Assembly: GCA_020249505.1 (NCBI GenBank) | Contig: JADCFN010000006.1 | Span: forward strand, 1-64,000 | DNA: 64,000 nt | Source: Roseomonas sp. | GTDB taxonomy: Bacteria; Pseudomonadota; Alphaproteobacteria; Acetobacterales; Acetobacteraceae | Direction: 5' to 3' | Shown here: positions 1 through 64,000 of the stretch, piece after piece | Numbering within the stretch: position 1 is the stretch's first letter | Layout: every line of letters begins with the position of its first letter | Program-made: the position numbers and the translations under genes | The notes under the pieces: generated by a model | The model's database searches: none | Told to the model about the DNA's origin: nothing | Seen by the model: the letters and a program-made list of their open reading frames with translations, nothing else

Positions 1-458
<458 letters not shown>

Positions 459-467
459 TGACGCCAA

Positions 468-493
468 CCGCGCAGGCGCCACAGCCTGCGCGG
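468..493. terminator. Probable bidirectional terminator between fabI and the acyl-CoA synthetase gene
   Basis: A perfect 10-bp inverted repeat (CCGCGCAGGC at 468-477 and GCCTGCGCGG at 484-493) encloses a 6-base loop. It sits between two convergent genes, 10 bases after the fabI stop and 12 bases beyond the stop of the minus-strand acyl-CoA synthetase gene. There is no long T-run on either side, so it may act as a weak or factor-assisted terminator. Confidence 0.6.
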
Positions 494-505
494 CGTGGGT
501 TTGGC

Positions 506-2137
506 CTATCTGCCGCCAGGGCGATGATCCTTGAAGCTTTCGCGCAGCTTCGTCTTCAGGATCTTGCCTGTTGCAGTATGGGGAATTTCATCCACCACCA
601 CCAGATCATCCGGCAGCCACCATTTCGCGACCTTATCGGCCAGAAAGGCATTCATGGCAGCGAGGTCCGGCGCGGCGGCACCTGGCTTCATCACCAGGAT
701 CATCAGCGGGCGTTCATCCCATTTCGGATCATGCATGGCGACAACGGCCGCTTCCGCGACACCAGGATAACCAACTGCGGCGTTTTCCAGCGCGATGGAA
801 GAAATCCACTCACCGCCGGATTTGATCACATCTTTTGATCGGTCGGTCACTTCCATGAAGCCATTGGCGTCAATGGTTGCGACATCGCCGGTATCGAAGA
901 AGCCATCTGCGCCGAGCACGGCTTCATCCTCTCGCCGGAAGTAACTGCGCGTAATGGCCGGGCCGCGCACCTTGAGGCGGCCGAATACCTCGCCATTCCA
1001 GGGCAATTCCTGGCCGGCATCATCGGTGATTTTCATCTCCACCGTGAAGGGCGGGCAGCCTTGCTTCGCTTGCAGCGCAAGGGTGGCTTCCGGGTCAAGC
1101 CCGCTGATTTCGGGCTTGCGCTGATAGGTGGTGCCTACAGGCGACATTTCCGTCATGCCCCAGGCATGGATCACGCGCACACCGTATTTTTCCTGATAGG
1201 TTTTCGTAATGGCGGCGGGGCAGGCGGAACCGCCAATCACCACGCGCTTCAGTGTATCAATGCGCGCCCCCGTCGCTTCCATATGTTGCAGCAGCATCAT
1301 CCAAACCGTCGGCACGGCGGCGGAGAAATTCACCTTCGCTTCCGTGATGATTTCATGCACCGAAGCGCCATCCAGCTTGGCACCTGGCAGGATCAGCGTG
1401 GCGCCAGCCATGGGGGCGGAGATTGGCAAGGACCAACCATTGGCGTGGAACATCGGCACCACCGGCATGACGCGATCCGCGACGCCAAGCCCCAGACAAT
1501 CCACCTGATTGGCCGCCAGCGCATGCAGGATATTTGAGCGGTGGGAATAAACCACGCCCTTGGGATCACCCGTGGTGCCCGATGTGTAGCAAAGCCCGGC
1601 GGCGGTTCTTTCATCAAAGCTTGCCCAGGCGAAATCACCATCGGCCTCGGCCAGCCAATCCTCATAAGCCACGGCATTGCGCAGCCCCGTCTCAGGCAGA
1701 TGCGCGCCATCGGTCAGGATGATGAAGCGTTCAATATGCTGCAGCTTCGGCGCCAATTGCTGGATCAAAGGAATGAAGGTCAGATCCAGCATCAGCATGC
1801 GCGAACCGGCATGGTTCAGGATCCAGACAATCTGATCCGGAAAAAGCCGAGGATTGACGGTGTGGTAAATGGCACCAATGCCGGTGATGCCATACCAGGC
1901 TTCCACATGCCGCCAGGTATTCCAGGCGAGTGTTGCAACACGATCCCCCAGCGTGATGCCATCGCGCTGCAAGCGCTGCGAAACGCGAAGCGCGCGCAGC
2001 CGCACATCACGGTAATTCGTGTGATGGAAAGGCCCTTCAACGGACCGGCTGATGATCTCCCGCCCCGGGTGCTGGATGGCGGCGTGGTCCAGGACCTTGT
2101 GCATCAGCAAGGGCCAATCCTGCATCAATCCTAACAT
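506..2137 (-). CDS. AMP-forming acyl-CoA synthetase (medium/long-chain type)
   Basis: This 543-residue member of the ANL adenylate-forming superfamily activates a carboxylic acid with ATP to an acyl-adenylate and then transfers it to CoA. The P-loop-like motif [11 protein letters not shown] lies at residues 184-194, the A5 motif HAWGMTE at 324-330, the ribose-binding DTGD motif near 416, and the C-terminal catalytic lysine region [11 protein letters not shown] near 525. Length and the N-terminal part resemble fatty-acyl or medium-chain acyl-CoA ligases in the FadD/DitJ-like groups, but chain length cannot be read from sequence. It stands alone: fabI converges on it and a rhodanese gene diverges from it. 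Good confidence for family, low for substrate. Confidence 0.9.
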
Positions 2138-2248
2138 GGCTTCCCCCTTTATCTGGTCGTGTTTCGCCCAGGCTTGTCAGGAAACCCTACACGGAAAGCC
2201 CCAGCCTGTGGCAAGATGCCTGGCAGCTTCGCAATAGGAGAACGCATC

Positions 2249-2665
2249 ATGCCCCCAGTCCCCGACATCAGCCCCAAGGATACCTGGGATGCTTTGGCCG
2301 CCGATAAGGATGCCGTGCTGATTGATGTGCGCACCGATGCGGAATGGAATTTCGTGGGCCTGCCGGACCTGATGACTCTCGGCAAACAGGCGGTGCTGAT
2401 CCCTTGGCAGATATACCCCTCTATGCAGGTCAACGCGGGTTTTGCCGAGGATTTGCACGGGGCAGGGCTGACGCCGGGGCAGAAGCTCTATTTCATCTGC
2501 CGGTCCGGCGCGCGGTCCCAATCGGCGGGGCAGGCAGCGCAGGCGGCGGGCTTTGCCCATGCCTTCAACGTGGCGGATGGGTTTGAAGGCCCGGTGGATG
2601 GGGCAGGGCATCGGGGAAGTGCCGCAGGGTGGAAGGCGTCCGGCCTGCCTTGGCGGCAGCGTTAA
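2249..2665 (+). CDS. Rhodanese-like domain protein
   Basis: A 138-residue single-domain rhodanese-like protein. These domains carry sulfur as a persulfide on an active-site cysteine and act as sulfurtransferases or sulfur carriers. The active-site loop CRSGARS begins at Cys84, and the N-terminal LIDVRTDAEW segment is the conserved first strand of the fold. The open frame extends upstream to 2159, but ATG at 2249 is the better start because AGGAG lies 8 bases before it and homology begins there. No signal peptide is visible, so it is probably cytoplasmic. A DUF3237 gene follows after 35 bases with its own AAGGAG site, suggesting a two-gene unit of unknown joint purpose. Confidence 0.88.
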   Translation: MPPVPDISPKDTWDALAADKDAVLIDVRTDAEWNFVGLPDLMTLGKQAVLIPWQIYPSMQVNAGFAEDLHGAGLTPGQKLYFICRSGARSQSAGQAAQAAGFAHAFNVADGFEGPVDGAGHRGSAAGWKASGLPWRQR

Positions 2666-2700
2666 GCCGGGCCATGCTGGCAGGATAAGGAGAAACGCCC

Positions 2701-3168
2701 ATGACCCCATTGCCGCTGCAATCCGAATACCTCTGCCGCATGACGCTCGGCGTGGGTACGCCGCAAATGATCGGCGCGACCCGCAATGGGGAACTTCGCA
2801 TCGTGCCGGTGACGGGCGGCACCGTTGTTGGCCCCAAGCTCAACGGCGAAATCATGCCGGGATCGGCCGCGGATTGGCTCCGTGTTGACCCGGATGGATC
2901 GGCGCAGATTGATGTGCGGCTCACCATTCGCGCCGCTTCCGGTAGTATGGTCTATCTGTCCTATAATGGCATTCGCCATGGATCGCCGGCGGCGCTCGCG
3001 AAGCTTGCAGCCGGTGAGACGGTTGACCCATCCGAGATTTATTTTCGCACGCTGATCCGTTTTGAAACCGGCGCAGCGGACCTGGCCTGGATGAACAAGA
3101 TTATCGCCGTTGGTGTGGGTCAGCGCCCGCCAAGTGGGCCTTGCTATGATGTCTATGCGGTGAAGTAG
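2701..3168 (+). CDS. DUF3237 (UPF0311) family protein
   Basis: A 155-residue protein with the pattern of the DUF3237 family, a small beta-rich domain common in proteobacteria and fungi whose biochemical role is not established. Typical features are the N-terminal LCRMTLGVG segment, the central GGTVVGPKLNGEIMPGSADW-type block (here GGTVVGPKLNGEIMPGSAAD), the VRLTIRAASG strand and the C-terminal YDVYAVK. A strong ribosome binding site (AAGGAG) precedes the ATG. There is no signal peptide or membrane segment. Its stop codon overlaps the stem of an inverted repeat that probably terminates this gene and the converging transporter operon. Confidence 0.82.
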   Translation: MTPLPLQSEYLCRMTLGVGTPQMIGATRNGELRIVPVTGGTVVGPKLNGEIMPGSAADWLRVDPDGSAQIDVRLTIRAASGSMVYLSYNGIRHGSPAALAKLAAGETVDPSEIYFRTLIRFETGAADLAWMNKIIAVGVGQRPPSGPCYDVYAVK

Positions 3169-3188
3169 CGGCGCTGACTCAGCGCCGC
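3168..3188. terminator. Stem-loop at the convergent ends of the DUF3237 and ABC permease genes
   Basis: GCGGCGCTGA and TCAGCGCCGC form perfect 10-base arms around one central base, allowing a 9-bp GC-rich stem with a three-base loop. The repeat overlaps the stop codons of both converging genes. No T-run follows. I read it as a compact bidirectional terminator or transcript-end stabiliser. Confidence 0.5.
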
Positions 3189-3853
3189 GCCGCCAATTGC
3201 TTGTTTTCCAGCCGGCTCAATAACCGCACCACGGGCCAGAGCAGGATGAAATAGATAATCGCCGCCGCAACAATGGGTGATGCGTTGTAGGTCACGCTCT
3301 GCGCTTGCCGCGCCTGAAACAGCAATTCTGGCAAAGCGACGACGGACGCGATGGAGGTGAGCTTCACCACCTCCAGCGTATTGGAAATCAGATCGGGCAG
3401 CACATTGCGCACCGCTTGCGGCAGCACGATGAAGCGCATGGTCTGCGCTGATGTGAGCCCCGTGCTGCGCGCCGCTTCCACCTGGCCGCGGGGGACGCTT
3501 TCAATGCCGGCGCGCAGAATCTCGCCGTAATAGGCGCCGGTATTCAAGAAAAACCCGATTGCCACCGCACTCCAGGCGCTGATTTCCAGCCCCAGAAAGG
3601 GCAAGCCGGCAAAGATGAAAATCAGTAGCACGAGCGGCGGCAAGGCGCGGAACGTATCCACCCAAATGCGAAGCGGCCAGCGCACCCAGACGTAAGGCAG
3701 GGTGGACAGAACCGCCAGGATGATCCCGCCCAAAAGCCCAAGCGGCACCACCAATAGCGAAAGCAACAACGTGGCGCGCAGCCCCTGCCAGAGAATGGGG
3801 GAGGCTTCGCGCATGATCTCCCAATTCAGGAAGGCTTCGAGAAAATCCTGCAT
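3179..3853 (-). CDS. Polar amino-acid ABC transporter permease, second subunit
   Basis: A 224-residue inner-membrane permease of the HisM/GltK family, which pairs with a second permease to form the channel of an amino-acid importer. It shows the characteristic N-terminal segment LWQGLRATLLLSLLVVPLGL, about five hydrophobic segments, and the EAA loop with the GLTSAQTMRFIVLPQAVRNV pattern that contacts the ATPase. It is the last gene of a four-gene minus-strand operon (binding protein, ATPase, permease, permease); only two bases separate it from the upstream permease. Substrate cannot be assigned beyond a polar amino acid or related compound. Confidence 0.92.
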   Translation of the reverse strand: MQDFLEAFLNWEIMREASPILWQGLRATLLLSLLVVPLGLLGGIILAVLSTLPYVWVRWPLRIWVDTFRALPPLVLLIFIFAGLPFLGLEISAWSAVAIGFFLNTGAYYGEILRAGIESVPRGQVEAARSTGLTSAQTMRFIVLPQAVRNVLPDLISNTLEVVKLTSIASVVALPELLFQARQAQSVTYNASPIVAAAIIYFILLWPVVRLLSRLENKQLAARR

Positions 3854-3855
3854 GT

Positions 3856-4536
3856 TCAGCGCTTCCAGGCAAAGCGCGTTTCAATCCAGCGGCCCAGCAG
3901 GACCACGGGAAAGAACAGCACAAGATAGGCCAGCGCACCGAGCGTGAGCGGCGATGGGTTGAAGGAATGGGAAAGCCCGGAACTTGCCGCGCCCAGAATA
4001 TCCGGCACCGCCACCACGGAAGCGAGTGCGGTGCCCTTGGTGATCGCAATGGTGCGATTCGTCAGCGGCGGGATGGTCAGGCGCAAAGCCTGCGGCAGCA
4101 CCACATAACCCAGCGCTTGCAGGAAATTCAGCCCGGTGGAGCGCGCCGCTTCCCATTGCCCCTTCGGCACGCTGGTAATGCCAGCCCAGAAAATCTCCTC
4201 CGAAAACGCCATGAGCACGAGCGTCAGCGCAAGCCAGGCGGAAGCGAAGCCCGATAGCTCCATGCCCATGCTGGGCAGGCCGAAGAACAGCAGCACAATG
4301 ATGACCAGCGGCGGCAGGGCGCGGAACAGATCCACCACGAAAATGATCAGCCAATTGAGCGGGCGAATCCCCAAGGCGCGCAGCACCGCGAGCATCAGGC
4401 CGGCGATCAGCCCGGCCGCGATGATGCAAAGTGCCAGCACAATCGTCAGCCCAAAGCCTTCAACGATCTTTGGCAGATATTGCGCCATGACGCGCGCATT
4501 GAAGAAGCTGTCGGTAAAGCGATCCCAGCCGGTCAT
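3856..4536 (-). CDS. Polar amino-acid ABC transporter permease, first subunit
   Basis: A 226-residue HisM/GlnP-type integral-membrane permease. The segment KIVEGFGLTIVLALCIIAAG begins the first membrane helix, and the cytoplasmic EAA loop reads EAARSTGLNFLQALGYVVLP, the site that docks onto the ATPase subunit. It lies 6 bases downstream of the ATPase gene and 2 bases upstream of the second permease, so the four transporter genes are almost certainly co-transcribed. The two permeases are similar in length and topology but distinct in sequence, as expected for a heterodimeric channel. Confidence 0.92.
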   Translation of the reverse strand: MTGWDRFTDSFFNARVMAQYLPKIVEGFGLTIVLALCIIAAGLIAGLMLAVLRALGIRPLNWLIIFVVDLFRALPPLVIIVLLFFGLPSMGMELSGFASAWLALTLVLMAFSEEIFWAGITSVPKGQWEAARSTGLNFLQALGYVVLPQALRLTIPPLTNRTIAITKGTALASVVAVPDILGAASSGLSHSFNPSPLTLGALAYLVLFFPVVLLGRWIETRFAWKR

Positions 4537-4542
4537 GGCGGA

Positions 4543-5304
4543 TCAGTGACGCTCAATTTGGCTGATGAAGGCGCGGAGCCTTTCGTGGCGCGGTGCGCTG
4601 AAAAGCTCAGAAGGCGGGCCTTGTTCCCGTATTTCGCCGTCCGCCATGAAAACCACGCGATCCGCGGCGGCGCGGGCGAAGCTCATTTCATGGCTGACCA
4701 CCACCATGGTCATGCCGTCTTCGCGCAATTCGCGCATCACGGCCAGAACGCCGCCAACCAATTCGGGATCAAGCGCGCTGGTGGGTTCATCGAACAACAT
4801 CACACGCGGTTCAAGCGCGATGGACCGCGCAATGGCAACGCGCTGCTGCTGCCCGCCGGAGAGCTGATTGGGGTAATGATCCGCGCGATCCGCTAAATGC
4901 ACGCGATCCAAGGCGCGTTGGGCGCGTGCTTCGGCTTCGGATTTATCAAGTCCCTGCACCTTGCGCAGCGCCAGCATGACATTCCCAAGCGCCGTCATAT
5001 GCGGATAGAGGTTGAAGGATTGGAACACCATGCCAATCCGCTGCCGCGCCTTGTTGATATCCGTGCGCGCATCCAGCATGTCTATGCCATCTACGATGAT
5101 GGAACCGCTGGAGGGTTCCTCCAGCCGATTGAGGCAACGCAGCAGGGTGGATTTGCCGGACCCGGAAGGCCCGATCACAAAGACCAGCTGGCGTTCTTCC
5201 ACCGTGAAATCCACGCCGCGCAACACATGCAGGGCGCCGAAATGCTTGTGGATGGCACGCGCTTCAACAATGGGGCGGGCGGGGGTCATGACCGCCGCGC
5301 CCAT
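4543..5304 (-). CDS. Polar amino-acid ABC transporter ATP-binding protein
   Basis: A 253-residue GlnQ/HisP-type ATPase that powers the amino-acid importer. Walker A is GPSGSGKST near residues 45-53, the signature motif LSGGQQQR near 148, Walker B VMLFDEPTSALD near 168, and the switch histidine lies in VVVSHEMSFARA. The start at 5304 adds five residues before an alternative ATG at 5289 (protein starting MTPARPIVEA); neither has a strong ribosome binding site, so the start is open. It follows the binding-protein gene by 13 bases and precedes the first permease by 6 bases, all on the minus strand. Confidence 0.93.
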   Translation of the reverse strand: MGAAVMTPARPIVEARAIHKHFGALHVLRGVDFTVEERQLVFVIGPSGSGKSTLLRCLNRLEEPSSGSIIVDGIDMLDARTDINKARQRIGMVFQSFNLYPHMTALGNVMLALRKVQGLDKSEAEARAQRALDRVHLADRADHYPNQLSGGQQQRVAIARSIALEPRVMLFDEPTSALDPELVGGVLAVMRELREDGMTMVVVSHEMSFARAAADRVVFMADGEIREQGPPSELFSAPRHERLRAFISQIERH

Positions 5305-5317
5305 GCTTTAAACGCCA

Positions 5318-6154
5318 TCAGCAGCGCGGGTTCTGCGGTGTCGGGTCATGGCCCGGCAGACCCGGCGGACCATAGCCGGGGAATTCCATCACTTCCGCCT
5401 GATCAGGGCCTGGGCGATTGCCGAACCACTTCTCAGACAGGGTGGCGATGGTGCCATCGCGCTTCATGCAGGTGAGCACATCTTCCACCTGGTTGCGCAA
5501 CGCCGCGCTGTCACGCCGAAAGGGCGTTCCCCAATGCATACGGGTGCCCGGCAACACAAAATCCGCGATATACTGCGGCGTGCGGGAAGCGGAATACCGC
5601 ACCACCGTATTGCCGGACAGGTTCGCATAAGCGCGGCCCTGAATGACGGCCTGCACCGCATCCGGTTGCGTATCGAAGGCAAGCAGCGTCAAGTTCAGGC
5701 GCTGCGCATTGGCCGTGACCCAGTTTTCATAGGGCGTGCCCTTGTTCACGCTGATGGTCTTGCCGCGCAGATCTTCCTCAGACTTGATGGGCGGCGTGCC
5801 GCGGCGGATGCCGAATTGCAATTCGGTCCAGATATAGCCTTCGGTGAACAACAGCGCTTCGGCGCGTTCCCGCGTGACCGTAGTGGGCGCGCAAAGGAAA
5901 TCATAGCGCCCAGCATTCATGGCCGGAATAAGGCCAGAGAAGGATGCGCTTTCGATCACGATTTCGCGCCCCATCCGCTTGGCGACTTCGCGGAACAGGT
6001 CAATCTGAAAGCCCTGCACGCCGCCTTGCAGCGAAGGGAAGGCATGGGGGGCGAAAGTGCCATCAACCCCGCAGCGGAGCGGCGGTTGGCCTTGGGCCAA
6101 AGCGGGCCCGGCGAGGGTGGCGGAAAGCAGTACGGCAGCCAGAAAACGGCGCAT
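5318..6154 (-). CDS. Amino-acid ABC transporter periplasmic substrate-binding protein
   Basis: A 278-residue SBP_bac_3 family protein that captures the substrate in the periplasm and delivers it to the membrane permeases. A Sec signal peptide is clear (MRRFLAAVLLSATLAGPALA, cleavage after ALA). The mature part has GFQIDLFREVAKRMGREI, a segment binding the ligand in the family, and SVNKGTPYENW in the second lobe. The C-terminus is proline rich and extends about 25 residues beyond the usual end (FPGYGPPGLPGHDP). Purine-rich GGAGGT precedes the ATG. As first gene of the operon its upstream region (6155-6308) should hold the promoter, but I see no distinctive operator there. Confidence 0.93.
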   Translation of the reverse strand: MRRFLAAVLLSATLAGPALAQGQPPLRCGVDGTFAPHAFPSLQGGVQGFQIDLFREVAKRMGREIVIESASFSGLIPAMNAGRYDFLCAPTTVTRERAEALLFTEGYIWTELQFGIRRGTPPIKSEEDLRGKTISVNKGTPYENWVTANAQRLNLTLLAFDTQPDAVQAVIQGRAYANLSGNTVVRYSASRTPQYIADFVLPGTRMHWGTPFRRDSAALRNQVEDVLTCMKRDGTIATLSEKWFGNRPGPDQAEVMEFPGYGPPGLPGHDPTPQNPRC

Positions 6155-6308
6155 GGGGGGACCTCCTTCTAATCGGTCGAACGCGCGGACAGTCTCAGAT
6201 GTGGGGGCGCCTGTCCATGGCGGCTTGCCACGAAACTGCCTTTCTATGGTCGCGCTGCTGCCCTGCTAGGCAGGTTTAAGGGGTGCTGAACGAAGCATGA
6301 GCAGGTAA

Positions 6309-6494
6309 ATGTTTGCCCTTGGACTGATTGGTATTGGTGTATTGTGTGACGCGGTGCTGGTGGCGCTTTTGCTGGGCGATGCCACAGCGCCGGGGCGCTT
6401 TTCGCATGCCGCGGTGGCGCTACTGGCGCTTTGCGGGGGCGGGCTGAAGCTTGCTGGCATGATGTTGCTGGAACCGAGTCGTCGGGTGGGGTGA
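6309..6494 (+). CDS. Small putative membrane protein (61 residues)
   Basis: A short open frame that could encode a two-helix membrane protein: hydrophobic segments at residues 2-23 and about 33-53 are separated by a short polar linker (GDATAPGRFSH), and the protein ends with positively charged RRVG. It fills the gap between the divergent amino-acid transporter operon and the converging TPR protein gene, where no other gene is visible. The ribosome binding site is weak (AGG three bases before ATG). I do not recognise a family. It may be real, since both helices are well formed, but a chance open frame in GC-rich DNA cannot be excluded. Confidence 0.45.
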   Translation: MFALGLIGIGVLCDAVLVALLLGDATAPGRFSHAAVALLALCGGGLKLAGMMLLEPSRRVG

Positions 6495-6506
6495 CGGCTC
6501 GTAACC

Positions 6507-9053
6507 TCATAATTTGGCGAATTCATCCTTCAGGAAGCGATCAAACGCCGCAATCAGGCTTTTATCCGCGTAAAGCGCTTCCTTGCGCTGGCCGAGTTCC
6601 TCTCGCATGGCATGACGGCGGTCAGGTTCCTGGCCGAGCGCGATAAGTTTGCGCACCATATCATCCTGATCCCGCGCAATGGCTGATGGCATATCCATCA
6701 TGCGGAACATGGCGTAGCTGTGCTGCCCGCGCATGAAGGCGCCCGGGCAGGTTACCAGCGGCACGCCGGCTTCAATGGCGCCGAGCGTGGTATTGCCGCC
6801 GCTCCAACCCAGCGAATCCACCAAAACATCCATACGCCGCGTGAGGGCATCGAATTCTCCGCCACTCATGCGGGGCAGGAATACCACATGCTCGGCGGCT
6901 GAAAGCCCGGCTTTGGCAAAGGCGGTATCCAGCCGGGCGCGGGTGATGCCGGTTATATGCGGCGACATGCCCTCAATAAAGACGAATAGTGCCCTTGGTA
7001 CCTCGGCCGCGATGCGCGGCAGAATGTCATCATAACGCGGCAGGTATTTGAACAGTGATTGCAGGCAGCCAAACAGTACACGTCCTTCTGGCAGCGGAAA
7101 ATCCTTGGCCAGCGGCATGGTGTTTCCCGGTTCCAGATAGAGCGCCAGATTGGGCAGACGGATCAGTTTTTCCGAATAATGCGACGCAGCATCATCTGGT
7201 TCCATCAGATCGCTCGACAGGAAGAAATCCATCGCCGGTGAACCACTGGTGACGGGATGGCCCCAGGCTGTGAATTGAATCGGCGCGATGCGATGCAAGG
7301 AAAGAATGCGGCTTGAAGGCGTCATGCCGATATCCGGTAGCATCAGGAAATCCAGATCATCGGCGCGTATGGCGGCGATGGTCTTGGCAAGGCTGCCCGC
7401 ATCAAAGGAAAGCCGCCGATGCGTGCCCAGTTCAGCAAAACCATCGGAAATATCATCATGCAGGCCGTGAAAGGCATAAGAAAAGAACTGATAATCCGGC
7501 GGCAGATGCTTCAGCCAGGGCAGCGCCCAGCTTGAACCATTGTGCCGATGGAGCTTTTCGGAAGCGATCCCAAAGCGCATGGGGCCGGGCTTGCGCGGCG
7601 CCTCCCGCGCTGGGTGTTGCGGAATGGCAAGCATGCGGCTGATGCAATCGGACAACAGCCTATTTGGTGCAACATCATTTTCCTGCTGATAGGCGATGTA
7701 GAAACCATTGGTGGCAAAGGCGGTGGTCGCGAATGCGGATTCCATCGCCTTGCTGCGCATACCAGTTACTTTCAAAAGAGATTGCGCCTGATGAAGTGCG
7801 CGCAGCAATTCCTCTCGCCGTGATGCCAGTTCCATTTCATCACGATAGGCTGCCGGCAGCAGATTTACCCTATTCACCGCGGCGCAAATGGCTTGAATGC
7901 GCTCCGCGTTTTCATCCTTGTCGACGATCAGGGCGGCAGCCTGCCGCAAGGCGATATCAGCCTCGTCACGTTGACTGAGGGTGCTCAGCGTTTGGCCGAT
8001 CAGAAATTGCACATGCGCATCATCAGGTTGGCGCTTGCCCAAGGCCCGGTAGATCTCAAGCGCTTCCTGCGCCCGATAGGCCGCTGTAAGGATGGATCCC
8101 TTGCAGAGAAGGGCATCGCGATCATCAGCTCTGGCCTTGATGGCGCGTTCCACCTGGGCCAAGGCCTTGTCATTCAGCCCAAGATCCTTGTGGATGTAGG
8201 CACTGCTGACATGGGCTTCGACATAATCAGGCTTCAGCGCAAGGGCTTCTTCAAAGCACGCGAGTGCCGCCCTGATGCGCTTAATGGATAGGAAGGCAAG
8301 GCCAGAAGCATGCAGGAAGGCGGCGTTCTTGGGTGCCAATTCGATGGCGCGGCGATGGCAAGTAAGGCCTTCCTCATGCCGGTCCAGCGCCATCAGGGCC
8401 TTGCCGCGGCCAATCAGAAATTCCCCATTATCCGGGGCTAGGCTCAGCGCACGATCAAAGGCGGCAAGCGCTGCCGCTGGCTTGTCCAATTCGAGGTGGA
8501 TTTCGCCCTTACGGAAATGCGCAGTCGGGTAATCCGGACGCAATGCCAGGGCCTTTTCCAAAGATTGCAAAGCATCCTCAGCTTCGTGCAGATCGTAAAG
8601 TAGGGTCGCGTAATTAGCGTGGATCAGCGGGTTGTCAGGCTGCAATGCAAGAGCCCGATCATAGCTCTTTCGGGCTCCCGCATGGCGCTTGGCTTCGCGC
8701 AGCAAATTTGCGCGATTGTGATGGGCGCTGGCGAAATCTGGCTTCGCAGCGATGGCCTTGTCGAAGCTTTCCAAGGCTTCAGCGATTTGTCCCAATTTTT
8801 GATGTGCGATGCCGAGGTTGGTGAGTACCGGCGCGTCATTGCCGCGCAGTGCCAAGGCGCGGCGGATCAGCTTCACCGCATCGCGATAGTCTTCCTGCTG
8901 GATGGCTACCACACCGCAAAGTTGCAATGCGTTGAAATTTCGCGGATCGCGGGCGATGATGCTTTCATATTTGCGCCGCGCTTCTTTCAGGTTTCCTTGC
9001 TGTTGCAGGGCCAGCGCCGCCTGTAGCATGGCGGCATGCGGGTCAGAAGCCAT
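6507..9053 (-). CDS. TPR protein with C-terminal O-GlcNAc-transferase (SPINDLY-like) domain
   Basis: An 848-residue protein. Residues 1 to about 380 consist of tandem tetratricopeptide repeats with recurring patterns such as ALALRPDYPTAHFRKGEI and AIAAKPDFASAHHNRANL. Residues from about 480 to the end form a GT41-type glycosyltransferase region related to eukaryotic O-GlcNAc transferase and plant SPINDLY, with landmarks PIQFTAWGHPVTSGSPAMD and LGWSGGNTTLGAIEAGVPLV, the latter matching the nucleotide-sugar-binding part. In bacteria such proteins often glycosylate flagellin, adhesins or other proteins, but the acceptor is unknown here. There is no signal peptide. The ATG directly follows the stop codon of the NUDIX gene, implying co-transcription with it and the nitroreductase. 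Confidence 0.88.
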   Translation of the reverse strand: MASDPHAAMLQAALALQQQGNLKEARRKYESIIARDPRNFNALQLCGVVAIQQEDYRDAVKLIRRALALRGNDAPVLTNLGIAHQKLGQIAEALESFDKAIAAKPDFASAHHNRANLLREAKRHAGARKSYDRALALQPDNPLIHANYATLLYDLHEAEDALQSLEKALALRPDYPTAHFRKGEIHLELDKPAAALAAFDRALSLAPDNGEFLIGRGKALMALDRHEEGLTCHRRAIELAPKNAAFLHASGLAFLSIKRIRAALACFEEALALKPDYVEAHVSSAYIHKDLGLNDKALAQVERAIKARADDRDALLCKGSILTAAYRAQEALEIYRALGKRQPDDAHVQFLIGQTLSTLSQRDEADIALRQAAALIVDKDENAERIQAICAAVNRVNLLPAAYRDEMELASRREELLRALHQAQSLLKVTGMRSKAMESAFATTAFATNGFYIAYQQENDVAPNRLLSDCISRMLAIPQHPAREAPRKPGPMRFGIASEKLHRHNGSSWALPWLKHLPPDYQFFSYAFHGLHDDISDGFAELGTHRRLSFDAGSLAKTIAAIRADDLDFLMLPDIGMTPSSRILSLHRIAPIQFTAWGHPVTSGSPAMDFFLSSDLMEPDDAASHYSEKLIRLPNLALYLEPGNTMPLAKDFPLPEGRVLFGCLQSLFKYLPRYDDILPRIAAEVPRALFVFIEGMSPHITGITRARLDTAFAKAGLSAAEHVVFLPRMSGGEFDALTRRMDVLVDSLGWSGGNTTLGAIEAGVPLVTCPGAFMRGQHSYAMFRMMDMPSAIARDQDDMVRKLIALGQEPDRRHAMREELGQRKEALYADKSLIAAFDRFLKDEFAKL

Positions 9054-9758
9054 TCAATGCTCCACCCGCCTGTCATCCATGCCGCGAAACACGATCAAGT
9101 CTCGCTCAGCGCGCACCGCTTCGGGCAGTGCAAGCCATTCCAAAAACTCCCCCATCACGCGTGCGGTGATGGTAGCGACATTATGGGCATGCGCCGCTTC
9201 GGGGCTGTACCAGCCAAGTTTTTCCAGTTCGCCGGAACCTTGAATGGCGCCATGAACCGCTTCCGCCGGCGCAATCAAAAAACGCGCGTGAAAGCGAATG
9301 GGCCGGCCCGTGGGTGTGATGGCGCGGCAGAGATAGTCCAGGGCGCTGAGGTCCGCGGCCACGCCATCGCCGCGCTTTTCGCCCAAAACGAGCCCGGTTT
9401 CCTCAAACAATTCCCGCGCTGCGGCAATGCCCAAGGCCCGCGCGCGCGCTGGTGTCGCACGCCGTTCTAGGTGGCGCCGAGGTTCCGCACGTAATTCACT
9501 GATGGCCGGGCCGCGATGATCATCCGGGTCCACACGGCCGCCAGGAAACACCATGACATCCGGCATAAAGCGATGCCCGGCATGGCGCTTGCCCATCAGC
9601 AATTCCGGCCCTTTGCGGGTTTGTCGCCAGACAATCAGGCTCGCGGCATCGCGTGGCCGCGCGGTGCGGGCGCGCGGGCTGCGTTTGCCTTCTGCGTCGG
9701 CACCACCAGGATTATCGGCGGTTGAGTCTTCGCGATGCGGGGGCTTAGTCAAGGTCAA
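9054..9758 (-). CDS. NUDIX hydrolase, probable TTG start
   Basis: A NUDIX-fold protein of about 234 residues. The Nudix box core REFFEETG is present as RELFEETG within GIAAARELFEETGLV, where the glutamates bind Mg2+ for hydrolysis of a nucleoside-diphosphate-X substrate. The N-terminal block SLIVWRQTRKGPELLMGKR followed by FMPDVMVFPGGRVDPDD resembles the NUDT19/CoA-pyrophosphatase-like group, so a CoA or nucleotide-sugar substrate is possible. The frame is open upstream to 9914 inside the nitroreductase gene, but no good start exists there. I choose TTG at 9758 (alternative 9752): GGAG lies eight bases before it, and the gene then overlaps the nitroreductase by only 14 bases. The stop codon abuts the ATG of the TPR protein. 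Confidence 0.8.
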   Translation of the reverse strand: MTLTKPPHREDSTADNPGGADAEGKRSPRARTARPRDAASLIVWRQTRKGPELLMGKRHAGHRFMPDVMVFPGGRVDPDDHRGPAISELRAEPRRHLERRATPARARALGIAAARELFEETGLVLGEKRGDGVAADLSALDYLCRAITPTGRPIRFHARFLIAPAEAVHGAIQGSGELEKLGWYSPEAAHAHNVATITARVMGEFLEWLALPEAVRAERDLIVFRGMDDRRVEH

Positions 9759-10557
9759 GCCCCCGGCTCCGCAACCAGGCACGGAAGCCGAAACGCTCCG
9801 GCACCGATAATTGCCGCGCGGCATTTTCCGACCAGGTGCAGCCTTCCGGCGCAGGGCCATGGATTTCCGGATAACGCGGCTTTTGCCTGGGCCGCAGCGC
9901 ATCATAGGCCGCAATCGCTTCCGCTTCCGCCGCGCTGGAATAGGCTTCGCGATGAATAACCGCGGAAGGCGGCAGGCGCGGTGTCACTTCATTGCGCGCG
10001 GCGGGCCAACCAAGTGAAAGCCCCGCCACGGGATAAACCCCCTTGGGCAGCGCAAATAAAGGTGCGACTTTTTCGATATGGCTGCGAACGTAAGATATGG
10101 GGCAGGTGCCAAGCCCCGCCGCATCCGCCGCCGCAATCGCAGCACCCAAGGCCAGCGCCGCATCCACCGCCGTGTTCAAAAAAGTGTCCATATTGTTGTT
10201 GGCGTGTTCACGCCCATGCAGCGCGCAGGCCGCCTGGCCGCGCCGCATATCGCCGCAGAAAATCAGCAGCACCGGCGCATCCTTGATCCAAGGCATGGTG
10301 CCGATCCAATCCGCCACTTTCGCGATCTTCACCGGATCACGTGTCACGATAATAGAATATTGCTGCAGATCGGATTTGGAGGGTGCTGATTGCGCCGCCG
10401 CCAGCACCGTATCCAACAACGCCTCAGTCACTGCTTCAGCGCTGTAGCGGCGCGTGACGCGACGATCCAAAAGCGCCGCCAAGGCGGGGGGTATCGCCTC
10501 TGGCGGGGTGAAGGGCAGGGCGCCGTAGCGGGTGCGGATCAGGTCTTCGGGCTTCAT
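9745..10557 (-). CDS. Nitroreductase-family flavoprotein
   Basis: A 270-residue nitroreductase-fold protein, predicted to bind FMN and to reduce quinones, nitro compounds or similar acceptors with NAD(P)H. The N-terminal RRVTRRYSAEAV motif carries the arginine and serine that contact the FMN phosphate, and AAQSAPSKSDLQQYSIIV forms the second FMN site. A second conserved region is AADAAGLGTCPISYVRS. I use ATG at 10557 (MKPEDLIRTRYGA), where family homology begins; the open frame runs to 10611 but would overlap the upstream acyl-CoA synthetase. It precedes a NUDIX hydrolase gene with a small overlap. The physiological substrate is unknown. Confidence 0.87.
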   Translation of the reverse strand: MKPEDLIRTRYGALPFTPPEAIPPALAALLDRRVTRRYSAEAVTEALLDTVLAAAQSAPSKSDLQQYSIIVTRDPVKIAKVADWIGTMPWIKDAPVLLIFCGDMRRGQAACALHGREHANNNMDTFLNTAVDAALALGAAIAAADAAGLGTCPISYVRSHIEKVAPLFALPKGVYPVAGLSLGWPAARNEVTPRLPPSAVIHREAYSSAAEAEAIAAYDALRPRQKPRYPEIHGPAPEGCTWSENAARQLSVPERFGFRAWLRSRGLDLD

Positions 10558-10582
10558 GGCTGCAAACTGGCATCCCGCGCCA

Positions 10583-12640
10583 TTAAGGGAAAGCCGGCAC
10601 CACCCAGGCATCCGCCACCGTCACGCCCTGGCCTTCGGCATGGATGATCAGCGGGTTGATTTCCGCTTCCGCCACGCCTGGCTGGGCGGCCAAACGTGAT
10701 GCCGCCACAACAGCTTTCGCCAGAGCATCCAGATCGCCCTTGGGCAAGCCGCGCCAGCCGGCCAAGGGCTTCAGCCCCTTAACCTCCGCGATCATTGCCT
10801 TTGCTTCCGCCTCATCCACCGGGGCGATGCGGAGCGCGGTATCGCGGTGCAATTCCGCCATGATGCCGCCGGCACCGACCAGGATCACAGGCCCTGCTTC
10901 CGGGTCTCGGCGGAAGCCGATGATGGCTTCGGCCAGGCCCTTCACCATGGGCTGCACCAGAAAGCCGGTGATGCGCGCAGCCGGGGCACGGGCCCTCACG
11001 CGCGACAGCATCGCGGTGGCTTCGGCCGTGAGTGCCGCCGGGTCGGGGATATTCAGCGCCACACCGCCAACCTCCGTCTTATGCGCCAGATCGGGCGACA
11101 GGATTTTGAGCGCGACGGGGTAGCTAAGCCCATCCGGCACGGCATCTGGCGCCTCCATCACGGCAAAGGGGCTATCGAGGCCGAAAGCCGCGAAAACCCG
11201 CCGCGCATCGGCCTCATCCGGTTGGGCGGGGATGGTGTGGCTGATGGCAGGCGCTGGGGCCTCGGCCCGCGGGGCGCGCCAATCGAAAAAGGCGCGAATC
11301 ACATCGGCGCAGGATTCCGGGGTGCGGAAGGCGGGAATGCCGGCTTCGCCCAAAAGCCGCAAGGACGCATCGGCCTGCGGCACCAAAAAGGCCGCGATGG
11401 GTTTGCCAAGACCGGTCTTAACCGCGCCCGTAATGCCTGCCACGGCGTCATGTGGGCGGAATTGTGCGGAAGACCCCACCACGGAAAGCACCATATCCGT
11501 GCCTGCATCTACCGAAAGCGCTGTCAGCGCCGCTTCCACCTTATCGGCCCGCGTACCGGCGAGTGTCACGTCAATCATGCGCCCATGATGCGGCAGGCCA
11601 GCGGCTTCCAACCCGGCGACGGCGGTGGCATCGGGCGGGCAGGTTTCAATGCCGACAACGCCCAAAGCATCCACCGCCATGGCGCCGCCGCCACCCGTTG
11701 TAGTCATGACCGAAATGGTGCGGCGCGGATTAGCCAAGGGTTTGCGCCCCATGAACAAGGCGGGCGCTTCCAATAGCGCTTCAATCATCGTCACGCGCGC
11801 AATGCCATTGGCACGGAAGAAGGCATCCGCCGCCGCATCAGACCCCGCCAGCGCGCCAGTATGGCTGCCCGCCAATTCCGCACCGAAGCTGGAACGGCCA
11901 AGCTTGAAGGCAATGATCGGCTTGCCCAGCGCATGGGCGCGGCGCGCTGCGGCGGCGAGTTTTTCCGGCGCGCGAATCGCTTCCAGAAACAGCAGCACCG
12001 CATCCACGCCAGGGTCTTCCACCAGCATGCCCGCGATTTCACTCGTGGTCAGATCGGCTTCATTGCCGGTGCCGATCAGATGCGAAAAGCCGATCCCGCG
12101 CGGGGCGCCGCGCGCCATGATGGCGCCCATCATGGAACCGGATTGCGAAACCAGCGCGATACGCCCAGTCGGCAAGCTATCAGCTTCCAACGCCGCGTTT
12201 ACCGAACAGGCAGTGCGCGCATTGAGGTTGACCAGGCCCATGGAATTGGGGCCGAGCAGCCGCACCCCTGCCGCTTTCGCTGTTGCCAAAAGCCTTTCCT
12301 GCAAGGCGCGGCCTTCGTCACCGGCTTCGGCAAAGCCATCGGCCAGAATGGCAGCCACCGGAATGCGCTTTTCCGCCACCGCCGCGATCTGGCCTTCCAC
12401 ATGCTGCGTGCCGAGCAGCAGATAGGCGAGGTCAATCTCGCCGGGCACATCGGCCAGGCGCGGATAGGCGCGTTCGCCAAGGATCGTCTCGGCGCTTGGA
12501 TTGATCGGGAAAAGATCACCCGTAAAACCGTGCTTACGCAAATAAACCTGCGCGCGCGCGGTCAGGCGCTTCGGGTCTGATGATCCGCCAATCAGCGCAA
12601 TGCGGCGCGGGTTGAGCAGGGCAGAGGCAAGGCGGTCCAT
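10583..12640 (-). CDS. Fused acetate/acyl-CoA ligase (ADP-forming) family protein
   Basis: A 685-residue single-chain NDP-forming acyl-CoA synthetase. Domain order is CoA-binding Rossmann (residues 1-130, GGSSDPKRLTARAQ), succinyl-CoA ligase-like domains (to about 450, including SQSGSMMGAIMARGAPRGIG and GSHTGALAGSDAA) and an ATP-grasp_5 domain at the C-terminus (PVALKILSPDLAHKTEVGGV). The family includes acetyl-CoA synthetase (ADP-forming), pimeloyl-CoA- and other acyl-CoA ligases, as well as protein acetyltransferases when a GNAT domain is attached; no GNAT domain is present here. It lies downstream of a small exported protein gene and an SDR gene and upstream of the nitroreductase, all on the minus strand. 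Substrate is not assignable. Confidence 0.88.
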   Translation of the reverse strand: MDRLASALLNPRRIALIGGSSDPKRLTARAQVYLRKHGFTGDLFPINPSAETILGERAYPRLADVPGEIDLAYLLLGTQHVEGQIAAVAEKRIPVAAILADGFAEAGDEGRALQERLLATAKAAGVRLLGPNSMGLVNLNARTACSVNAALEADSLPTGRIALVSQSGSMMGAIMARGAPRGIGFSHLIGTGNEADLTTSEIAGMLVEDPGVDAVLLFLEAIRAPEKLAAAARRAHALGKPIIAFKLGRSSFGAELAGSHTGALAGSDAAADAFFRANGIARVTMIEALLEAPALFMGRKPLANPRRTISVMTTTGGGGAMAVDALGVVGIETCPPDATAVAGLEAAGLPHHGRMIDVTLAGTRADKVEAALTALSVDAGTDMVLSVVGSSAQFRPHDAVAGITGAVKTGLGKPIAAFLVPQADASLRLLGEAGIPAFRTPESCADVIRAFFDWRAPRAEAPAPAISHTIPAQPDEADARRVFAAFGLDSPFAVMEAPDAVPDGLSYPVALKILSPDLAHKTEVGGVALNIPDPAALTAEATAMLSRVRARAPAARITGFLVQPMVKGLAEAIIGFRRDPEAGPVILVGAGGIMAELHRDTALRIAPVDEAEAKAMIAEVKGLKPLAGWRGLPKGDLDALAKAVVAASRLAAQPGVAEAEINPLIIHAEGQGVTVADAWVVPAFP

Positions 12641-12652
12641 GAGGCTATTCCG

Positions 12653-13108
12653 TCAATTTGAAAGGGGCGTAACACAGCCCTCGGGGGGTGTTTCGGGTGG
12701 CGCGACATGCAGCGCCATGAAGGCGATTTCCTGCGCGGTCTCGGGCAACGTATTCAGATCATGATCATGCAGCGAAACGCGCCCCGCTTGGATGCGTTCG
12801 CGTACCGCATGGCGCGCGAGCAATTCCCGCGTTGGGCGCAGCAGTACGGCGCGATCACCACTCGGCACGCCAACCAGCCCACTGAAGATCACCACTGCGG
12901 CGGGACGAGACCAGACAAGCCGCGCTGGCAATGGCCCAAGATGGCGCGCATTGGGCGCGTAGGCACAAGCCGCCGCGGCATCAATCGCTTCCAAGGCGCC
13001 GCTTGGCGGCAAGCGCTGCGCCGCCGCCACAATTTCCGGCGCCGTGGCGGCTGCGCGCCCCGATCCCAGGACGAGCAGCGCCAGCGCAGCGGTAATAAAC
13101 GGCTTCAG
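12653..13108 (-). CDS. Small exported protein of unknown family, probable CTG start
   Basis: Gene callers would start this frame at GTG 13030 and give a 125-residue cytoplasmic protein. The frame is open for 26 more codons, and they encode a textbook Sec signal peptide: lysine at position 2, then FITAALALLVLGS, and an ALA-type cleavage site near GRAAATA. The only start for it is CTG at 13108, which overlaps the TGA stop of the upstream SDR gene as CTGA, a 4-base overlap like the ATGA overlaps elsewhere here. The mature protein of about 128 residues has two cysteines (in AAACAYAP and EGCVTPLSN) that could form a disulfide. I recognise no family. The gene lies between an SDR gene and an ADP-forming acyl-CoA synthetase. 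Confidence 0.62.
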   Translation of the reverse strand: MKPFITAALALLVLGSGRAAATAPEIVAAAQRLPPSGALEAIDAAAACAYAPNARHLGPLPARLVWSRPAAVVIFSGLVGVPSGDRAVLLRPTRELLARHAVRERIQAGRVSLHDHDLNTLPETAQEIAFMALHVAPPETPPEGCVTPLSN

Positions 13109-14019
13109 ACTGGGTCCCAGCAGAAGACATCGCCGGAACGCTCAAGCGCCGAAAAGGCGGGCTTCAGCGCCGGCAGGGCATATTCTTCGATCATTTCCGG
13201 CGTCCAGCCTTCGCCGCGATGAATGCCGCGGATGGGGCGTGATTGGCTATAGATGAAGATCTCATTCATGCGGGGCGAGAAGATCTGCCCCGTCACATCC
13301 TTCGCCGCATCGGAAGCAAGGAACACTGCCAGCGGTGCGTTCTTATCCGGCGTCATGCGCATGATGCGTTCCACGCGACGCTTTTGTTCCGGCGTCTCGG
13401 CAGGGATCGAGCCTGTCATACGGCTCCAGGCGAAGGGGGCGATGCAATTGGACCGCACATTGAAGCGCGCCATATCCAGCGCAATGGATTTGGACAGCGC
13501 CACAATGCCAAGCTTGGCTGCCGAGTAATTCGCCTGCCCGAAATTGCCGATCAGGCCCGAAGTTGACGACATATGCACAAAAGAACCCGACTGCTGCGCA
13601 CGATAATGCGTGGCGGCAGCGCGGGAGACATAAAAGGACCCAGAAAGATGCACGGCAATCACCGAATCCCATTCTTCCGGAGTCATCCGATGAAAAATCT
13701 GGTCACGCAGAATGCCCGCATTATTGACCACAATATCAATGCGCCCGAAGTGATCCATGGCCGATTGCACGATCTTTTGCGCGCTGGCCCAGGTGGCCAC
13801 GCTATCGGTGCAGATTTCTGATGTGCCGCCATTTTGGGCAATGATTGCCTTGGTTTGCTGCGCCGGCGTCGCATCCTGGCCTTCACCGGACAGCGATGCA
13901 CCGACATCATTGATGATCACCTTGGCACCCTGGCCCGCCATCATAATGGCGATTTCCCGGCCAATGCCGTTCCCTGCCCCTGTGACGATGGCAACCTTAC
14001 CTTCAAGCATATTTGGCAT
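13105..14019 (-). CDS. Short-chain dehydrogenase/reductase, MFE-2-like
   Basis: A 304-residue classical SDR. The cofactor motif TGAGNGIG lies at residues 14-21, NNAG near 103-106 and the catalytic YSAAK near 170 with serine upstream in HMSSTSG. The segment VIINDVGASLSGEGQD after the second strand resembles the dehydrogenase domain of peroxisomal multifunctional enzyme type 2 and bacterial relatives that oxidise 3-hydroxyacyl-CoA. The C-terminal extension (residues 250-304) is longer than in ordinary SDRs. A strong GGAGGAG ribosome site precedes ATG 14019. It is the first gene of a minus-strand unit and is divergent from an NMT1-type ABC transporter, with about 120 bases between them. Confidence 0.87.
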   Translation of the reverse strand: MPNMLEGKVAIVTGAGNGIGREIAIMMAGQGAKVIINDVGASLSGEGQDATPAQQTKAIIAQNGGTSEICTDSVATWASAQKIVQSAMDHFGRIDIVVNNAGILRDQIFHRMTPEEWDSVIAVHLSGSFYVSRAAATHYRAQQSGSFVHMSSTSGLIGNFGQANYSAAKLGIVALSKSIALDMARFNVRSNCIAPFAWSRMTGSIPAETPEQKRRVERIMRMTPDKNAPLAVFLASDAAKDVTGQIFSPRMNEIFIYSQSRPIRGIHRGEGWTPEMIEEYALPALKPAFSALERSGDVFCWDPV

Positions 14020-14138
14020 GTGGCACTCCTCCTGCTTCTACACTGGCGGAGACTAGACCCGGCTTGCCGGGCCGTGAAGTCGGGTTGCTGGTTTTGCAAA
14101 CCGCGCCTAGATGGGGCGTGGAACGGACGGGGGCAGCC

Positions 14139-14906
14139 GTGGCGTTGGTATCACTACAGGGCGTGGGCAAGACATTTTCCGGCCGAACGGGTGCCTGGGA
14201 AGCCGTACGCGACTTCAGCCTTGACCTGGCAGAGGGTGAATTCTTCTGCCTGCTCGGCACTTCTGGCTGCGGCAAGACAACGGTGCTGAATATGGTGGCC
14301 GGGTTTGAAGCGCCGACCGCCGGCAGCATTCTGCTGGATGGGGCGCCGGTAGAAGGCCCGGGCGCTGATCGCGGCGTAGTGTTTCAGGGTCATGACAGCC
14401 TGTATGATTGGCTGACGGCGCTGGACAATATCGGCTTTGGCTTGCGCCTGCGCGGCATGGGCAGGGCGGAACGGCGCGACAAGGCGGAACATTTCCTCCG
14501 CATGGTCGGCCTGAACGGGCAAGGAGCGAAGCATCCTTCGGAACTCTCAGGCGGCATGAAGCAGCGCATTCAGATTGCGCGCGCTTTGGCGAATGACCCG
14601 CGCATGCTGCTGATGGATGAGCCCTTCGGCGCGCTGGATGCCATGACGCGCGCAGTGTTGCAGGGGGAGCTCAGCCGGATTTGGGCGGAGACGAAAAAGA
14701 CCGTGCTGTTCATCACGCATGATATCGAAGAAGCCTGCGCGCTCGCGACCCGTATCGGCGTGATGCGCCGCGGGCCGGGGGGAACACTCAAGGCCATTGT
14801 GCCGGTGGATTTGCCCTTCCCGCGCGAACGCACATCGGATGCCTTCATGCGCGTCTTCCGCGATGTGCATGGCCTTATTCATGATGAGATTCACGGTGCG
14901 CACTGA
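14139..14906 (+). CDS. NMT1/sulfonate-type ABC transporter ATP-binding protein
   Basis: An ATPase of the TauB/SsuB/NrtD type, about 255 residues. Walker A is LGTSGCGKTT, the signature motif LSGGMKQRIQIARAL, Walker B MLLMDEPFGALD and the switch histidine in LFITHDIEEA. I choose GTG 14139 (VALVSLQGVGKTF) because homology begins there; GTG 14118 and an ATG-less open extension to 14013 are alternatives. It is the first gene of a three-gene importer with permease and binding protein downstream. These systems import small organic solutes such as sulfonates, nitrate, thiamine precursors or aromatic acids; the substrate cannot be inferred. Confidence 0.9.
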   Translation: MALVSLQGVGKTFSGRTGAWEAVRDFSLDLAEGEFFCLLGTSGCGKTTVLNMVAGFEAPTAGSILLDGAPVEGPGADRGVVFQGHDSLYDWLTALDNIGFGLRLRGMGRAERRDKAEHFLRMVGLNGQGAKHPSELSGGMKQRIQIARALANDPRMLLMDEPFGALDAMTRAVLQGELSRIWAETKKTVLFITHDIEEACALATRIGVMRRGPGGTLKAIVPVDLPFPRERTSDAFMRVFRDVHGLIHDEIHGAH

Positions 14907-15660
14907 ACGCCTGACCACCATTGGTGGCTATATCGCGGGCTTTGCCCTGCTGTTCCTGATTTGGCATCTGGCGGCCACCTATTTGGTGAAATCCACCCTG
15001 TTTCCGCCGCCCATGCCGGTGCTGGAACGCGGTTGGATGCTGATTGAAGATGGCATTCTGCAAGAACAGATCATCGCATCATTGAAGCGCATCGCGCAGG
15101 GTTTCCTGTTGGGTTCGGCCATTGGCATCCCGATCGGGCTGGCGATTGGATCCTTCAAGCCGGTGCGCTGGTTGCTAGAACCCTGGACAGAATTTTTCCG
15201 CTTCATCCCGGCTGTCGCTATGATCACGGTTTCGGTGATCTGGTTTGGCATTGGGGAAGAAAGCAAGGTCTTCCTGATTGCCTATACGACCATCTTCGTC
15301 GTGATTATTTCAACCGCCGCCGGTGTGGGTGCCGTGGGGCGGGATAAGATCAGGGCCGCGCAATGCCTTGGCGCCAATCGCTGGCAGGTGTTTGGCCTGG
15401 TCGCGCTGCCGGCGACCGTTCCCTATATCCTGACCGGGATGCGCCTTGCCATGTCCAATGCCTTTGTCACCATTGTGGCGGCAGAGCTGATCGCCTCCAA
15501 TGATGGGCTTGGCAAGATGCTCTGGGATGCCCGGCTTTTCATGCAGATCGAGGATATTTTTGTGGCCCTGGTCGCGCTTGGGCTGCTGGGCTTCGCGACC
15601 GATCGCAGCTTTCGCTTTCTGATCCGCGCCTTTGCGGGGCGCTTCAACGCAACCGTCTGA
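14881..15660 (+). CDS. NMT1/sulfonate-type ABC transporter permease
   Basis: A permease of about 259 residues from the BPD_transp_1 family (SsuC/TauC type). It has about six hydrophobic segments, beginning with YIAGFALLFLIWHLAATYLV, and the EAA-type loop AAQCLGANRWQVFGLVALPA that engages the ATPase. Two adjacent ATG codons at 14881 and 14884 overlap the end of the ATPase gene by 23-26 bases; the open frame further upstream is a shadow of that gene. A PPPMPVLERGWML segment after the first helix is typical for the group. It works with the flanking ATPase and the binding protein encoded 18 bases downstream. Confidence 0.9.
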   Translation: MMRFTVRTERLTTIGGYIAGFALLFLIWHLAATYLVKSTLFPPPMPVLERGWMLIEDGILQEQIIASLKRIAQGFLLGSAIGIPIGLAIGSFKPVRWLLEPWTEFFRFIPAVAMITVSVIWFGIGEESKVFLIAYTTIFVVIISTAAGVGAVGRDKIRAAQCLGANRWQVFGLVALPATVPYILTGMRLAMSNAFVTIVAAELIASNDGLGKMLWDARLFMQIEDIFVALVALGLLGFATDRSFRFLIRAFAGRFNATV

Positions 15661-15678
15661 GACAAGGGAGAATTCACC

Positions 15679-16638
15679 ATGCTTCGTCGTTCACTTCTGG
15701 CGCTGCCGGCCGCTGCTGCCGGCGCCTATATCCTGCCCGCTTCCGCCCAAGCGCCCACCAAGATCACCATCGCCACCGGCGTTGATCCTTCCTTCGCGCA
15801 ATTTTATGTAGCGAAGGAAGGCGGTTTCTTTGAACGCAATGGCCTGGATGTCACGGTGAATACCGGGCCATCGGGCAGCGCCATGATTGCGTTTTTGATC
15901 GGCAATCAAATCAATTCCGCCTATGGTGCCGAACAGGCCGGCGTATCCGCCCATGTGCGTGACCCCAATGTTGTAGCGGTTGCTGAAGGTGTGGCGCTGA
16001 TGCGCTGGCTTTCGGTGGTGGGCCGTGGTGTCGAGAATATGGAAGCGCTGAAGGGCAAGCGCGTGGGTGTCGCGCGCGGCACGGGCAGCGAAACCTTTTG
16101 GCTTTCCGTGGTGTCGCGGCTTGGATTGAACCAGGCCGATTACACCATTGTGAATGTGGAGGCGCCTGAGATGGTCGCCGCCATGGAACGCGGCAATATT
16201 GATGCCTTCGTGGTGTGGGAACCCTGGCCGACCCGCGCCATGCGCGCCATTCCGGGCAGCAAGATCCTGCTCAGCAACGACCAGATCGCGATTCAGAGCA
16301 ATTTCATCTATCTGAATAAGGGCTGGGCAGAAGCCAATCGCGCGACCACCGAACGGCTCATGCGTTCTTTGGTGCAGGCGACCGAATTCACCGCAAGCAA
16401 TCGCGACCAGGCGGTGCAGCAGGTGGCGCGTTTCCTGCGCCAGGATCGCGCCTTCATCGCTGAGCTGATGGGCAAGGTCGAATATCGCATGAACCTGACC
16501 AGCGACAGCGTTTCCTTCATCCAGCGCGCCATTGATCAGCTGCGCGGCATGAACCGGCTGGATCGCCCCGTCACGACGGATCAGGTGATCTGGAAGGATC
16601 CGCTGAGCTGGGTGGCAGCGGATCGCGTGAAGATTTAA
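15679..16638 (+). CDS. NMT1/TauA-like periplasmic substrate-binding protein
   Basis: A 319-residue periplasmic binding protein of the NMT1/SsuA superfamily. The N-terminal segment MLRRSLLALPAAAAGAYILP ending ASAQA is a Sec signal peptide, and the double arginine makes a Tat-like reading possible but weak. The mature protein starts with TKITIATGVDPSFAQFYVAK, the usual first lobe. GVARGTGSETFWLSVVSR marks the hinge and ligand region. A good ribosome site (AAGGGAG) precedes ATG. It is the third gene of the importer operon and would decide its specificity, which is not readable from sequence. Confidence 0.92.
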   Translation: MLRRSLLALPAAAAGAYILPASAQAPTKITIATGVDPSFAQFYVAKEGGFFERNGLDVTVNTGPSGSAMIAFLIGNQINSAYGAEQAGVSAHVRDPNVVAVAEGVALMRWLSVVGRGVENMEALKGKRVGVARGTGSETFWLSVVSRLGLNQADYTIVNVEAPEMVAAMERGNIDAFVVWEPWPTRAMRAIPGSKILLSNDQIAIQSNFIYLNKGWAEANRATTERLMRSLVQATEFTASNRDQAVQQVARFLRQDRAFIAELMGKVEYRMNLTSDSVSFIQRAIDQLRGMNRLDRPVTTDQVIWKDPLSWVAADRVKI

Positions 16639-16647
16639 GAGCCAAGC

Positions 16648-17103
16648 GTGGCGCTGCTTTTTCGCCGCGCCACGCAGGCAGATTTGCCCGCCATCATCGC
16701 GCTTTTGGCCGATGACAGGCTGGGTCAGGGGCGAGAAGACGCCGCTGACCCGCCGAACCAAGCCTACCTCGCGGCCTTCGCCGCGATTGCCGCCGATGCC
16801 AACCAGTATTTGGTGGTGGTGGAAGATGAAGGGCGCGTGATCGGCTGCCTGCAACTGAGCTTCATCCCAGGGCTGTCACGGCTTGGGATGTGGCGCGGAC
16901 AGATTGAAGGCGTGCGTATTGCTTCAGATCGTCGCGGCGATGGGCTTGGCCGGCAGATGTTTGCTTGGGCCATAGCCGAATGCCGCGTGCGAGGTTGCGC
17001 GCTGATACAGCTTACTACCGACAAGCAAAGGCCAGAGGCACTACGCTTTTACGAAAGCCTCGGTTTTGTCGCGAGCCATGAGGGCATGAAACTGGCGCTG
17101 TGA
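16648..17103 (+). CDS. GNAT-family N-acetyltransferase
   Basis: A 151-residue single-domain acyltransferase with a GTG start. The acetyl-CoA-binding motif A is RRGDGLGRQMFAWA, with the pyrophosphate loop glycine pattern R-x-x-G-x-G, and motif B ends RPEALRFYESLGFVASHEGM. The N-terminal LFRRATQADLPAIIALLADD is typical for the family. It lies nine bases after the ABC binding-protein gene, so it may be transcribed with that importer. Proteins like this acetylate amino groups of small molecules or peptides; the substrate is unknown. Confidence 0.9.
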   Translation: MALLFRRATQADLPAIIALLADDRLGQGREDAADPPNQAYLAAFAAIAADANQYLVVVEDEGRVIGCLQLSFIPGLSRLGMWRGQIEGVRIASDRRGDGLGRQMFAWAIAECRVRGCALIQLTTDKQRPEALRFYESLGFVASHEGMKLAL

Positions 17104-17109
17104 CGCGTT

Positions 17110-18963
17110 TCAGCAGGCAATGCCCTTGCCGCGCAGTACTTGCAGTACCTGTTCAGCACATTGTTCAGCAGAACATTCACCTGTCTTCAAATGAATATCA
17201 GGCTGCTCCGGCGCCTCATAAGGGCTGCTGATGCCGGTAAAGTTGGGGATCAGCCCGGCCTTGGCCTTTACGTAAAGCCCCTTGGGGTCGCGCGCAATGC
17301 AAGTCTCGATCGGCGCATCAACATGGATTTCCAGAAATTCGCCGGCACCGACCAATTCGCGCAACATCTGTCGTTCCGCACGAAAGGGTGAGATGAAGGA
17401 ACCAAGCACAATAAGCCCTGCATCCAGAAAAAGCTTCGCGACTTCACCGGCACGGCGAATATTCTCAACCCGGTCCGCTGGTGTGAAGCCCAAATCGCGG
17501 CATAGCCCGTGGCGCAAATTATCACCGTCCAGGCTATAGCAATGCCGCCCAGCGGCAAACAGCGCCTCCTCAACCAGATTGGCAATGGTGGATTTCCCCG
17601 AACCAGAAAGCCCTGTGAACCAGAGCAATATGGGGCGTTGGTCGTACCGCGCTGAACGCACGGTCTTATCAACACTGAAAGCGGCGCGATGGATATTGGT
17701 GGCACGGCGCAAGCCATGGCGGATCATGCCGGCAGCGACGGTTTCATGCGTAAAGCGATCCACCAGAATGAAGGCGCCGGTCGCACGATTTTCGGCATAA
17801 GGGTCGAAACTGAGCGGCTTCTGGCTGGTAAGGTGACAAAGCCCGATATCATTCATTTCAAGCAGGCGCGCTGCCTGGTGCTCGCGCGTCGTCACCTCAA
17901 GGCGATGTCGCAGCGATGTCACGCGGGCAGCGGTCCAGGCATGACCGATGCGCAGCAGATAGTCTCGTCCGGGGAGCATAGGCTCATTGCCCATCCAAAG
18001 AATATCAGCGGCAAATTGATCGGTCGTTTCTGGTCGAGCGCTTGGCGCCACCAGCATATCGCCACGGGCGACATCAATCTCATCGGTAAGCGTCAGCGTC
18101 ACGGCCTGGCCTGCAACGGCTTCCGGCAAATCACCATCGGCCGTGACAATACGTGCAACGCCGCTTTGCATGCCGGTCCCCGCAAGCAAGATGGTATCAC
18201 CTGCGGCAATGCGCCCTGACGCGACAGTACCCGCAAAGCCGCGAAAACGTGCATCGGGGCGGTTGACCCATTGCACGGGGAAGCGGAAAGGCTTCGCGGC
18301 ATCATCCGCCGACACATCCACCGCTTCCAAATGCGCGAGGAGATATGGGCCACGATACCAGGGCATATTGCTGGAAAGCGACGTGATATTGTCACCCTGA
18401 CGCGCGCTGATGGGAATGGCAGTGATGTCCTGAAAACCAAGCGACTCGGCAAAGGTGCCGTATTCGGCGGCAATCGTACTGAAGCGCGCTGCGTCAAAAC
18501 CCACCAGATCCATCTTATTTATTGCAAGCACAAGATGCCGAATGCCAAGCAGTGAGCAAATGATGGAATGCCGCTGGCTTTGCGGCAAAAGCCCCTTAGT
18601 TGCATCCACCAGAATAATCGCGAGCGATGCAGTGGAAGCGCCGGTTGCCATATTGCGGGTGTATTGTTCATGGCCGGGCGTATCGGCAACTATAAAGCTG
18701 CGGCGCGGCGTAGCGAAATAACGATAAGCAACATCAATGGTAATGCCCTGCTGGCGTTCCGCCTCCAGCCCATCCAACAGCAGGGCGAAATCAATCTCCC
18801 CGCCGGTAGTGCCGTGGCGGCGGCTATCACGACTGAGCGCGGCAAGGGTATCCTCAAAAATCAATCCACATTCATACAATAGCCGGCCGATCAGGGTGGA
18901 TTTGCCATCATCCACCGAACCGCAGGTGATGAATCGCAGCAAATCGCGCTGTGCGGACATCAA
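17110..18963 (-). CDS. cysNC: Bifunctional sulfate adenylyltransferase subunit 1 / adenylylsulfate kinase
   Basis: A 617-residue fusion. The N-terminal part is the CysN GTPase that drives APS formation from sulfate and ATP together with CysD; its G1 motif GSVDDGKST is at residues 15-23, with DTPGHEQY and NKMDL downstream. From about residue 443 the chain is an APS kinase (CysC) with Walker [10 protein letters not shown] at 451-459 and the [13 protein letters not shown] block, phosphorylating APS to PAPS. This arrangement is known from NodQ of rhizobia and many proteobacteria. The ATG overlaps the stop codon of cysD by 4 bases, so translation is coupled. No reductive genes (cysH, cysI) are nearby, so PAPS may serve sulfation, or those genes lie elsewhere. 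Confidence 0.95.
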
Positions 18964-19874
18964 AAATATCCTTCACGCTTTTTGCGTTCCATCGAAGCGT
19001 CCGTGTCATTGTCGATCAACCTTCCTTCGCGTTCACTACTGCGGGCCGCGCGCATTTCTGCGATGATGTCGGGTAGCGTAGTCGCAGCGCTTTCAACCGC
19101 TCCGGAAAGCGGGTAGCAGCCAAGGGTACGGAATCGAACCATTCTGGTTTCGGGCGTTTCGCCTTGTTCTAGCGGCAGCCGATTATCATCCACCATAATC
19201 CAGGTACCGGAACGCCGCACCACGGGGCGCAGTGCAGCAAAGTAAAGCGGCACAACAGGGATGTCTTGAGCCGCTATGTAATCCCAGACATCATATTCAG
19301 TCCAGTTGGATAGGGGAAAGATGCGCATACTCTCCCCCTGATGGATACGCGTATTGAACAAGGACCATAATTCGGGCCGTTGCGCACGCGGGTCCCAGGC
19401 ATGGCCTGGCCCGCGGAAGGAAAAGATCCGTTCCTTCGCGCGGGATTTTTCCTCATCACGTCGTGCGCCGCCAAAGGCGGCATCAAAGCCGTATTTATCG
19501 AGTGCCTGCCGCAAGGCTTCCGTCTTCATCACCTGCGTATGGAGTGCAGAGCCGGAAGCAATGGGGTTGATGCCCCGCACCAGGCCTTCTTGATTGGTAT
19601 GCACCAGCATTTCCAGTCCAAGGCGTTCTGCAATGCCATCACGAAAGCGGATCATCTCCTTGAATTTCCAGGTGGTATCAATATGCAGAAGCGGAAAAGG
19701 CGGCTTGCCCGGAAAGAAGGCCTTCAGCGCAAGATGCAGCAACACGCTGCTATCCTTACCGATGGAATAGAGCAGCACAGGTTGGCGGAAGGCAGCCGCG
19801 CCTTCGCGCAGATTACCGATGGCTTCCGCTTCCAGGCGCGCAAGATGGGGCGTGAGGCGTTGTTGTACTGGCAT
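18960..19874 (-). CDS. cysD: Sulfate adenylyltransferase subunit 2
   Basis: The 304-residue catalytic subunit of ATP sulfurylase, which forms APS from sulfate and ATP in complex with CysN. The PP-loop of the adenine nucleotide alpha-hydrolase fold is [15 protein letters not shown] near residue 37, and the family blocks [20 protein letters not shown] and [15 protein letters not shown] are present. The C-terminal [10 protein letters not shown] is standard. There is no Shine-Dalgarno sequence before the ATG; instead a promoter-like TTGAAG/TATTTT pair ends six bases upstream, suggesting a leaderless transcript. cysNC follows with a 4-base overlap. Confidence 0.95.
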
Positions 19875-19880
19875 GGCGCT

Positions 19881-19908
19881 AAAATAAGTACATCACCGTT
19901 ACCTTCAA
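19881..19908 (-). promoter_or_regulatory. Candidate promoter of cysD-cysNC, predicted leaderless
   Basis: On the minus strand TTGAAG (19908-19903) and TATTTT (19886-19881) are separated by 16 bases and match the -35/-10 pattern in three to four positions each. The -10 element ends six bases before the cysD ATG, so transcription would start at or next to the start codon. The absence of a ribosome binding site agrees with leaderless initiation. Confidence 0.42.
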
Positions 19909-19915
19909 TCGAGCA

Positions 19916-20665
19916 TCATTTCGCGAGCCAGCCGCCATCCACCGGCAAGGCAATCCCGGTAGTGAAACTCGCGGTATCGCTCGCCAGATACAGGACGCCA
20001 TCGGCCACTTCTTCCGGCCTGCCAAAACGGCCCATGGCGTGCCGAGAGCGTGATGCCGCGCGGGCGGCTTCCGGGTCCGCACGACGGCTCATGCTGCGGG
20101 CAAGCAAGGGTGTATCAATCGCGCCCGGCACAATCGCATTCACGCGAATATTGTCGGCCACGAAGTCGAGCGCCATAACGCGCGTCAGACTCAATATCGC
20201 ACCCTTGGCGGCGATATATGAACTATTGCCGGCACCACCCGCGATCGCAAGCTGCGATCCGGTGGTGATGATGGCGCCACCACCCTGGCGCTTCATGGCG
20301 GGAATGACAGCGCGCGCCCAAAGCCAGGTGCCGCCAACATGGACGCGAAATACTGCATCCCAATCTTCGGGCTTGGTATCCAGAACCGTGCCACCGACCG
20401 AAAATCCCGCCGCGGCAAACAGAATATCAATGCGCCCATAATGTTGCAGTATGGCCGCCGCATCTTCATCCGCGGCACCTGGGGCGCCAACATCGGAAAC
20501 GCGGGTCAAGGCGCCACCCACCAGCTTCGCAGTTTCCTCAACCGCCGCCGCGTCGCGATCCACCAGAGCCAGCTTCGCACCTTCTCGCGCGAATAACACG
20601 GCAGTCGCGCGACCAATGCCGGAACCCGCGCCGGTGATGACCGCAATCTTGTCCTTCAATCGCAT
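19916..20665 (-). CDS. Short-chain dehydrogenase/reductase
   Basis: A 249-residue classical SDR oxidoreductase. TGAGSGIGRA at residues 11-20 binds NAD(P), the serine of the catalytic triad is in TTGSQLAIAGGAG and the tyrosine and lysine in SYIAAKGAI. The C-terminus (TTGIALPVDGGWLAK) is complete. The start at 20665 is preceded by AGGAG at good spacing; the long open extension to 20917 is a shadow of the next gene. It lies 41 bases upstream of cysD in the same direction and 22 bases after the ketopantoate reductase-like gene, with which it probably forms a unit. The substrate is unknown. Confidence 0.9.
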   Translation of the reverse strand: MRLKDKIAVITGAGSGIGRATAVLFAREGAKLALVDRDAAAVEETAKLVGGALTRVSDVGAPGAADEDAAAILQHYGRIDILFAAAGFSVGGTVLDTKPEDWDAVFRVHVGGTWLWARAVIPAMKRQGGGAIITTGSQLAIAGGAGNSSYIAAKGAILSLTRVMALDFVADNIRVNAIVPGAIDTPLLARSMSRRADPEAARAASRSRHAMGRFGRPEEVADGVLYLASDTASFTTGIALPVDGGWLAK

Positions 20666-20687
20666 GGCATACTCCTGAATGTGGTGT

Positions 20688-21626
20688 TCACTTCGGCAAG
20701 CGCTTGGCATCGCGCCGCTGTTCAAAAGCTTTGGCGTGCAGAAAGGCCGCTTCATGCAGGCTGCTGGGCAGCCCATGGCGCTGCGCCGCTGCCAACAGAA
20801 AGCCAAGGATGTGATCAGCTTCGATCCGCCCGCCCGCTTCCAGATCGCGCAGCATGGAAGCGGTATAGGCGCTGGCGTTGTCTCCGAAAACACCACGATA
20901 TTGCTGCATGAAGGCACCGCTTACAGGGAAGTCTTCGGCGGCAGCGATTGCGGCGTTGGCTTCTAATACCCCATGCATGAAGGCAATGCCGCCGGGCGCG
21001 CGCGCGATCTCACCGACATTGGCGCGCATCAACACGGTGCAGATGGCACTGGTGCCAAGATGCACCAGCTTTTCCCACATCTGCGCCATGATATCGGGCA
21101 CCGCGGTCGCCACCATGCCGGGCGCCGCGCTGAAGGCCGCCTCTATGCGTTCAACCCGGGTACTGATGCCGCCCGCGACCTCACCAAAGGTCAGCCAGCG
21201 CCAATCATTCAAATGCCGGATCGTGCCATCGGGTGCCAGGCTCGCCTGGATTTTTGCAATCCCACCCAAAACGCGCTCAGTGCCGAAGGCACGTTGCAGT
21301 GCCTCAATATGGCTGATGCCGTTCAGTACCGGCAGAATGGCCGTGCGAGCATCAACTGCCGGGCGGATCGTTTCCATCGCATCGGCCAGATCATAGGCTT
21401 TGCAGGTCAAGATCAGCAGATCCCAGCCGGGGTGCAGCGCCTCTGGCGTGATGGTGGTCACCTTGGCCTGATAATCGCCAAGGCTGCTTGTGATCTTCAA
21501 ACCATCACGGGCAAGCACCGCCGCGCGGCCGGGGCGCACCAGAAAGCTGGGATCAAGCCCTGCCTGATGCAGTCTTCCGCCAAAATAACCGCCCAAGGCG
21601 CCCGCGCCCAAAATCAGAATACGCAT
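20688..21626 (-). CDS. 2-dehydropantoate 2-reductase family protein
   Basis: A 312-residue ApbA/PanE-like protein. The Rossmann motif GAGALGGYFGGRL is at the N-terminus, the active-site region LILTCKAYDLADAM follows near residue 70, the NGISHIEAL loop near 98, and the C-terminal helical domain contains the EKLVHLGTSAIC segment with the conserved lysine. PanE reduces ketopantoate to pantoate with NADPH in coenzyme A synthesis, but many paralogues act on other 2-keto acids, and the neighbouring SDR hints at such a catabolic use. ATG at 21626 has GAGG upstream; a TTG one codon earlier is possible. The 124-base gap to the divergent efflux genes should hold both promoters. Confidence 0.85.
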   Translation of the reverse strand: MRILILGAGALGGYFGGRLHQAGLDPSFLVRPGRAAVLARDGLKITSSLGDYQAKVTTITPEALHPGWDLLILTCKAYDLADAMETIRPAVDARTAILPVLNGISHIEALQRAFGTERVLGGIAKIQASLAPDGTIRHLNDWRWLTFGEVAGGISTRVERIEAAFSAAPGMVATAVPDIMAQMWEKLVHLGTSAICTVLMRANVGEIARAPGGIAFMHGVLEANAAIAAAEDFPVSGAFMQQYRGVFGDNASAYTASMLRDLEAGGRIEADHILGFLLAAAQRHGLPSSLHEAAFLHAKAFEQRRDAKRLPK

Positions 21627-21756
21627 CAAACCCTCATGCCCAACAGCGCGGTCAAGCCTAGCCCAAAGCGACGGTCCTGCGAATGCCAGCCCAATTGGTT
21701 ACAGAGGGATAAGTTTCGGGACATGCGCATTGTAAATTCCCTGCTATGCTGTGCCC

Positions 21757-23367
21757 ATGCGGAAATGGCTGATTGTCCTTGTTTTGTTGCTTGGTGCTGG
21801 CGCTGCCTGGTGGGGCGCCGGGATGCCGCGCCCTGGCTTTTTGGAAGCGGATAGCGGCGCAGGTGCGCCCAGGCTTCGGACCGCAACGCTTGATCGCGGG
21901 TCCATCACCGCCGTGGTGGCAGCCACGGGCACCGTCAATCCCGTGACCCTGGTGCAAGTGGGCAGCCAGCTTTCCGGCCAAATTCGCGAATTGCTGGCCG
22001 ATTTCAATTCGAAGGTGAAAGCCGACCAACCCATTGCGCAATTGGATACCGCAACGCTTGAAGCCCGCCGCGCGGCGGCCGAGGCTGATGTCCATGCCGC
22101 CGCCGCGCAAATCACTGTCTCCCGCGCGCAGGCAGAACGCGCGGTGGCGGATCACGCACAAGCCAGGGCGCAGATTGAAGCGGTGCGCGCCGCCCTTTTG
22201 GGCGCTGAGGCCAGCCTGCGCGATGCGGAGGTTGAAGCCGCGCGCACCGCGGAGCTGCGTGCCCGAGGTGTGGGGACAGAACGCGAAGCCTTGCGGGCCG
22301 GCTTCACGGCAGACAGGTTGCGCGCTGCGGTGGCGCAGGCGCAGGCTGATATCTCACGTGCCGATGCTGGGCTTTTGGCGGCTGGTGCCGCCGCCCGCAC
22401 GGCGGAAGCGCAGGTGGAAGCCGCCATTGCGGCACGTGAACAAAAAGTTGCGCAGCTTCGTCAGGTGGAAGTGGATCTGCGGAACGCCACCATCAAATCA
22501 CCAATTGATGGTGTGGTGGTATCGCGCAATATTGATGTCGGCCAAACCGTCGCGGCTTCATTCCAATCGCCCATTCTCTTTCAAATCGCTGCCAGTCTGG
22601 ATGAAATGGAGGTGCATGCAACGGTGGATGAAGCCGATATTGGCCGTGTACGTGCAGGCCAGGATGTAACCTTTACGGTGGCGTCCTATCCCAATGAAAC
22701 ACTGCGTGGCCGGGTCAAGGAAATCCGTCTGGCCGCGACCACGGTGCAGAATGTGGTGACCTATACCGTGGTGGTGAATACGCCCAACGCTTCTGGCCGG
22801 TTGCTGCCAGGCATGACGGCGACTTTGCGTATCATCACGGATATCCGCAACGATGCGCTGCGTGTGCCCAATGCAGCGCTGCGCTGGCGCCCAGCGGGCA
22901 GCACCGGCACCGCAAGCGGCGCCACGCAAGCACAAGGCGGCGGGCAGCAGATGGATCAGGCGCTGGCGCAGCTCACGGATTTGACTGAAGCGCAGCGCAA
23001 TGAAATTGAAGCCGCGCGCGCGGAAATGCGCGCCCGCATGGCGGCCCTTCCGCAGGACCCCGATGCCCGGCGCCAGCAGGCGCAAGCCGCGCGCCAACGC
23101 CTGATCGCACGCTTGAATGCGGTGCTGACACCTGACCAACGCGCGCGCCTTGCTGCGTTGCGCGGTAATACTACGGCTGGGCAGGCCGGTACGGTTTGGG
23201 TGCAGGAAGGCGATGCACCGCCTCGCGCTGTGCAACTGCGCATTGGTTTAACCGATGGCAGCGTCACAGAAATCCTCAGCGGTGATATCGCTGAGGGTGC
23301 CGCGGTAATCATCGGCCAGGAACGCGCTGGCGCTGCCCCAGCATCTGCCATGCGGCGGCTTTTTTGA
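21757..23367 (+). CDS. MacA-like efflux periplasmic adaptor with LTxxQ helical insertion
   Basis: A 536-residue membrane-fusion protein. An N-terminal anchor (KWLIVLVLLLGAGAAW) is followed by the lipoyl half, a long alpha-hairpin (about residues 100-240, alanine and glutamine rich), the second lipoyl half (ATIKSPIDGVVVSRNIDVG) and a beta-barrel. Typical MacA proteins have about 370-400 residues. The excess lies at residues 379-476: a glycine/glutamine linker followed by helices containing two LTxxQ motifs (LTEAQ at 409-413 and LTPDQ at 457-461), as in the Spy/CpxP family. The beta strand TVWVQEGDAP then resumes the adaptor. A GTG at 21751 is an alternative start. The macB-like ATPase and permease follow; no TolC is nearby. 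Confidence 0.88.
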   Translation: MRKWLIVLVLLLGAGAAWWGAGMPRPGFLEADSGAGAPRLRTATLDRGSITAVVAATGTVNPVTLVQVGSQLSGQIRELLADFNSKVKADQPIAQLDTATLEARRAAAEADVHAAAAQITVSRAQAERAVADHAQARAQIEAVRAALLGAEASLRDAEVEAARTAELRARGVGTEREALRAGFTADRLRAAVAQAQADISRADAGLLAAGAAARTAEAQVEAAIAAREQKVAQLRQVEVDLRNATIKSPIDGVVVSRNIDVGQTVAASFQSPILFQIAASLDEMEVHATVDEADIGRVRAGQDVTFTVASYPNETLRGRVKEIRLAATTVQNVVTYTVVVNTPNASGRLLPGMTATLRIITDIRNDALRVPNAALRWRPAGSTGTASGATQAQGGGQQMDQALAQLTDLTEAQRNEIEAARAEMRARMAALPQDPDARRQQAQAARQRLIARLNAVLTPDQRARLAALRGNTTAGQAGTVWVQEGDAPPRAVQLRIGLTDGSVTEILSGDIAEGAAVIIGQERAGAAPASAMRRLF

Positions 23368-23371
23368 TGCC

Positions 23372-24112
23372 ATGACGGCGCTTATTGAAACCACCGGCCT
23401 TACGAAGCATTACCCAGCCGGTGAGGGCGTGGTGGCCGCGCTGCAGGATGTATGGCTTTCCATTGCTCCGGGGCGTTTCGTTGCCGCCATGGGGCCGTCG
23501 GGTTCTGGCAAATCCACCTTCCTCAATCTGATCGGCTGCCTTGATCGGCCCACACGCGGCAGCTACCGCCTGATGGGTGAGGAGGTTGAGGCGCTTTCGC
23601 ATGACCGGCTGGCTGATTTGCGCAGTCGGCGGCTTGGTTTTGTCTTTCAATCCTTCAATCTGCTGCCACGTGCTGATGCGCTGGCGAATGTTGAATTGCC
23701 GCTGATTTATCGCGGCATGCCAAAGCGGCTCAGGCGCGAACGCGCGGCGGCGGCGCTGGCGGCGGTGGGTTTGGCTGATCGCATGCATCATCGCCCGACA
23801 CAGCTTTCCGGCGGGCAGCAGCAGCGCGTGGGGATTGCGCGCGCCATTGTCGGCAGCCCGGATTTGATTCTGGCAGATGAACCGACCGGCGCCCTGGATA
23901 CGCGCACCGGGCTTTCCATCATGGCGCTGTTTCAGGCGCTCAATCGCGATGGTGTTGGCATTCTTATGGTGACGCATGATCCCGATGTCGCGCGCTTTGC
24001 CGAACGCGTGCTGCGCTTTCGTGATGGGCGGCTGATTGCGGATGAAACGCAACGCGCTGCCGATGCCGAAGCCGCCCTTGCCGCACTGCCTGAGGCGGAT
24101 GCAGCGGCATGA
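23372..24112 (+). CDS. MacB-type ABC transporter ATP-binding protein
   Basis: A 246-residue ATPase of the LolD/MacB family, which powers mechanotransmission by the permease encoded next. Walker A is GPSGSGKST, the signature motif [15 protein letters not shown], Walker [13 protein letters not shown] and the switch histidine in [11 protein letters not shown]. The short insert [11 protein letters not shown] (here [11 protein letters not shown]) is typical for the family. In E. coli MacB the ATPase and permease are one chain; here they are separate, overlapping by 4 bases. The gene starts four bases after the adaptor stop, so the three genes form one operon. Confidence 0.93.
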
Positions 24113-25386
24113 ACGCGCTTCTGCCACCCATCACTTCTGCTGCCAGGCGCGGGATTGATGTGCTGGAAGCGCTACGCGGCGCGCTATCCGCCCTTTCGGC
24201 AAATTTGCTGCGCTCCATCCTGACGGCGCTTGGCATTTTCATCGGCGTGGCAGCGGTGATTGCAACAGTGGCGGTTGGAGAAGGCGCGCGTCGTCAAGTG
24301 TTGGCGCAAATCCAATCTCTGGGTGCCAATCTGCTGATCGTCTGGGGCGGCAGTGCTACCATGGGGGGCGTGCGGCTTGGTGCGGGCGGGCGTTCCAACC
24401 TTTCCTGGGATGATGCTGTAGCGATTGCGCGCGAGATTCCGGAAGTGCAGGTGGCAGCAGGTTCCATTCGCCAGACCTTTCAAGTTGTGGCCGGCAATCA
24501 GAATTGGTCCACCACCGTGCTGGCCACCGAACCGGATTACTTCATCGCCCATGAATGGGTGGCCGATAGCGGGCGCCTATTCTCACCCGAAGAAGCCGCG
24601 GGCGGGCGCAAGGTGGTGATTCTGGGCGCGACCGTGGCCGAAATGTTGTTTGCCGAAGAAGACCCTGTCGGGCGCGAGATTCGCATTCGCCAAACGCCGT
24701 TTGAGGTCATTGGTGTCATGGCGCGCAAGGGCCAGAACCCTACGGGCCAGGATCAGGATGATACGGTTTTCGTCCCCTATTGGACCGCGCGGCGCAGCGT
24801 AATGGGCGCATCGCGCGCCAATGCGCGCCAGGTGGGCGTGATTTCCGTGAAGGTCCATGAAGGTGAGAATATGGCGGCGGCAGAAGACGCCATTCGTACC
24901 TTGATGCGCCAGCGCCATCGCGTTGCGGCCAATGAACCTGATAGTGTTTCGATCCGTAATCTTTCCGATATTCAGGCCACACGGGATGCCTCGGCGCGCA
25001 CACTCTCGGCGTTATTGGCTTCGGTTGCGGCAGTCTCTCTGCTGGTGGGCGGTATTGGCGTGATGAACATCATGCTGGTCAGTGTGACTGAGCGTACGCG
25101 CGAAATTGGCCTCAGGCTCGCGATTGGGGCGCGGCGGCGTGATGTGCTGGCGCAATTTCTGTTGGAAGCGGTGATGCTGGCGCTGCTGGGGGGCGCGGCC
25201 GGCGTGCTGGCAGGCATGGCGCTATCGCATATTCTGGCTGATGTGGCAGGCTGGCCGGTATTGGTCAGGGCCGATGCGGTCCTGATTGCGGTTGGCGTTT
25301 CGGCGCTCACGGGCCTGTTTTTTGGCTTCTGGCCGGCACGCCGCGCTGCGCATTTGGACCCGATAACGGCGCTCAGGCACGAATAA
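24109..25386 (+). CDS. MacB-type ABC transporter permease
   Basis: A 425-residue permease of the FtsX/MacB fold: one N-terminal helix (LLRSILTALGIFIGVAAVIA), a large periplasmic MacB_PCD domain (about residues 60-290) and three C-terminal helices starting LLASVAAVSLLVGGIGVMNI, with the conserved MLVSVTERTREIGLRLAIGA loop that contacts the ATPase. The family uses ATP hydrolysis to move substrate from the periplasm through an outer-membrane channel; known substrates are macrolides, toxins, lipoproteins and siderophores. The substrate here is unknown. The gene overlaps the ATPase gene by ATGA. Confidence 0.93.
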   Translation: MNALLPPITSAARRGIDVLEALRGALSALSANLLRSILTALGIFIGVAAVIATVAVGEGARRQVLAQIQSLGANLLIVWGGSATMGGVRLGAGGRSNLSWDDAVAIAREIPEVQVAAGSIRQTFQVVAGNQNWSTTVLATEPDYFIAHEWVADSGRLFSPEEAAGGRKVVILGATVAEMLFAEEDPVGREIRIRQTPFEVIGVMARKGQNPTGQDQDDTVFVPYWTARRSVMGASRANARQVGVISVKVHEGENMAAAEDAIRTLMRQRHRVAANEPDSVSIRNLSDIQATRDASARTLSALLASVAAVSLLVGGIGVMNIMLVSVTERTREIGLRLAIGARRRDVLAQFLLEAVMLALLGGAAGVLAGMALSHILADVAGWPVLVRADAVLIAVGVSALTGLFFGFWPARRAAHLDPITALRHE

Positions 25387-25448
25387 CCCCCTTCCGTTCC
25401 GGCGCTACGCGCGGCAGGATCAGGCAGAAGCCAAACAAGGGGAAAGCC

Positions 25449-26375
25449 ATGACCAAGGTCATCATTACCTGCGCCGTCACCGGTGCCATCCACACGCCTT
25501 CCATGTCGGATTACCTGCCGATCACGCCGAAGGAGATTGCGGAACAATCCATCGCGGCGGCGGAAGCGGGCGCTTCCATCATCCATTTGCATGCGCGCGA
25601 CCCGCAAAATGGTCAGCCCACGCCGGACCCCAAGGTCTTCATGCAATTCCTGCCCGTCATCAAGCAATCCACCGATGCGGTGATCAATATCACCACCGGC
25701 GGCGGGCTTGGCATGACTTTGGATGAAAGGCTCGCCGCGCCATTGCTCGCGAAGCCAGAAATGTGCAGCCTGAATATGGGTTCGATGAATTTCAATATCG
25801 CGCCATCGGCCGCACGGGTAAAGAAATTCAAATATGATTGGGAAAAGCCCTATCTGGAAGGCACCACCAATTACATCTTCCGCAATACCTTCCAGGATAT
25901 CGAACAGGTCGTGGAACGGCTCGGCAAGGAGCATGGCACGCGCTTTGAATTTGAATGTTACGATGTCGGGCATTTGTACAATCTGGCCCATATGCTGGAC
26001 CGCAAGATTGTCGAAGCACCGCTATTCACCCAGACCATTTTCGGCATTCTGGGCGGTATTGGGGCCGAGCCGCGCAATCTGATGTTCATGAAGGAAACGG
26101 CAGATCGGCTTTTCGGTAAGGATTACGTTTGGTCTGTACTGGCGGCGGGGCGCAACCAAATGCCCTTCACCACCATGGCCGGCATGATGGGCGGCAATGT
26201 GCGCGTTGGGCTGGAAGATAGCCTCTGGCTCGGCAAAGGCGTGCCGGCAAAATCTAATGCCGAACAGGTCGCAAAAATTCGCCGTATCCTGAAAGAGCTG
26301 AGCCTGGAAATCGCCACACCGGCGGAAGCGCGCGAAATGCTGAAGCTCAAGGGCGGCGATCTCGTCGGTTTCTAA
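25449..26375 (+). CDS. BKACE (DUF849) family 3-keto acid cleavage enzyme
   Basis: A 308-residue beta-keto acid cleavage enzyme of the Kce family. Members condense a 3-keto acid with acetyl-CoA and cleave it to acetoacetate and a CoA ester; the founding reaction is 3-keto-5-aminohexanoate cleavage in lysine fermentation. The metal-binding motif HLHARDP (two histidines) is near residue 50, preceded by AEAGASIIH, and the other ligand region includes EFECYDVGHL and the NITTGGGLGM loop. GGGGAAAG precedes the ATG. It is the first gene of a five-gene run with a ThDP enzyme, a phosphodiesterase, an enolase-superfamily enzyme and a transporter. The keto acid accepted by this enzyme is not readable from sequence. 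Confidence 0.92.
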   Translation: MTKVIITCAVTGAIHTPSMSDYLPITPKEIAEQSIAAAEAGASIIHLHARDPQNGQPTPDPKVFMQFLPVIKQSTDAVINITTGGGLGMTLDERLAAPLLAKPEMCSLNMGSMNFNIAPSAARVKKFKYDWEKPYLEGTTNYIFRNTFQDIEQVVERLGKEHGTRFEFECYDVGHLYNLAHMLDRKIVEAPLFTQTIFGILGGIGAEPRNLMFMKETADRLFGKDYVWSVLAAGRNQMPFTTMAGMMGGNVRVGLEDSLWLGKGVPAKSNAEQVAKIRRILKELSLEIATPAEAREMLKLKGGDLVGF

Positions 26376-26400
26376 AGCAAAAAATTAGGGAGGCCGCGCC

Positions 26401-28077
26401 ATGGCCGAGAAATACACCGTCGCTGATCTGGTGGCGGAATTCCTGCCGCAGATTGGTGTTTCGACCGTCTTCGGCATTGTGTCCGTGCATAATATTCCGA
26501 TGCTGGATGCGATCGGCCAGCGCAATCGCCTGCGCTATGTCAAGGCGCGTGGAGAGATGGGCGGCGCGCATATGGCGGATGCCTATGCGCGCGTCACTGG
26601 CCATTTGGGGGTGATCTTCACCAGTACCGGCCCTGGCATGGCCAATGCCATCCCCGGCCTGGTGGAAGCGCGTTTTGCGGGAAGCCCCGTGCTGCATATC
26701 ACCGGCCAGACCGCCACGCGCTTTATTGATCGTGATGTTGGCACGGTGCATGATGTACCGGGCCAAACCCAGGCGCTCGCGGCGGTCTGCAAGGCAGCCT
26801 ATCGTGTGCGGAGCGCAGGAGAGGCTTTCGGCGTGCTGGTGCGCGCGGCGGCGGAAGCGCTCTCAGCGCCGCGCGGCCCGGTTTCTGTCGAAATCCCGAT
26901 TGATCTGCAACGCACGCCGATTCCTCGGCCCGCCGGCTTGGATGCGCTGGTGCTGCCGATCACCGCGCCCTTGCCGCCCAATCCGGTGGAATTGGATGAA
27001 GCGGTTGCCATCCTGTCCAAGGCCAAACGCCCCATGATTTGGCTTGGCAATGGCGCCAAGCAGGCAGGCGCTGAAGCGGCGCGCTTGATGGCGCTTGGCT
27101 TTGGTGCGGTGTCTTCCTGGAATGGTCGCGGCATCATCCCGGAAGATCACCCCATGACGCTCGGTGCGTTGCATGGCAATGGATCGCCGCGCGTGCAGGA
27201 ATTTTATGGCAGCGTGGATGCCATGTTGGTCGTGGGGTCGCGCCTGCGCGGGCATGAGACGATGGATTTCAACATGAAGCTGCCGCAAACGCTGATCCGC
27301 GTGGATGGCGATGCTGCAGCCAATGGGCGCGGCTATGCTTCGTCGCTTTTCCTGCATGGCGATGCGGGCTTGACCATGGCGGCACTTGCGGATCGGCTGG
27401 CGGGCAAGATGTCGGTTGACCCTGGCTTCGCCGCTGATTTCGCTGCGCTGAAATCGCGTGCTGGTCAGGAATATCGCGAAACGCTTGGCCCCTATCAGGG
27501 ATTTCCGGATGCGGTGCGCGCCGCGTTGCCACATGATGGGGTTTGGGTGCGCGACATCACCATTTCAAACTCCACCTGGGGCAATCGCATCTTCCCGATT
27601 TATGACCCGCGCAATGCAGTGCATCCGGTGGGTGCGGCGATTGGGCCTGGTCTGGCGCTAGGCATAGGTGCCGCACTTGGTGCAGGTGGGCGGAAGACCA
27701 TCACCATGGTGGGTGATGGTGGCTTCGCGCTCGGCATGAATGAGCTTTGGGCCGCGACGCAGGAAAAGGCCGAATTGGTCACCATGGTGATGAATGATCG
27801 CGGCTATGGCGTGATACGTCACATCCAAGACGCGCTCGCTGATGGGCGCTTGTTTGGCGATGATATTCTGAACCCCAATCTGGAAGGTTTGGCTGCCCTT
27901 GCCGGCATGCCGTATTTCCGCATCAGCAAGGCGGAAGACGTCACCGAAGTGCTGAAAAAGGCGCTCGCGGTTTCCGGCCCCGCCTTGGTAGAGGTTGACA
28001 TGATCGCCATCGGTCCCTTCCCGCCCTATGCACCCTTCAACACCATGGGCAAGCATGCGGAACGCGCGGCGCGCTGA
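26401..28077 (+). CDS. Thiamine diphosphate-dependent enzyme, acetolactate-synthase-like
   Basis: A 558-residue ThDP enzyme with the three-domain order of acetolactate synthase, benzoylformate decarboxylase and sulfoacetaldehyde acetyltransferase. The catalytic glutamate is in KARGEMGGAHMADAYARVTG, the central domain starts near residue 190, and the ThDP/Mg2+ motif is GDGGFALGMNELWAATQ to VMNDRGYG near residues 438-470. The quality of match to acetolactate synthase is ordinary, and no regulatory subunit gene is present, so a catabolic role such as decarboxylation or C-C lysis of a 2-keto acid is more likely than branched-chain amino-acid synthesis. It lies 25 bases after the BKACE gene, with a GGGAGG ribosome site, and its stop overlaps the next start by one base. 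Confidence 0.88.
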   Translation: MAEKYTVADLVAEFLPQIGVSTVFGIVSVHNIPMLDAIGQRNRLRYVKARGEMGGAHMADAYARVTGHLGVIFTSTGPGMANAIPGLVEARFAGSPVLHITGQTATRFIDRDVGTVHDVPGQTQALAAVCKAAYRVRSAGEAFGVLVRAAAEALSAPRGPVSVEIPIDLQRTPIPRPAGLDALVLPITAPLPPNPVELDEAVAILSKAKRPMIWLGNGAKQAGAEAARLMALGFGAVSSWNGRGIIPEDHPMTLGALHGNGSPRVQEFYGSVDAMLVVGSRLRGHETMDFNMKLPQTLIRVDGDAAANGRGYASSLFLHGDAGLTMAALADRLAGKMSVDPGFAADFAALKSRAGQEYRETLGPYQGFPDAVRAALPHDGVWVRDITISNSTWGNRIFPIYDPRNAVHPVGAAIGPGLALGIGAALGAGGRKTITMVGDGGFALGMNELWAATQEKAELVTMVMNDRGYGVIRHIQDALADGRLFGDDILNPNLEGLAALAGMPYFRISKAEDVTEVLKKALAVSGPALVEVDMIAIGPFPPYAPFNTMGKHAERAAR

Positions 28078-28826
28078 TGGCAATGAAGCAACCGCAGATC
28101 ATTTCCCATCGTGGCGGTGCCTATCTTTGGCCAGAGAATAGCCTGCTCGCTTTTCGCCAGAGCCTGACCTTGCCGGTCGAGGTTCTGGAATGCGATGTGC
28201 ATCCTTCTGCCGATGGCGTGCCCATGGTGCATCATGATGCCACGCTGGAACGCATGACGGATCTTGCAGGGCCTTTGGTGGCACGCAGCGCTGCCGAACT
28301 TGGCAAGGCGCGCTTTCGTGGCGCGCCGGGGGAGAGCATCCCAACACTCGCCGCACTCGCGCGGCTGGTGGCACCTAGCGACAAGCTGCTGCGGGTGGAG
28401 GTGAAGGGTGATCGCGACCACAAACCCTATCCTGGCTTCTTGCCGCGCGTGCTTGGCGTGTTGGAAGCGGAAGGCATGCTAACGCGCAGCATCATCATTG
28501 CCTTTCATGGCGGCACGGCAGCGGCAGCAGCGCAGGAAAAGCGCCTGGCCGGCGCGATTTGGCTGGTGAATAGCCCCATCCTGGCAAGCTTGGGGCCGGC
28601 TGCCTGCATGGCCGCAGCACGCGCACTTGGCGTGACCGGGTGCGAATGTTCCATGGGCGATGTGACGCCCGCCTTCATCGCGGCAGCGCGCAAGGCGGGC
28701 CTTACCACCGGTGTCTGGGCGGCGAATCATCGCGCAGAAATCGAACAGGCGCTTGATCTCGGCATGGATGCTTTTGCCACTGATGATCCGCCACTGGCGA
28801 TTGAACTCCGCAAGGCGCGCGGCTGA
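28077..28826 (+). CDS. Glycerophosphodiester phosphodiesterase family protein
   Basis: A 249-residue GDPD/UgpQ-like TIM-barrel enzyme. Catalytic histidines are in IISHRGGAYLWPENS and MVHHDATLERM, and the metal-binding ECDVHPS segment is present, as in enzymes that hydrolyse glycerophosphodiesters to glycerol-3-phosphate and an alcohol. There is no signal peptide, so it is cytoplasmic. It is encoded between a ThDP enzyme and an enolase-superfamily enzyme with one-base overlaps (TGATG) on both sides, an unusual setting for a lipid phosphodiesterase. It may act on an alkylated phosphodiester in the pathway. An ATG two codons downstream is an alternative start. Confidence 0.9.
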   Translation: MAMKQPQIISHRGGAYLWPENSLLAFRQSLTLPVEVLECDVHPSADGVPMVHHDATLERMTDLAGPLVARSAAELGKARFRGAPGESIPTLAALARLVAPSDKLLRVEVKGDRDHKPYPGFLPRVLGVLEAEGMLTRSIIIAFHGGTAAAAAQEKRLAGAIWLVNSPILASLGPAACMAAARALGVTGCECSMGDVTPAFIAAARKAGLTTGVWAANHRAEIEQALDLGMDAFATDDPPLAIELRKARG

Positions 28827-29977
28827 TGCGCATTGCCGCGCTTGATTTTGTCGGTGTGAATGTCACGCCCAAGACCAATTGGTGCTTTGCGTTGCTGCGC
28901 CTGGAAGATGGCCGGTCTGGCATTGGCGAGATCACGCTTTCGGATCATGAGGCTTTGCTGGCAGCCGAGGTGGCGCGTGTATCGGCAGCGCTGAAGGGCC
29001 AGGATGCCAGCACGCGCAATCGGCTCGCACGGCTTTTGCCGCACGCGCCGGCGGGCTTGGTTGCGCATACGGTGATTTCCGGACTGGAACAGGCGCTGTG
29101 GGATGTGGCAGGGCAGGAAGCAGGCCAGCCCATCCACGCCATGCTCGGCGGCGCCTTGCGCGATGCTGTGCCGCTTTATGCCAATATCAATCGTGGTGCC
29201 GCGCCTCGCACCCCCGCAGGTTTTGCCGATGCCGCCAAGCGCGCAGTCGCTGCCGGGTTTCGCGCCGTGAAACTCGCACCTTTTGAGCCCATGGTCTGGG
29301 AAGATGCCGCGAACCCCACGCAACGTGCGGCCTATGCCGAAGGTCTCGCGCGCATCGCCGCGGTGCGGGATGCGGTGGGCAGCGCGATTGATGTGATGGT
29401 GGATGCGCATTGGCGCTTTTCACCCGGTGGCGCGGCAGCGCTGATCCGTGATGTCGCGCCCTTCAACCTGTTCTGGTTGGAATGCCCGGTGGCAGAGGCA
29501 AATCACGCCGCCATCCTACGGTTACGCGGCATGGCGAATGATCGCGGCATGCGCCTCGCGGGCGCTGAAACGCTTGCCGGGCTCGGCGCCTATCGCCGCA
29601 TCATCGAAGCCGGCTGCTATGATGTGCTGATGCCGGACATCAAATATGCCGGCGGGCATGAGGAAATTCGCCGTATCGCCGCGCTTGCCCATAGCGCGGG
29701 AATTGAGATTGCGCCGCATAACCCAACAGGCCCGATCTGCCATGCGCATTCCGTGCATCTTTGCGCGACTTTGCCCAATCTTTTGCCGCTGGAAGTGCAA
29801 TTCGGCGAAACGGAGCGTTTCTTTACCATGATCACCGGCCATGATTTGCGCTTTCAGCAAGGCAGCGCCAACCTGCCCCAAGCGCCCGGGCTGGGTGTGC
29901 AATTGGATGAAGCCGGCGCACGGCTTTCACCCTGGCAGCCCATGGCGCAGCCCTGGCTGGACCCGAGGCTCGGCTGA
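28826..29977 (+). CDS. Mandelate racemase/muconate lactonizing enzyme family protein
   Basis: A 383-residue enolase-superfamily enzyme that abstracts a proton alpha to a carboxylate and stabilises the enolate with Mg2+. The metal ligands are the aspartate in VDAHWRF, the glutamate in WLECPVAE and the glutamate in AGAETLAG. The general base dyad of the mandelate-racemase type is suggested by aspartate in MPDIKYAGG and histidine in APHNPTGPICH. A lysine in FRAVKLAPFEP lies at the position of the KxK base. These features suit a sugar-acid dehydratase or racemase of the MR subgroup. It overlaps both neighbours by one base. Exact substrate is unknown. Confidence 0.9.
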   Translation: MRIAALDFVGVNVTPKTNWCFALLRLEDGRSGIGEITLSDHEALLAAEVARVSAALKGQDASTRNRLARLLPHAPAGLVAHTVISGLEQALWDVAGQEAGQPIHAMLGGALRDAVPLYANINRGAAPRTPAGFADAAKRAVAAGFRAVKLAPFEPMVWEDAANPTQRAAYAEGLARIAAVRDAVGSAIDVMVDAHWRFSPGGAAALIRDVAPFNLFWLECPVAEANHAAILRLRGMANDRGMRLAGAETLAGLGAYRRIIEAGCYDVLMPDIKYAGGHEEIRRIAALAHSAGIEIAPHNPTGPICHAHSVHLCATLPNLLPLEVQFGETERFFTMITGHDLRFQQGSANLPQAPGLGVQLDEAGARLSPWQPMAQPWLDPRLG

Positions 29978-30882
29978 TGCCGCTTTGGGTTGCCGCCACC
30001 GTTACCGCCGCGCTGTTTCAAACCTGGCGCACCGCCTTGCAGCAAAGGCTGCGCGGGCAGCTTTCCGTCAATGCCGCTGCTGTGGTGCGCTATCTTTACG
30101 GCGTGCCGGTCGGCATGGTGTTGGTCGGGCTCTATCTGCTGATCTTTGGCGGTGCGCTATCTGCGCCGACACCGATGTTTTTCCTCTATGCCGCACTCGG
30201 CGGGCTTGGGCAGATCATTGGCACCAATCTTTTGATCATGTCCTTCGCGCATCGCGGTTTTGCCGTTGGCACCGCCTACGCCAAGACGGAAGCGGTGCAG
30301 GCGGCCTTTCTTGCGCTTTTGCTGCTGGGTGAGAATTTCGCGCCACTCGCCTGGGCGGGTATAGCCGTTTCAGTGGGCGGTACGCTTTATCTTTCACTCG
30401 CTGGCCGCGTTGGCTCGCTTGGCGAAATCCTGCGCGCGACAGTGCAGCCTGCCGCACTTTGTGGCCTTGGCGCCGGCTTTGCCTTCGCGCTTTGTGCGCT
30501 CGCCATTCGTGCGGCGACGCAGGAATTGCAGGGGCCGGATGTGGTGCTGCGCGCGCTGGAAACCCTGGTGGTGATCAATGTCATGCAGACCATCATGCAG
30601 GGTGGCTGGCTGGTGTTGCGCGAACGCGAGAGCATCCGCGCGGTTTTCTCCACCTGGCGATCTTCCGCGCAGGTGGGCGCACTTTCGGCTTGTGGCTCCG
30701 CGTGCTGGTTCACGGGCTTTGCACTCGCCCCGGTTGCGCTGGTGCGCGCGGTCGGTCAGGTAGAGATTCTGTTCACGCTGCTCTTCAGCAAATTCTTCCT
30801 GAAGGAGAAGATGAAGCGCAGCGACATCATCGGTGCACTTGCCGTGGTGGCCGGCGTGGTGCTGGTGCTGATCGGGCGATGA
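29977..30882 (+). CDS. EamA/DMT-family transporter
   Basis: A 301-residue integral-membrane protein with two EamA-like halves, about ten hydrophobic segments, of the drug/metabolite transporter superfamily. The segments start with LWVAATVTAALFQTWRTALQ and end with IIGALAVVAGVVLVLIGR. Members export amino acids and metabolites or import small solutes. As the last gene of the five-gene run beginning at the BKACE gene, with a one-base overlap to the enolase-superfamily gene, it probably moves the substrate or a product of that pathway. A charged stretch (KEKMKRSD) before the last helix is usual for the family. Confidence 0.9.
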   Translation: MPLWVAATVTAALFQTWRTALQQRLRGQLSVNAAAVVRYLYGVPVGMVLVGLYLLIFGGALSAPTPMFFLYAALGGLGQIIGTNLLIMSFAHRGFAVGTAYAKTEAVQAAFLALLLLGENFAPLAWAGIAVSVGGTLYLSLAGRVGSLGEILRATVQPAALCGLGAGFAFALCALAIRAATQELQGPDVVLRALETLVVINVMQTIMQGGWLVLRERESIRAVFSTWRSSAQVGALSACGSACWFTGFALAPVALVRAVGQVEILFTLLFSKFFLKEKMKRSDIIGALAVVAGVVLVLIGR

Positions 30883-31902
30883 TTACGCCGTGAACATCGC
30901 CTGAATTGCCGCCTGATCCACTGCGGTTATGCTGGATGGCTGCCATTGCGGCTTGTGGTCCTTATCCACCAGCAGCGCGCGTACGCCCTCACGGAAATCC
31001 GGATGATCATTCACCACCACGCGCGTCAGCGCCAATTCCATCGCGAGGCATCCGGCCAGATCGCGCTTCGCGCCACGGGTCAGCAATTCATGGGTCACAA
31101 ACAGCGATGTGGGTGAGGCATGATGCAAAATGCCAAGCTGTTCGCGCGCCCAATCTGTCCCTTCCGCTTCTAGCGCGGCCAAAATCGCCGGGATGGACCC
31201 TGCCCCGAAGCAGCGATCAATCGAAGCGCGATGCGGCGCGAAGCTCGGCGCGGGCGCTGCTTCGCAAAACTGCGCTAACGCGCCGATATCGCCCGCCACC
31301 AGCGCAGCACGCAACGCCGGCAATGCTTCTCTCGTTGTGAAATGCGTGGCGAGGCCAGCATGCACCGCATCCGCGCCATTCAAGCGCGCACCGGTCAGCG
31401 CCAGCCACATGCCAAGCGCACCAGGCAGGCGCGGCAGCACGAAGGAAGTGCCGACATCCGGGAATAGCGCAATCGCGGTTTCCGGCATGGCGAACATGGC
31501 GTGGTTGGTGACGATGCGATGCGACCCATGCACCGAAACGCCGATGCCGCCGCCCATGCAAACACCATCAATCAGGCTGACCCAGGGCTTGCCGAAATCA
31601 GCAATGCCCGCATTCACGGCATATTCTTCCGAGAAAAACGCCTCCACCGCCGCGCGATCACCCGCCACCGCCGAAGCACGCACGGCGCGCACATCGCCAC
31701 CCGCGCAAAAGGCACGCCCGCCGGCACCTTCCAGCAGCACAAGCTTCACCGCCGGATCGTGGCGCCAATCACGAATGGCGGCGGCGAAGCCCCTGATCAT
31801 CTCCTGATTGAGCGCATTCAGTGCCTTTGGCCGGTTCATCAGAATTACGCCGGCCGCACCTTCGCGTGTGGCAGTCAGGCTGGATTCGGGGGCTTCGCTC
31901 AT
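30883..31902 (-). CDS. 3-hydroxyisobutyryl-CoA hydrolase / enoyl-CoA hydratase family protein
   Basis: A 339-residue crotonase-fold protein. The length, the block AFCAGGDVRAV, the oxyanion-hole segment DGVCMGGGIGVSVHGSHRIV and the catalytic MPETAIALFPDVGTSFVLPR match the ECH_2 subgroup, whose characterised members hydrolyse 3-hydroxyisobutyryl-CoA in valine breakdown. The start is ATG 31902; a GTG at 31914 overlaps the upstream tctC stop codon as GTGA and would add four residues. The gene converges tail to tail with the DMT transporter (stop codons adjacent) and follows a TctC gene. It is likely part of branched-chain amino-acid catabolism, though no other genes of that pathway are close. Confidence 0.88.
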   Translation of the reverse strand: MSEAPESSLTATREGAAGVILMNRPKALNALNQEMIRGFAAAIRDWRHDPAVKLVLLEGAGGRAFCAGGDVRAVRASAVAGDRAAVEAFFSEEYAVNAGIADFGKPWVSLIDGVCMGGGIGVSVHGSHRIVTNHAMFAMPETAIALFPDVGTSFVLPRLPGALGMWLALTGARLNGADAVHAGLATHFTTREALPALRAALVAGDIGALAQFCEAAPAPSFAPHRASIDRCFGAGSIPAILAALEAEGTDWAREQLGILHHASPTSLFVTHELLTRGAKRDLAGCLAMELALTRVVVNDHPDFREGVRALLVDKDHKPQWQPSSITAVDQAAIQAMFTA

Positions 31903-31910
31903 CGGTATTC

Positions 31911-32888
31911 TCACTCCGGCTTCAACTGCACGCTCGCCACCAGGTCGCGGATTTTCGCGGCCTGGGCGCGCACCATGGCGCCGAAGCTTTCGGAATCAGA
32001 CCCCACGGCTTCGGCCCCCACCTCATCACAGCGACGGATGAAATCAGGCTGCGCCGCCGCGGCGGCGATTTCGCGTTGCAGCCGCGCCATAATCGGCGCC
32101 GGCGTGCGCGCCGGGGCGAAGAAGCCGTTCCAGCCATCCAATTCCAAGGACGCAAAACCCTGTTCGCGCACCGTCGGCACATCGGGCAGAATCTTGGCGC
32201 GCTTGGAAGCCGTGGTGGCAAGCCCCTTCAGCGCCCCGGCCCGCACATGGCCGAAGCAGGTGGAAATCTGATCCCCGCCGAATTGCACACGCCCCGCAAT
32301 CAATTCCTGGATCATCGGCGCTGCACCACGGAAGGGCACATGTTCCATGGCAATGCCGGCGTCGCGCTTCAGCACTTCGCCAACCATATTCATGAAGGAA
32401 CCGGGCCCGGTAGAGCCGTAGAAGGGCGGCGATGATTGCGCCTTGGCCCAACCAATAAAGCCCTGCAAATCAGTGACTGGCACGGTGGGATTGGCCAGGA
32501 TCACCAGCGGCACATTGGCGCCGAGCGATAGCGGCGCGAAATCCCGTTCAATGTCATGCGGCGGACGCCCCGCCAGCGTCATGGCCGCTGTGGTGGTCGG
32601 GAAGGTGATGTTGTGCATCAACAGCGTATAGCCATCGGGCGCCGCCTTCGCGACAACATCAGCGCCGATCGAACCACCGCCACCGCCGCGATTTTCCACC
32701 ACCACAGATTGACCCATTGTTTCGGTCATACGCTGCGCGAAAAGCCGCGCGAGCAAATCCGTGGTGCCGCCGGCGGGAAAGGGCACAATGATACGAATGG
32801 GCCGCGTTGGAAAATCCTGCGCGCGGAGCGTGGCCGGCGCCGCCAGAACAGCGCCCGCCATCAAGACATCACGACGATTTAGTTTCAT
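31911..32888 (-). CDS. Bug/TctC family periplasmic binding protein
   Basis: A 325-residue tripartite tricarboxylate transporter receptor (Bug) protein. The N-terminal MKLNRRDVLMAGAVLAAPAT followed by LRAQ is a signal peptide (with a Tat-like RR), and the mature part opens with FPTRPIRIIVPFPAGGTTDL, the family hallmark, then VENRGGGGGSIGADVVAKA. Such proteins bind carboxylates for TctAB membrane partners, but no tctA or tctB is present here. The start is ATG 32888 with AAGGAA upstream; the open frame up to 32993 is an artefact. It precedes the hydrolase gene by eight bases and may be co-transcribed with it. Confidence 0.92.
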   Translation of the reverse strand: MKLNRRDVLMAGAVLAAPATLRAQDFPTRPIRIIVPFPAGGTTDLLARLFAQRMTETMGQSVVVENRGGGGGSIGADVVAKAAPDGYTLLMHNITFPTTTAAMTLAGRPPHDIERDFAPLSLGANVPLVILANPTVPVTDLQGFIGWAKAQSSPPFYGSTGPGSFMNMVGEVLKRDAGIAMEHVPFRGAAPMIQELIAGRVQFGGDQISTCFGHVRAGALKGLATTASKRAKILPDVPTVREQGFASLELDGWNGFFAPARTPAPIMARLQREIAAAAAQPDFIRRCDEVGAEAVGSDSESFGAMVRAQAAKIRDLVASVQLKPE

Positions 32889-32946
32889 CCCCGGTTCCTT
32901 CCCTTGTTCAAGTTGAAGGAACCGTAACCCGAAGTGGCGCCTTGCC

Positions 32947-34359
32947 TCAATGCCCCGCATTGGCGCCGGAGAAATCCGGCACCGCCAAGCCACTGGCCGT
33001 GATCTGATGCGCCAGATCGGCCTTCAGCCGTTCAAGCCCGGCCTCGCTTGAAGCCTCAACGCGCGCCACCAGCACGGCCTGGGTATTGGAAGCGCGCAGC
33101 AGCCACCAGCCATCATCGGTCAGCACACGCACACCATCCACATCCTGCACCTCGGCGCCCGCGGCGGCGAGCCGTTCCTTCACTTCGCGCACCACTTCAA
33201 ACTTACGCGCTTCCGTGCAATCAAAACGAAGCTCCGGCGTATTGATCACCTGCGGCAGCGCGGCGCGTAGTGCCGAAAGCGGGCCGGCAAGCCTGGCCAC
33301 AATGCCAAGCAGCCGCACGGCGGAATAAGGCGCATCATCAAAGCCGTACCATTTATCGGCAAAGAAGATGTGGCCCGACATTTCACCGGCCAGTGGGCTG
33401 CCGGTCTCGGCCATTTTCGCCTTGATCAACGAATGCCCGGTTTTCCACATCAAGGGCTTCCCGCCCGCCTTGGCAATCTCATCGAACAGCACCTGCGATG
33501 CCTTCACATCCGCGATGATGGTCGCCCCGGGCTTGGCTTTCAGCACATCACGCGCCAGCACGATCATCAATTGATCACCAAACAGCACATGGCCTTCATT
33601 ATCAACAATACCGATGCGGTCGCCGTCACCATCAAAGGCAATACCAAGATCAGCGCCTTCACGCGCCACGGCGCCAATCAATTGCTCGAGATTCTTGGGC
33701 ACGGTCGGGTCGGGGTGATGGTTCGGGAAGCGCCCATCCACCTCGGCATTGATCACCATGTGATGCCCCGGCAGCCGCGCGGCCAGCGCCTTCGTGATTG
33801 GCCCGGCTGAGCCATTGCCCGGATCCCACACCACCTTCAGCGCGCGGTCCCCGCCATCCCAATCCTGCAATACCCGGTCGGCATAGCGCGTTGCGATATC
33901 CACGGCGCGGTCGCTGCCGGCGGCTTCCGGCACCACATCGCCCGCCGCCGCCATGCGGCCAATTTGTTGAATTTGCGCACCATAGAAGGGCTTCTTGCCG
34001 ATCATCATCTTAAAGCCGTTATAGTCGGGCGGGTTATGGCTGCCGGTGACCATCGCCGCGCCATCGGCTTCCAAGGCATAGGCCGCGTAATAGAGCATCG
34101 GTGTCGCGCAAAGCCCAATGCGTACCACTTCCAAGCCGCAGGCGCGCAGGCCCGCCACAAGCTGCGCTTCCATCTCCGGAGAATGGAGCCGGCCATCATA
34201 CCCAACGGCCACACGCTTGCCGCCGCCACGGCTGACCACGCTGCCAAAGCAGCGGCCAATGGCGTAGGCGTCTTCCGGGTTCAAGGTTTTCCCGACAATG
34301 CCGCGAATATCATATTCGCGGAGCACGGTTGGGTCGAAGCGATGATTGAATTCGGTCAT
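32947..34359 (-). CDS. Phosphomannomutase/phosphoglucomutase
   Basis: A 470-residue alpha-D-phosphohexomutase, the AlgC/ManB type, that interconverts hexose-1- and 6-phosphates for sugar-nucleotide synthesis. The phosphoserine loop is [15 protein letters not shown] near residue 105, the metal loop FDGDGDRIG near 245, the sugar-specificity loop [19 protein letters not shown] near 325 and the phosphate-binding loop [10 protein letters not shown] near 427. A bacterium with this and glmM has two separate mutases: this one for mannose or glucose phosphates, glmM for glucosamine phosphate. It is the last gene of the lysS-mprF-ugd unit, 11 bases after ugd, and would supply precursors of exopolysaccharide or lipopolysaccharide. 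Confidence 0.93.
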
Positions 34360-34370
34360 GATGAAATCTC

Positions 34371-35675
34371 TCAGGGTCGGCCAATGGATGAATAGGTGAA
34401 GCCGGCAGCGCGCATCGCCGCAGGCTCCCAGATATTGCGAAGATCGAGCACAATACTGCCCTTCATGGCAGATTTCAGGCGATCCGGCGCGAGCGCCCGA
34501 AATTCATTCCATTCCGTCAGCACCACCAACGCATCCGCCCCCGCCGCCGCATCCAGCGGGCTTTCGGCATAATGCACGGCCTGCGGTAGCACTTGGCGCG
34601 CATGGCCGGGCTGCGGGTCAAAGGCGCGCAACGCCACCCCCGCCGCCGCCAGCTTGGGCAGGATGACAAGGGATGGCGCATCGCGCATATCATCGGTTTC
34701 CGGCTTGAAGGTCAGGCCGAGTACCGCAACCGTCTTCCCCGCCGGGTTCGGGCCAAGGGCTGCCAGGATGCGATCCGCCATCTGCGCCTTGCGCGCCTCA
34801 TTCACCGCAATGGTCGCTTCCACCAGCTTGAGCGGCGCACCGGCATCCTGCGCGGTATGCGCCAAAGCAAGCGTATCCTTGGGGAAGCAGGAACCGCCAA
34901 AGCCCGGACCGGGATGGAGGAATTTGCGCCCGATCCGCCCATCCAACCCCATCCCGCGCGCCACATCATGCACATCGGCGCCGACCCTTTCACACAGATC
35001 AGCGATCTCATTGATGAAGGTGATCTTGGTCGCCAGGAAGGCATTGGCGGCGTATTTGATCAGCTCCGCCGTTTCAAGGCTGGTCGCCAAAACTGGCGTT
35101 TCAATCAGATAAAGCGGGCGATAGAGCCGTTTTAGTACCGCCAAACCCTGCTCATCCTCGGTGCCGATCACCACGCGATCCGGGCGCATGAAATCCCCAA
35201 TCGCGCTACCTTCGCGGAGAAACTCAGGGTTGGAAGCAACGCTGATGGCAAGCTCGGGCCGCACGCGGCGCACAATGGCGCGCACTTCGCGCCCGGTGCC
35301 GACCGGCACGGTGGATTTCGTCACCAGCACCAAGGGGCCGGTCGCGGCGCGCGCCACTTCCTCAGCGGCGGCATAAACATAGGAAAGATCGGCATGGCCA
35401 TCGCCGCGCCGCGTTGGCGTGCCGACTGCCAGGAAGACCGCATCCGCCCCTGCAATGGCGGTTTTCAGATCGGTTGTGAAGCCAAGCCGGCCCGCTTCGA
35501 CATTTTCGGCGACAAGCTTATCAAGCCCCGGCTCATAGATCGGCATGCGCCCTTCATGCAGCGCGGCGATCTTGGCGGGGTCGACATCCATTACGGTCAC
35601 ATCCACGCCGAATTCCGCGAAGCAGGCGCCGGATACCAGGCCGACATAGCCGGCGCCGATCATGGCGATGCGCAT
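34371..35675 (-). CDS. ugd: UDP-glucose 6-dehydrogenase
   Basis: A 434-residue UDP-glucose/GDP-mannose dehydrogenase. The NAD-binding motif [16 protein letters not shown] is at the N-terminus, the catalytic cysteine is in [16 protein letters not shown] near residue 260 and the C-terminal substrate domain has [17 protein letters not shown]. It oxidises UDP-glucose to UDP-glucuronate, the precursor of acidic polysaccharides and aminoarabinose. The start ATG 35675 has AAGGAG seven bases upstream; the ORF extension to 35708 has no such site. It lies 63 bases after mprF and 11 bases before the phosphohexomutase, consistent with a shared envelope-building role. Confidence 0.95.
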
Positions 35676-35738
35676 GGTCTTCTCCTTAACTCTGAGGCGC
35701 GCCTGCAATGGCGCGGCAAGACATGGCTGGCAAGGGGT

Positions 35739-37703
35739 TCAAGCGGGTTCCGCGCCCTCTCCGCCATGGGGCAGCAGGGGGCGCAGGCTTTCCAGATCAC
35801 GTTCTGCCCGGCAGACCAGATAGCGCAGCGCGGTGCCATCCGGGTCCAAGGGCAGGGCGGTCAGGCCAATATCGCTGTAAATGCGTAATAATTCAGGTCC
35901 GACGCGCCAAAAGGCCGGGTCAACCTGGGCCGCTTCGCAAAGATCGCGGAAGCGCCAAATGGCGGAAACCCTGTCCCGTGCCTCGCCCGATGGATCGCCC
36001 AGCGCCAGCCAAACCCCATCCCGCTTGAGAAAGGCGAAACCCGCGCGACCTGCTTCGCCGAACACCGCGCCATCGGCGGCCGTAAGCGCAGGCGCCATGG
36101 CGCCCAGGGCCAGAAGTCTTTCCCGTGCCGCTTCCGTATAGGCCAGCATAGGTGGGCGCGCGGGCAGCAGCAGACGAAACGCCGCGACCAGCAGCACCAC
36201 CCCGGCCAGCGCCACCGTAAAACGGAGCGAATCCGGCGCATCTGCCGCCAGAACCACCCCCCACCAGGAATGATCTGCAAGCTCACCTTGATAGGCAACG
36301 GTCGCGAGCGTAAGGCCGCAAATCGCCCCGGCGGCGAGTGCGCCCAGGCCCTCGGCCGAAACCGCTTCGCCGATCAGCCGGGCATGGCGATAAAAGGCGC
36401 CGCGTGCGGTCATCAGCAGCAAGGGCACCAGCAGAAATGCCGCGATGAGCCAAGGCGGCTCCCCACGCAGCACCAGGATCAGCGCGCCATTGGCCAGCAG
36501 AAAAAGCGAGGCCCACCAGGCCAGTACCAGCCGCCGTACCAGCCCATAGGCCGCTGCCAGTAGCAGGGAACCCACCACGGAAGCGGCAAAATGGCTGGCG
36601 GCGTCTTCCAGAAAATCCGGCACCGGGCCAAGCAGGCTTGGCTTGGGCGGCAGGGCGCCGATGAAAATCAGCACCAGGGCGGCAAGGCCCGTAAGCCCCG
36701 CCAGCGCCGGCACTTCAAAGGAAACCGCGATGCCCCGATCAGGCGCCAAGCGCGCCACCAGCTTGCGGCGCTGGCTCACTTCAAACCCCGCGAAAAGCGC
36801 GCCGGCCAGGAATAGCGGGATGATGTAATAAAACAGCCGGAACAGCAGCAGCGCGCCAACAATGGCAGGTGTGGGCATATAGCCGGCCAGCGCAAACAGA
36901 ATGGCGCCGTCGAAAACGCCAATGCCGCCCGGTACATTCGCCGCCAGCCCTGCCATATAGGCGGCGATATAGATGCCAAGAAAATGCAGGAAACTCAGGC
37001 CCTCGGCCGGCGGCAGCAGCGCGTAGAAGATCAGCGCCGTGACCGCGACATCGGTGGTGGCCAGCACCACCTGAGCAATCGCAATGCGAAAGCCCGGCAG
37101 GTCAATCTGATGCCCGAAAAGCCGGATATGCGGCACAAAGCGCGCCATCACCACATAGGCAATCACAATCGCCCAGCAGCAAAACCCAAGCAGCGGCAAT
37201 ATCCAGCGTGGCGCGCCTTCCCCCAGAAAGCCGAGCAAATCCGGCTCCAGAATCAGCACAAGCCCGGCAATGGCAAACCCCCCAAGCCCGAAAGTGAGCG
37301 AGGTGACGGCAATCACTTTCGCAATGGCAACGGGTGCCAGCCCCCAACTGGCATAGAAGCGATAACGCACCGCCGCACCCGAGACGGTGGCAAAACCGAT
37401 ATTATTCGCGAGCGAATAGGCGCAGAAGGAAGCCAGCAGGGATCGCCGCCAGGAAACCGGATGCCCGGCATAGATGGACCCCAAGCGATCATAGGCCGAG
37501 AGCAGCAGATAAGCGCCGAGCGTGCAGCCAGCCGCCAGCCAAAGCGCGCCAGGTGGTGTGGCATGCAGCGCGGTTTGGATATCCCGCCACGAAAGCCCAC
37601 GAAATTCGCGCTGCACCACGTAAAGCGCGCCGACCAGCAGGATTAGCCCGAAGCAGGTCGGGCCGTAGCGCTTCAGCAGGGATATAATCCCCTGCGGCTT
37701 CAC
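35739..37703 (-). CDS. mprF: MprF-like lysylphosphatidylglycerol flippase/synthase with shortened catalytic domain
   Basis: A 654-residue multi-pass membrane protein of the MprF/LpiA family, which transfers lysine or alanine from aminoacyl-tRNA to phosphatidylglycerol and flips the product. The N-terminal flippase domain (residues 1-320, landmarks [34 protein letters not shown] and [18 protein letters not shown]) and about 14 membrane helices are intact. The cytoplasmic DUF2156 synthase domain usually spans about 290 residues, but here it ends after about 130: it has [15 protein letters not shown] and [12 protein letters not shown], then stops. So about 150-170 residues of the second GNAT half are missing. 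Flippase activity may remain; lysyl transfer is doubtful. GTG 37703 overlaps the lysS stop by 4 bases. Confidence 0.85.
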
Positions 37704-39322
37704 GCGCCTGCACTCTCCGCCCGCGCCAGCGCGGTTTCAATGAGGCCGATGGTGCCGGCCACACCATAAAGCGCGATAAAGCCACCAAAGCGCGGGCCTT
37801 CTTCCTGACCGAGCAGCACCTGATACAGCGCATTGAACCAGGCGCGGGAGACACCCATGCGCCCATCCTTGCCTGCTTCCAGAAAGGGCTCTCTCCGGCC
37901 GGCGTCAAACACCAGATCCTGCGCCGCCTTGGCGCGTTCTTCCGCCGGCATCGCTTCCAGATCAGCCGCGCGGTCACGCAGTGCTACCATCAGCGCGGTC
38001 AGCGCTTCGCGTTCCGCATCGGAGGGATTGCGGAAGCGCTTCGTCGGCGCCACGAAATCCCTGTAATAGGCGACCGCATAGGCAACAAGCTTGCCAAGCA
38101 AAGGCTGCGTTTCGGGCGTGGCGCCCGGCGCATAGCGGGCCAGAAAACCCCAGAGCAAATCAGGATCATCGGCATTCACCACGCTCGCCAAATTCAGCAG
38201 CATGGTGAAGGAAACCGGCGGCTCCGGGTCATTTGGCGCGGCGCCGCGATGGATATGCCAGGCTGGGTTGGCGGCATCTGGCGCGGTGCGGAGCCTGGTG
38301 CGGTGTTGCAGATATTCATCCACGGCGCGCGGGATTTGGTCGAAGTAAAGCCGCTTGGCGCGCTGCGGTTGGTTATACATGAATTGCGAAAGGCTTTCCG
38401 GCGGCGCATAGCGCAGCCATTCTTCAATCGTCAGGCCATTGCCCTTGGATTTGGAAATCTTCTGCCCCTGCTCATCCAGGAAATGCTCATAGGTGAAGCC
38501 CTCGGGCGGCGGGCCGCCCAGCACGCGGCAAATCGCCGATGACAGCCTAACGCTATCAATCAAATCCTTGCCGGACATTTCGTAATCCACGCCAAGCGCA
38601 TACCAGCGCAATGCCCAATCCGCCTTCCATTGCGCCTTGCAATGCCCGCCCGTGATGCGCGTGCCGTAACGCTCCCCATTATCGGGATCGCGCCAAACCA
38701 GCATGTCCTGATCCGGGCGCACTTCTTCCATGGGCACCTGCATGACCACACCGGTTTTCGGGTGAATGGGCAGGAAGGGCGAATAGGTGGCGCGGCGATC
38801 CGGGCCGAGTGTTGGCAGGATCACTTCCAGCACCTTGGCGTGGTTTTCTGCCATCCTCAGCAGTGCCGCATCAAACTTGCCGGAACGGTAGTAATCGGAC
38901 GACGATGCGAACTCATAATCAAAGCCGAAGGCATCCAGAAAGGCGCGCAGCCGCGCGTTATTATGGTGCCCGAAGCTTTCATGCGTGCCGAAAGGGTCAG
39001 GGATCGCCGTGACCGGCCGGCCGATATGCCCCGCCAGCATGTCCTTATTCGGCACATTATCCGGCACCTTGCGCAGCCCATCCATGTCGTCGCTGAAGGC
39101 GATCAGGCGCGAAGGCAGGCCCGTGAGCTGCGTGAAGGCGTGGCGGATCCAGCTTGTGCGCGCCACTTCGCCAAAGGTGCCGATATGCGGCAGGCCGGAA
39201 GGGCCATAGCCGGTTTCAAACAGCGCCGCTTTTTTGCCGGAAGCGGCCAGGCGGGTCGCGACCTTGCGCGCCTCCTCAAAGGGCCAGGCCTTCACGGCGG
39301 AAAGATCAGCGGCGGCGGACAT
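37700..39322 (-). CDS. lysS: Class I lysyl-tRNA synthetase
   Basis: A 540-residue class I LysRS, the archaeal-type enzyme found in some alphaproteobacteria and spirochaetes instead of the usual class II enzyme. The HIGH-like motif is PHIGTF at residues 45-50 and the KMSKS-like motif KISKSKG at 288-294; the nearby [11 protein letters not shown] block is characteristic. It charges tRNA-Lys with lysine. It is the first gene of a minus-strand unit with mprF (4-base overlap), ugd and a phosphohexomutase, so Lys-tRNA supply and MprF are physically linked. A TATAAG element (39362-39357) lies 35 bases before the ATG inside a small palindrome and could be its -10 box. Confidence 0.94.
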
Positions 39323-39468
39323 TGGCAGAGGCTATCCTTAAGCGATGGAAGCCCTGCTTATAGGCAGGCCGCGCGCAGGTGGCGAGGCCCGCCTTCTACA
39401 AGGTGTTCCATCGCCGAGCTTTCTGCGTTAAACCGCCCGCTTCCAATCTTTACCACAGGAAAATTGCA

Positions 39469-40467
39469 ATGCGTGTCGGCGTGATTGGGGCCTCCGGTGC
39501 GGTGGGCCGCGAATTGGTGGATGTTCTGGGGCGTCGGGCCTTCCCGATGACCTCACTCAGGCTGTTTGCCTCTGCCCGCAGCGCCGGCACCAAGATCAAA
39601 ACCCCGCTGGGTGAGGCCGAGATTGAGCCCTTCAGCGATGCCGCTATGCGTGACCTTGATCTGGCGTTGTTGGCGGTCTCTGGCGATTTCGCCAAGGCCC
39701 ATGCGCCGGCGATGGTGGCGGCGGGCGTGCATGTGGTGGATAATTCTTCCGCGTTCCGCTTGCAGGATGATGTGCCGCTGGTGGTGCCAGAAGTGAATGC
39801 GGGTGCCATTGGCGGCGCCAAGCTGATCGCCAACCCCAATTGCACCACGGCGATTCTGGTGGTGGCGCTGGAACCGCTGCGCCAGGCTTTCGGCCTGAAG
39901 CGCGTGATTGTCTCCACCTACCAGGCGGCGTCCGGCGCCGGGGCGGAAGGCATGACGGAATTGGAACGCGAAACCCGCCGTGTGCTGGTGGATGGGGCGA
40001 AGGCGGGGCATGAGGTGTTCCGCTACCCGCTGCCCTTCAACGTGATCCCGCAGATCGATAGCTTCCAGCCCAATGGCTATACGCGCGAGGAAATGAAGGT
40101 GGTTTGGGAAAGCCGGAAGATCATGGGCATGCCCGATTTGCCGATTTCCTGCACCGCGGTGCGCATCCCGACCTTCCGCGTGCATGCTGAAGCGGTGACG
40201 ATTGAAACCGAACGTCCCGTCACGCCGGAAGCTGCGCGCGAAGTGCTGCGCAAGGCGGCAGGTGTGAAGGTAGTGGATGACCCGGAAGCCGGGCTCTATC
40301 CCATGCCGCTGACCGCGACGGGCCAGGATGATGTCGAAGCCGGGCGCATCCGCGCCAATCCGGTGTTTGGGGATCGGGGGCTCGATTTCTTCCTGTGTGG
40401 TGACCAGTTGCTGAAGGGTGCAGCCCTGAACGCGGTGCAGATCGCCGAAAGGCTGCGCGCAGCGTGA
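39469..40467 (+). CDS. asd: Aspartate-semialdehyde dehydrogenase
   Basis: A 332-residue NADP-dependent enzyme converting aspartyl-phosphate to aspartate-semialdehyde for lysine/diaminopimelate, threonine and methionine synthesis. The cofactor motif GASGAVGRELVDVL opens the protein, the catalytic cysteine lies in NPNCTTAIL near residue 128 and the histidine base in IPTFRVHAEAVTIE near 240. The start ATG 39469 has AGGA 9 bases upstream and matches the family length; the open frame extending to 39379 is not needed. It diverges from lysS, across a 146-base region that should contain both promoters, and the next gene starts 15 bases later. Confidence 0.95.
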   Translation: MRVGVIGASGAVGRELVDVLGRRAFPMTSLRLFASARSAGTKIKTPLGEAEIEPFSDAAMRDLDLALLAVSGDFAKAHAPAMVAAGVHVVDNSSAFRLQDDVPLVVPEVNAGAIGGAKLIANPNCTTAILVVALEPLRQAFGLKRVIVSTYQAASGAGAEGMTELERETRRVLVDGAKAGHEVFRYPLPFNVIPQIDSFQPNGYTREEMKVVWESRKIMGMPDLPISCTAVRIPTFRVHAEAVTIETERPVTPEAAREVLRKAAGVKVVDDPEAGLYPMPLTATGQDDVEAGRIRANPVFGDRGLDFFLCGDQLLKGAALNAVQIAERLRAA

Positions 40468-40482
40468 GGTTCAGGGCGCCTT

Positions 40483-40968
40483 GTGACCGCGGACCGGTTT
40501 AATCAGGAAGGGTTTTCGATCCGCGCGGCATCGCCTTCTGATCTTGAGGGCTTGCTCGCGCTGTATCGCCATCTCAACCCATCCGATGAACCGGTTTCGC
40601 GCGATCTGGCGCCATCACGGCTGGAGGCCATCAAGCAGATCCCTGGCAGTGCGGTTCTGCTTGGTCTACTGCATGATGAGCTTGTGGCATCCTGTAGCTT
40701 GATCGTCATTCCGAATTTGACTCGCGGCGGGAAGCCATATGCCTTGATCGAAAATGTTGTGACCGATGCGCGTTACCGGGGGCGAGGCTATGGAACGGCC
40801 ATCCTGCAGGCTGCGACGGAGGCCGCTTGGGATGCCGGCTGCTACAAGGTCATGCTGATGACCGGTTCAAGACAGCCATCCACCCTGAAATTCTATGAAA
40901 ATGCGGGCTTCGAGCAAACCAAGACCGGCTTTCAAATGCGTCGCATGGCGGCGCGCCCGGATGGCTAG
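40483..40968 (+). CDS. GNAT-family N-acetyltransferase
   Basis: A 161-residue GNAT protein with a GTG start. The acetyl-CoA motif A is ENVVTDARYRGRGYGTAIL, and the FYENAGFEQTK segment near the C-terminus is motif B. The N-terminus reads FSIRAASPSDLEGLLALYRH. It follows asd by 15 bases and precedes the helicase by 47, so it may be transcribed with asd. The LNPSDEPVS stretch near residue 30 resembles a small subfamily of acetyltransferases next to metabolic genes, but I cannot name its substrate. Confidence 0.88.
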   Translation: MTADRFNQEGFSIRAASPSDLEGLLALYRHLNPSDEPVSRDLAPSRLEAIKQIPGSAVLLGLLHDELVASCSLIVIPNLTRGGKPYALIENVVTDARYRGRGYGTAILQAATEAAWDAGCYKVMLMTGSRQPSTLKFYENAGFEQTKTGFQMRRMAARPDG

Positions 40969-41015
40969 TTCCATGCCCATCGCCCGTTCTGTCCAGCCCG
41001 TATCGCCTGAACCGC

Positions 41016-43808
41016 ATGGCTGAAAAGCCCGCCGCACCGCGTTTGCTCTTGCCGGATGTGCCCGCCTTGGTGGCGGGGCAGGGGCGCGCCGTGGTGCTGG
41101 ACACTGATGGCAGTATCGAAACCGTGTCGGCGCGCGCAGCGGCGGCACGGTTGACCGAGGCCACACCCCTGCTGGTGCATGCGCCCGCGACAGCCCGTCG
41201 GCTTGGCGTGGCGGGCATTGGCCCAACGCATGACCTGCTGGAACTTTTCGCCTTCGCGCTGCCCGCCGCATCCTGCGCGCCGACCCCGCGCGGCCTTGCC
41301 CTGGCGCTTGGCCTGCCCGAGCCGCGCGATGATGAAGCGGCTGTCGCGCTATTGCCCGATATCGCGACCGAATTGCTGCGGCGGCTTGCGGATGACCGCG
41401 CCGCGCCGCTCAACCGCGATGCCGCAAGCCTCGCGGCGCGCATGGGTGAGGCCGGCTGGCCCTGGGCGCGTTCGGTGCTGGCGGCGCTTGGTGCGCCCGC
41501 CACGCGTTCCAGCATGGAGGGTTTGCGCGTCTGGCGCCGCCTGCCGGAATGGGAAGAAGCGGCACCGGCCAATCCGCCATCCTCCTTCGGGATAGAACCG
41601 AATGAGGCGCGGGCAAGGCTCGCGCAGATTTTGGGTGAGGGGGCGGAACAACGCCCGCAACAGGCGGATTACGCATCCGCCGCTGCTGCTGCTTTTGCGC
41701 CGCGGGAAGATCAGGGCGCGCCGGCGCTGGTGCTGGCAGAGGCCGGAACAGGCACGGGCAAAACGCTTGGCTATGTGGCCCCGGCAAGTCTTTGGGCGGA
41801 ACGCAATGGCGCGCCGGTGTGGATTTCTACCTTCACGCGTAATCTGCAACGCCAGATTGATCAGGAAACCGCGCGGCTTTTTCCCGACCCTGAAGAACGC
41901 CGCCGCCGCGTGGTGCTGCGCAAGGGGCGGGAGAATTACCTTTGCCTGTTGAACCTGGAAGATGCTTTGGGCTTTTCCGCCATGCCGGGGCAGGGAGTAG
42001 CACTTGGCCTGGTGGCACGCTGGGCGGCAGCGACGCGCGATGGCGATTTGCTGGGCGGCGATTTTCCGGGCTGGCTTTCGGAATTATTCGGCACCAACAC
42101 AATCATGCCGCTTGCTGATCGGCGTGGTGAGTGCATCCACGCCGCCTGCCCGCATTATCGCAAATGCTTTGTCGAACATTCCATCCGCCGTGCGCGCGGC
42201 GCTTCGATCGTAATTGCCAATCACGCCCTGGTGATGATCCAGGCGGCGCTCGGTGGTGGTGAGGATGGCCGTGCGCTGCGCCTCGTGTTCGATGAAGGCC
42301 ACCATCTGTTCGATGCCGCCGATAGCGCCTTTTCTGCTGACCTGACCGGGGCTGAGATGGCGGAGCTGCGCCGCTGGATTTTGGGTGCGGAAGGCGGGCG
42401 TTCCCGCGCGCGTGGGTTGAAGCGCCGCCTGGAAGAATTGGTTGGCGAAAGGCCCGAATTGCAGGCGCCCTTGGAAGCCGCCCTGCAAGCGGCGCGCGCC
42501 TTGCCCGCAGGCGGTTGGTCTGGCCGGCTGGCCGATGAAGCTGCGGTTGATCTGGTGGGCACCCCCTCTAATCCGGCTGAGGCGTTTTTGCGCGCCGTGC
42601 GCCGGCAAGTGCGCGCGCGCAATGCGGAAGCGGAGGAAGCCGGGCTTTACGATGCGGAATGTGATCTATTCCCGCTGAACGCGGATATGGCGGAAATCGC
42701 AAGCGCCTTGGAACGCGCGCTGCAACGCCTGGAGGCACCCGTGCGGCATTTGCGCGAAAAGCTGCTCGCGCGCATGGAAGATGAAGCCGCCGAGATCGAA
42801 GCCAATGACCGGTTGCGGATTGAGGCGATTTGCGGTTCCCTTGAACGCCGCGTGCTCATGCCGCTCGCAGCCTGGCGCGCCATGCTGGTGCGCATGGGCG
42901 GCGAAGAACCCGCACCCGGCGCGCGGCCCGATATGGTGGATTGGCTTTCGATTGAACGGCGCGGCGGGCAGGATGCCGATGCGGGCATGCATCGCCATTG
43001 GCTTGATCCGACCATCCCCTTCGCCATGCAGGTCGCCGCCCCCGCGCATGGCGTATTGATAACCTCAGCCACCCTACGAGATGCGGCAGAGACCGAGGAT
43101 GACGACCCCGAAGCCGCCTGGCGCGAAGCGGAAAGCCGCACGGGTGCCGCGCATTTGCCGCTGCCCGCGATCCGCGCCGCAGTCGCTTCGCCTTTTGACT
43201 ACGCCGCACGCACGCGCTGCATTGTGGTGACGGATGTGGCGCGGGAAAACACGGCGCAGGTCGCGGGTGCGATGAGGGAATTGTTCCTGGCATCTGGCGG
43301 TGGCGCGCTTGGGCTCTTCACAGCCATTCGTCGCCTGCGCGATGTGCATGGGCGTATCGCCCCTGCCTTGGAAGAAGCCGGCCTGCCGCTTTACGCGCAG
43401 CATATTGATGCGATGGATAACGCCACTTTGGTGGATGTGTTTCGTGCCGAGGAAAATTCCTGTCTGCTCGGCACGGATGCGATGCGCGATGGCGTGGATG
43501 TGCCGGGGCGTTCCCTGCGCCTGCTGGTGTTTGACCGCGTGCCCTGGCCGCGGCCGAGCATTCTGCATCGCGAAAGGCGCCTCCATTTATCCGAAGGCAG
43601 GCCAAAGGATTATGATGACCGCATCACGCGCCATCGGCTGCGTCAGGCTTTCGGGCGGTTGATCCGTCGCGCCGATGACAAGGGCGTGTTTGTGATGCTC
43701 GATCGGTCCTGCCCGTCGCGGCTGCTGGCCGGGCTGCCATCCGGCGTGCTGCTGCGCCGCATGGGGCTTGCCGATGCAGCGCGGGAAGTGCGGGAGTTTT
43801 TGGGTTAA
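41016..43808 (+). CDS. DinG/XPD-family ATP-dependent DNA helicase
   Basis: A 930-residue superfamily 2 helicase of the COG1199 group. Walker A is EAGTGTGKTL near residues 242-251, the DEAH-like box is VFDEGHHLF near 424-432, and the C-terminal motif VI reads LRQAFGRLIRRADDKG near 870-886. A cluster of cysteines between motifs Ia and II (ENYLCLL, then ECIHAACPHYRKCF) fits the four ligands of a 4Fe-4S cluster, as in DinG and XPD. The first 200 residues form an extra N-terminal region seen in alphaproteobacterial members. These helicases unwind DNA with 5'-to-3' polarity and resolve unusual structures or R-loops. The stop codon overlaps the stop of a converging crotonase gene. Confidence 0.92.
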   Translation: MAEKPAAPRLLLPDVPALVAGQGRAVVLDTDGSIETVSARAAAARLTEATPLLVHAPATARRLGVAGIGPTHDLLELFAFALPAASCAPTPRGLALALGLPEPRDDEAAVALLPDIATELLRRLADDRAAPLNRDAASLAARMGEAGWPWARSVLAALGAPATRSSMEGLRVWRRLPEWEEAAPANPPSSFGIEPNEARARLAQILGEGAEQRPQQADYASAAAAAFAPREDQGAPALVLAEAGTGTGKTLGYVAPASLWAERNGAPVWISTFTRNLQRQIDQETARLFPDPEERRRRVVLRKGRENYLCLLNLEDALGFSAMPGQGVALGLVARWAAATRDGDLLGGDFPGWLSELFGTNTIMPLADRRGECIHAACPHYRKCFVEHSIRRARGASIVIANHALVMIQAALGGGEDGRALRLVFDEGHHLFDAADSAFSADLTGAEMAELRRWILGAEGGRSRARGLKRRLEELVGERPELQAPLEAALQAARALPAGGWSGRLADEAAVDLVGTPSNPAEAFLRAVRRQVRARNAEAEEAGLYDAECDLFPLNADMAEIASALERALQRLEAPVRHLREKLLARMEDEAAEIEANDRLRIEAICGSLERRVLMPLAAWRAMLVRMGGEEPAPGARPDMVDWLSIERRGGQDADAGMHRHWLDPTIPFAMQVAAPAHGVLITSATLRDAAETEDDDPEAAWREAESRTGAAHLPLPAIRAAVASPFDYAARTRCIVVTDVARENTAQVAGAMRELFLASGGGALGLFTAIRRLRDVHGRIAPALEEAGLPLYAQHIDAMDNATLVDVFRAEENSCLLGTDAMRDGVDVPGRSLRLLVFDRVPWPRPSILHRERRLHLSEGRPKDYDDRITRHRLRQAFGRLIRRADDKGVFVMLDRSCPSRLLAGLPSGVLLRRMGLADAAREVREFLG

Positions 43809-44602
43809 TTCTGATCAATTTCCGGCATGCGGTAGCGATCCGCCGGATCAAGCCAGCCTTTGAAATGCGGCGCGCGTTTTTCGGCGAAGGCAGCGCGGCT
43901 TTCCAGCAGATCGGACTTGTCGCCATGTTCATGCAGCTTGGCGGCGAGCCGCTGTTGCGCGGGCGTCGGCGCGGGCCGCATGCGGCGCATCATGTGGATG
44001 GTATTGACGCGCGCGGCGGGCGGTAGCGTCAGCATATGGCGCGCCATTTCAAGCGCGGTTTCCATCAGCGCTTCGGGTTCCACCAGGCGATTGACAAAGC
44101 CAAGCTGATAGAAGCGTTCTGCCGTGAAGCGAAAGCCAAGCGCCATTTCCATCGCGACCGGATAGGCAAGGTTCGCGAGATGCCCGTGATTATAGCCCCC
44201 CAGCAGCCAGCGCTTTGCCTCAGACACTTCGAAAATCGCGGTATTGGCGGCCACGCGCAAATCAGTGCGCTCCACCAGCATGAAGCCGCCGCCCATGGCA
44301 AAGCCATTCACCGCGGCAATGACAGGCTTTTCCAAAGTGCCGGCATTGAAGGGGTCTTCCATATCAATCCGCCGCCCGCCGGGGCTTTTATCGGCGAGCG
44401 ATTCCTTCATATCCTCGCCCGCGCAAAAGCCGCGCCCGGTGCCGGTCAGGATGGCGACTTCAAGCTTCGGATCGGTGCGAAACGCGGTCCAGATGCGCGC
44501 CAATTCCAGGCGCATTTCGTGGTTCAGCGCATTGAGCCGTTCGGGCCTATTCATGCGCACCACCAGAATTTGCCCATGGGTTTCGGTTTCAACAACGGCC
44601 AT
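43805..44602 (-). CDS. Enoyl-CoA hydratase/isomerase family protein
   Basis: A 265-residue crotonase-fold enzyme. The CoA-binding block is VVRMNRPERLNALNHEM, the oxyanion hole is in NGFAMGGGFMLVERTDLRV, and the two catalytic glutamate positions appear retained (SEAKRW and AMEM). The loop LLGGYNHGHLANLAY differs strongly from the common IPGAGGTQRL loop, so the substrate is probably not a plain 2-enoyl-CoA. The start at 44602 (MAVVETETHG) has a GGGGGAA ribosome site; the frame to 44671 has no support. It diverges from the metallo-hydrolase gene with 122 bases between them and converges on the helicase gene with overlapping stops. Confidence 0.88.
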   Translation of the reverse strand: MAVVETETHGQILVVRMNRPERLNALNHEMRLELARIWTAFRTDPKLEVAILTGTGRGFCAGEDMKESLADKSPGGRRIDMEDPFNAGTLEKPVIAAVNGFAMGGGFMLVERTDLRVAANTAIFEVSEAKRWLLGGYNHGHLANLAYPVAMEMALGFRFTAERFYQLGFVNRLVEPEALMETALEMARHMLTLPPAARVNTIHMMRRMRPAPTPAQQRLAAKLHEHGDKSDLLESRAAFAEKRAPHFKGWLDPADRYRMPEIDQN

Positions 44603-44724
44603 GACATTCCCCCTGTGGATTTCGGGCATGATGGGCGGGGCGGGGGCGGCTGAACAGGGGGGATTTCCCAAAACCCCGCTTCCCGTTCTAGCCTTCGCCG
44701 ATAACCCAACGAGGCAGGAAACCC

Positions 44725-45603
44725 ATGCGCAAGCTCACCATTGGCGATGTCACCATCACCAGCATCATCGAACGCGATGGCCCCTGGCGCGCGCCGGGGC
44801 AGATGTTCCCCAATGCGCCGGCGGAGCAGATCGAAGCGACGCTGAAGGAACTGGAACCGGAAACCTATGATGCTGCCTCCGGCAAGATGGTGATCACCTA
44901 TCAAACCTATGTGGTGCGCACGCCGCGCCATACGATTCTGGTGGATACCTGCACCGGCGAAGACAAGGGCTACCCCGCGCCGATGGATTTCCCGAAGCAG
45001 CCCTGGCTTGATGGGCTGAAGGCGGAAGGGCTTTCCTTCAATGATATTGATTATGTCATGTGCACCCATCTGCATATTGACCATTCCGGCTGGAATACTG
45101 TGCTGCGCGATGGCCGCTGGGTGCCGACCTTCCCGCGTGCCAAATATGTTTTCCACAAGCGCGAATACGCGGCGTGGGAAGCCTCAACCAAGGCCGGCGA
45201 AACCCGCCCCGGTGGTGGCGGTTCTGTCTTCACCATGAATTGCGAACCCGTTGTGGCAGCGGGGCAGGCCATGCTTGTGGATGATGATTTCAGCCTGGAT
45301 GATTGCATCACCATCGAACCCACCCCTGGCCACACGCCCTGCCATTGCTGCGTGCATATCAAAAGCCGTGGCCAGCATGCGGTGATCACGGGTGATCTGA
45401 TGCATCATGCGCTGCAAATCCACCGCCCCGCCTGGTCCACCATGTTCTGCTGGGACCCGAATGAGGCTGCGGATAGCCGTACACGCTTCCTCGCCAATGT
45501 CGCCGATACAGATACCAAGCTGCTGCCGATCCATTTCCCCAATCCTTCGGTCGGGCGCGTGGAATCCAATGGTGATCGCTTCCGCTGGCGCTATATGCGC
45601 TGA
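44725..45603 (+). CDS. MBL-fold metallo-hydrolase
   Basis: A 292-residue metallo-beta-lactamase-fold hydrolase. The metal motif HLHIDHSGWN (H-x-H-x-D-H) lies near residues 112-121, followed by a histidine in TPGHTPCHCCVH, the aspartate in ITGDLMHHA and the C-terminal HFPNP. The N-terminal RKLTIGDVTITSIIERDGPW is typical for the group annotated as lactonase or arylsulfatase-like hydrolases. There is no signal peptide. It begins a plus-strand run with a CaiB-type CoA-transferase, a crotonase and an acyl-CoA ligase, so it may hydrolyse a thioester or lactone in that pathway. Confidence 0.88.
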   Translation: MRKLTIGDVTITSIIERDGPWRAPGQMFPNAPAEQIEATLKELEPETYDAASGKMVITYQTYVVRTPRHTILVDTCTGEDKGYPAPMDFPKQPWLDGLKAEGLSFNDIDYVMCTHLHIDHSGWNTVLRDGRWVPTFPRAKYVFHKREYAAWEASTKAGETRPGGGGSVFTMNCEPVVAAGQAMLVDDDFSLDDCITIEPTPGHTPCHCCVHIKSRGQHAVITGDLMHHALQIHRPAWSTMFCWDPNEAADSRTRFLANVADTDTKLLPIHFPNPSVGRVESNGDRFRWRYMR

Positions 45604-45606
45604 CCC

Positions 45607-46809
45607 ATGACCATTCTGCCGCTTCAGGGCCTGCGCGTGGTGGATTTGGCGCGCGTTCTGGCCTGCCCCTTTTCGGCAATGATCCTTGCCGAATTGGGCG
45701 CGGAAGTGATCAAGGTGGAACAACCGGGCAGCGGCGATGAAAGCCGGAGCTATGAACCGGTGGCGGAACGAAATGGCCAGCGAGACAGCGCCTATTTCTT
45801 CGCCTGCAATCGCGGCAAACGCAGCGTCACCGTCAATCTGCGCCATAAGGATGGTCAGGCGCTGGTGCGTGATCTGGTCCGCCATTGCGATGCGGTGGTG
45901 GAGAATTTCCCGACCGGGACGCTGAAGCGTTATGGGCTGGATTGGGGGGCTTTGCGCACCATCAATCCGCGCCTGGTGATGCTGTCCTGCACTGGCTTTG
46001 GTCAGACCGGGCCTTATGCCAAACGCAAGGGCTATGACACGGTGTTTCAGGCCATGTCAGGGCTGATGGCGCTTACGGGGGAACGTGGCGGCGGGCCGGT
46101 GAAGCCGGGGCTACCCATCGCTGATCTCACCTCCGGGCTTTGGATCACCATTGGTTTGTTGGCGGCCTTGCGCGGGCGCGATGCAACGGGCCAGGGCGCC
46201 TATATTGATTTTTCCATGCTGGATGGTCAGGTGGCGTTATTGACCTCCGCCGCCGCGCGCTTCTTTGCCTTGAATGAGGTGCCGCCGCGTTTGGGCACGG
46301 AACATCCGGGGCGCGTGCCGACGGCATCCTTCAAATGTGCCGATGGACGTTTCTTGCACATCACCTGTTCTGATCAGCATTGGGCGCCGCTGTGTCGCGC
46401 GCTGAGCCTTGTTGAATTGGGCGCCGATCCGGCCCTGCAAGCCAATGCGGAACGCGTGGCGCAACGCGAACGCGTCATGGCTGGCATTACGGCCGCGATG
46501 GCGAAACTGACGCGCGCGGAAGCGGTCGCGCTTTTGGATGCGGCGGATGTACCGAATGGCCCGGTGCTGAGCATGGATGAAACCTTCGCCGACCCGCATG
46601 TGCAGGCGCGCGGTTCAGTCGGTGAATTCAACCATCCCTTGCTTGGTGCCTTTCCCGCGCTCCGCCTGCCCTATCGCTTCGATGGCCTGGCGGAACCGGC
46701 CATCCAGCGCCCACCCTTATTGGGAGAGGATACCGAAGCCGTGCTGCGCGATTTGTTGCACTATTCACCAGCGCAAATCGCAACGCTCCGTGCGGAAGGC
46801 GCGATATGA
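45607..46809 (+). CDS. CaiB/BaiF (class III) CoA-transferase
   Basis: A 400-residue class III CoA-transferase, which moves CoA from a CoA ester to a free carboxylic acid through mixed-anhydride intermediates at an aspartate. The catalytic aspartate is in KPGLPIADLTSGLW (family Asp169 of formyl-CoA transferase), the N-terminal GLRVVDLARVLACPF and VEQPGSGDESRSY bind CoA, and the block LGADPALQANAER is in the C-terminal domain. It begins three bases after the metallo-hydrolase stop and overlaps the next crotonase gene by 4 bases, so the four genes are translated together. The acids used are unknown. Confidence 0.92.
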   Translation: MTILPLQGLRVVDLARVLACPFSAMILAELGAEVIKVEQPGSGDESRSYEPVAERNGQRDSAYFFACNRGKRSVTVNLRHKDGQALVRDLVRHCDAVVENFPTGTLKRYGLDWGALRTINPRLVMLSCTGFGQTGPYAKRKGYDTVFQAMSGLMALTGERGGGPVKPGLPIADLTSGLWITIGLLAALRGRDATGQGAYIDFSMLDGQVALLTSAAARFFALNEVPPRLGTEHPGRVPTASFKCADGRFLHITCSDQHWAPLCRALSLVELGADPALQANAERVAQRERVMAGITAAMAKLTRAEAVALLDAADVPNGPVLSMDETFADPHVQARGSVGEFNHPLLGAFPALRLPYRFDGLAEPAIQRPPLLGEDTEAVLRDLLHYSPAQIATLRAEGAI

Positions 46810-47540
46810 CTGAAGCTGTCTTGTATGACTGCAAGGATGGCCTGGCACGCATCACGCTGAACCGGCCGGATGCGCGCAATGCGCTCAATAGCGCCATGTG
46901 CGAGGCGCTTGTCGCGGCCACGCGCCGCGCGCGGGAAGATGGCGCACGCTGCGTGCTGGTGCAGGCGATGGGGAGTGTGTTTTGCGCTGGCGCGGACCTC
47001 AAGGAACGCCAAGGCATGGGCGATGATGCAGTGCGCGCGCGTCGCCTGAAAGCCTTCGCTGCCTATGAGGCGGTGGAGCGCTTGCCGATGCCGGCCATTG
47101 CCGTGGTCGAGGGGCCTGCCGTGGGATCAGGCGTGGAAATCGCCGCGGCGTGTGATTTCATCATCGCCACACCGTCAGCAACCTTCCGCACACCGGAAGC
47201 GCTTTGGGGCACAGTGGGCGCCACGCAACGCCTGCCGCGCATTATCGGCAAAAGACTGGCGAAGGATTTGATGTTCACCGGCCGGGCGCTCTGCGCCGAA
47301 GAAGCGCGCGAAGCGGGGCTTGTTGCGCGCGTTGTGGCGCCTGAGGCTTTGGCGGCATGCCTCACGGAAATCACCGCCACCATCCTGAAAGCACCCCCGG
47401 CCGCGATGGCTTTGGCCAAGCGTTGTGTGGATGAAGGCCTGGAACGCGACCCGCGCGGTGCGCTTGCCACCGAAATCCTCGCCATCGAGGAAAGCCTGGC
47501 TGCGGCGGAATGGCGCAAGAGAATGCAGGGTTTTGCTTGA
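46806..47540 (+). CDS. Enoyl-CoA hydratase/isomerase family protein
   Basis: A 244-residue crotonase. The CoA-binding strand LARITLNRPDARNALNSAM, the FCAGADLKERQGMG oxyanion segment, VEGPAVGSGVEIAAACDFI and the catalytic glutamate in RTPEALWGTVGATQRLPR are all present. The second glutamate of hydratases is replaced by an aspartate-containing KRLAKDL, as in several isomerase or hydrolase-type crotonases. The start overlaps the CaiB stop by ATGA, and the stop TGA overlaps the ATG of the acyl-CoA ligase by one base. Together with the flanking genes it forms a CoA-ester pathway. Confidence 0.9.
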   Translation: MTEAVLYDCKDGLARITLNRPDARNALNSAMCEALVAATRRAREDGARCVLVQAMGSVFCAGADLKERQGMGDDAVRARRLKAFAAYEAVERLPMPAIAVVEGPAVGSGVEIAAACDFIIATPSATFRTPEALWGTVGATQRLPRIIGKRLAKDLMFTGRALCAEEAREAGLVARVVAPEALAACLTEITATILKAPPAAMALAKRCVDEGLERDPRGALATEILAIEESLAAAEWRKRMQGFA

Positions 47541-49159
47541 TGGCCACCACCTGGACCACGCGGCTGGGCAATGTGCTGGAGCGTAACGCCAAGCTCCGCC
47601 CCGATGCCGAGGCCCTGGTCACCAGCGATGGCCGCCGACTGACCCATGCGGCGCTGCGCGAAGAAGCGCACGCCACCGCCCGCGCCATGCTGGCGCAGGA
47701 CATCAGCCGTGGTGATTTTATCGGCCTGCTGATGGGCAATGGCGTCGAATGGGTAAGTGTCTTTGCAGGCGCTGCCTTGATTGGTGCCATAACCGTGCCG
47801 GTGAATACGCGCCTCAAAGGCGCAGAAATCGCTTTCACGCTGCAAAAATCCCAATGCTGCGCGCTGTTTTTCGCAACACGCTTCCTGAACATTGATTTCG
47901 CTGAAATGCTGAGCGCAGAAGAACCCGCGCTTGCCACGGGCCTGCCCGGCAAAGCCCTGCCCAGCTTGCGCCTGGCGGTAGCCTTGGGGGAAGGCGCGCC
48001 GCGCGCTACGCTTGGCTGGGATGCGTTCCGCGCAAAACAAGTCAGCGATGCCGCGCTGGATGCCGCCATGGCGGAAGTCAGCGCGGAAGATCGGTTGTTG
48101 GTGCAATTCACCTCCGGCACCACGGCGCATCCCAAGGGCGTTTTGCTCACGCATCATAATATGCTCCGCAATGCAGCGGCGGTGGCAGAACGGCTCGGCG
48201 TGCGTGCTGATGATCGCTATTTGAATTGCCGCCCCTTCTTTCATGCCGCGGGCAGCACGCTATCCTTGCTGGTCGCGCTCACCACTGGTTGCTGCCTGAT
48301 TACGCCGCCAAGCTTCGAAGCCAGCCTGGCTTTGCGCCTGTTGGAAGAAGAACGCTGCACGCTCACCAGCGGTAATGACAGTATTTTCCAGATGATGATG
48401 GCGCATCCGGATTTTCGGCCCGAACGCCTGCATCTGCGCGGCGGTTGGGCCGCCGCAGGGCCGGAGACGATGCGCCGCATCATGGATGTCATGGGCGCCA
48501 AGGCGCTTGGCTGGTGCTACGGGCTTTCCGAAGCCTCCCCCAATGTTGTCTGCTCCGATTATCGAGAGTCTGCCGAGATTCGCGCCTCTGGCCGCGCTTT
48601 GCCGCATGCGGGCCTTGATCTCCGCATCGCTGATCCTGAAACCGGCGCCATCCTGCCCGCCGGCGCGCGCGGCGAAATCCAGGTAAGGGGCTGGAGCGTG
48701 ATGCAGGGCTATGTGAATGACCCTGAAGTCACCGCAAAAACCTTCACCGCTGATGCCTGGCTCCGCACCGGTGATCTTGGCACGCTGGATGCCGATGGCC
48801 GCCTGGGCCTCGCTGGCAGGCTTAAGGATGTGATCCGTGTCGGCGGCGAAAACGTGGCCCCGGCCGAGGTTGAGGAAGTGCTGCTGGCGCATCCCGCCAT
48901 TGCCATGGCGCAGGTGGTGGGCGTGCCCGATGCACGCTTGGGGGAGGTTTGCGCGGCCTTTGTGCAGTTGAAACCAGGTGCTGAAGCATCGGCGGAGGCG
49001 CTTTGGGCCTGGCTCAAGCCCCGCATCGCCAATTTCCGCCTGCCGCGGCACCTCCATCTGGTGCCGGATTTTGAGGCGATTGGCATGACCGCGAGCGGCA
49101 AGGTGCAAAAAACCAAGCTGCGTGCCCATGCGCTGACGCTGCCGCCCTTTGCTGGCTAA
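47540..49159 (+). CDS. AMP-forming acyl-CoA ligase
   Basis: A 539-residue ANL-superfamily ligase. The P-loop-like motif is FTSGTTAHPKGVLLTHHNM near residue 190, followed by WCYGLSEASPNVV (A5), LRTGDLGTLDADGRLGLAGR (A7/A8) and the catalytic lysine in TASGKVQKTKL. ATG 47540 overlaps the crotonase stop by one base; a further ten residues upstream are open but lack a start site. It is the last protein gene before tRNA-Phe. With the CaiB protein and crotonase it would activate and process an unidentified carboxylic acid; it differs from the ligase at 506-2137 in sequence and presumably in substrate. Confidence 0.9.
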   Translation: MATTWTTRLGNVLERNAKLRPDAEALVTSDGRRLTHAALREEAHATARAMLAQDISRGDFIGLLMGNGVEWVSVFAGAALIGAITVPVNTRLKGAEIAFTLQKSQCCALFFATRFLNIDFAEMLSAEEPALATGLPGKALPSLRLAVALGEGAPRATLGWDAFRAKQVSDAALDAAMAEVSAEDRLLVQFTSGTTAHPKGVLLTHHNMLRNAAAVAERLGVRADDRYLNCRPFFHAAGSTLSLLVALTTGCCLITPPSFEASLALRLLEEERCTLTSGNDSIFQMMMAHPDFRPERLHLRGGWAAAGPETMRRIMDVMGAKALGWCYGLSEASPNVVCSDYRESAEIRASGRALPHAGLDLRIADPETGAILPAGARGEIQVRGWSVMQGYVNDPEVTAKTFTADAWLRTGDLGTLDADGRLGLAGRLKDVIRVGGENVAPAEVEEVLLAHPAIAMAQVVGVPDARLGEVCAAFVQLKPGAEASAEALWAWLKPRIANFRLPRHLHLVPDFEAIGMTASGKVQKTKLRAHALTLPPFAG

Positions 49160-49228
49160 AAGCAGGCTGGACAGGGCAGAGGCGCTTCGCTAGGAGAAAA
49201 CTTCTGACAAGGCTTTGGCTCCGTCAGG

Positions 49229-49304
49229 GCCCAGATAGCTCAGTTGGTAGAGCATGCGACTGAAAATCGCAGTGTCGCTGGTTCGATTCCGGCTCTGGGC
49301 ACCA
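49229..49304 (+). tRNA. tRNA-Phe (GAA)
   Basis: A 76-base tRNA folds fully: acceptor stem GCCCAGA/TCTGGGC, D-arm stem GCTC/GAGC, anticodon stem TGCGA/TCGCA with loop CTGAAAA (anticodon GAA at 49262-49264, phenylalanine) and T-arm GCTGG/CCGGC around TTCGATT. The CCA end (49302-49304) is encoded and is directly followed by a run of six T, which may terminate the transcript. The gene lies alone between the ligase gene and glmM. Confidence 0.96.
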
Positions 49305-49441
49305 TTTTTTCTTGTAAGCTACTGAAAAATCTTAATTTTTTCGCGCCCAGCGCCGAGCCCCCACATTTGTCCCCACACTTCGCGGCTGCCAAAGGGCCAA
49401 TCAGGGCTGGCATCAAAGGTGCCGGGCGCTATAAACCGCGC

Positions 49442-50809
49442 ATGAGTGAAGCAACCCCAACGCGCCGGCTTTTCGGCACTGATGGCATTCGCGGCAAGGC
49501 CAATGCCGCGCCCATGGATGCCGCAACCGCGCTGCGCCTTGGCCAGGCGGCGGGCAGCTTCTTCAATCGCGGCAATCACCGCCACCGTGTGGTGATCGGC
49601 AAGGATACGCGGCTTTCCGGCTATATGCTGGAACCGGCGCTGACCGCGGGCTTCATTGGCGCAGGCATGGACGTGGTGCTGGTCGGGCCCCTGCCCACGC
49701 CTGCCATTGCCTTGCTCACGCGGTCCTTGCGCGCGGATTTGGGCGTGATGATCAGCGCCTCTCACAATCCGTACGAAGACAATGGCATCAAGCTGTTTGG
49801 CCCGGATGGGCTGAAGCTGACGGATGATCAGGAAGCGGCAATCGAAGCCCTGATGGCGGGCGATCTTGGCGCCGCGCTGGTGCCGCCCGCTCGGCTTGGG
49901 CGCGCAAGCCGGCTGGAAGATGCGCCGGGGCGTTACATCGAAGCCGCCAAGGCGTCCTTCCCGCGCGGGCAGACGCTCGATGGGCTCCGTATTGTGGTGG
50001 ATTGCGCCCATGGCGCTGGTTATCGCGTTGCGCCCACCGTGCTGTGGGAATTGGGGGCCGAGGTGATCCCCATCGGCGTCGCCCCGGATGGCTTCAACAT
50101 TAACAAGGGGGTGGGTTCCACCGCGCCCGCCTCACTTGCGACTTTGGTGCAGGAACGCCGCGCTGATTTGGGCATTGCCCTGGATGGTGATGCCGATCGC
50201 CTGGTGCTGGTGGATGAGGCCGGGCAGGTGATTGATGGCGATCAGATATTGGCGCTGATTGCCCATTCCTGGCATGCGCAGCGCCGCCTGACCGGGGGCG
50301 CCGTGGTGGCGACCGTCATGTCCAATATGGGGCTGGAACGCTATCTGGCAGCACGCGGGCTTGGCTTGCTCCGCACCGCGGTTGGTGACCGCTATGTTGG
50401 CGAGAAAATGCGGGAGACCGGCTGCAATCTGGGCGGCGAGCAATCCGGCCATATGATCATGCCCGATTTCGGCACGACCGGAGATGGGCTGATCGCTGCC
50501 TTGCAAGTGCTCTCCGTGCTGGTGGAAGAAAAGCGCCCCGCGAGCGAGGTGCTGCGCTGCTTCACCCCCCTGCCGCAGCGGCTTGTGAATGTGCGCTATG
50601 CCGGCGCCTCGCCGCTGGTCAAGCCTGCCGTGGTCCAAGCCATCGCGGCCGAGGAAGCCGCGCTTGGCGCCCGCGGCCGTGTGCTGATCCGCGCGAGCGG
50701 CACTGAACCAGTGATTCGTGTGATGGCAGAAGCCGAGGAGGAGGCCCTGGTGGATGGCGTGGTCGGCCGTTTGGCTGAGCTGATCCGGGCCGAGGCGCGC
50801 GCCGCATGA
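49442..50809 (+). CDS. glmM: Phosphoglucosamine mutase
   Basis: A 455-residue phosphohexomutase that converts glucosamine-6-phosphate to glucosamine-1-phosphate for peptidoglycan and LPS precursors. The N-terminal [14 protein letters not shown], the phosphoserine loop [18 protein letters not shown] near residue 103, the metal loop [11 protein letters not shown] near 245 and the phosphate-binding [14 protein letters not shown] near 418 are typical. ATG 49442 is used; the frame remains open upstream into the tRNA gene, which cannot be coding. The stop overlaps the thiD start by ATGA. The 137-base gap after tRNA-Phe contains AT-rich DNA but no clear promoter. Confidence 0.96.
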
Positions 50810-51612
50810 AGGGGCGCGTGTTGATCATTGCCGGGTCTGATTCCGGCGGGGGGGCCGGCATTCAGGCCGATCTCAAGGCCGTGACCGCGCTGGGCGCCTT
50901 TGGCATGACAGCGATCACGGCGCTGACGGCGCAAAATACGCTTGGCGTGCATGGGGTTATGCCCGTGCCGCTCGACTTCCTCCGCCAACAGATCGCGGTA
51001 GTCCTGGATGATTTGGGCGCCGATGCGCTAAAGACCGGTATGCTGGCCGATAGCGCCACCATTGAGGTAGTGTGTGATGAAATCGCCGCCCGCGCGCCTG
51101 CCGTGCCTTTGGTGGCCGATCCGGTGATGGTGGCGAAAGGCGGCCACCCTCTGCTGGTGCCCGAAGCGGCCGAAACGCTGAAGCGCCGCCTGTTGCCGAT
51201 GGCTGCGGTGCTGACCCCCAATCTGCCGGAGGCGGAGGCGCTGTGCGGCTTTGCCATCCAAGATGTCGGCGCCATGCACCAGGCGGCCAAGGCGCTGCTG
51301 GCGCTTGGCCCCAAGGCGGTGCTGCTGAAGGGTGGGCATTTGCCAGGCGATGAGGTGGTGGATTTGCTCGCGACCGGCACGCGCATGGAAATCTTCCGCG
51401 ATCGGCGCATTCAAACCCGCCATACCCATGGCACGGGCTGCACCTTGGCGAGTGCGGTGGCGGCGGGCCTGGCGCAGGGGATGTCGCTCAGGGATTCCGT
51501 GATTCGTGCGCGCGCCTATGTGCGCGCGGCGATTGCGGCTGCGCCGGGTTATGGCGCCGGGCACGGGCCGCTTAACCACGCAGTGACCTGCGATTCTGGG
51601 GTTTTGCGCTGA
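50806..51612 (+). CDS. thiD: Hydroxymethylpyrimidine/phosphomethylpyrimidine kinase
   Basis: A 268-residue ribokinase-fold kinase of thiamine synthesis that phosphorylates HMP and HMP-phosphate. The N-terminal motif [20 protein letters not shown] is diagnostic; [14 protein letters not shown] contacts the pyrimidine, and the C-terminal [20 protein letters not shown] carries the anion hole and catalytic aspartate region (here the HGTGCTL motif). It overlaps glmM by 4 bases, so the two essential biosynthetic genes are co-translated although their pathways are unrelated. No thiamine riboswitch is visible upstream, as expected for the second gene of an operon. Confidence 0.95.
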
Positions 51613-51674
51613 ATCTGTGCCTCGGGCCGGTTTTCTTCAGGATTTGTTAATCTTTTCCGGCGCAAACTGACGCC

Positions 51675-53987
51675 ATGGCTATCAATATGAGTGCCACCCT
51701 CATAGCGGGTCTGTTTGGCCAACAAGGCCAGAACTCGCTGATACTTCCCTTCGGTAACGCTGCCCGTGCGGCCAGCGCCGGGGAAGCCGTTGTCGCCTTC
51801 CGCCGTGTCACCAAAGCGGGTGAGGAAGAAAAAGGCCTCGCGCGCGAAAAGAAAGACCCGGTCACGCTCACGGTTCTGGCGCAGTTTCGTCAGGCCTTGG
51901 ATGCGGCGCCGAATATCGACAAGGCGCTTTCTGATCCCCGCGTTTTGAAAGTGCTGATGCCCGCCCTTGGCCTGCCCGATCAGGTTGGCAATCCAGGCTT
52001 GGTGAAGCGCGCGCTTTTGTCCGATCCCAACGACAAGAAGGGTGTAGCCGCGCAGCTTGGCACCACCTGGAAGAACGCTGCCGCCACACTCAATCTGAAG
52101 GCGACCACAACCCCAAAGACAGTCGCCTTTGAAGGTCTGACCGATAAGGAAACCATGGCGGTTGCGGGACAATTGCGCCTGGGTGAGGCCGTACTGACCA
52201 CACCAACAAGCGGTCCGGCCACACCAAGGCCAAGGGGTTTTGACGGGCCGGAAGACAAGGTGACCACCGCGCTGATCGCGAAGCTTCGCGTTGGTGAGGA
52301 ATTGGTGCCCACGCGCGCGCAACGTGAAGTAGACCGAGTAGCCGTTCTGACCGCAGCGACGATACGTCAGGGGGAAGTGCCGGCCGGTGATCTGCCTGCG
52401 ATCGCCCAAAACACGCTCAAGCAAATGGCGGCTTTTCTGCGTGGCGGCAATTTTGATGCGGCGGTCGGCGCTGTTGATGATGGATTACTCGCGCTTGATG
52501 GCGCGAGCGGGCTGACCCCTGATCAATTGCGCGCCGGTCGGGTTGCGCTGATGGAAAGCGGCATCGGCATTGAACAGATGCGGCGTGATCCCTTTGCTGT
52601 GGCAAAGCGCGTTGAAGGCCTGATTGCCCTTGATTGGCCAAGCGGCGCTGCCTGGGCGCCCGCCTATAAGACGCGGCTTGATGCTTTCCATGATGAAGGT
52701 GTCAACAAGAATTCGAATTTTTCTTTGGAAATTGCCGCAGCCATGGCCAAGCGCATGGAAAACACGGCGACTTCTTCCCTCGAAATGGAGCTGGCGCAAT
52801 CCTATTTCAAAAAATCCAATGATGTCCTGAATACCCGGGACGGCAAGCCTACCAAGGCACCGATTGATGGCGTGCCGGCCACACGCATCGCGCAGACCGA
52901 AGCAACCAAGATTCTGGATGGTATGAAGAATGCCGCACCGCCCGATCTTTCGCGCGCAAGGATTGAGGTTGGTTACGCTGCCGGCGCGGCGCTCAGCGCC
53001 ATCAAGCTTGCCGAAACGCCAGTTTTTGGGATGCCGACGCTGGCGAGCCAGGCCTTGCGCGAAATGGCCAAGCTGATTCGCGCGGGTTCTTATGTTTCTG
53101 CTGTGCAACGTGCTGATGACGCCTTGACTGCGCTGACCAACGATACGGGCTTGCCTGCATCCATGAAGCGCACCGGCAGCGCCGCACTGCTTGAAACCAG
53201 CGCTTTGGTCGAACAGGTGCGCCGCAATGCCCCGGGCGTCGCCGAACGGCTTGATAAACTGGCGGCACTTGATACGCCTTCAGGCGCTGTTCGGTCCCGT
53301 GATTTCCAAATGAGGCTTGAGAGTTTCCATAACGACGGCATCAGCAAGAACGTGAATTTCGCGCTCGAAATCTCGGCTGCCATGGCGGAGCGTATGCAGT
53401 CCCAGGCGACAACCTTGGATGAAACCCTGCAGGCGCAATCATTGATGAACCGGTCACGCCAGGTATTGAATGGGCGCGACGGCAAGCCGCTTTCAACTCT
53501 CGCCAGCAGCCAGCAATCGCGCATCCTTCCTTCTGATGCCGGGAAGATCGTAGATTCGATGAAGGCAGGCCTTCGCCTTGGCAGCCTTTCTGACCCGAAA
53601 ACGATCGAAGTCCTCACCAATGGCTTTACAAAATACGAGTATCGCACCGGGCTGAGTGACGCCAATCCGGGCATGGCCAATGCCATTTACTTCATTGAAA
53701 ATGCGAAGACCGTAAAGAATGTCTACGATATTCTCGGCAATGGTCCCATGCGGCGGGTGGTACTCGGCGCCTTGGGGCTGCCGGATCAGATTGCGATCCA
53801 GCCGGTTGAAACACAGGCGCGTGCGGTCACATCCCGGCTCAAGATCGCTGATCTGCAGGATGCGGCCAAAGTGCGTGGCATTGCCGAGCGTTACCTGATG
53901 GCCCAAGCCGATAAGGCGGCCGCGACGGCGGGCAATGCTTCGAATGATCCCTTCGGCACCATATCTAGTCTCTCGATCAAGGTCTGA
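51675..53987 (+). CDS. DUF1217 protein interrupted by a duplicated helical module
   Basis: A 770-residue protein. Residues 66-140 match the first part of DUF1217 (NIDKALSDPRVLKVLMPALG, then WKNAAATLNL), a domain of unknown function found in flagellum-associated proteins of alphaproteobacteria. The second part, KYEYRTGLSDANPGMANAIY onward to KVRGIAERYLM, is at residues 653-742. Between them is an insertion of about 500 residues containing two copies of a module: residues 222-420 and 435-632, in register at 213 residues (for example LDAFHDEGVNKNSNF and LESFHNDGISKNVNF). No signal peptide and no membrane segment are visible, so it may be secreted by the flagellar or a similar apparatus. No flagellar gene is nearby. 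The ATG lacks a strong ribosome site. Confidence 0.8.
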   Translation: MAINMSATLIAGLFGQQGQNSLILPFGNAARAASAGEAVVAFRRVTKAGEEEKGLAREKKDPVTLTVLAQFRQALDAAPNIDKALSDPRVLKVLMPALGLPDQVGNPGLVKRALLSDPNDKKGVAAQLGTTWKNAAATLNLKATTTPKTVAFEGLTDKETMAVAGQLRLGEAVLTTPTSGPATPRPRGFDGPEDKVTTALIAKLRVGEELVPTRAQREVDRVAVLTAATIRQGEVPAGDLPAIAQNTLKQMAAFLRGGNFDAAVGAVDDGLLALDGASGLTPDQLRAGRVALMESGIGIEQMRRDPFAVAKRVEGLIALDWPSGAAWAPAYKTRLDAFHDEGVNKNSNFSLEIAAAMAKRMENTATSSLEMELAQSYFKKSNDVLNTRDGKPTKAPIDGVPATRIAQTEATKILDGMKNAAPPDLSRARIEVGYAAGAALSAIKLAETPVFGMPTLASQALREMAKLIRAGSYVSAVQRADDALTALTNDTGLPASMKRTGSAALLETSALVEQVRRNAPGVAERLDKLAALDTPSGAVRSRDFQMRLESFHNDGISKNVNFALEISAAMAERMQSQATTLDETLQAQSLMNRSRQVLNGRDGKPLSTLASSQQSRILPSDAGKIVDSMKAGLRLGSLSDPKTIEVLTNGFTKYEYRTGLSDANPGMANAIYFIENAKTVKNVYDILGNGPMRRVVLGALGLPDQIAIQPVETQARAVTSRLKIADLQDAAKVRGIAERYLMAQADKAAATAGNASNDPFGTISSLSIKV
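52338..52934 (+). repeat. First copy of the 213-residue module inside the DUF1217 protein
   Basis: This segment encodes residues 222-420 of the DUF1217 protein. Its conserved positions recur exactly 213 residues later: LKQMAAFLRGGNF against LREMAKLIRAGSY, and FSLEIAAAMAKRM against FALEISAAMAERM. The copies are diverged at the DNA level, so the duplication is old. Confidence 0.85.
52977..53570 (+). repeat. Second copy of the 213-residue module inside the DUF1217 protein
   Basis: This segment encodes residues 435-632. It matches the first copy residue by residue through VLNGRDGKP (VLNTRDGKP in copy one) and KIVDSMK (KILDGMK), with a one-residue shift near the end. The second DUF1217 half resumes about 20 residues later. 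Confidence 0.85.
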
Positions 53988-54029
53988 TGCGCCGGTTGCG
54001 GGACGGCGCCTGACCTTCTATCGGCCGGC

Positions 54030-54830
54030 ATGATGAAACTCTCCTTCTTCCTGGTTGATGCCTTCACCTGGCACCCCTTTGCCGGCAATCCTGCCGCCGT
54101 TGTGCCGCTTGAAGCGCCGTTACCTGATGCGGTGATGCAGGCCATGGCGGCTGAGCATAATCTTTCAGAGACCGCTTTCGTAATGCGTGAAGGCGCGGGT
54201 TGGCGGCTCCGTTGGTTCACGCCCAAGGCCGAGGTTGAGATGTGCGGCCATGCGACCCTTGCGACCGCCTTTGTGCTGGCGCACGAATTGAACGAAGCGC
54301 CGCCCTTCACCTTTCACACGCTTTCCGGCCCTTTGCTGGTGGAAGCGGATGGGCCTCGCTTTATTCTTGATTTCCCGGCACGGCTTTCCGAACCCGCGAC
54401 GCCACCTGTGGGGCTTGCCGCGGCATTGGGCGCCACGCCGCGCGAAGTGCATCGCGCGCGTGATTGGATTTGCGTCATGGAAAGCCCTGCACAGGTGGCA
54501 GCACTTGCGCCCGACCACGCGGCGCTCGCCGCCTTGCCGGGCCCGGAACGCGTGATTGTAACAGCTGCGGGCGGTGAGGGGGTGGATATCACCTCACGCT
54601 TTTTCGCGGTGAAGGTCGGCGTGCCGGAAGACCCGGTGACAGGCACGGCGCATGTGCAGCTTGTGCCCTTTTGGGCGGCGCGGCTTCAGCGCAAAACCCT
54701 GGTATGCCGGCAAGCGAGTGCGCGCGGCGGCACGCTATGGTGCGAATGGCGTGGTGATCGGGTGCGGATGGCGGGCAATGCGGTACTTTACGCGAAAGGC
54801 GACATCCACCTGCATCCCGACATGGTTTGA
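54030..54830 (+). CDS. PhzF-family isomerase/epimerase
   Basis: A 266-residue protein with the diaminopimelate-epimerase fold of the PhzF family. The N-terminal LVDAFTWHPFAGNPAAVVPL, the catalytic glutamate region AAEHNLSETAFV near residue 45, the motif MCGHATLATAFVL near 71 and EDPVTGTAHVQLVPFW near 196 are all family hallmarks. PhzF isomerises a dihydroanthranilate in phenazine synthesis, but most members, lacking the phenazine genes as here, have unknown isomerase roles. A second ATG one codon downstream is an alternative start. It stands alone between the DUF1217 gene and a converging minus-strand operon. Confidence 0.92.
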   Translation: MMKLSFFLVDAFTWHPFAGNPAAVVPLEAPLPDAVMQAMAAEHNLSETAFVMREGAGWRLRWFTPKAEVEMCGHATLATAFVLAHELNEAPPFTFHTLSGPLLVEADGPRFILDFPARLSEPATPPVGLAAALGATPREVHRARDWICVMESPAQVAALAPDHAALAALPGPERVIVTAAGGEGVDITSRFFAVKVGVPEDPVTGTAHVQLVPFWAARLQRKTLVCRQASARGGTLWCEWRGDRVRMAGNAVLYAKGDIHLHPDMV

Positions 54831-54843
54831 ACGACCAGGTGCG

Positions 54844-55593
54844 CTACTTTTGCTCATGCGCAATCCAGCGGGCCAAGGATGCCGGCAAGCCGATTGAGGG
54901 TTTGGGATCGGGCCTTCTGAAGGTGCCGGCGCGGGCCTTATGTGGCGCCAGGGTGACCAGCGCTTCGGCCTGCTTCACCGCTGCGGCGACACAATCCACC
55001 ACTGGCACCGGAATACGATGCGCAACCTTGGGCCCGAGCCCAGCGAGCGGCGCACCGGCCAGCAGCACAACATCGGCCTGATCTTCCTCCACCGCGCGGC
55101 AGGCAAGGGAGACAAGCAAATCCGCCTTTTCTTCCTGCACGGAACCAATGCCACGAAAGGCACCATCCAGCGTACGGATGGAAGCGCAGCGCCTTTCCAG
55201 CCCATGCCAGGCGACACATTCGCGATACCAGGGCTCAAGCGCCGAAGCGAAAGTAACAATGGCAAAGCGCCCCCCTAGCATGCAGGCGGTCAGCATGCCG
55301 GCTTCGGCCAGGCCAATCACAGGAATGGGGAAAAGCTCTCTCGCACCGCCAAGGCCCGGATCGGCGAAGGCGGCGATCACCGCAGCATCCACACCCGCAT
55401 GCATTTCGGCCAACATCTCAAGCGCTATGGCGCCGCCCAGTACGGCCTCAGCCCGTGTTGCGATATAGGGCACGCCGCGCGGCGCGGTGGCGGGGATGAG
55501 TTCAGTGCCCGGCGCCGCTACAGGCTGCGCGGCTGCCATGATCAGATCCGTGACCCCGGCAGATGTATTCGGATTGAGCATCAGAATACGCAA
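54844..55593 (-). CDS. Asp/Glu/hydantoin racemase-fold protein without catalytic cysteines, TTG start
   Basis: A 249-residue protein of the Asp/Glu/hydantoin racemase superfamily. The N-terminal LMLNPNTSAGVTDLI is the family hallmark. Hydantoin and allantoin racemases use two cysteines, one in a CFGDPG motif and one in a GCAGM motif. Here the first reads AAFADPG (alanine 75) and the second LAGAPLAG (glycine 180), so both catalytic cysteines are gone. The fold is kept, so the protein probably does something other than cysteine-based racemisation, such as a decarboxylase-like or binding role. TTG 55593 has an AGGAG ribosome site seven bases upstream. It is the last gene of a minus-strand operon with a PuuE-like deacetylase and a polyamine-type ABC importer. 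Confidence 0.82.
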   Translation of the reverse strand: MRILMLNPNTSAGVTDLIMAAAQPVAAPGTELIPATAPRGVPYIATRAEAVLGGAIALEMLAEMHAGVDAAVIAAFADPGLGGARELFPIPVIGLAEAGMLTACMLGGRFAIVTFASALEPWYRECVAWHGLERRCASIRTLDGAFRGIGSVQEEKADLLVSLACRAVEEDQADVVLLAGAPLAGLGPKVAHRIPVPVVDCVAAAVKQAEALVTLAPHKARAGTFRRPDPKPSIGLPASLARWIAHEQK

Positions 55594-55662
55594 AGGGAAT
55601 CTCCTTCCATGAGGGGTGCGGGCAAGCGAGAGGACTGCACGAAGCAAGCTGTGAGCAGAATA

Positions 55663-56613
55663 TCAAACCGCAAAGGCTGACAAGGCTGGGCGCGGCGCCC
55701 AGGGCGCCAGACCCATCCCTGCACGCCAGGCTTCGGCAATCTGGCGGCGTGTTGCAAACCAGACGCCCTGCTGGCGCGCCATATGTTCCAGCAGCCGTTC
55801 AAGCCCGCCTATCCGCGCTGGCCTGCCGATAATGCGCAGATGCAGGCCGATGGAGAGCATCCTTGGCCCCTGCCCGCCTTCAGCATAAAGCCGATCAAAG
55901 GCTGCCATGCAGTAGCGTGCGAAATCATCCCCCTGCACAAAACCACCGCCTGGTTGAAAGCGCATATCATTCGTATCGAAAGCATAAGGCAGCACGACAA
56001 TCTCTCGCCCGGCGATGCTGGCCATATAGGGCGTGTCATCATCATAGGCGTTGGAATCATACAGAAACCCGCCATGCTCTGCCAAAAGCCGGCGCGTATT
56101 CACTGAAGTCGCGGACCGCGTATGCCAACCAACCGGTGGTGTGCCGGCTGAGGCCGTAATCGCCGCCACAGCACGTGCAATGACCTGGCGTTCCTCCGCC
56201 TCTGGCATATTCACCTGGCGTTCCCAGCGCCAACCATGGCTCGATACCTCATGCCCATCCGCCACGGCCTCTGCGGCGATCCAGGGGGAATGATGCAAGG
56301 CGCGCCCGCAGGCATTCAAAGTCGCATGCACGCCATGGGCGTTGAGGGCGCTGCGGATGCGTCCCCAGCCGCGGCGCGTGCCGTAAGCATAGTGGCTTTC
56401 CATGCAGAGATCGCGTGAGCCTTCCACACGTTCCACCGCTTCATAGATGAATTCATTGCTGGCATCGCCTGCCGCGAGAGAGAGCTCCGCCCCTTCTTCG
56501 ATATTCACCACCATGGAGACCGCCAATTGTGCACCATTGGGCCAGCGCACCGGTGGTTCCGCGCCGTGATAGCCGCGCATATCGCGATCAAGGGGCAGGG
56601 GGGGATAGGTCAT
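55663..56613 (-). CDS. Polysaccharide-deacetylase-fold protein, PuuE-type allantoinase-like
   Basis: A 316-residue NodB-fold protein closely resembling PuuE, the metal-independent allantoinase of Pseudomonas. Shared landmarks are SMVVNIEEGAELS near residue 33, MESHYAYGTRRG near 71, HEVSSHGWRW at 121-130, GWHTRSATSVNTR near 160, the YDSNAYDDDTPY block and MLSIGLHLRIIGRPAR near 265. PuuE-type enzymes open the allantoin ring to allantoate; related proteins are generic chitin-deacetylase-like enzymes, so the substrate is not proven. It starts on the last base of the permease stop codon and is followed, after 69 bases, by the racemase-fold gene. No signal peptide is present, so it acts in the cytoplasm. 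Confidence 0.87.
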   Translation of the reverse strand: MTYPPLPLDRDMRGYHGAEPPVRWPNGAQLAVSMVVNIEEGAELSLAAGDASNEFIYEAVERVEGSRDLCMESHYAYGTRRGWGRIRSALNAHGVHATLNACGRALHHSPWIAAEAVADGHEVSSHGWRWERQVNMPEAEERQVIARAVAAITASAGTPPVGWHTRSATSVNTRRLLAEHGGFLYDSNAYDDDTPYMASIAGREIVVLPYAFDTNDMRFQPGGGFVQGDDFARYCMAAFDRLYAEGGQGPRMLSIGLHLRIIGRPARIGGLERLLEHMARQQGVWFATRRQIAEAWRAGMGLAPWAPRPALSAFAV

Positions 56614-57413
56614 CAGAAATCCGCAAGCTTGCGCAGGCCAACAAGCCTGTCGCCAATAATCATCACAATCACCGCCAGCAGGATCAGCCCGGCCGAAATC
56701 GCAGCGATGGTTGGGTCTGGCCGTTCTTCCACATATTGCAGCATTTGAATGGGCAAGGTCTTGGTCCAGGCATCGGTGAAGAAGATGGAGACGGGATAAT
56801 TATCCATCGAAGCGAGAAAGGCGAACATGCCAGAGGTGAGGAAGGCGGGCCCAAGCGCTGGCACCAAAACGCGCCTGACCGCTTGCGCCGGGGAACAGCC
56901 CAGCATACGCGCCGCATCCAGCAGCGTGAAATCAAACAGGCTGAGCGCCGCAAGCACGGTGCGCACCACATAGGGCATGGTGATCACCACATGCGCGATC
57001 AAAAGGCTTGTCCAGGCTTCGCGGAGGCCGATCAGGCGAAAGCCCTGCAGCATGGCGATACCCACCACCAGACCTGGCAGCATGAGCGGCGATACCAGGA
57101 AGGTCGCAATCGCATCACGCCCCGGAAAGCGGCCGCGCACAATGGCAATGGCGCAGAGCGTGCCGAGCACCAGGGAAATCAGCGTCGAAAGCCCCGCAAT
57201 TTGTACGGAGGTGATGATGGAAGGCCAAAGCCCGCGCGTATTCGCAAGCCTTTCATACCAACGAAGCGACCATTCCGGTGGCGGCAGCGTAAACACAGCG
57301 GAATTGCCGAAGCTGACCGCAACCGTCACCACCAAGGGCGTCAGCAGGAAAATCACCGCACAGCCGGCAATGACCCACATCAGGGCCTGTGCAATGCGTT
57401 CCGAGGCCGTCAT
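56613..57413 (-). CDS. Polyamine-type ABC transporter permease (PotC-like)
   Basis: A 266-residue inner-membrane permease with about six hydrophobic segments and the EAA loop AARMLGCSPAQAVRRVLVPA that contacts the ATPase. It resembles PotC/PhnE-type permeases of spermidine/putrescine and related importers. Its stop codon overlaps the start of the PuuE-like gene (TGATG), and its start overlaps the partner permease by 4 bases. With the other three genes it forms a complete importer whose solute is probably the substrate of the downstream ring-opening enzyme. Confidence 0.9.
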   Translation of the reverse strand: MTASERIAQALMWVIAGCAVIFLLTPLVVTVAVSFGNSAVFTLPPPEWSLRWYERLANTRGLWPSIITSVQIAGLSTLISLVLGTLCAIAIVRGRFPGRDAIATFLVSPLMLPGLVVGIAMLQGFRLIGLREAWTSLLIAHVVITMPYVVRTVLAALSLFDFTLLDAARMLGCSPAQAVRRVLVPALGPAFLTSGMFAFLASMDNYPVSIFFTDAWTKTLPIQMLQYVEERPDPTIAAISAGLILLAVIVMIIGDRLVGLRKLADF

Positions 57414-58240
57414 GAGAAGCGCCCCGCCCGACGCGCCAGCAGGCTCGATAGAAGCACAATCATCACTGCCAAAACCAATAAAACTGTCGCGGTGACAGAC
57501 CCCAAGGCTTCATTACGCATCAGCAGGAAGGACCGGCCGGTCAGCGTTGCCAGGGTCTGGAAGCGATCACCGATCAGCAGGCTTGGGATCACGAACATGG
57601 AAACCGCGAGGGAAAATACAAAGGCGATGCCGCTGACAACGCCCGGCAGGGTCAGCGGCAGCAGGATACGGAAGAAACGCCGGAAGGGTCCCACACCAAG
57701 CGTGGCGCCCGCTTCCATCAGGCGCGGATCAATCAGCTTCACCACGGAGTAAATGGGCAGGATCATAAAGGGCAGGAAGACATTGGCCGCGCCAATCACC
57801 AGCCCGGTTTCGGTGAAAAGCAGCCGCTGCGGTTCAGACCAGACGCCGATACCCACCAGGAATTGTGAAACAACGCCATCGCGCCTGAGCACCACCTGCC
57901 AGGCAAAAGCCTTGACCACCACACCAACCGACAGCGGTAGGATAATGGCGGCGAGCAAAATCACTTGCACCACGCCCTTGGCGCGCGCCAGCGCAAAAGC
58001 AACCGGATAGCCGACCAGCAGGCAAACCAGCGTCACCAGCCCCGCGATGCGCATGGTATTGCCAATCACGCGCCAGGAAAAAGGATCGGCGAAGAAGTCA
58101 CGAAATAGCGCGAAGCTGATCCCCTCTGGCCCCGTGATGCTGCGTGCCAGAAGCCAGAGCAAGGGCAGCGCATAAACGAGCACGAGATAGGCCACCGCCG
58201 GCACGGCAAGCCAGCCGATCAGGGAGCGATCCCGATTCAT
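57410..58240 (-). CDS. Polyamine-type ABC transporter permease (PotB-like)
   Basis: A 276-residue BPD_transp_1 family permease, PotB-like, with about six membrane segments starting LIGWLAVPAVAYLVLVYALP and an EAA loop reading EAGATLGVGPFRRFFRILLP. It pairs with the downstream permease as a heterodimeric channel. It overlaps the ATPase stop codon and the next permease by 4 bases each, so translation of the set is coupled. Confidence 0.9.
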   Translation of the reverse strand: MNRDRSLIGWLAVPAVAYLVLVYALPLLWLLARSITGPEGISFALFRDFFADPFSWRVIGNTMRIAGLVTLVCLLVGYPVAFALARAKGVVQVILLAAIILPLSVGVVVKAFAWQVVLRRDGVVSQFLVGIGVWSEPQRLLFTETGLVIGAANVFLPFMILPIYSVVKLIDPRLMEAGATLGVGPFRRFFRILLPLTLPGVVSGIAFVFSLAVSMFVIPSLLIGDRFQTLATLTGRSFLLMRNEALGSVTATVLLVLAVMIVLLSSLLARRAGRFS

Positions 58241-59310
58241 GAGTCTGCGGTGCGCGGGAAGACCAAGGTGTCCTCCGGCGCCCAGGAAATCGGCAGCACG
58301 GCATTCGGGGCGATATCCGCGGGCAGGCGGGCGGAGGTTTCAAGCAGGATCGGTTCATCCTCGGTTGAGGCGAAATGCGCCTGCACCCGCGCCCCCTGAA
58401 AGACGATATCGGCAAGCCGTGGCGCGATGCTGTTATGTCCTTCCTGCGTGCCGAAGGATATCCGCTCAGGCCGAATGCCCAGCAGCACGGGGCTGCCACG
58501 CGCAAAACGGCCTTGGGCACGCAGGATGCCATGCGCTGTAGTCACGGCAATGGTGCCATCTGTTTCGACCGAGGTGACTTCTCCGAAAATGCGCGTGGAT
58601 AGACCCACAAATTGCAGGGCAAAGGGCGTGGTAGGCCGGTCATACAAGGCCTGCGGCGAATCCAATTGTTCGATCCGGCCTTGGTTCATCACCGCGATCC
58701 GGTCAGACATGACCAACGCCTCATCCTGATCATGGGTCACGAAAATCGCGGTGGTGCCCAGTTCACGCAGCAGCCGCTTCAATTCCATCTGCATCGTCTC
58801 GCGCAATTTGCGATCCAGGGCAGAAAAAGGCTCATCCAACAAAAGCAGCTTGGGCGCCACAGCCAGGGCGCGTGCCACCGCCACGCGCTGCTGCTGCCCA
58901 CCCGATAATGCTCGCACGGACCGATCAGCGAAATCGCCCATCCGCACCAGCTCAAGGAAGCGGGTCACAATGGCCGCGATTTCCTGCCGCGCCACGCGTC
59001 CACGCAGCCCGAAGCCAATATTCTCCGCCACGCTCAAATGCGGGAAGAGCGCGTAATTCTGAAACACCACGCCAACATCCCGCTTATGGGGCGGGCGCGC
59101 GGTGATGTCTTGGCGATCAAGAATGACAGCGCCGGATTCGGCAGAGGTCAGGCCCGCGATGATACGCAGCAAGGTTGTCTTGCCGCAGCCGGAAGGACCA
59201 AGCAGGGAAACAAATTCACCCCGCGCCACTTCCAGCGCTACACCATCCAGAACCGTGGCAGTACCGAAGCTTTTGCTGGCGTTCCTGACTTCTAGGAACG
59301 CCTCACTCAC
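58237..59310 (-). CDS. Polyamine-type ABC transporter ATP-binding protein (PotA-like)
   Basis: A 357-residue ATPase with the TOBE domain of PotA/UgpC-type importers. Walker A is LGPSGCGKTTLLRII near residue 38, the signature [16 protein letters not shown] near 136, Walker B LLLLDEPFSALD near 156 and the switch histidine in FVTHDQDEALV. The C-terminal TOBE region (RPERISFGTQEG) is present. GTG is the start, overlapping the binding-protein stop codon as GTGA. It energises the two permeases encoded downstream. Confidence 0.93.
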   Translation of the reverse strand: MSEAFLEVRNASKSFGTATVLDGVALEVARGEFVSLLGPSGCGKTTLLRIIAGLTSAESGAVILDRQDITARPPHKRDVGVVFQNYALFPHLSVAENIGFGLRGRVARQEIAAIVTRFLELVRMGDFADRSVRALSGGQQQRVAVARALAVAPKLLLLDEPFSALDRKLRETMQMELKRLLRELGTTAIFVTHDQDEALVMSDRIAVMNQGRIEQLDSPQALYDRPTTPFALQFVGLSTRIFGEVTSVETDGTIAVTTAHGILRAQGRFARGSPVLLGIRPERISFGTQEGHNSIAPRLADIVFQGARVQAHFASTEDEPILLETSARLPADIAPNAVLPISWAPEDTLVFPRTADS

Positions 59311-60356
59311 AATGCCATCTCACGGTCCCAGCGCTGTACCCAAGCGTTACGATTTTCGGCGACAAAGGCCCAATCAATCGGGTGCACCGTGACGCCGCTT
59401 GGCATGCCAGGCGGCGTGGTTGCGTCCAGATTCGTTGGCAGCGCAAAGGTTGGCGGTGCAATGCGGTTCTGCACTTCAGCGCCCAGCAATTCATTGACAT
59501 AGGCGAAGGCGAGGTCCTGATGGGGGCCGCCCTTCACCACGGCGATACCGGAGGGCACGGGGAAAATCCCCTCACGCGGGGCAACCATGCCAACCGGCGC
59601 GCCATCAAGCCGGCGCTGCATGCCGAAGGAGGAAAGCGCACCCACAATCATATGCGCTTCCCCCTGCTCCATGAGCGAGAAAGCCTGCGGCATTTGACTG
59701 TAAGCGGTGAGAAGATTTGGCTTGAGGCGCCGGAAGCCGGCAAAGGCCGCGTCAATGTCCTTATAGGCTTCGGCCATTGGCTTGCCGGTCACCAAATGCG
59801 CCATCATGAAGATATTGGGCAGGCCTTCGGTATTTTGCAGCGATGGTACGATGATACGGCTGCGGAAGCGGCCTTCAAACATATCATTCCAGGATGCCGG
59901 CGGCGTGCGCAGGACATTGGAATTGAAGGCAATGCCCTGCCAGGGCTGCAAATAATTCGCCCACATGCCATCCATATGCATGGTGCCGGGCTTGAGCCGC
60001 GCCGCATTTGGCGCCTTCGCCGCAGTGATCGGTTCCAGCAAACCCTCGCGCACCGCGAGGATCATCACCGGATCGTCCATCTGCACGACCGAAATATAGG
60101 GTCGGTCCTTGTTCTTCTGCATTTTCTCAAGATTGACGAGCGACCTGGTGCCTTCAAAGGTCAGCCGGCAGCGGAATTTGCGTTCAAAGGCCGCCTGGAC
60201 ATGGGTTTCAAACCAGGGCTTGTGACTGGCCGCTCCGCCGATCACGATTTCACGCGTCTGCGCCCGCACAATGCCGGGGCTCGCCAGCACGAAACTACCG
60301 GCGCCAAGGGCCGCAGCGAAACGACGACGATTCATGGGGGGGTTAAATTCGGACAT
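59307..60356 (-). CDS. Periplasmic binding protein of the polyamine-type ABC importer
   Basis: A 349-residue extracellular solute-binding protein of family 1/PotD type. The N-terminus has two arginines before a hydrophobic core (MNRRRFAAALGAGSFVLASP, then GIVRA), so it is a Sec or Tat-type signal peptide. The mature part opens with TREIVIGGAASHKPW and contains the ligand-pocket segment VQMDDPVMILAVREGL. It leads the operon, with GGAG eight bases before ATG and a 207-base upstream region containing a candidate promoter and an inverted repeat. Known relatives bind polyamines, opines or iron; the solute here is unknown and could be a ureide given the downstream genes. Confidence 0.9.
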   Translation of the reverse strand: MSEFNPPMNRRRFAAALGAGSFVLASPGIVRAQTREIVIGGAASHKPWFETHVQAAFERKFRCRLTFEGTRSLVNLEKMQKNKDRPYISVVQMDDPVMILAVREGLLEPITAAKAPNAARLKPGTMHMDGMWANYLQPWQGIAFNSNVLRTPPASWNDMFEGRFRSRIIVPSLQNTEGLPNIFMMAHLVTGKPMAEAYKDIDAAFAGFRRLKPNLLTAYSQMPQAFSLMEQGEAHMIVGALSSFGMQRRLDGAPVGMVAPREGIFPVPSGIAVVKGGPHQDLAFAYVNELLGAEVQNRIAPPTFALPTNLDATTPPGMPSGVTVHPIDWAFVAENRNAWVQRWDREMAL

Positions 60357-60430
60357 TTCAGATACTCCGCTTTCTCAGACGGAGGGGAGCAATCCGCGTG
60401 CCGCCCGTGACGGCGCCTGAAAACGAGAAG

Positions 60431-60460
60431 ACGATAGCAATTCGCCGAAGAAATAGGCAA
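60431..60460 (-). promoter_or_regulatory. Candidate promoter of the polyamine-type ABC/PuuE operon
   Basis: On the minus strand TTGCCT (60460-60455) and TATCGT (60436-60431) are separated by 18 bases and resemble -35 and -10 elements. They lie about 75 to 100 bases before the binding-protein ATG in the AT-richest part of the intergenic region. This is a prediction from consensus only. Confidence 0.35.
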
Positions 60461-60474
60461 AAAATGCACAAAAT

Positions 60475-60502
60475 TTAGCGCATTGGCGTCTTATTGCGCT
60501 AA
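60475..60502. promoter_or_regulatory. Inverted repeat upstream of the ABC/PuuE operon promoter, possible operator
   Basis: TTAGCGCA (60475-60482) and TGCGCTAA (60495-60502) form perfect 8-base arms around a 12-base spacer, in the gap between the ABC operon and the AmmeMemoRadiSam A/B gene. The centre is about 60 bases upstream of the predicted transcription start, a position usual for an activator site. No regulator gene is adjacent. Confidence 0.45.
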
Positions 60503-60563
60503 GCGGTGCCTCTGATATCCGGCGTGAGGTTCTTCTTGCGTTGCTGGGCGGCCGGTAGAGCGC

Positions 60564-61934
60564 TCAATGACCGTCGCTTTGCCCAAAGGATTCCACGCTG
60601 AAGCGAAAGGCACGAGTTTCGCTCGACCAATGATCCGGCGCCAACCCCGCCTTGCGTTTCAGCGCGCGAATGAAGACGCGGGGATCAGGAATACCACCCC
60701 AGACATGCGGCAGAAACAATGCCTGGCGCTGACCGTCGCGCAAAATCAGCCCATCGCGATCAGGATCAAGCGCATTGATAAGTTCCGCCTCGCTATTCAC
60801 GGCAATCGGGCGCGGCTGGCTCAGGATGGAAACATCCACCTTCACCCCGGCCAATTCCTCAGCCGTCAGCGGCTTGAAGCGCGGGTCGCCAAAGGCGGCC
60901 TTCCAGGCGCTATCGGAAATATCCTCATGCAAGGCGCGATGCGCCGTCACGCTGCCGATGCAACCCCGCAAAGCACCATTCAGCGTGAGTGTCACAAAGC
61001 TTGCGCGCTGCGCCTTCATGGAAGGTGAAAGCGCGCCCCAGCCAATCTTGGGCCGGCGCCCCTGCTCCACCCCAAAGCGCACCATGAATTGCGCCAGATC
61101 GAACACCAGCTTGCGGTCTGAATCCGTCAACCGCGCTTCCTGCGCATATTCAAACGCGACCGAGGCATAACCCACCACGCGCGCCTTATCGCCATGGGTA
61201 TCGCCGGAATTGCGATAATCGAGCGACGTCGCGCGCATATCCAAGGCGCGCGCGCGTTCCAGCAGCCCATAAAGCGCGTGCCGCCCGCAGGCTTCCGCAC
61301 CGCCAATGCGCTCCCCGCGCAATTGTTCAATCGCAGCGACAGTGCCGATATCCTTGGCGCGCGCTTCCCCATAGCCCAGGTAATGCGACAGGTCTGAGGA
61401 GATGATGATCGCGGTCTCCGGCCCGCCCCAGACCGCTTCAAGCGCTTGCGCCACCTGTTGCGGTGTGGCCTGCCCGACCAAAACGGGAATGATGGCAACC
61501 TGGCCCAGGGCGCGCTGGATGAAGGGCAGATGCACTTCAATGCCATGTTCGCGTGTGAAGGGGGCTGGGTTTTCCGCCACAAAGGGCAGCGCCAGCAGCT
61601 TCGCGATCGCTGCGCGATCCACCGGCACCAGGCCAAGCGGCGTTGCCCAGGCATGGGCGGGATGCACTGCCAGCCCCTGCACCGCCATGCGATGCGGCGG
61701 GCTCAGGATCACCACGCGCCGGATGGTGCCGCGCTGGGCAGCCAGCAGGCGATAGGCGCTGCCCGCAATGGCGCCAGAAAACACATGCCCCGCATGGGGG
61801 GCGACCACGGCCTTCGGGCTGAGCGCCCAAGGCCGCGCGGCGGCAATATGGCGGTCCACGCCCGCGGCCAGGCTGGCGGCATCGGCGGGGTAGAAGGTGC
61901 CCATCACTTCGGGGGCTTTTGTCGCAGCGTCCAT
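60564..61934 (-). CDS. AmmeMemoRadiSam system protein B-A fusion (Memo + AMMECR1)
   Basis: A 456-residue fusion of two conserved families. Residues 1-270 are a Memo-like domain (MGTFYPADAASLAAGV, APHAGHVFSGAIAGSAYRLL, ISSDLSHYLGYGEA, and the cysteine in EACGRHALYGLLER), related to extradiol dioxygenases but of uncertain chemistry. Residues from about 280 are AMMECR1 (KIGWGALSPSMKAQRASFV, the LNGALRGCIGSVTAHRALHE core). In other genomes these two proteins and a radical SAM enzyme occur together as the AmmeMemoRadiSam system, whose function is unknown. The ATG 61934 is preceded by TATAAT and six bases, so the transcript may be leaderless. The radical SAM gene diverges 18 bases away. Confidence 0.9.
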   Translation of the reverse strand: MDAATKAPEVMGTFYPADAASLAAGVDRHIAAARPWALSPKAVVAPHAGHVFSGAIAGSAYRLLAAQRGTIRRVVILSPPHRMAVQGLAVHPAHAWATPLGLVPVDRAAIAKLLALPFVAENPAPFTREHGIEVHLPFIQRALGQVAIIPVLVGQATPQQVAQALEAVWGGPETAIIISSDLSHYLGYGEARAKDIGTVAAIEQLRGERIGGAEACGRHALYGLLERARALDMRATSLDYRNSGDTHGDKARVVGYASVAFEYAQEARLTDSDRKLVFDLAQFMVRFGVEQGRRPKIGWGALSPSMKAQRASFVTLTLNGALRGCIGSVTAHRALHEDISDSAWKAAFGDPRFKPLTAEELAGVKVDVSILSQPRPIAVNSEAELINALDPDRDGLILRDGQRQALFLPHVWGGIPDPRVFIRALKRKAGLAPDHWSSETRAFRFSVESFGQSDGH

Positions 61935-61952
61935 CGCCCCATTATAAACACT
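61935..61952. promoter_or_regulatory. 18-base divergent intergenic region with TATAAT between the AmmeMemoRadiSam genes
   Basis: The two start codons are only 18 bases apart. On the minus strand TATAAT (61946-61941) ends six bases before the ATG of the A/B fusion gene, which implies a leaderless start. On the plus strand TATAAA (61943-61948) is four bases before the radical SAM ATG. A shared, overlapping promoter is likely, and the -35 element must lie inside the neighbouring coding region. Confidence 0.45.
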
Positions 61953-63059
61953 ATGGCCGCCGAAACCACTCTTGCCCAAGCCCAAACGCTCACTGGCGTG
62001 CCAACGCGCTGGTGGACGAAGCTTTCTGATGGCCGGTTCCGCTGCGATGTCTGCCCGCGCGAATGCAAAATGCGTGACGGCCAGCGCGGGCTATGCTTCG
62101 TGCGCGGCGCCAATCAGGATGGCGTGGTGCTGACCACCTATGGCCGGTCTTCCGGCTTTTGCGTGGACCCGATCGAGAAAAAACCGCTCAATCACTTTCT
62201 GCCCGGCACACCGGTACTTTCCTTCGGCACGGCGGGCTGCAACCTCGCCTGCGATTTCTGCCAGAATTGGGGCATTTCCAAAAGCCGAGAGATGGATAGC
62301 GTCGCGTCCACCGGTCGGCCCGAGGTGATCATGCGCGCGGCAAAGCAACTCGGCTGCCGGTCCATCGCCTTCACCTATAATGATCCGGTGGTTTTCCTTG
62401 AATATGCCCTGGATATCGCGAAGGTATGCCGGGCCGAGGGCATCAAGACGGTCGCCGTCACCGCCGGCTATATGAATGCTGGCCCGCGCGAGGAATTCTA
62501 CCGCCACATAGACGCCGCCAATATTGACCTGAAAGCCTTCACCGAGGGGTTTTACCGCGACATCACCAAGGGCCAATTGGAACCAGTCAAGGAAACGCTG
62601 ATCTATCTGAAGCGTGAAACTAAGGTCTGGTTTGAAATCACCACACTGCTGATCCCCGGGCTGAATGATTCGGATGGCGAAATAATTTCCTTATCGGAGT
62701 GGATTGTTGATGCCCTCGGCCCGGATGTGCCGCTGCATTTCAGCGCCTTCAAGCCGGATTTCCGCATGAAGGACCGGCCTGGCACGCCGCCCGAAACCCT
62801 GTTCCGCGCGCGGCGTTTGGCGCGCGCCGCCGGCGTCAGGCATGTCTATGTCGGCAATATCCATGCGCCCTCGCGCGCCAGCACCTGGTGCCATGCCTGT
62901 GGCGGGTCGCTGATCAAGCGCGATTGGTATGAACTTCTGGAATGGCGCCTTGGCCCGGATGGTGGTTGCCCGGATTGCGGCACGCCCCTGCCCGGCGTGT
63001 TCGAGGAAAAGCCCGGCACCTGGGGCCGCAAGCGCCAAAGCGTGCGGCTGGCGCCATAG
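61953..63059 (+). CDS. AmmeMemoRadiSam system radical SAM enzyme
   Basis: A 368-residue radical SAM protein of the PflA-like COG1180 group. The radical SAM cysteines are in CNLACDFC (C-x3-C-x2-C) near residue 94, binding the 4Fe-4S cluster that cleaves S-adenosylmethionine. An N-terminal cysteine-rich segment (CDVCPRECKMRDGQRGLC) and a C-terminal zinc-ribbon-like part (CHACGG, then CPDCGTPLPG) frame it. This architecture is the radical SAM partner of the Memo/AMMECR1 fusion encoded divergently; the substrate is unknown. ATG 61953 is used; the much longer open frame upstream overlaps the other gene and is not coding. A TctC gene starts two bases after its stop. Confidence 0.92.
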   Translation: MAAETTLAQAQTLTGVPTRWWTKLSDGRFRCDVCPRECKMRDGQRGLCFVRGANQDGVVLTTYGRSSGFCVDPIEKKPLNHFLPGTPVLSFGTAGCNLACDFCQNWGISKSREMDSVASTGRPEVIMRAAKQLGCRSIAFTYNDPVVFLEYALDIAKVCRAEGIKTVAVTAGYMNAGPREEFYRHIDAANIDLKAFTEGFYRDITKGQLEPVKETLIYLKRETKVWFEITTLLIPGLNDSDGEIISLSEWIVDALGPDVPLHFSAFKPDFRMKDRPGTPPETLFRARRLARAAGVRHVYVGNIHAPSRASTWCHACGGSLIKRDWYELLEWRLGPDGGCPDCGTPLPGVFEEKPGTWGRKRQSVRLAP

Positions 63060-63061
63060 CC

Positions 63062-64000
63062 ATGCAGCGCCGCGCCATCCTGGGCGGGCTTTTGGCCGCG
63101 CCGGCCTTGGCGCAAACGCCGGAACGGGCGCTGCGCCTGATTATCGCTTTCCCACCTGGCGGCAGCACGGATATTCTGGGTCGGATGATCGCGCCCCGCA
63201 TGGGGGAAGTGCTGGGCGGGCTGGTGACACCGGAAAACCGCAGCGGCGCTTCGGGCGCGGTAGGCGCGGGGTTTGTCGCGCAGGCTGCGCCGGATGGGGC
63301 GACAATTCTGCTCGATTCCGGGGGGCAATCGGTCAATCCCTTTCTGATGCGCGGCCTTGGCTTCGATTATGTGCGGGATCTGGCACCCATCACGCTGCTC
63401 GCCACCCTGCCGCTTATCCTGATCACGCGGGCCGAATATGGCGTGGCGGATTTGCCCGCGCTGCTCGCGCGGCTTCGCGCTGCGCCGGATCAGGCGCGCT
63501 ATGGCAGTGTTGGCGTCGGGTCCCGCACCCATCTGGCCGCCGCAAGCCTGTTGCGGCGGGCGGGCATTCGGGGAGAACACATCCCCTATCGCGGCGGGGC
63601 GGATCAAATGGCGGGCTTGCTCCGGGGTGATGTGCCCTTTGGCTTTACCTCTCTGGCGCTGGCTGCCCCTTTGATCCGGGAGGGCAAGGCCCGCGCCATT
63701 GGCCTTTCCGCACCCACCCGCAGCATGGCCTTCCCGACGCTGCCGACCATCAGCGAACAGGGCTTTGCCGGGTTTCAGATGGGCGATTGGCTCGGGCTTT
63801 TAGCCCCCGCTGCCACCCCCGCGTCGGTAATCGCCCGCTTGGGCGCCGCCGCCAAGGATTCGGTGGAACAGCCCGCCCTGGCGCCTCGGCTGGAAGCGCT
63901 TGGCCTGACGCCCGCCGCGGAAGGCCCGGAAGCCTTCGCCCGCTTCCTGGCCACCGAGCGGGCCGAAATGCGCGATCTGATCGCGGCCGAGGGGATCAGG
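63062..64000 (+). CDS. Bug/TctC family periplasmic binding protein, 3' end outside the window
   Basis: The open frame from ATG 63062 runs past the end of the window, giving at least 313 residues. The N-terminal MQRRAILGGLLAAPALAQ is a short signal peptide, followed by LRLIIAFPPGGSTDILGRMI and TPENRSGASGAVGAGFVA, the hallmarks of Bug receptor proteins, then HIPYRGGADQMAGLLRGDV. Family members are about 320 residues, so little is missing. It starts two bases after the radical SAM gene. No tctA/tctB partner is in view. Residue identity to the other TctC protein here (31911-32888) looks low, so they probably bind different carboxylates. Confidence 0.92.
   Translation, partial: MQRRAILGGLLAAPALAQTPERALRLIIAFPPGGSTDILGRMIAPRMGEVLGGLVTPENRSGASGAVGAGFVAQAAPDGATILLDSGGQSVNPFLMRGLGFDYVRDLAPITLLATLPLILITRAEYGVADLPALLARLRAAPDQARYGSVGVGSRTHLAAASLLRRAGIRGEHIPYRGGADQMAGLLRGDVPFGFTSLALAAPLIREGKARAIGLSAPTRSMAFPTLPTISEQGFAGFQMGDWLGLLAPAATPASVIARLGAAAKDSVEQPALAPRLEALGLTPAAEGPEAFARFLATERAEMRDLIAAEGIR

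Follow-up and report, generated by a model that had tools for sequence, protein, structure and literature searches.

A DUF1217 protein of Roseomonas sp. expanded by a duplicated helical insert, and a possible role for the family in late flagellar assembly

Introduction

The forward strand of the 64-kb window, the whole stretch of Roseomonas sp. DNA analysed here, carries at 51675-53987 an ATG-start reading frame for a 770-aa protein in which the two parts of a DUF1217 (PF06748) domain are separated by a long duplicated insert. The locus raises the question of how the insert arose, and of what a DUF1217 protein so enlarged does at a site with no flagellar genes nearby. A sequence-only reading of the window had proposed an insertion with internal duplication that perhaps made it a filament-, cap- or secretion-related protein with a new function.

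Results

The window protein matches DUF1217 in Pfam with 88.1 bits (E 8.6e-25) against a curated cut-off of 22.9 bits, and matches nothing in NCBIfam. The Pfam match is split over two stretches: in a genome profile search, profile positions 1-55 lie at 51963-52124 and positions 56-149 at 53592-53873, in order and in the same frame, the first part scoring 21.1 bits when taken alone, under the cut-off. Comparison with uninserted orthologues, which align to about residues 26-144, sets the borders of the insert near residues 142 and 632. The N-terminal half of the domain (residues 1-141, 51675-52097, median dN/dS 0.094) and the C-terminal half (residues 633-770, 53571-53984) thus flank some 490 residues, a refinement of the roughly 500 proposed from sequence. 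Like the solved example of the family, 2o8s (AGR_C_984 of Agrobacterium), the window protein has both profile parts in order and the C-terminal fold, and differs from such proteins by the additional residues between the halves, which comprise two helical modules and a linker. The model of the full protein shows the DUF1217 fold in its C-terminal half, while the N-terminal half was modelled without confidence, so that the fold expected of a structure prediction is borne out for one half of the domain and stays at low model confidence for the other. A PDB sequence search with alignments A1 and A3 gave 2o8s as the sole standout; one with the module alignment gave nothing convincing, and a whole-protein Foldseek search against the PDB gave nothing at E up to 0.001.

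The insert opens with a linker (residues 142-212, 52098-52310) bearing two 37-residue tandem repeats, which are detected as a self-match at offset 37 (residues 119-176, score 69 against a shuffle maximum of 53) and one of which is missing from the one-module relative G228. Module M1 (residues 213-398, 52311-52868) and module M2 (residues 426-611, 52950-53507) follow, delimited in the alignment by a spacer of low pLDDT with an R-I...MK segment (residues 399-425, 52869-52949) and by a second spacer (residues 612-632, 53508-53570). The best ungapped self-match of the protein lies at offset 213 over residues 213-392 and scores 360, whereas 200 shuffles averaged 38.4 and peaked at 53. At this offset 78 out of 215 positions agree; the other offsets between 208 and 218 give 9-23. 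Profile comparison of M1 with M2 gives a probability of 100, E 5e-42 and 41% identity across 202 columns, and the 213-residue register of two related modules is confirmed by both measures. The module fold was read from the full-protein model, in which each module has eight predicted helices (residues 212-388 and 426-600), and as modelled the insert resembles TPR-type solenoids, with no TPR family matching it in Pfam at E up to 1 (window:52122-53590). Purifying selection acts on the insert: among 12 genes (66 pairs) the median dN/dS is 0.13-0.20 in the modules and 0.09 in the two DUF1217 halves, where constraint is strongest.

The 12 aligned relatives are 73-80% identical to the window protein and overlap with a table of 35 genomes of the genus, so that the two sets are not independent. 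In that table the two-module gene is present in 15 genomes (in one with an in-frame stop), a one-module gene in one and the uninserted gene in 16; one further genome has contig-end fragments only, one a remnant and one no DUF1217 match. A pseudogene or an assembly artefact is ruled out by the stop-free two-module gene in 14 of these genomes together with the low dN/dS. Upstream of the window gene lie glmM and thiD (49445-51612, forward strand; names read from the sequences), neighbours whose conservation tblastn shows in the inserted relatives and in most of the uninserted ones examined. Of eight uninserted loci examined, seven have thiD alongside and five of those seven also glmM; judging by this shared thiD neighbour, the insertion happened in place. 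All inserted copies form one clade (100/100), and in our sample the insert is confined to that one clade of one genus, which disposes of the idea that the module is a common domain always present in the family. The helical module entered DUF1217 in frame, with a short linker, in the ancestor of this clade, and the expansion by insertion and internal duplication put forward by the sequence-only reading is upheld by the self-match, the profiles and the uninserted orthologues.

In the module tree the M1 and the M2 copies form two groups, M2 as a clade of its own (100/100), and the single module of G228 lies near the base; the other inserted relatives read have two modules. The flank tree groups G228 with two-module paralogues (94/86), which makes an ancestral one-module state tentative. 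Loss of one module by M1-M2 recombination is not favoured, as the 29 diagnostic columns of G228 mix M1-like and M2-like states without a clear breakpoint (5 and 3 of 14 in the first half, 7 and 4 of 15 in the second).

The module is related to a region that precedes TPR repeats in other proteins. It is shared by proteins of G221 and G137, with TPR repeats by Pfam, of G124 and G014, with TPR repeats by eye, and of G230 and G018, without a Pfam TPR match; M1 and its G124 counterpart are 45% identical over 176 residues (E 4e-39). These are separate proteins with one module each, whereas the window protein carries two within DUF1217 and has no TPR match. Eight loci of module-bearing proteins, five of which span just 2-3.6 kb, gave no match to a flagellar gene next to the module-bearing one. 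A TPR protein adjoining flagellin in Roseomonas marmotae was considered as the source of the module and gave no match; known defence proteins were likewise set aside, the PADLOC matches being only weak and DUF4062 in G156 under its cut-off.

Other DUF1217 proteins of Acetobacteraceae carry inserts of different kinds near the same profile positions, tandemly repeated in several: FlgE_D2 domains (G042, G149, G174), ALTTAQ repeats (G195) and unnamed sequences (G143, G107, G056 and others). In the hook protein, FlgE_D2 contributes to the exposed region. These inserts differ from that of the window protein, and the module alignment matched none of these genomes; among the types found here, only the window protein's has as its exchanged domain a helical module common to TPR proteins. 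A stretch with a FlgE_D2 insert had no match in the PDB, and ALTTAQ occurred together with "flagell" nowhere in the open-licence literature searched.

The window gene belongs to a flagellated freshwater bacterium and is its DUF1217 orthologue, single-copy in a genome that also has FlhA and six flagellin-type matches, five of them above cut-off. The co-occurrence with flagella is common to the family at large: among 200 genomes of the Acetobacteraceae, DUF1217 was found in 158 and FlhA in 162, with both in 148, neither in 28 and one of the two in 24 (Fisher p 8.9e-16, without a correction for kinship). Within the genus, G214 and G215 have a broken DUF1217 gene and no FlhA, and G210, a 770-contig assembly, has an intact DUF1217 gene with FlhA unmatched. 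G221 was discarded as a flagellated genome without DUF1217: thiD was not found there either (only a 36% partial match), and the DUF1217 region may therefore be absent from the assembly.

Of 25 queries (22 flagellar, three DUF1217) run on the 64-kb window, matches were obtained to the DUF1217 gene alone, and the 19.9 kb that follow the window on its 112-kb contig gave none; the isolation noted from sequence thus holds for this span. It is the one observation in favour of an expanded protein that left the flagellum for a new function, a reading we consider very improbable. Isolation is not tied to the insert, since seven of the eight uninserted loci share thiD and the uninserted loci L053, L054 and L106 (19 kb each) also have no flagellar match. 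The gene is moreover the only DUF1217 gene of a genome with FlhA and flagellins, the two broken copies sit in genomes without FlhA, and both DUF1217 halves are under tighter constraint than the rest of the protein. The claim that expansion and isolation signal a new function is accordingly not sustained.

Elsewhere the gene lies next to filament genes, behind flagellin, flaF and flbT in three further families. The order flagellin-flaF-flbT-DUF1217 is found in R. marmotae, in Roseivivax and on two Cereibacter sphaeroides plasmids, and in Azospirillum with one extra gene; flagellin, FlaF or FlbT lies within about 1.5 kb in 20 of the 30 best-scoring DUF1217 loci of the Acetobacteraceae. Both flaF and flbT act on flagellin production. 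FliD, the filament cap also known as HAP2, is seldom found in one genome with DUF1217. It occurs in five of the 200 genomes of the Acetobacteraceae, each of them with FlhA and without DUF1217, and among 289 genomes of the class DUF1217 occurs in 31, FliD in 57 and both in two, which counts against strict exclusion. Six loci around FliD gave no match to FlaF, FlbT or DUF1217, and the two checked by Pfam read fliD then fliS.

Discussion

We propose, with a probability of about 0.5, that DUF1217 is a late flagellar assembly factor, most likely a filament cap, cap-like or junction factor in flagella without FliD, with an exchangeable outer insert. The protein would act where flagellin joins the growing filament, its two conserved halves docking on the filament and the insert forming an outward-facing, exchangeable domain. 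Flagellin, hook protein and FliD likewise have variable central domains that face outward and are exchangeable. In this clade the outer domain would be an alpha-helical solenoid, as modelled, and probably a binder of flagellin, of another filament part or of a surface. The earlier guess of a filament- or cap-related protein agrees with the flagellar link and the gene position; the part that placed its function away from the flagellum does not.

More tentatively, DUF1217 might be the filament cap itself in Alphaproteobacteria that have no FliD, unrelated to FliD and with an outer domain repeatedly exchanged at one site. DUF1217 with flaF and flbT would then occupy the place that fliD and fliS take in other flagella. 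The window protein shares with FliD the proposed role and a variable centre between conserved ends; it has no FliD_N or FliD_C among its Pfam matches at E up to 10, and FliD_N was not found in its genome. How the filaments of Rhizobiaceae and Phaeobacter inhibens are capped has, to our knowledge, no accepted answer. Rhizobiaceae are reported to have no FliD in the passages available of PMC6913195, as is P. inhibens in those of PMC12363192. The latter passages name CP1 in a fliC-flaF-flbT-CP1 cluster of C. sphaeroides, the position held there by the DUF1217 gene, and describe CP1 mutants of P. inhibens as immotile and devoid of flagella by electron microscopy, with FliC and most late proteins still released. 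If position is a guide, CP1 of P. inhibens (PGA1_c23640) is a DUF1217 protein required for filament formation; the likeness is one of position, not sequence. These passages do not term CP1 DUF1217, the main text of PMC12363192 has 0 words starting with "DUF", and CP1-4 are stated there to be absent outside Rhodobacterales. In the open-licence literature searched, we found no paper naming DUF1217 as a cap and no mention of AGR-C-984p.

Several observations weigh against the proposed late role and the cap. CP1 was not detected in the P. inhibens exoproteome according to the same passages (PMC12363192), which allows a secreted cap only if it is scarce. A near-saturating transposon screen of Agrobacterium fabrum listed 37 motility proteins, known parts and four genes of unknown function, none described as DUF1217 in the passages available (PMC9812332); Agrobacterium does have a DUF1217 protein (2o8s), and the silence of the screen on DUF1217 lowers the probability of the cap. 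Nine FlhA-positive genomes of the Acetobacteraceae have neither DUF1217 nor FliD, and neither was matched in the Caulobacter control, so that a DUF1217 cap would not be universal. All five genomes with FliD belong to one or other of two genera and differ in their set of filament genes, hence the mutual exclusion may reflect replacement of the whole system. The low-confidence model of the N-terminal half and G210, with its unmatched FlhA, also weigh against.

DUF1217 could instead work in the cytoplasm on flagellin or junction proteins, as an export chaperone or a factor that controls their assembly, with the helical insert as a second cargo-binding surface, which we judge rather unlikely. TPR domains often provide binding surfaces for export cargo, and the insert, as modelled, resembles TPR-type solenoids; the gene also adjoins flaF and flbT. 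CP1 was not found extracellularly, and its authors list a chaperone or the prevention of premature assembly as their options in the passages available (PMC12363192). Export was, however, not blocked in the CP1 mutant, given its continued release of FliC and most late proteins. FlgE_D2 domains, which some other DUF1217 proteins carry at this insertion site, also speak against a chaperone.

A hook-filament junction protein, or a factor of an earlier stage (rod or hook) in place of a filament cap, is less probable still. Its loss would likewise yield free flagellin without filaments, and fliI adjoins DUF1217 in two of the 30 family loci and in R. marmotae. In Brucella the order is listed as motA-DUF1217-flgF-fliI, away from flagellin, in the passages available of PMC7410920, a position near flgF and fliI that suits this alternative and counts against a late role. 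Against it, other cap and junction proteins have annotations of their own near DUF1217: a rod-binding protein and FlgD in R. marmotae, and in Roseivivax again a rod-binding protein, with FlgK and a second flagellin-type gene. FliD is unannotated in both stretches.

As a late assembly factor, DUF1217 would be a candidate, as yet unproven, for the tip protein still sought in flagella that do without the usual one. With a solved structure in 2o8s, a mutant that makes no filaments (provided that CP1 is DUF1217) and small overlap with FliD, the family makes the cap question directly testable. The single insertion site, which takes hook domains, ALTTAQ repeats or helical modules in different proteins, provides a natural series from which to learn what part of DUF1217 faces outward.

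Structure of the gene and its relatives

The DUF1217 gene with the duplicated insert (51675-53987, forward strand) is an open reading frame of 770 residues. Its product scores 88.1 bits with DUF1217 (PF06748) in Pfam, where the cut-off is 22.9; up to an E of 10, Pfam lists just one further family, TAL_effector, at 12 bits and under its cut-off of 28. The profile search of the genome returns the DUF1217 match in two parts, profile positions 1-55 and 56-149, about 490 residues apart, in agreement with the sequence-only reading of a domain split in two by an insertion of some 500 residues. The duplicated module proposed in register at 213 residues was likewise recovered: the insert contains two modules, M1 and M2 (residues 213-398 and 426-611), at offset 213. 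Their ungapped score is 360 (residues 213-392), where the best of 200 shuffles reached 53, and when aligned as profiles M1 and M2 are 41% identical across 202 columns (E 5e-42). The linker preceding the modules contains a 37-residue tandem repeat. The DUF1217 halves are weakly similar to each other at offset 602, with a score of 50, inside the shuffle range, and a profile E of 3e-5 over 27 columns. Upstream of glmM lies a tRNA-Phe gene (49229-49304); the start of a TTG-initiated frame at 49244 is unlikely to be real because that frame runs through it.

A scan of named genomes yielded 15 loci, in assemblies that carry the label Roseomonas, Asaia, Alphaproteobacteria or Rhodospirillales; 13 span the whole protein and two are contig-end fragments. 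Twelve of the 13, each 73-80% identical to the window protein, were aligned with it, locus L009 being excluded because of an in-frame stop. Searching with this alignment gave matches in all 35 genomes of the genus. By its rows, the two-module gene is present in 15, including a copy with an internal stop in G215 and a second tandem copy in G219 and G220; 16 carry an uninserted gene, in which regions matching window residues ~26-144 and 635-769 nearly abut. G228 has a one-module gene of 520 aa, G202 only fragments at contig ends and G214 only a remnant. The sole match in G221 is a different protein, similar to window residues 188-374, and G230, one of the 16 uninserted genomes, has a second, separate protein of this type. 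At two loci (L004 and L005, both 10438-12744) a second, diverged DUF1217 gene lies directly behind the first; it has the same insert with two modules and shares 59% identity with the window protein. At L015 (9370-9576) a second gene behind the first is partial, cut by the contig end.

Insertion in place and origin of the module

The genes glmM and thiD lie directly upstream in all 13 named two-module loci, and the same holds for the G214 remnant and for four more loci with the insert. Among eight uninserted loci, thiD is present in seven, five of which have glmM too; the eighth (L094, G213) has neither within its 3.4 kb. Uninserted relatives share the isolated position of the window gene, which therefore does not point to a new role. 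Between pairs of 12 genes, median dN/dS is 0.094 and 0.086 in the DUF1217 halves, 0.197 in M1, 0.133 in M2, 0.153 in the linker and 0.113 and 0.288 in the short spacers; the insert is thus constrained, more weakly than the halves.

The module alignment matched 6 of 200 genomes of the family, the window's own included, and the module occurs in G221, G230 and five further family genomes in separate proteins with one module each. Behind the module, Pfam places TPR repeats in G221 and G137, with no TPR match in G230 and G018; the G124 and G014 proteins, outside the Pfam scan, have repeats visible by eye. The G156 match is weak (E 1.8e-5) and cut by a contig end, and was excluded from the module tree. 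The tree (39 rows) splits every DUF1217 module from those of the separate proteins (100/100); the M1 copies form one group (90/94), the M2 copies another (100/100), and the single G228 module falls weakly with M2 (90/43), near the base. The tree of the flanks has 29 rows: 16 two-module genes (14 genomes), the gene with one module, and 12 uninserted genes out of 16. It unites the inserted genes in one clade (100/100), and a single insertion event in the history of the genus is supported. A succession from one module to two is plausible; it is not proven, because the flank tree groups G228 with the two-module paralogues (94/86). The separate proteins at L111, L110, L098, L099, L112 and L113 share an unnamed region of ~190 residues; for the four that were scanned (L098, L099, L111, L112), Pfam gives nothing there above its cut-off. 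Those of G137 and G230 carry a GDIVGGDK motif near the start.

Association with the flagellum

DUF1217 is associated with the flagellum. Of 200 family genomes, 158 have DUF1217 and 162 FlhA: 148 have both, 10 only DUF1217, 14 only FlhA and 28 neither (Fisher p 8.9e-16, uncorrected for kinship). The two genes lie at most 35 kb apart in 41 of 46 genomes, picked by eye, with both on one contig; in many others they are on separate contigs. The window's own genome has a single DUF1217 gene, FlhA on contig 72 and six flagellin-N matches, five over cut-off. These six lie at L116-L120, on contigs 21, 59 and 93; one flagellin pair is followed by FlbT and FlaF, with no DUF1217 in the stretch examined.

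An FlhA match turns up in 32 of the 35 genomes of the genus. The three without one are G210 (intact DUF1217, 770 contigs), G214, whose remnant lies at L103:7938-8648, and G215, whose copy with the in-frame stop lies at L009:8001-10316; in the latter two the gene is decaying along with flagellum loss. G221 has FlhA, and neither DUF1217 nor thiD was found there.

The order flagellin-flaF-flbT-DUF1217 occurs on annotated plasmids of Roseomonas marmotae, Roseivivax marinus and two Cereibacter sphaeroides strains, and with a hypothetical gene before DUF1217 in Azospirillum argentinense; in an unannotated Indioceanicola stretch, flagellin and FlaF precede DUF1217 (tblastn). Among the 30 family loci with the highest scores, taken with flanks of up to 1.5 kb, flagellin, FlaF or FlbT is present at 20 and FliI at two others, and eight have no flagellar-query match. 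We take SMc03023 to be the DUF1217 gene of Sinorhizobium meliloti. This gene appears in a published list of motility-related genes that are up-regulated and whose function is unknown (PMC2848241).

FliD_N occurs in five of the 200 family genomes (G053, G068, G140, G179, G187), each of which has FlhA and lacks DUF1217; over the 162 genomes with FlhA this exclusion has a Fisher p of 2.3e-6, but the five represent only two genera. Of 289 genomes sampled from the class, 31 have DUF1217, 57 FliD and two both (G352, G440), or 22, 43 and two counted by family (one-sided p 0.033, over all 289 regardless of FlhA, with a smaller value expected among flagellated genomes alone). Flagellin accompanies FliD at five of six loci, none of which has a FlaF, FlbT or DUF1217 match; at two, Pfam shows fliD then fliS. 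In Azospirillum brasilense, FliD and FliS are grouped with the polar-flagellum gene fliC2, and the lateral flagellum has a flagellin of ~45 kDa (PMC12826043). On the A. argentinense plasmid, the flagellin that clusters with DUF1217 has 414 residues; in Azospirillum, therefore, DUF1217 probably belongs with the lateral flagellum and FliD with the polar one. Rhizobiaceae are reported to be without FliD (PMC6913195).

Proposed role

In Phaeobacter inhibens, CP1 (PGA1_c23640) is one of four conserved proteins required for motility, and complementation restores it; in the mutants FliC and most late proteins are still released, but electron microscopy shows no flagella, and some cells have an undefined polar structure (PMC12363192). 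According to the same study, CP1 was not detected in the exoproteome, P. inhibens has no FliD, and a fliC-flaF-flbT-CP1 cluster lies on a C. sphaeroides plasmid (PMC12363192). The gene in the CP1 place on two C. sphaeroides plasmids is DUF1217; CP1 is equated with DUF1217 by this position, not by its sequence. The mutant phenotype is like that expected when a cap or junction protein is missing. The anatomy of the window gene, the insertion, the duplication, the selection on it and the tie to the flagellum are established here, and the role is inferred. Our best explanation, at roughly even odds, is that DUF1217 acts late in filament assembly, most likely as a cap, cap-like or junction factor; the boldest version, a true filament cap in Alphaproteobacteria without FliD, we advance tentatively, at clearly lower odds. 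The authors of the CP1 study propose a chaperone, or a factor preventing premature assembly, and regard CP1-4 as restricted to Rhodobacterales (PMC12363192). A near-saturating Agrobacterium fabrum screen names 37 motility proteins; no DUF1217 protein is described in its parts list or among its four genes of unknown function (PMC9812332). This is evidence against a general need for DUF1217: either the gene escaped the screen, or Agrobacterium can do without it, or it is named differently in that paper. Because of this screen, our confidence in both the late-assembly and the cap interpretation was lowered and the rivals were slightly raised.

A site accepting many domains

The DUF1217 insertion site accepts many different domains. 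A gene was counted as insert-type if its profile match breaks near positions 43-65 within a long frame or, in G061, if DUF1217 is doubled. Such genes occur in 17 of the 158 DUF1217-bearing family genomes, in 11 genera; partial matches in G093 and G103 were excluded, and the count misses any insert so small that the profile match stays whole. The whole sequence was read for 14 of the 17 and part of it for G085 and G162, G192 being known from its profile match alone. In the module search of the 200 genomes, no insert-bearing DUF1217 gene matched except the window's own. Pfam finds FlgE_D2 in the inserts of G042, G149 and G174. Six inserts (G071, G056, G181, G086, G132, G128) contain a 77-79-residue repeat and that of G143 a 95-residue repeat, each over the best of 40 shuffles and with no Pfam match above cut-off; G107 and G162 have a shorter insert without a family name. 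Between the DUF1217 halves, L143:1195-4302 (G042) holds five FlgE_D2 stretches in a frame of 1036 residues, and L149:1427-2842 (G195) eight ALTTAQ-repeat stretches (PF20080). When L059:9410-10579, L158:9281-10453 and L058:6324-8252 are compared by eye, the insert of G107 and R. marmotae is present once, and a unit of ~95 residues resembling it appears about three times in G143.
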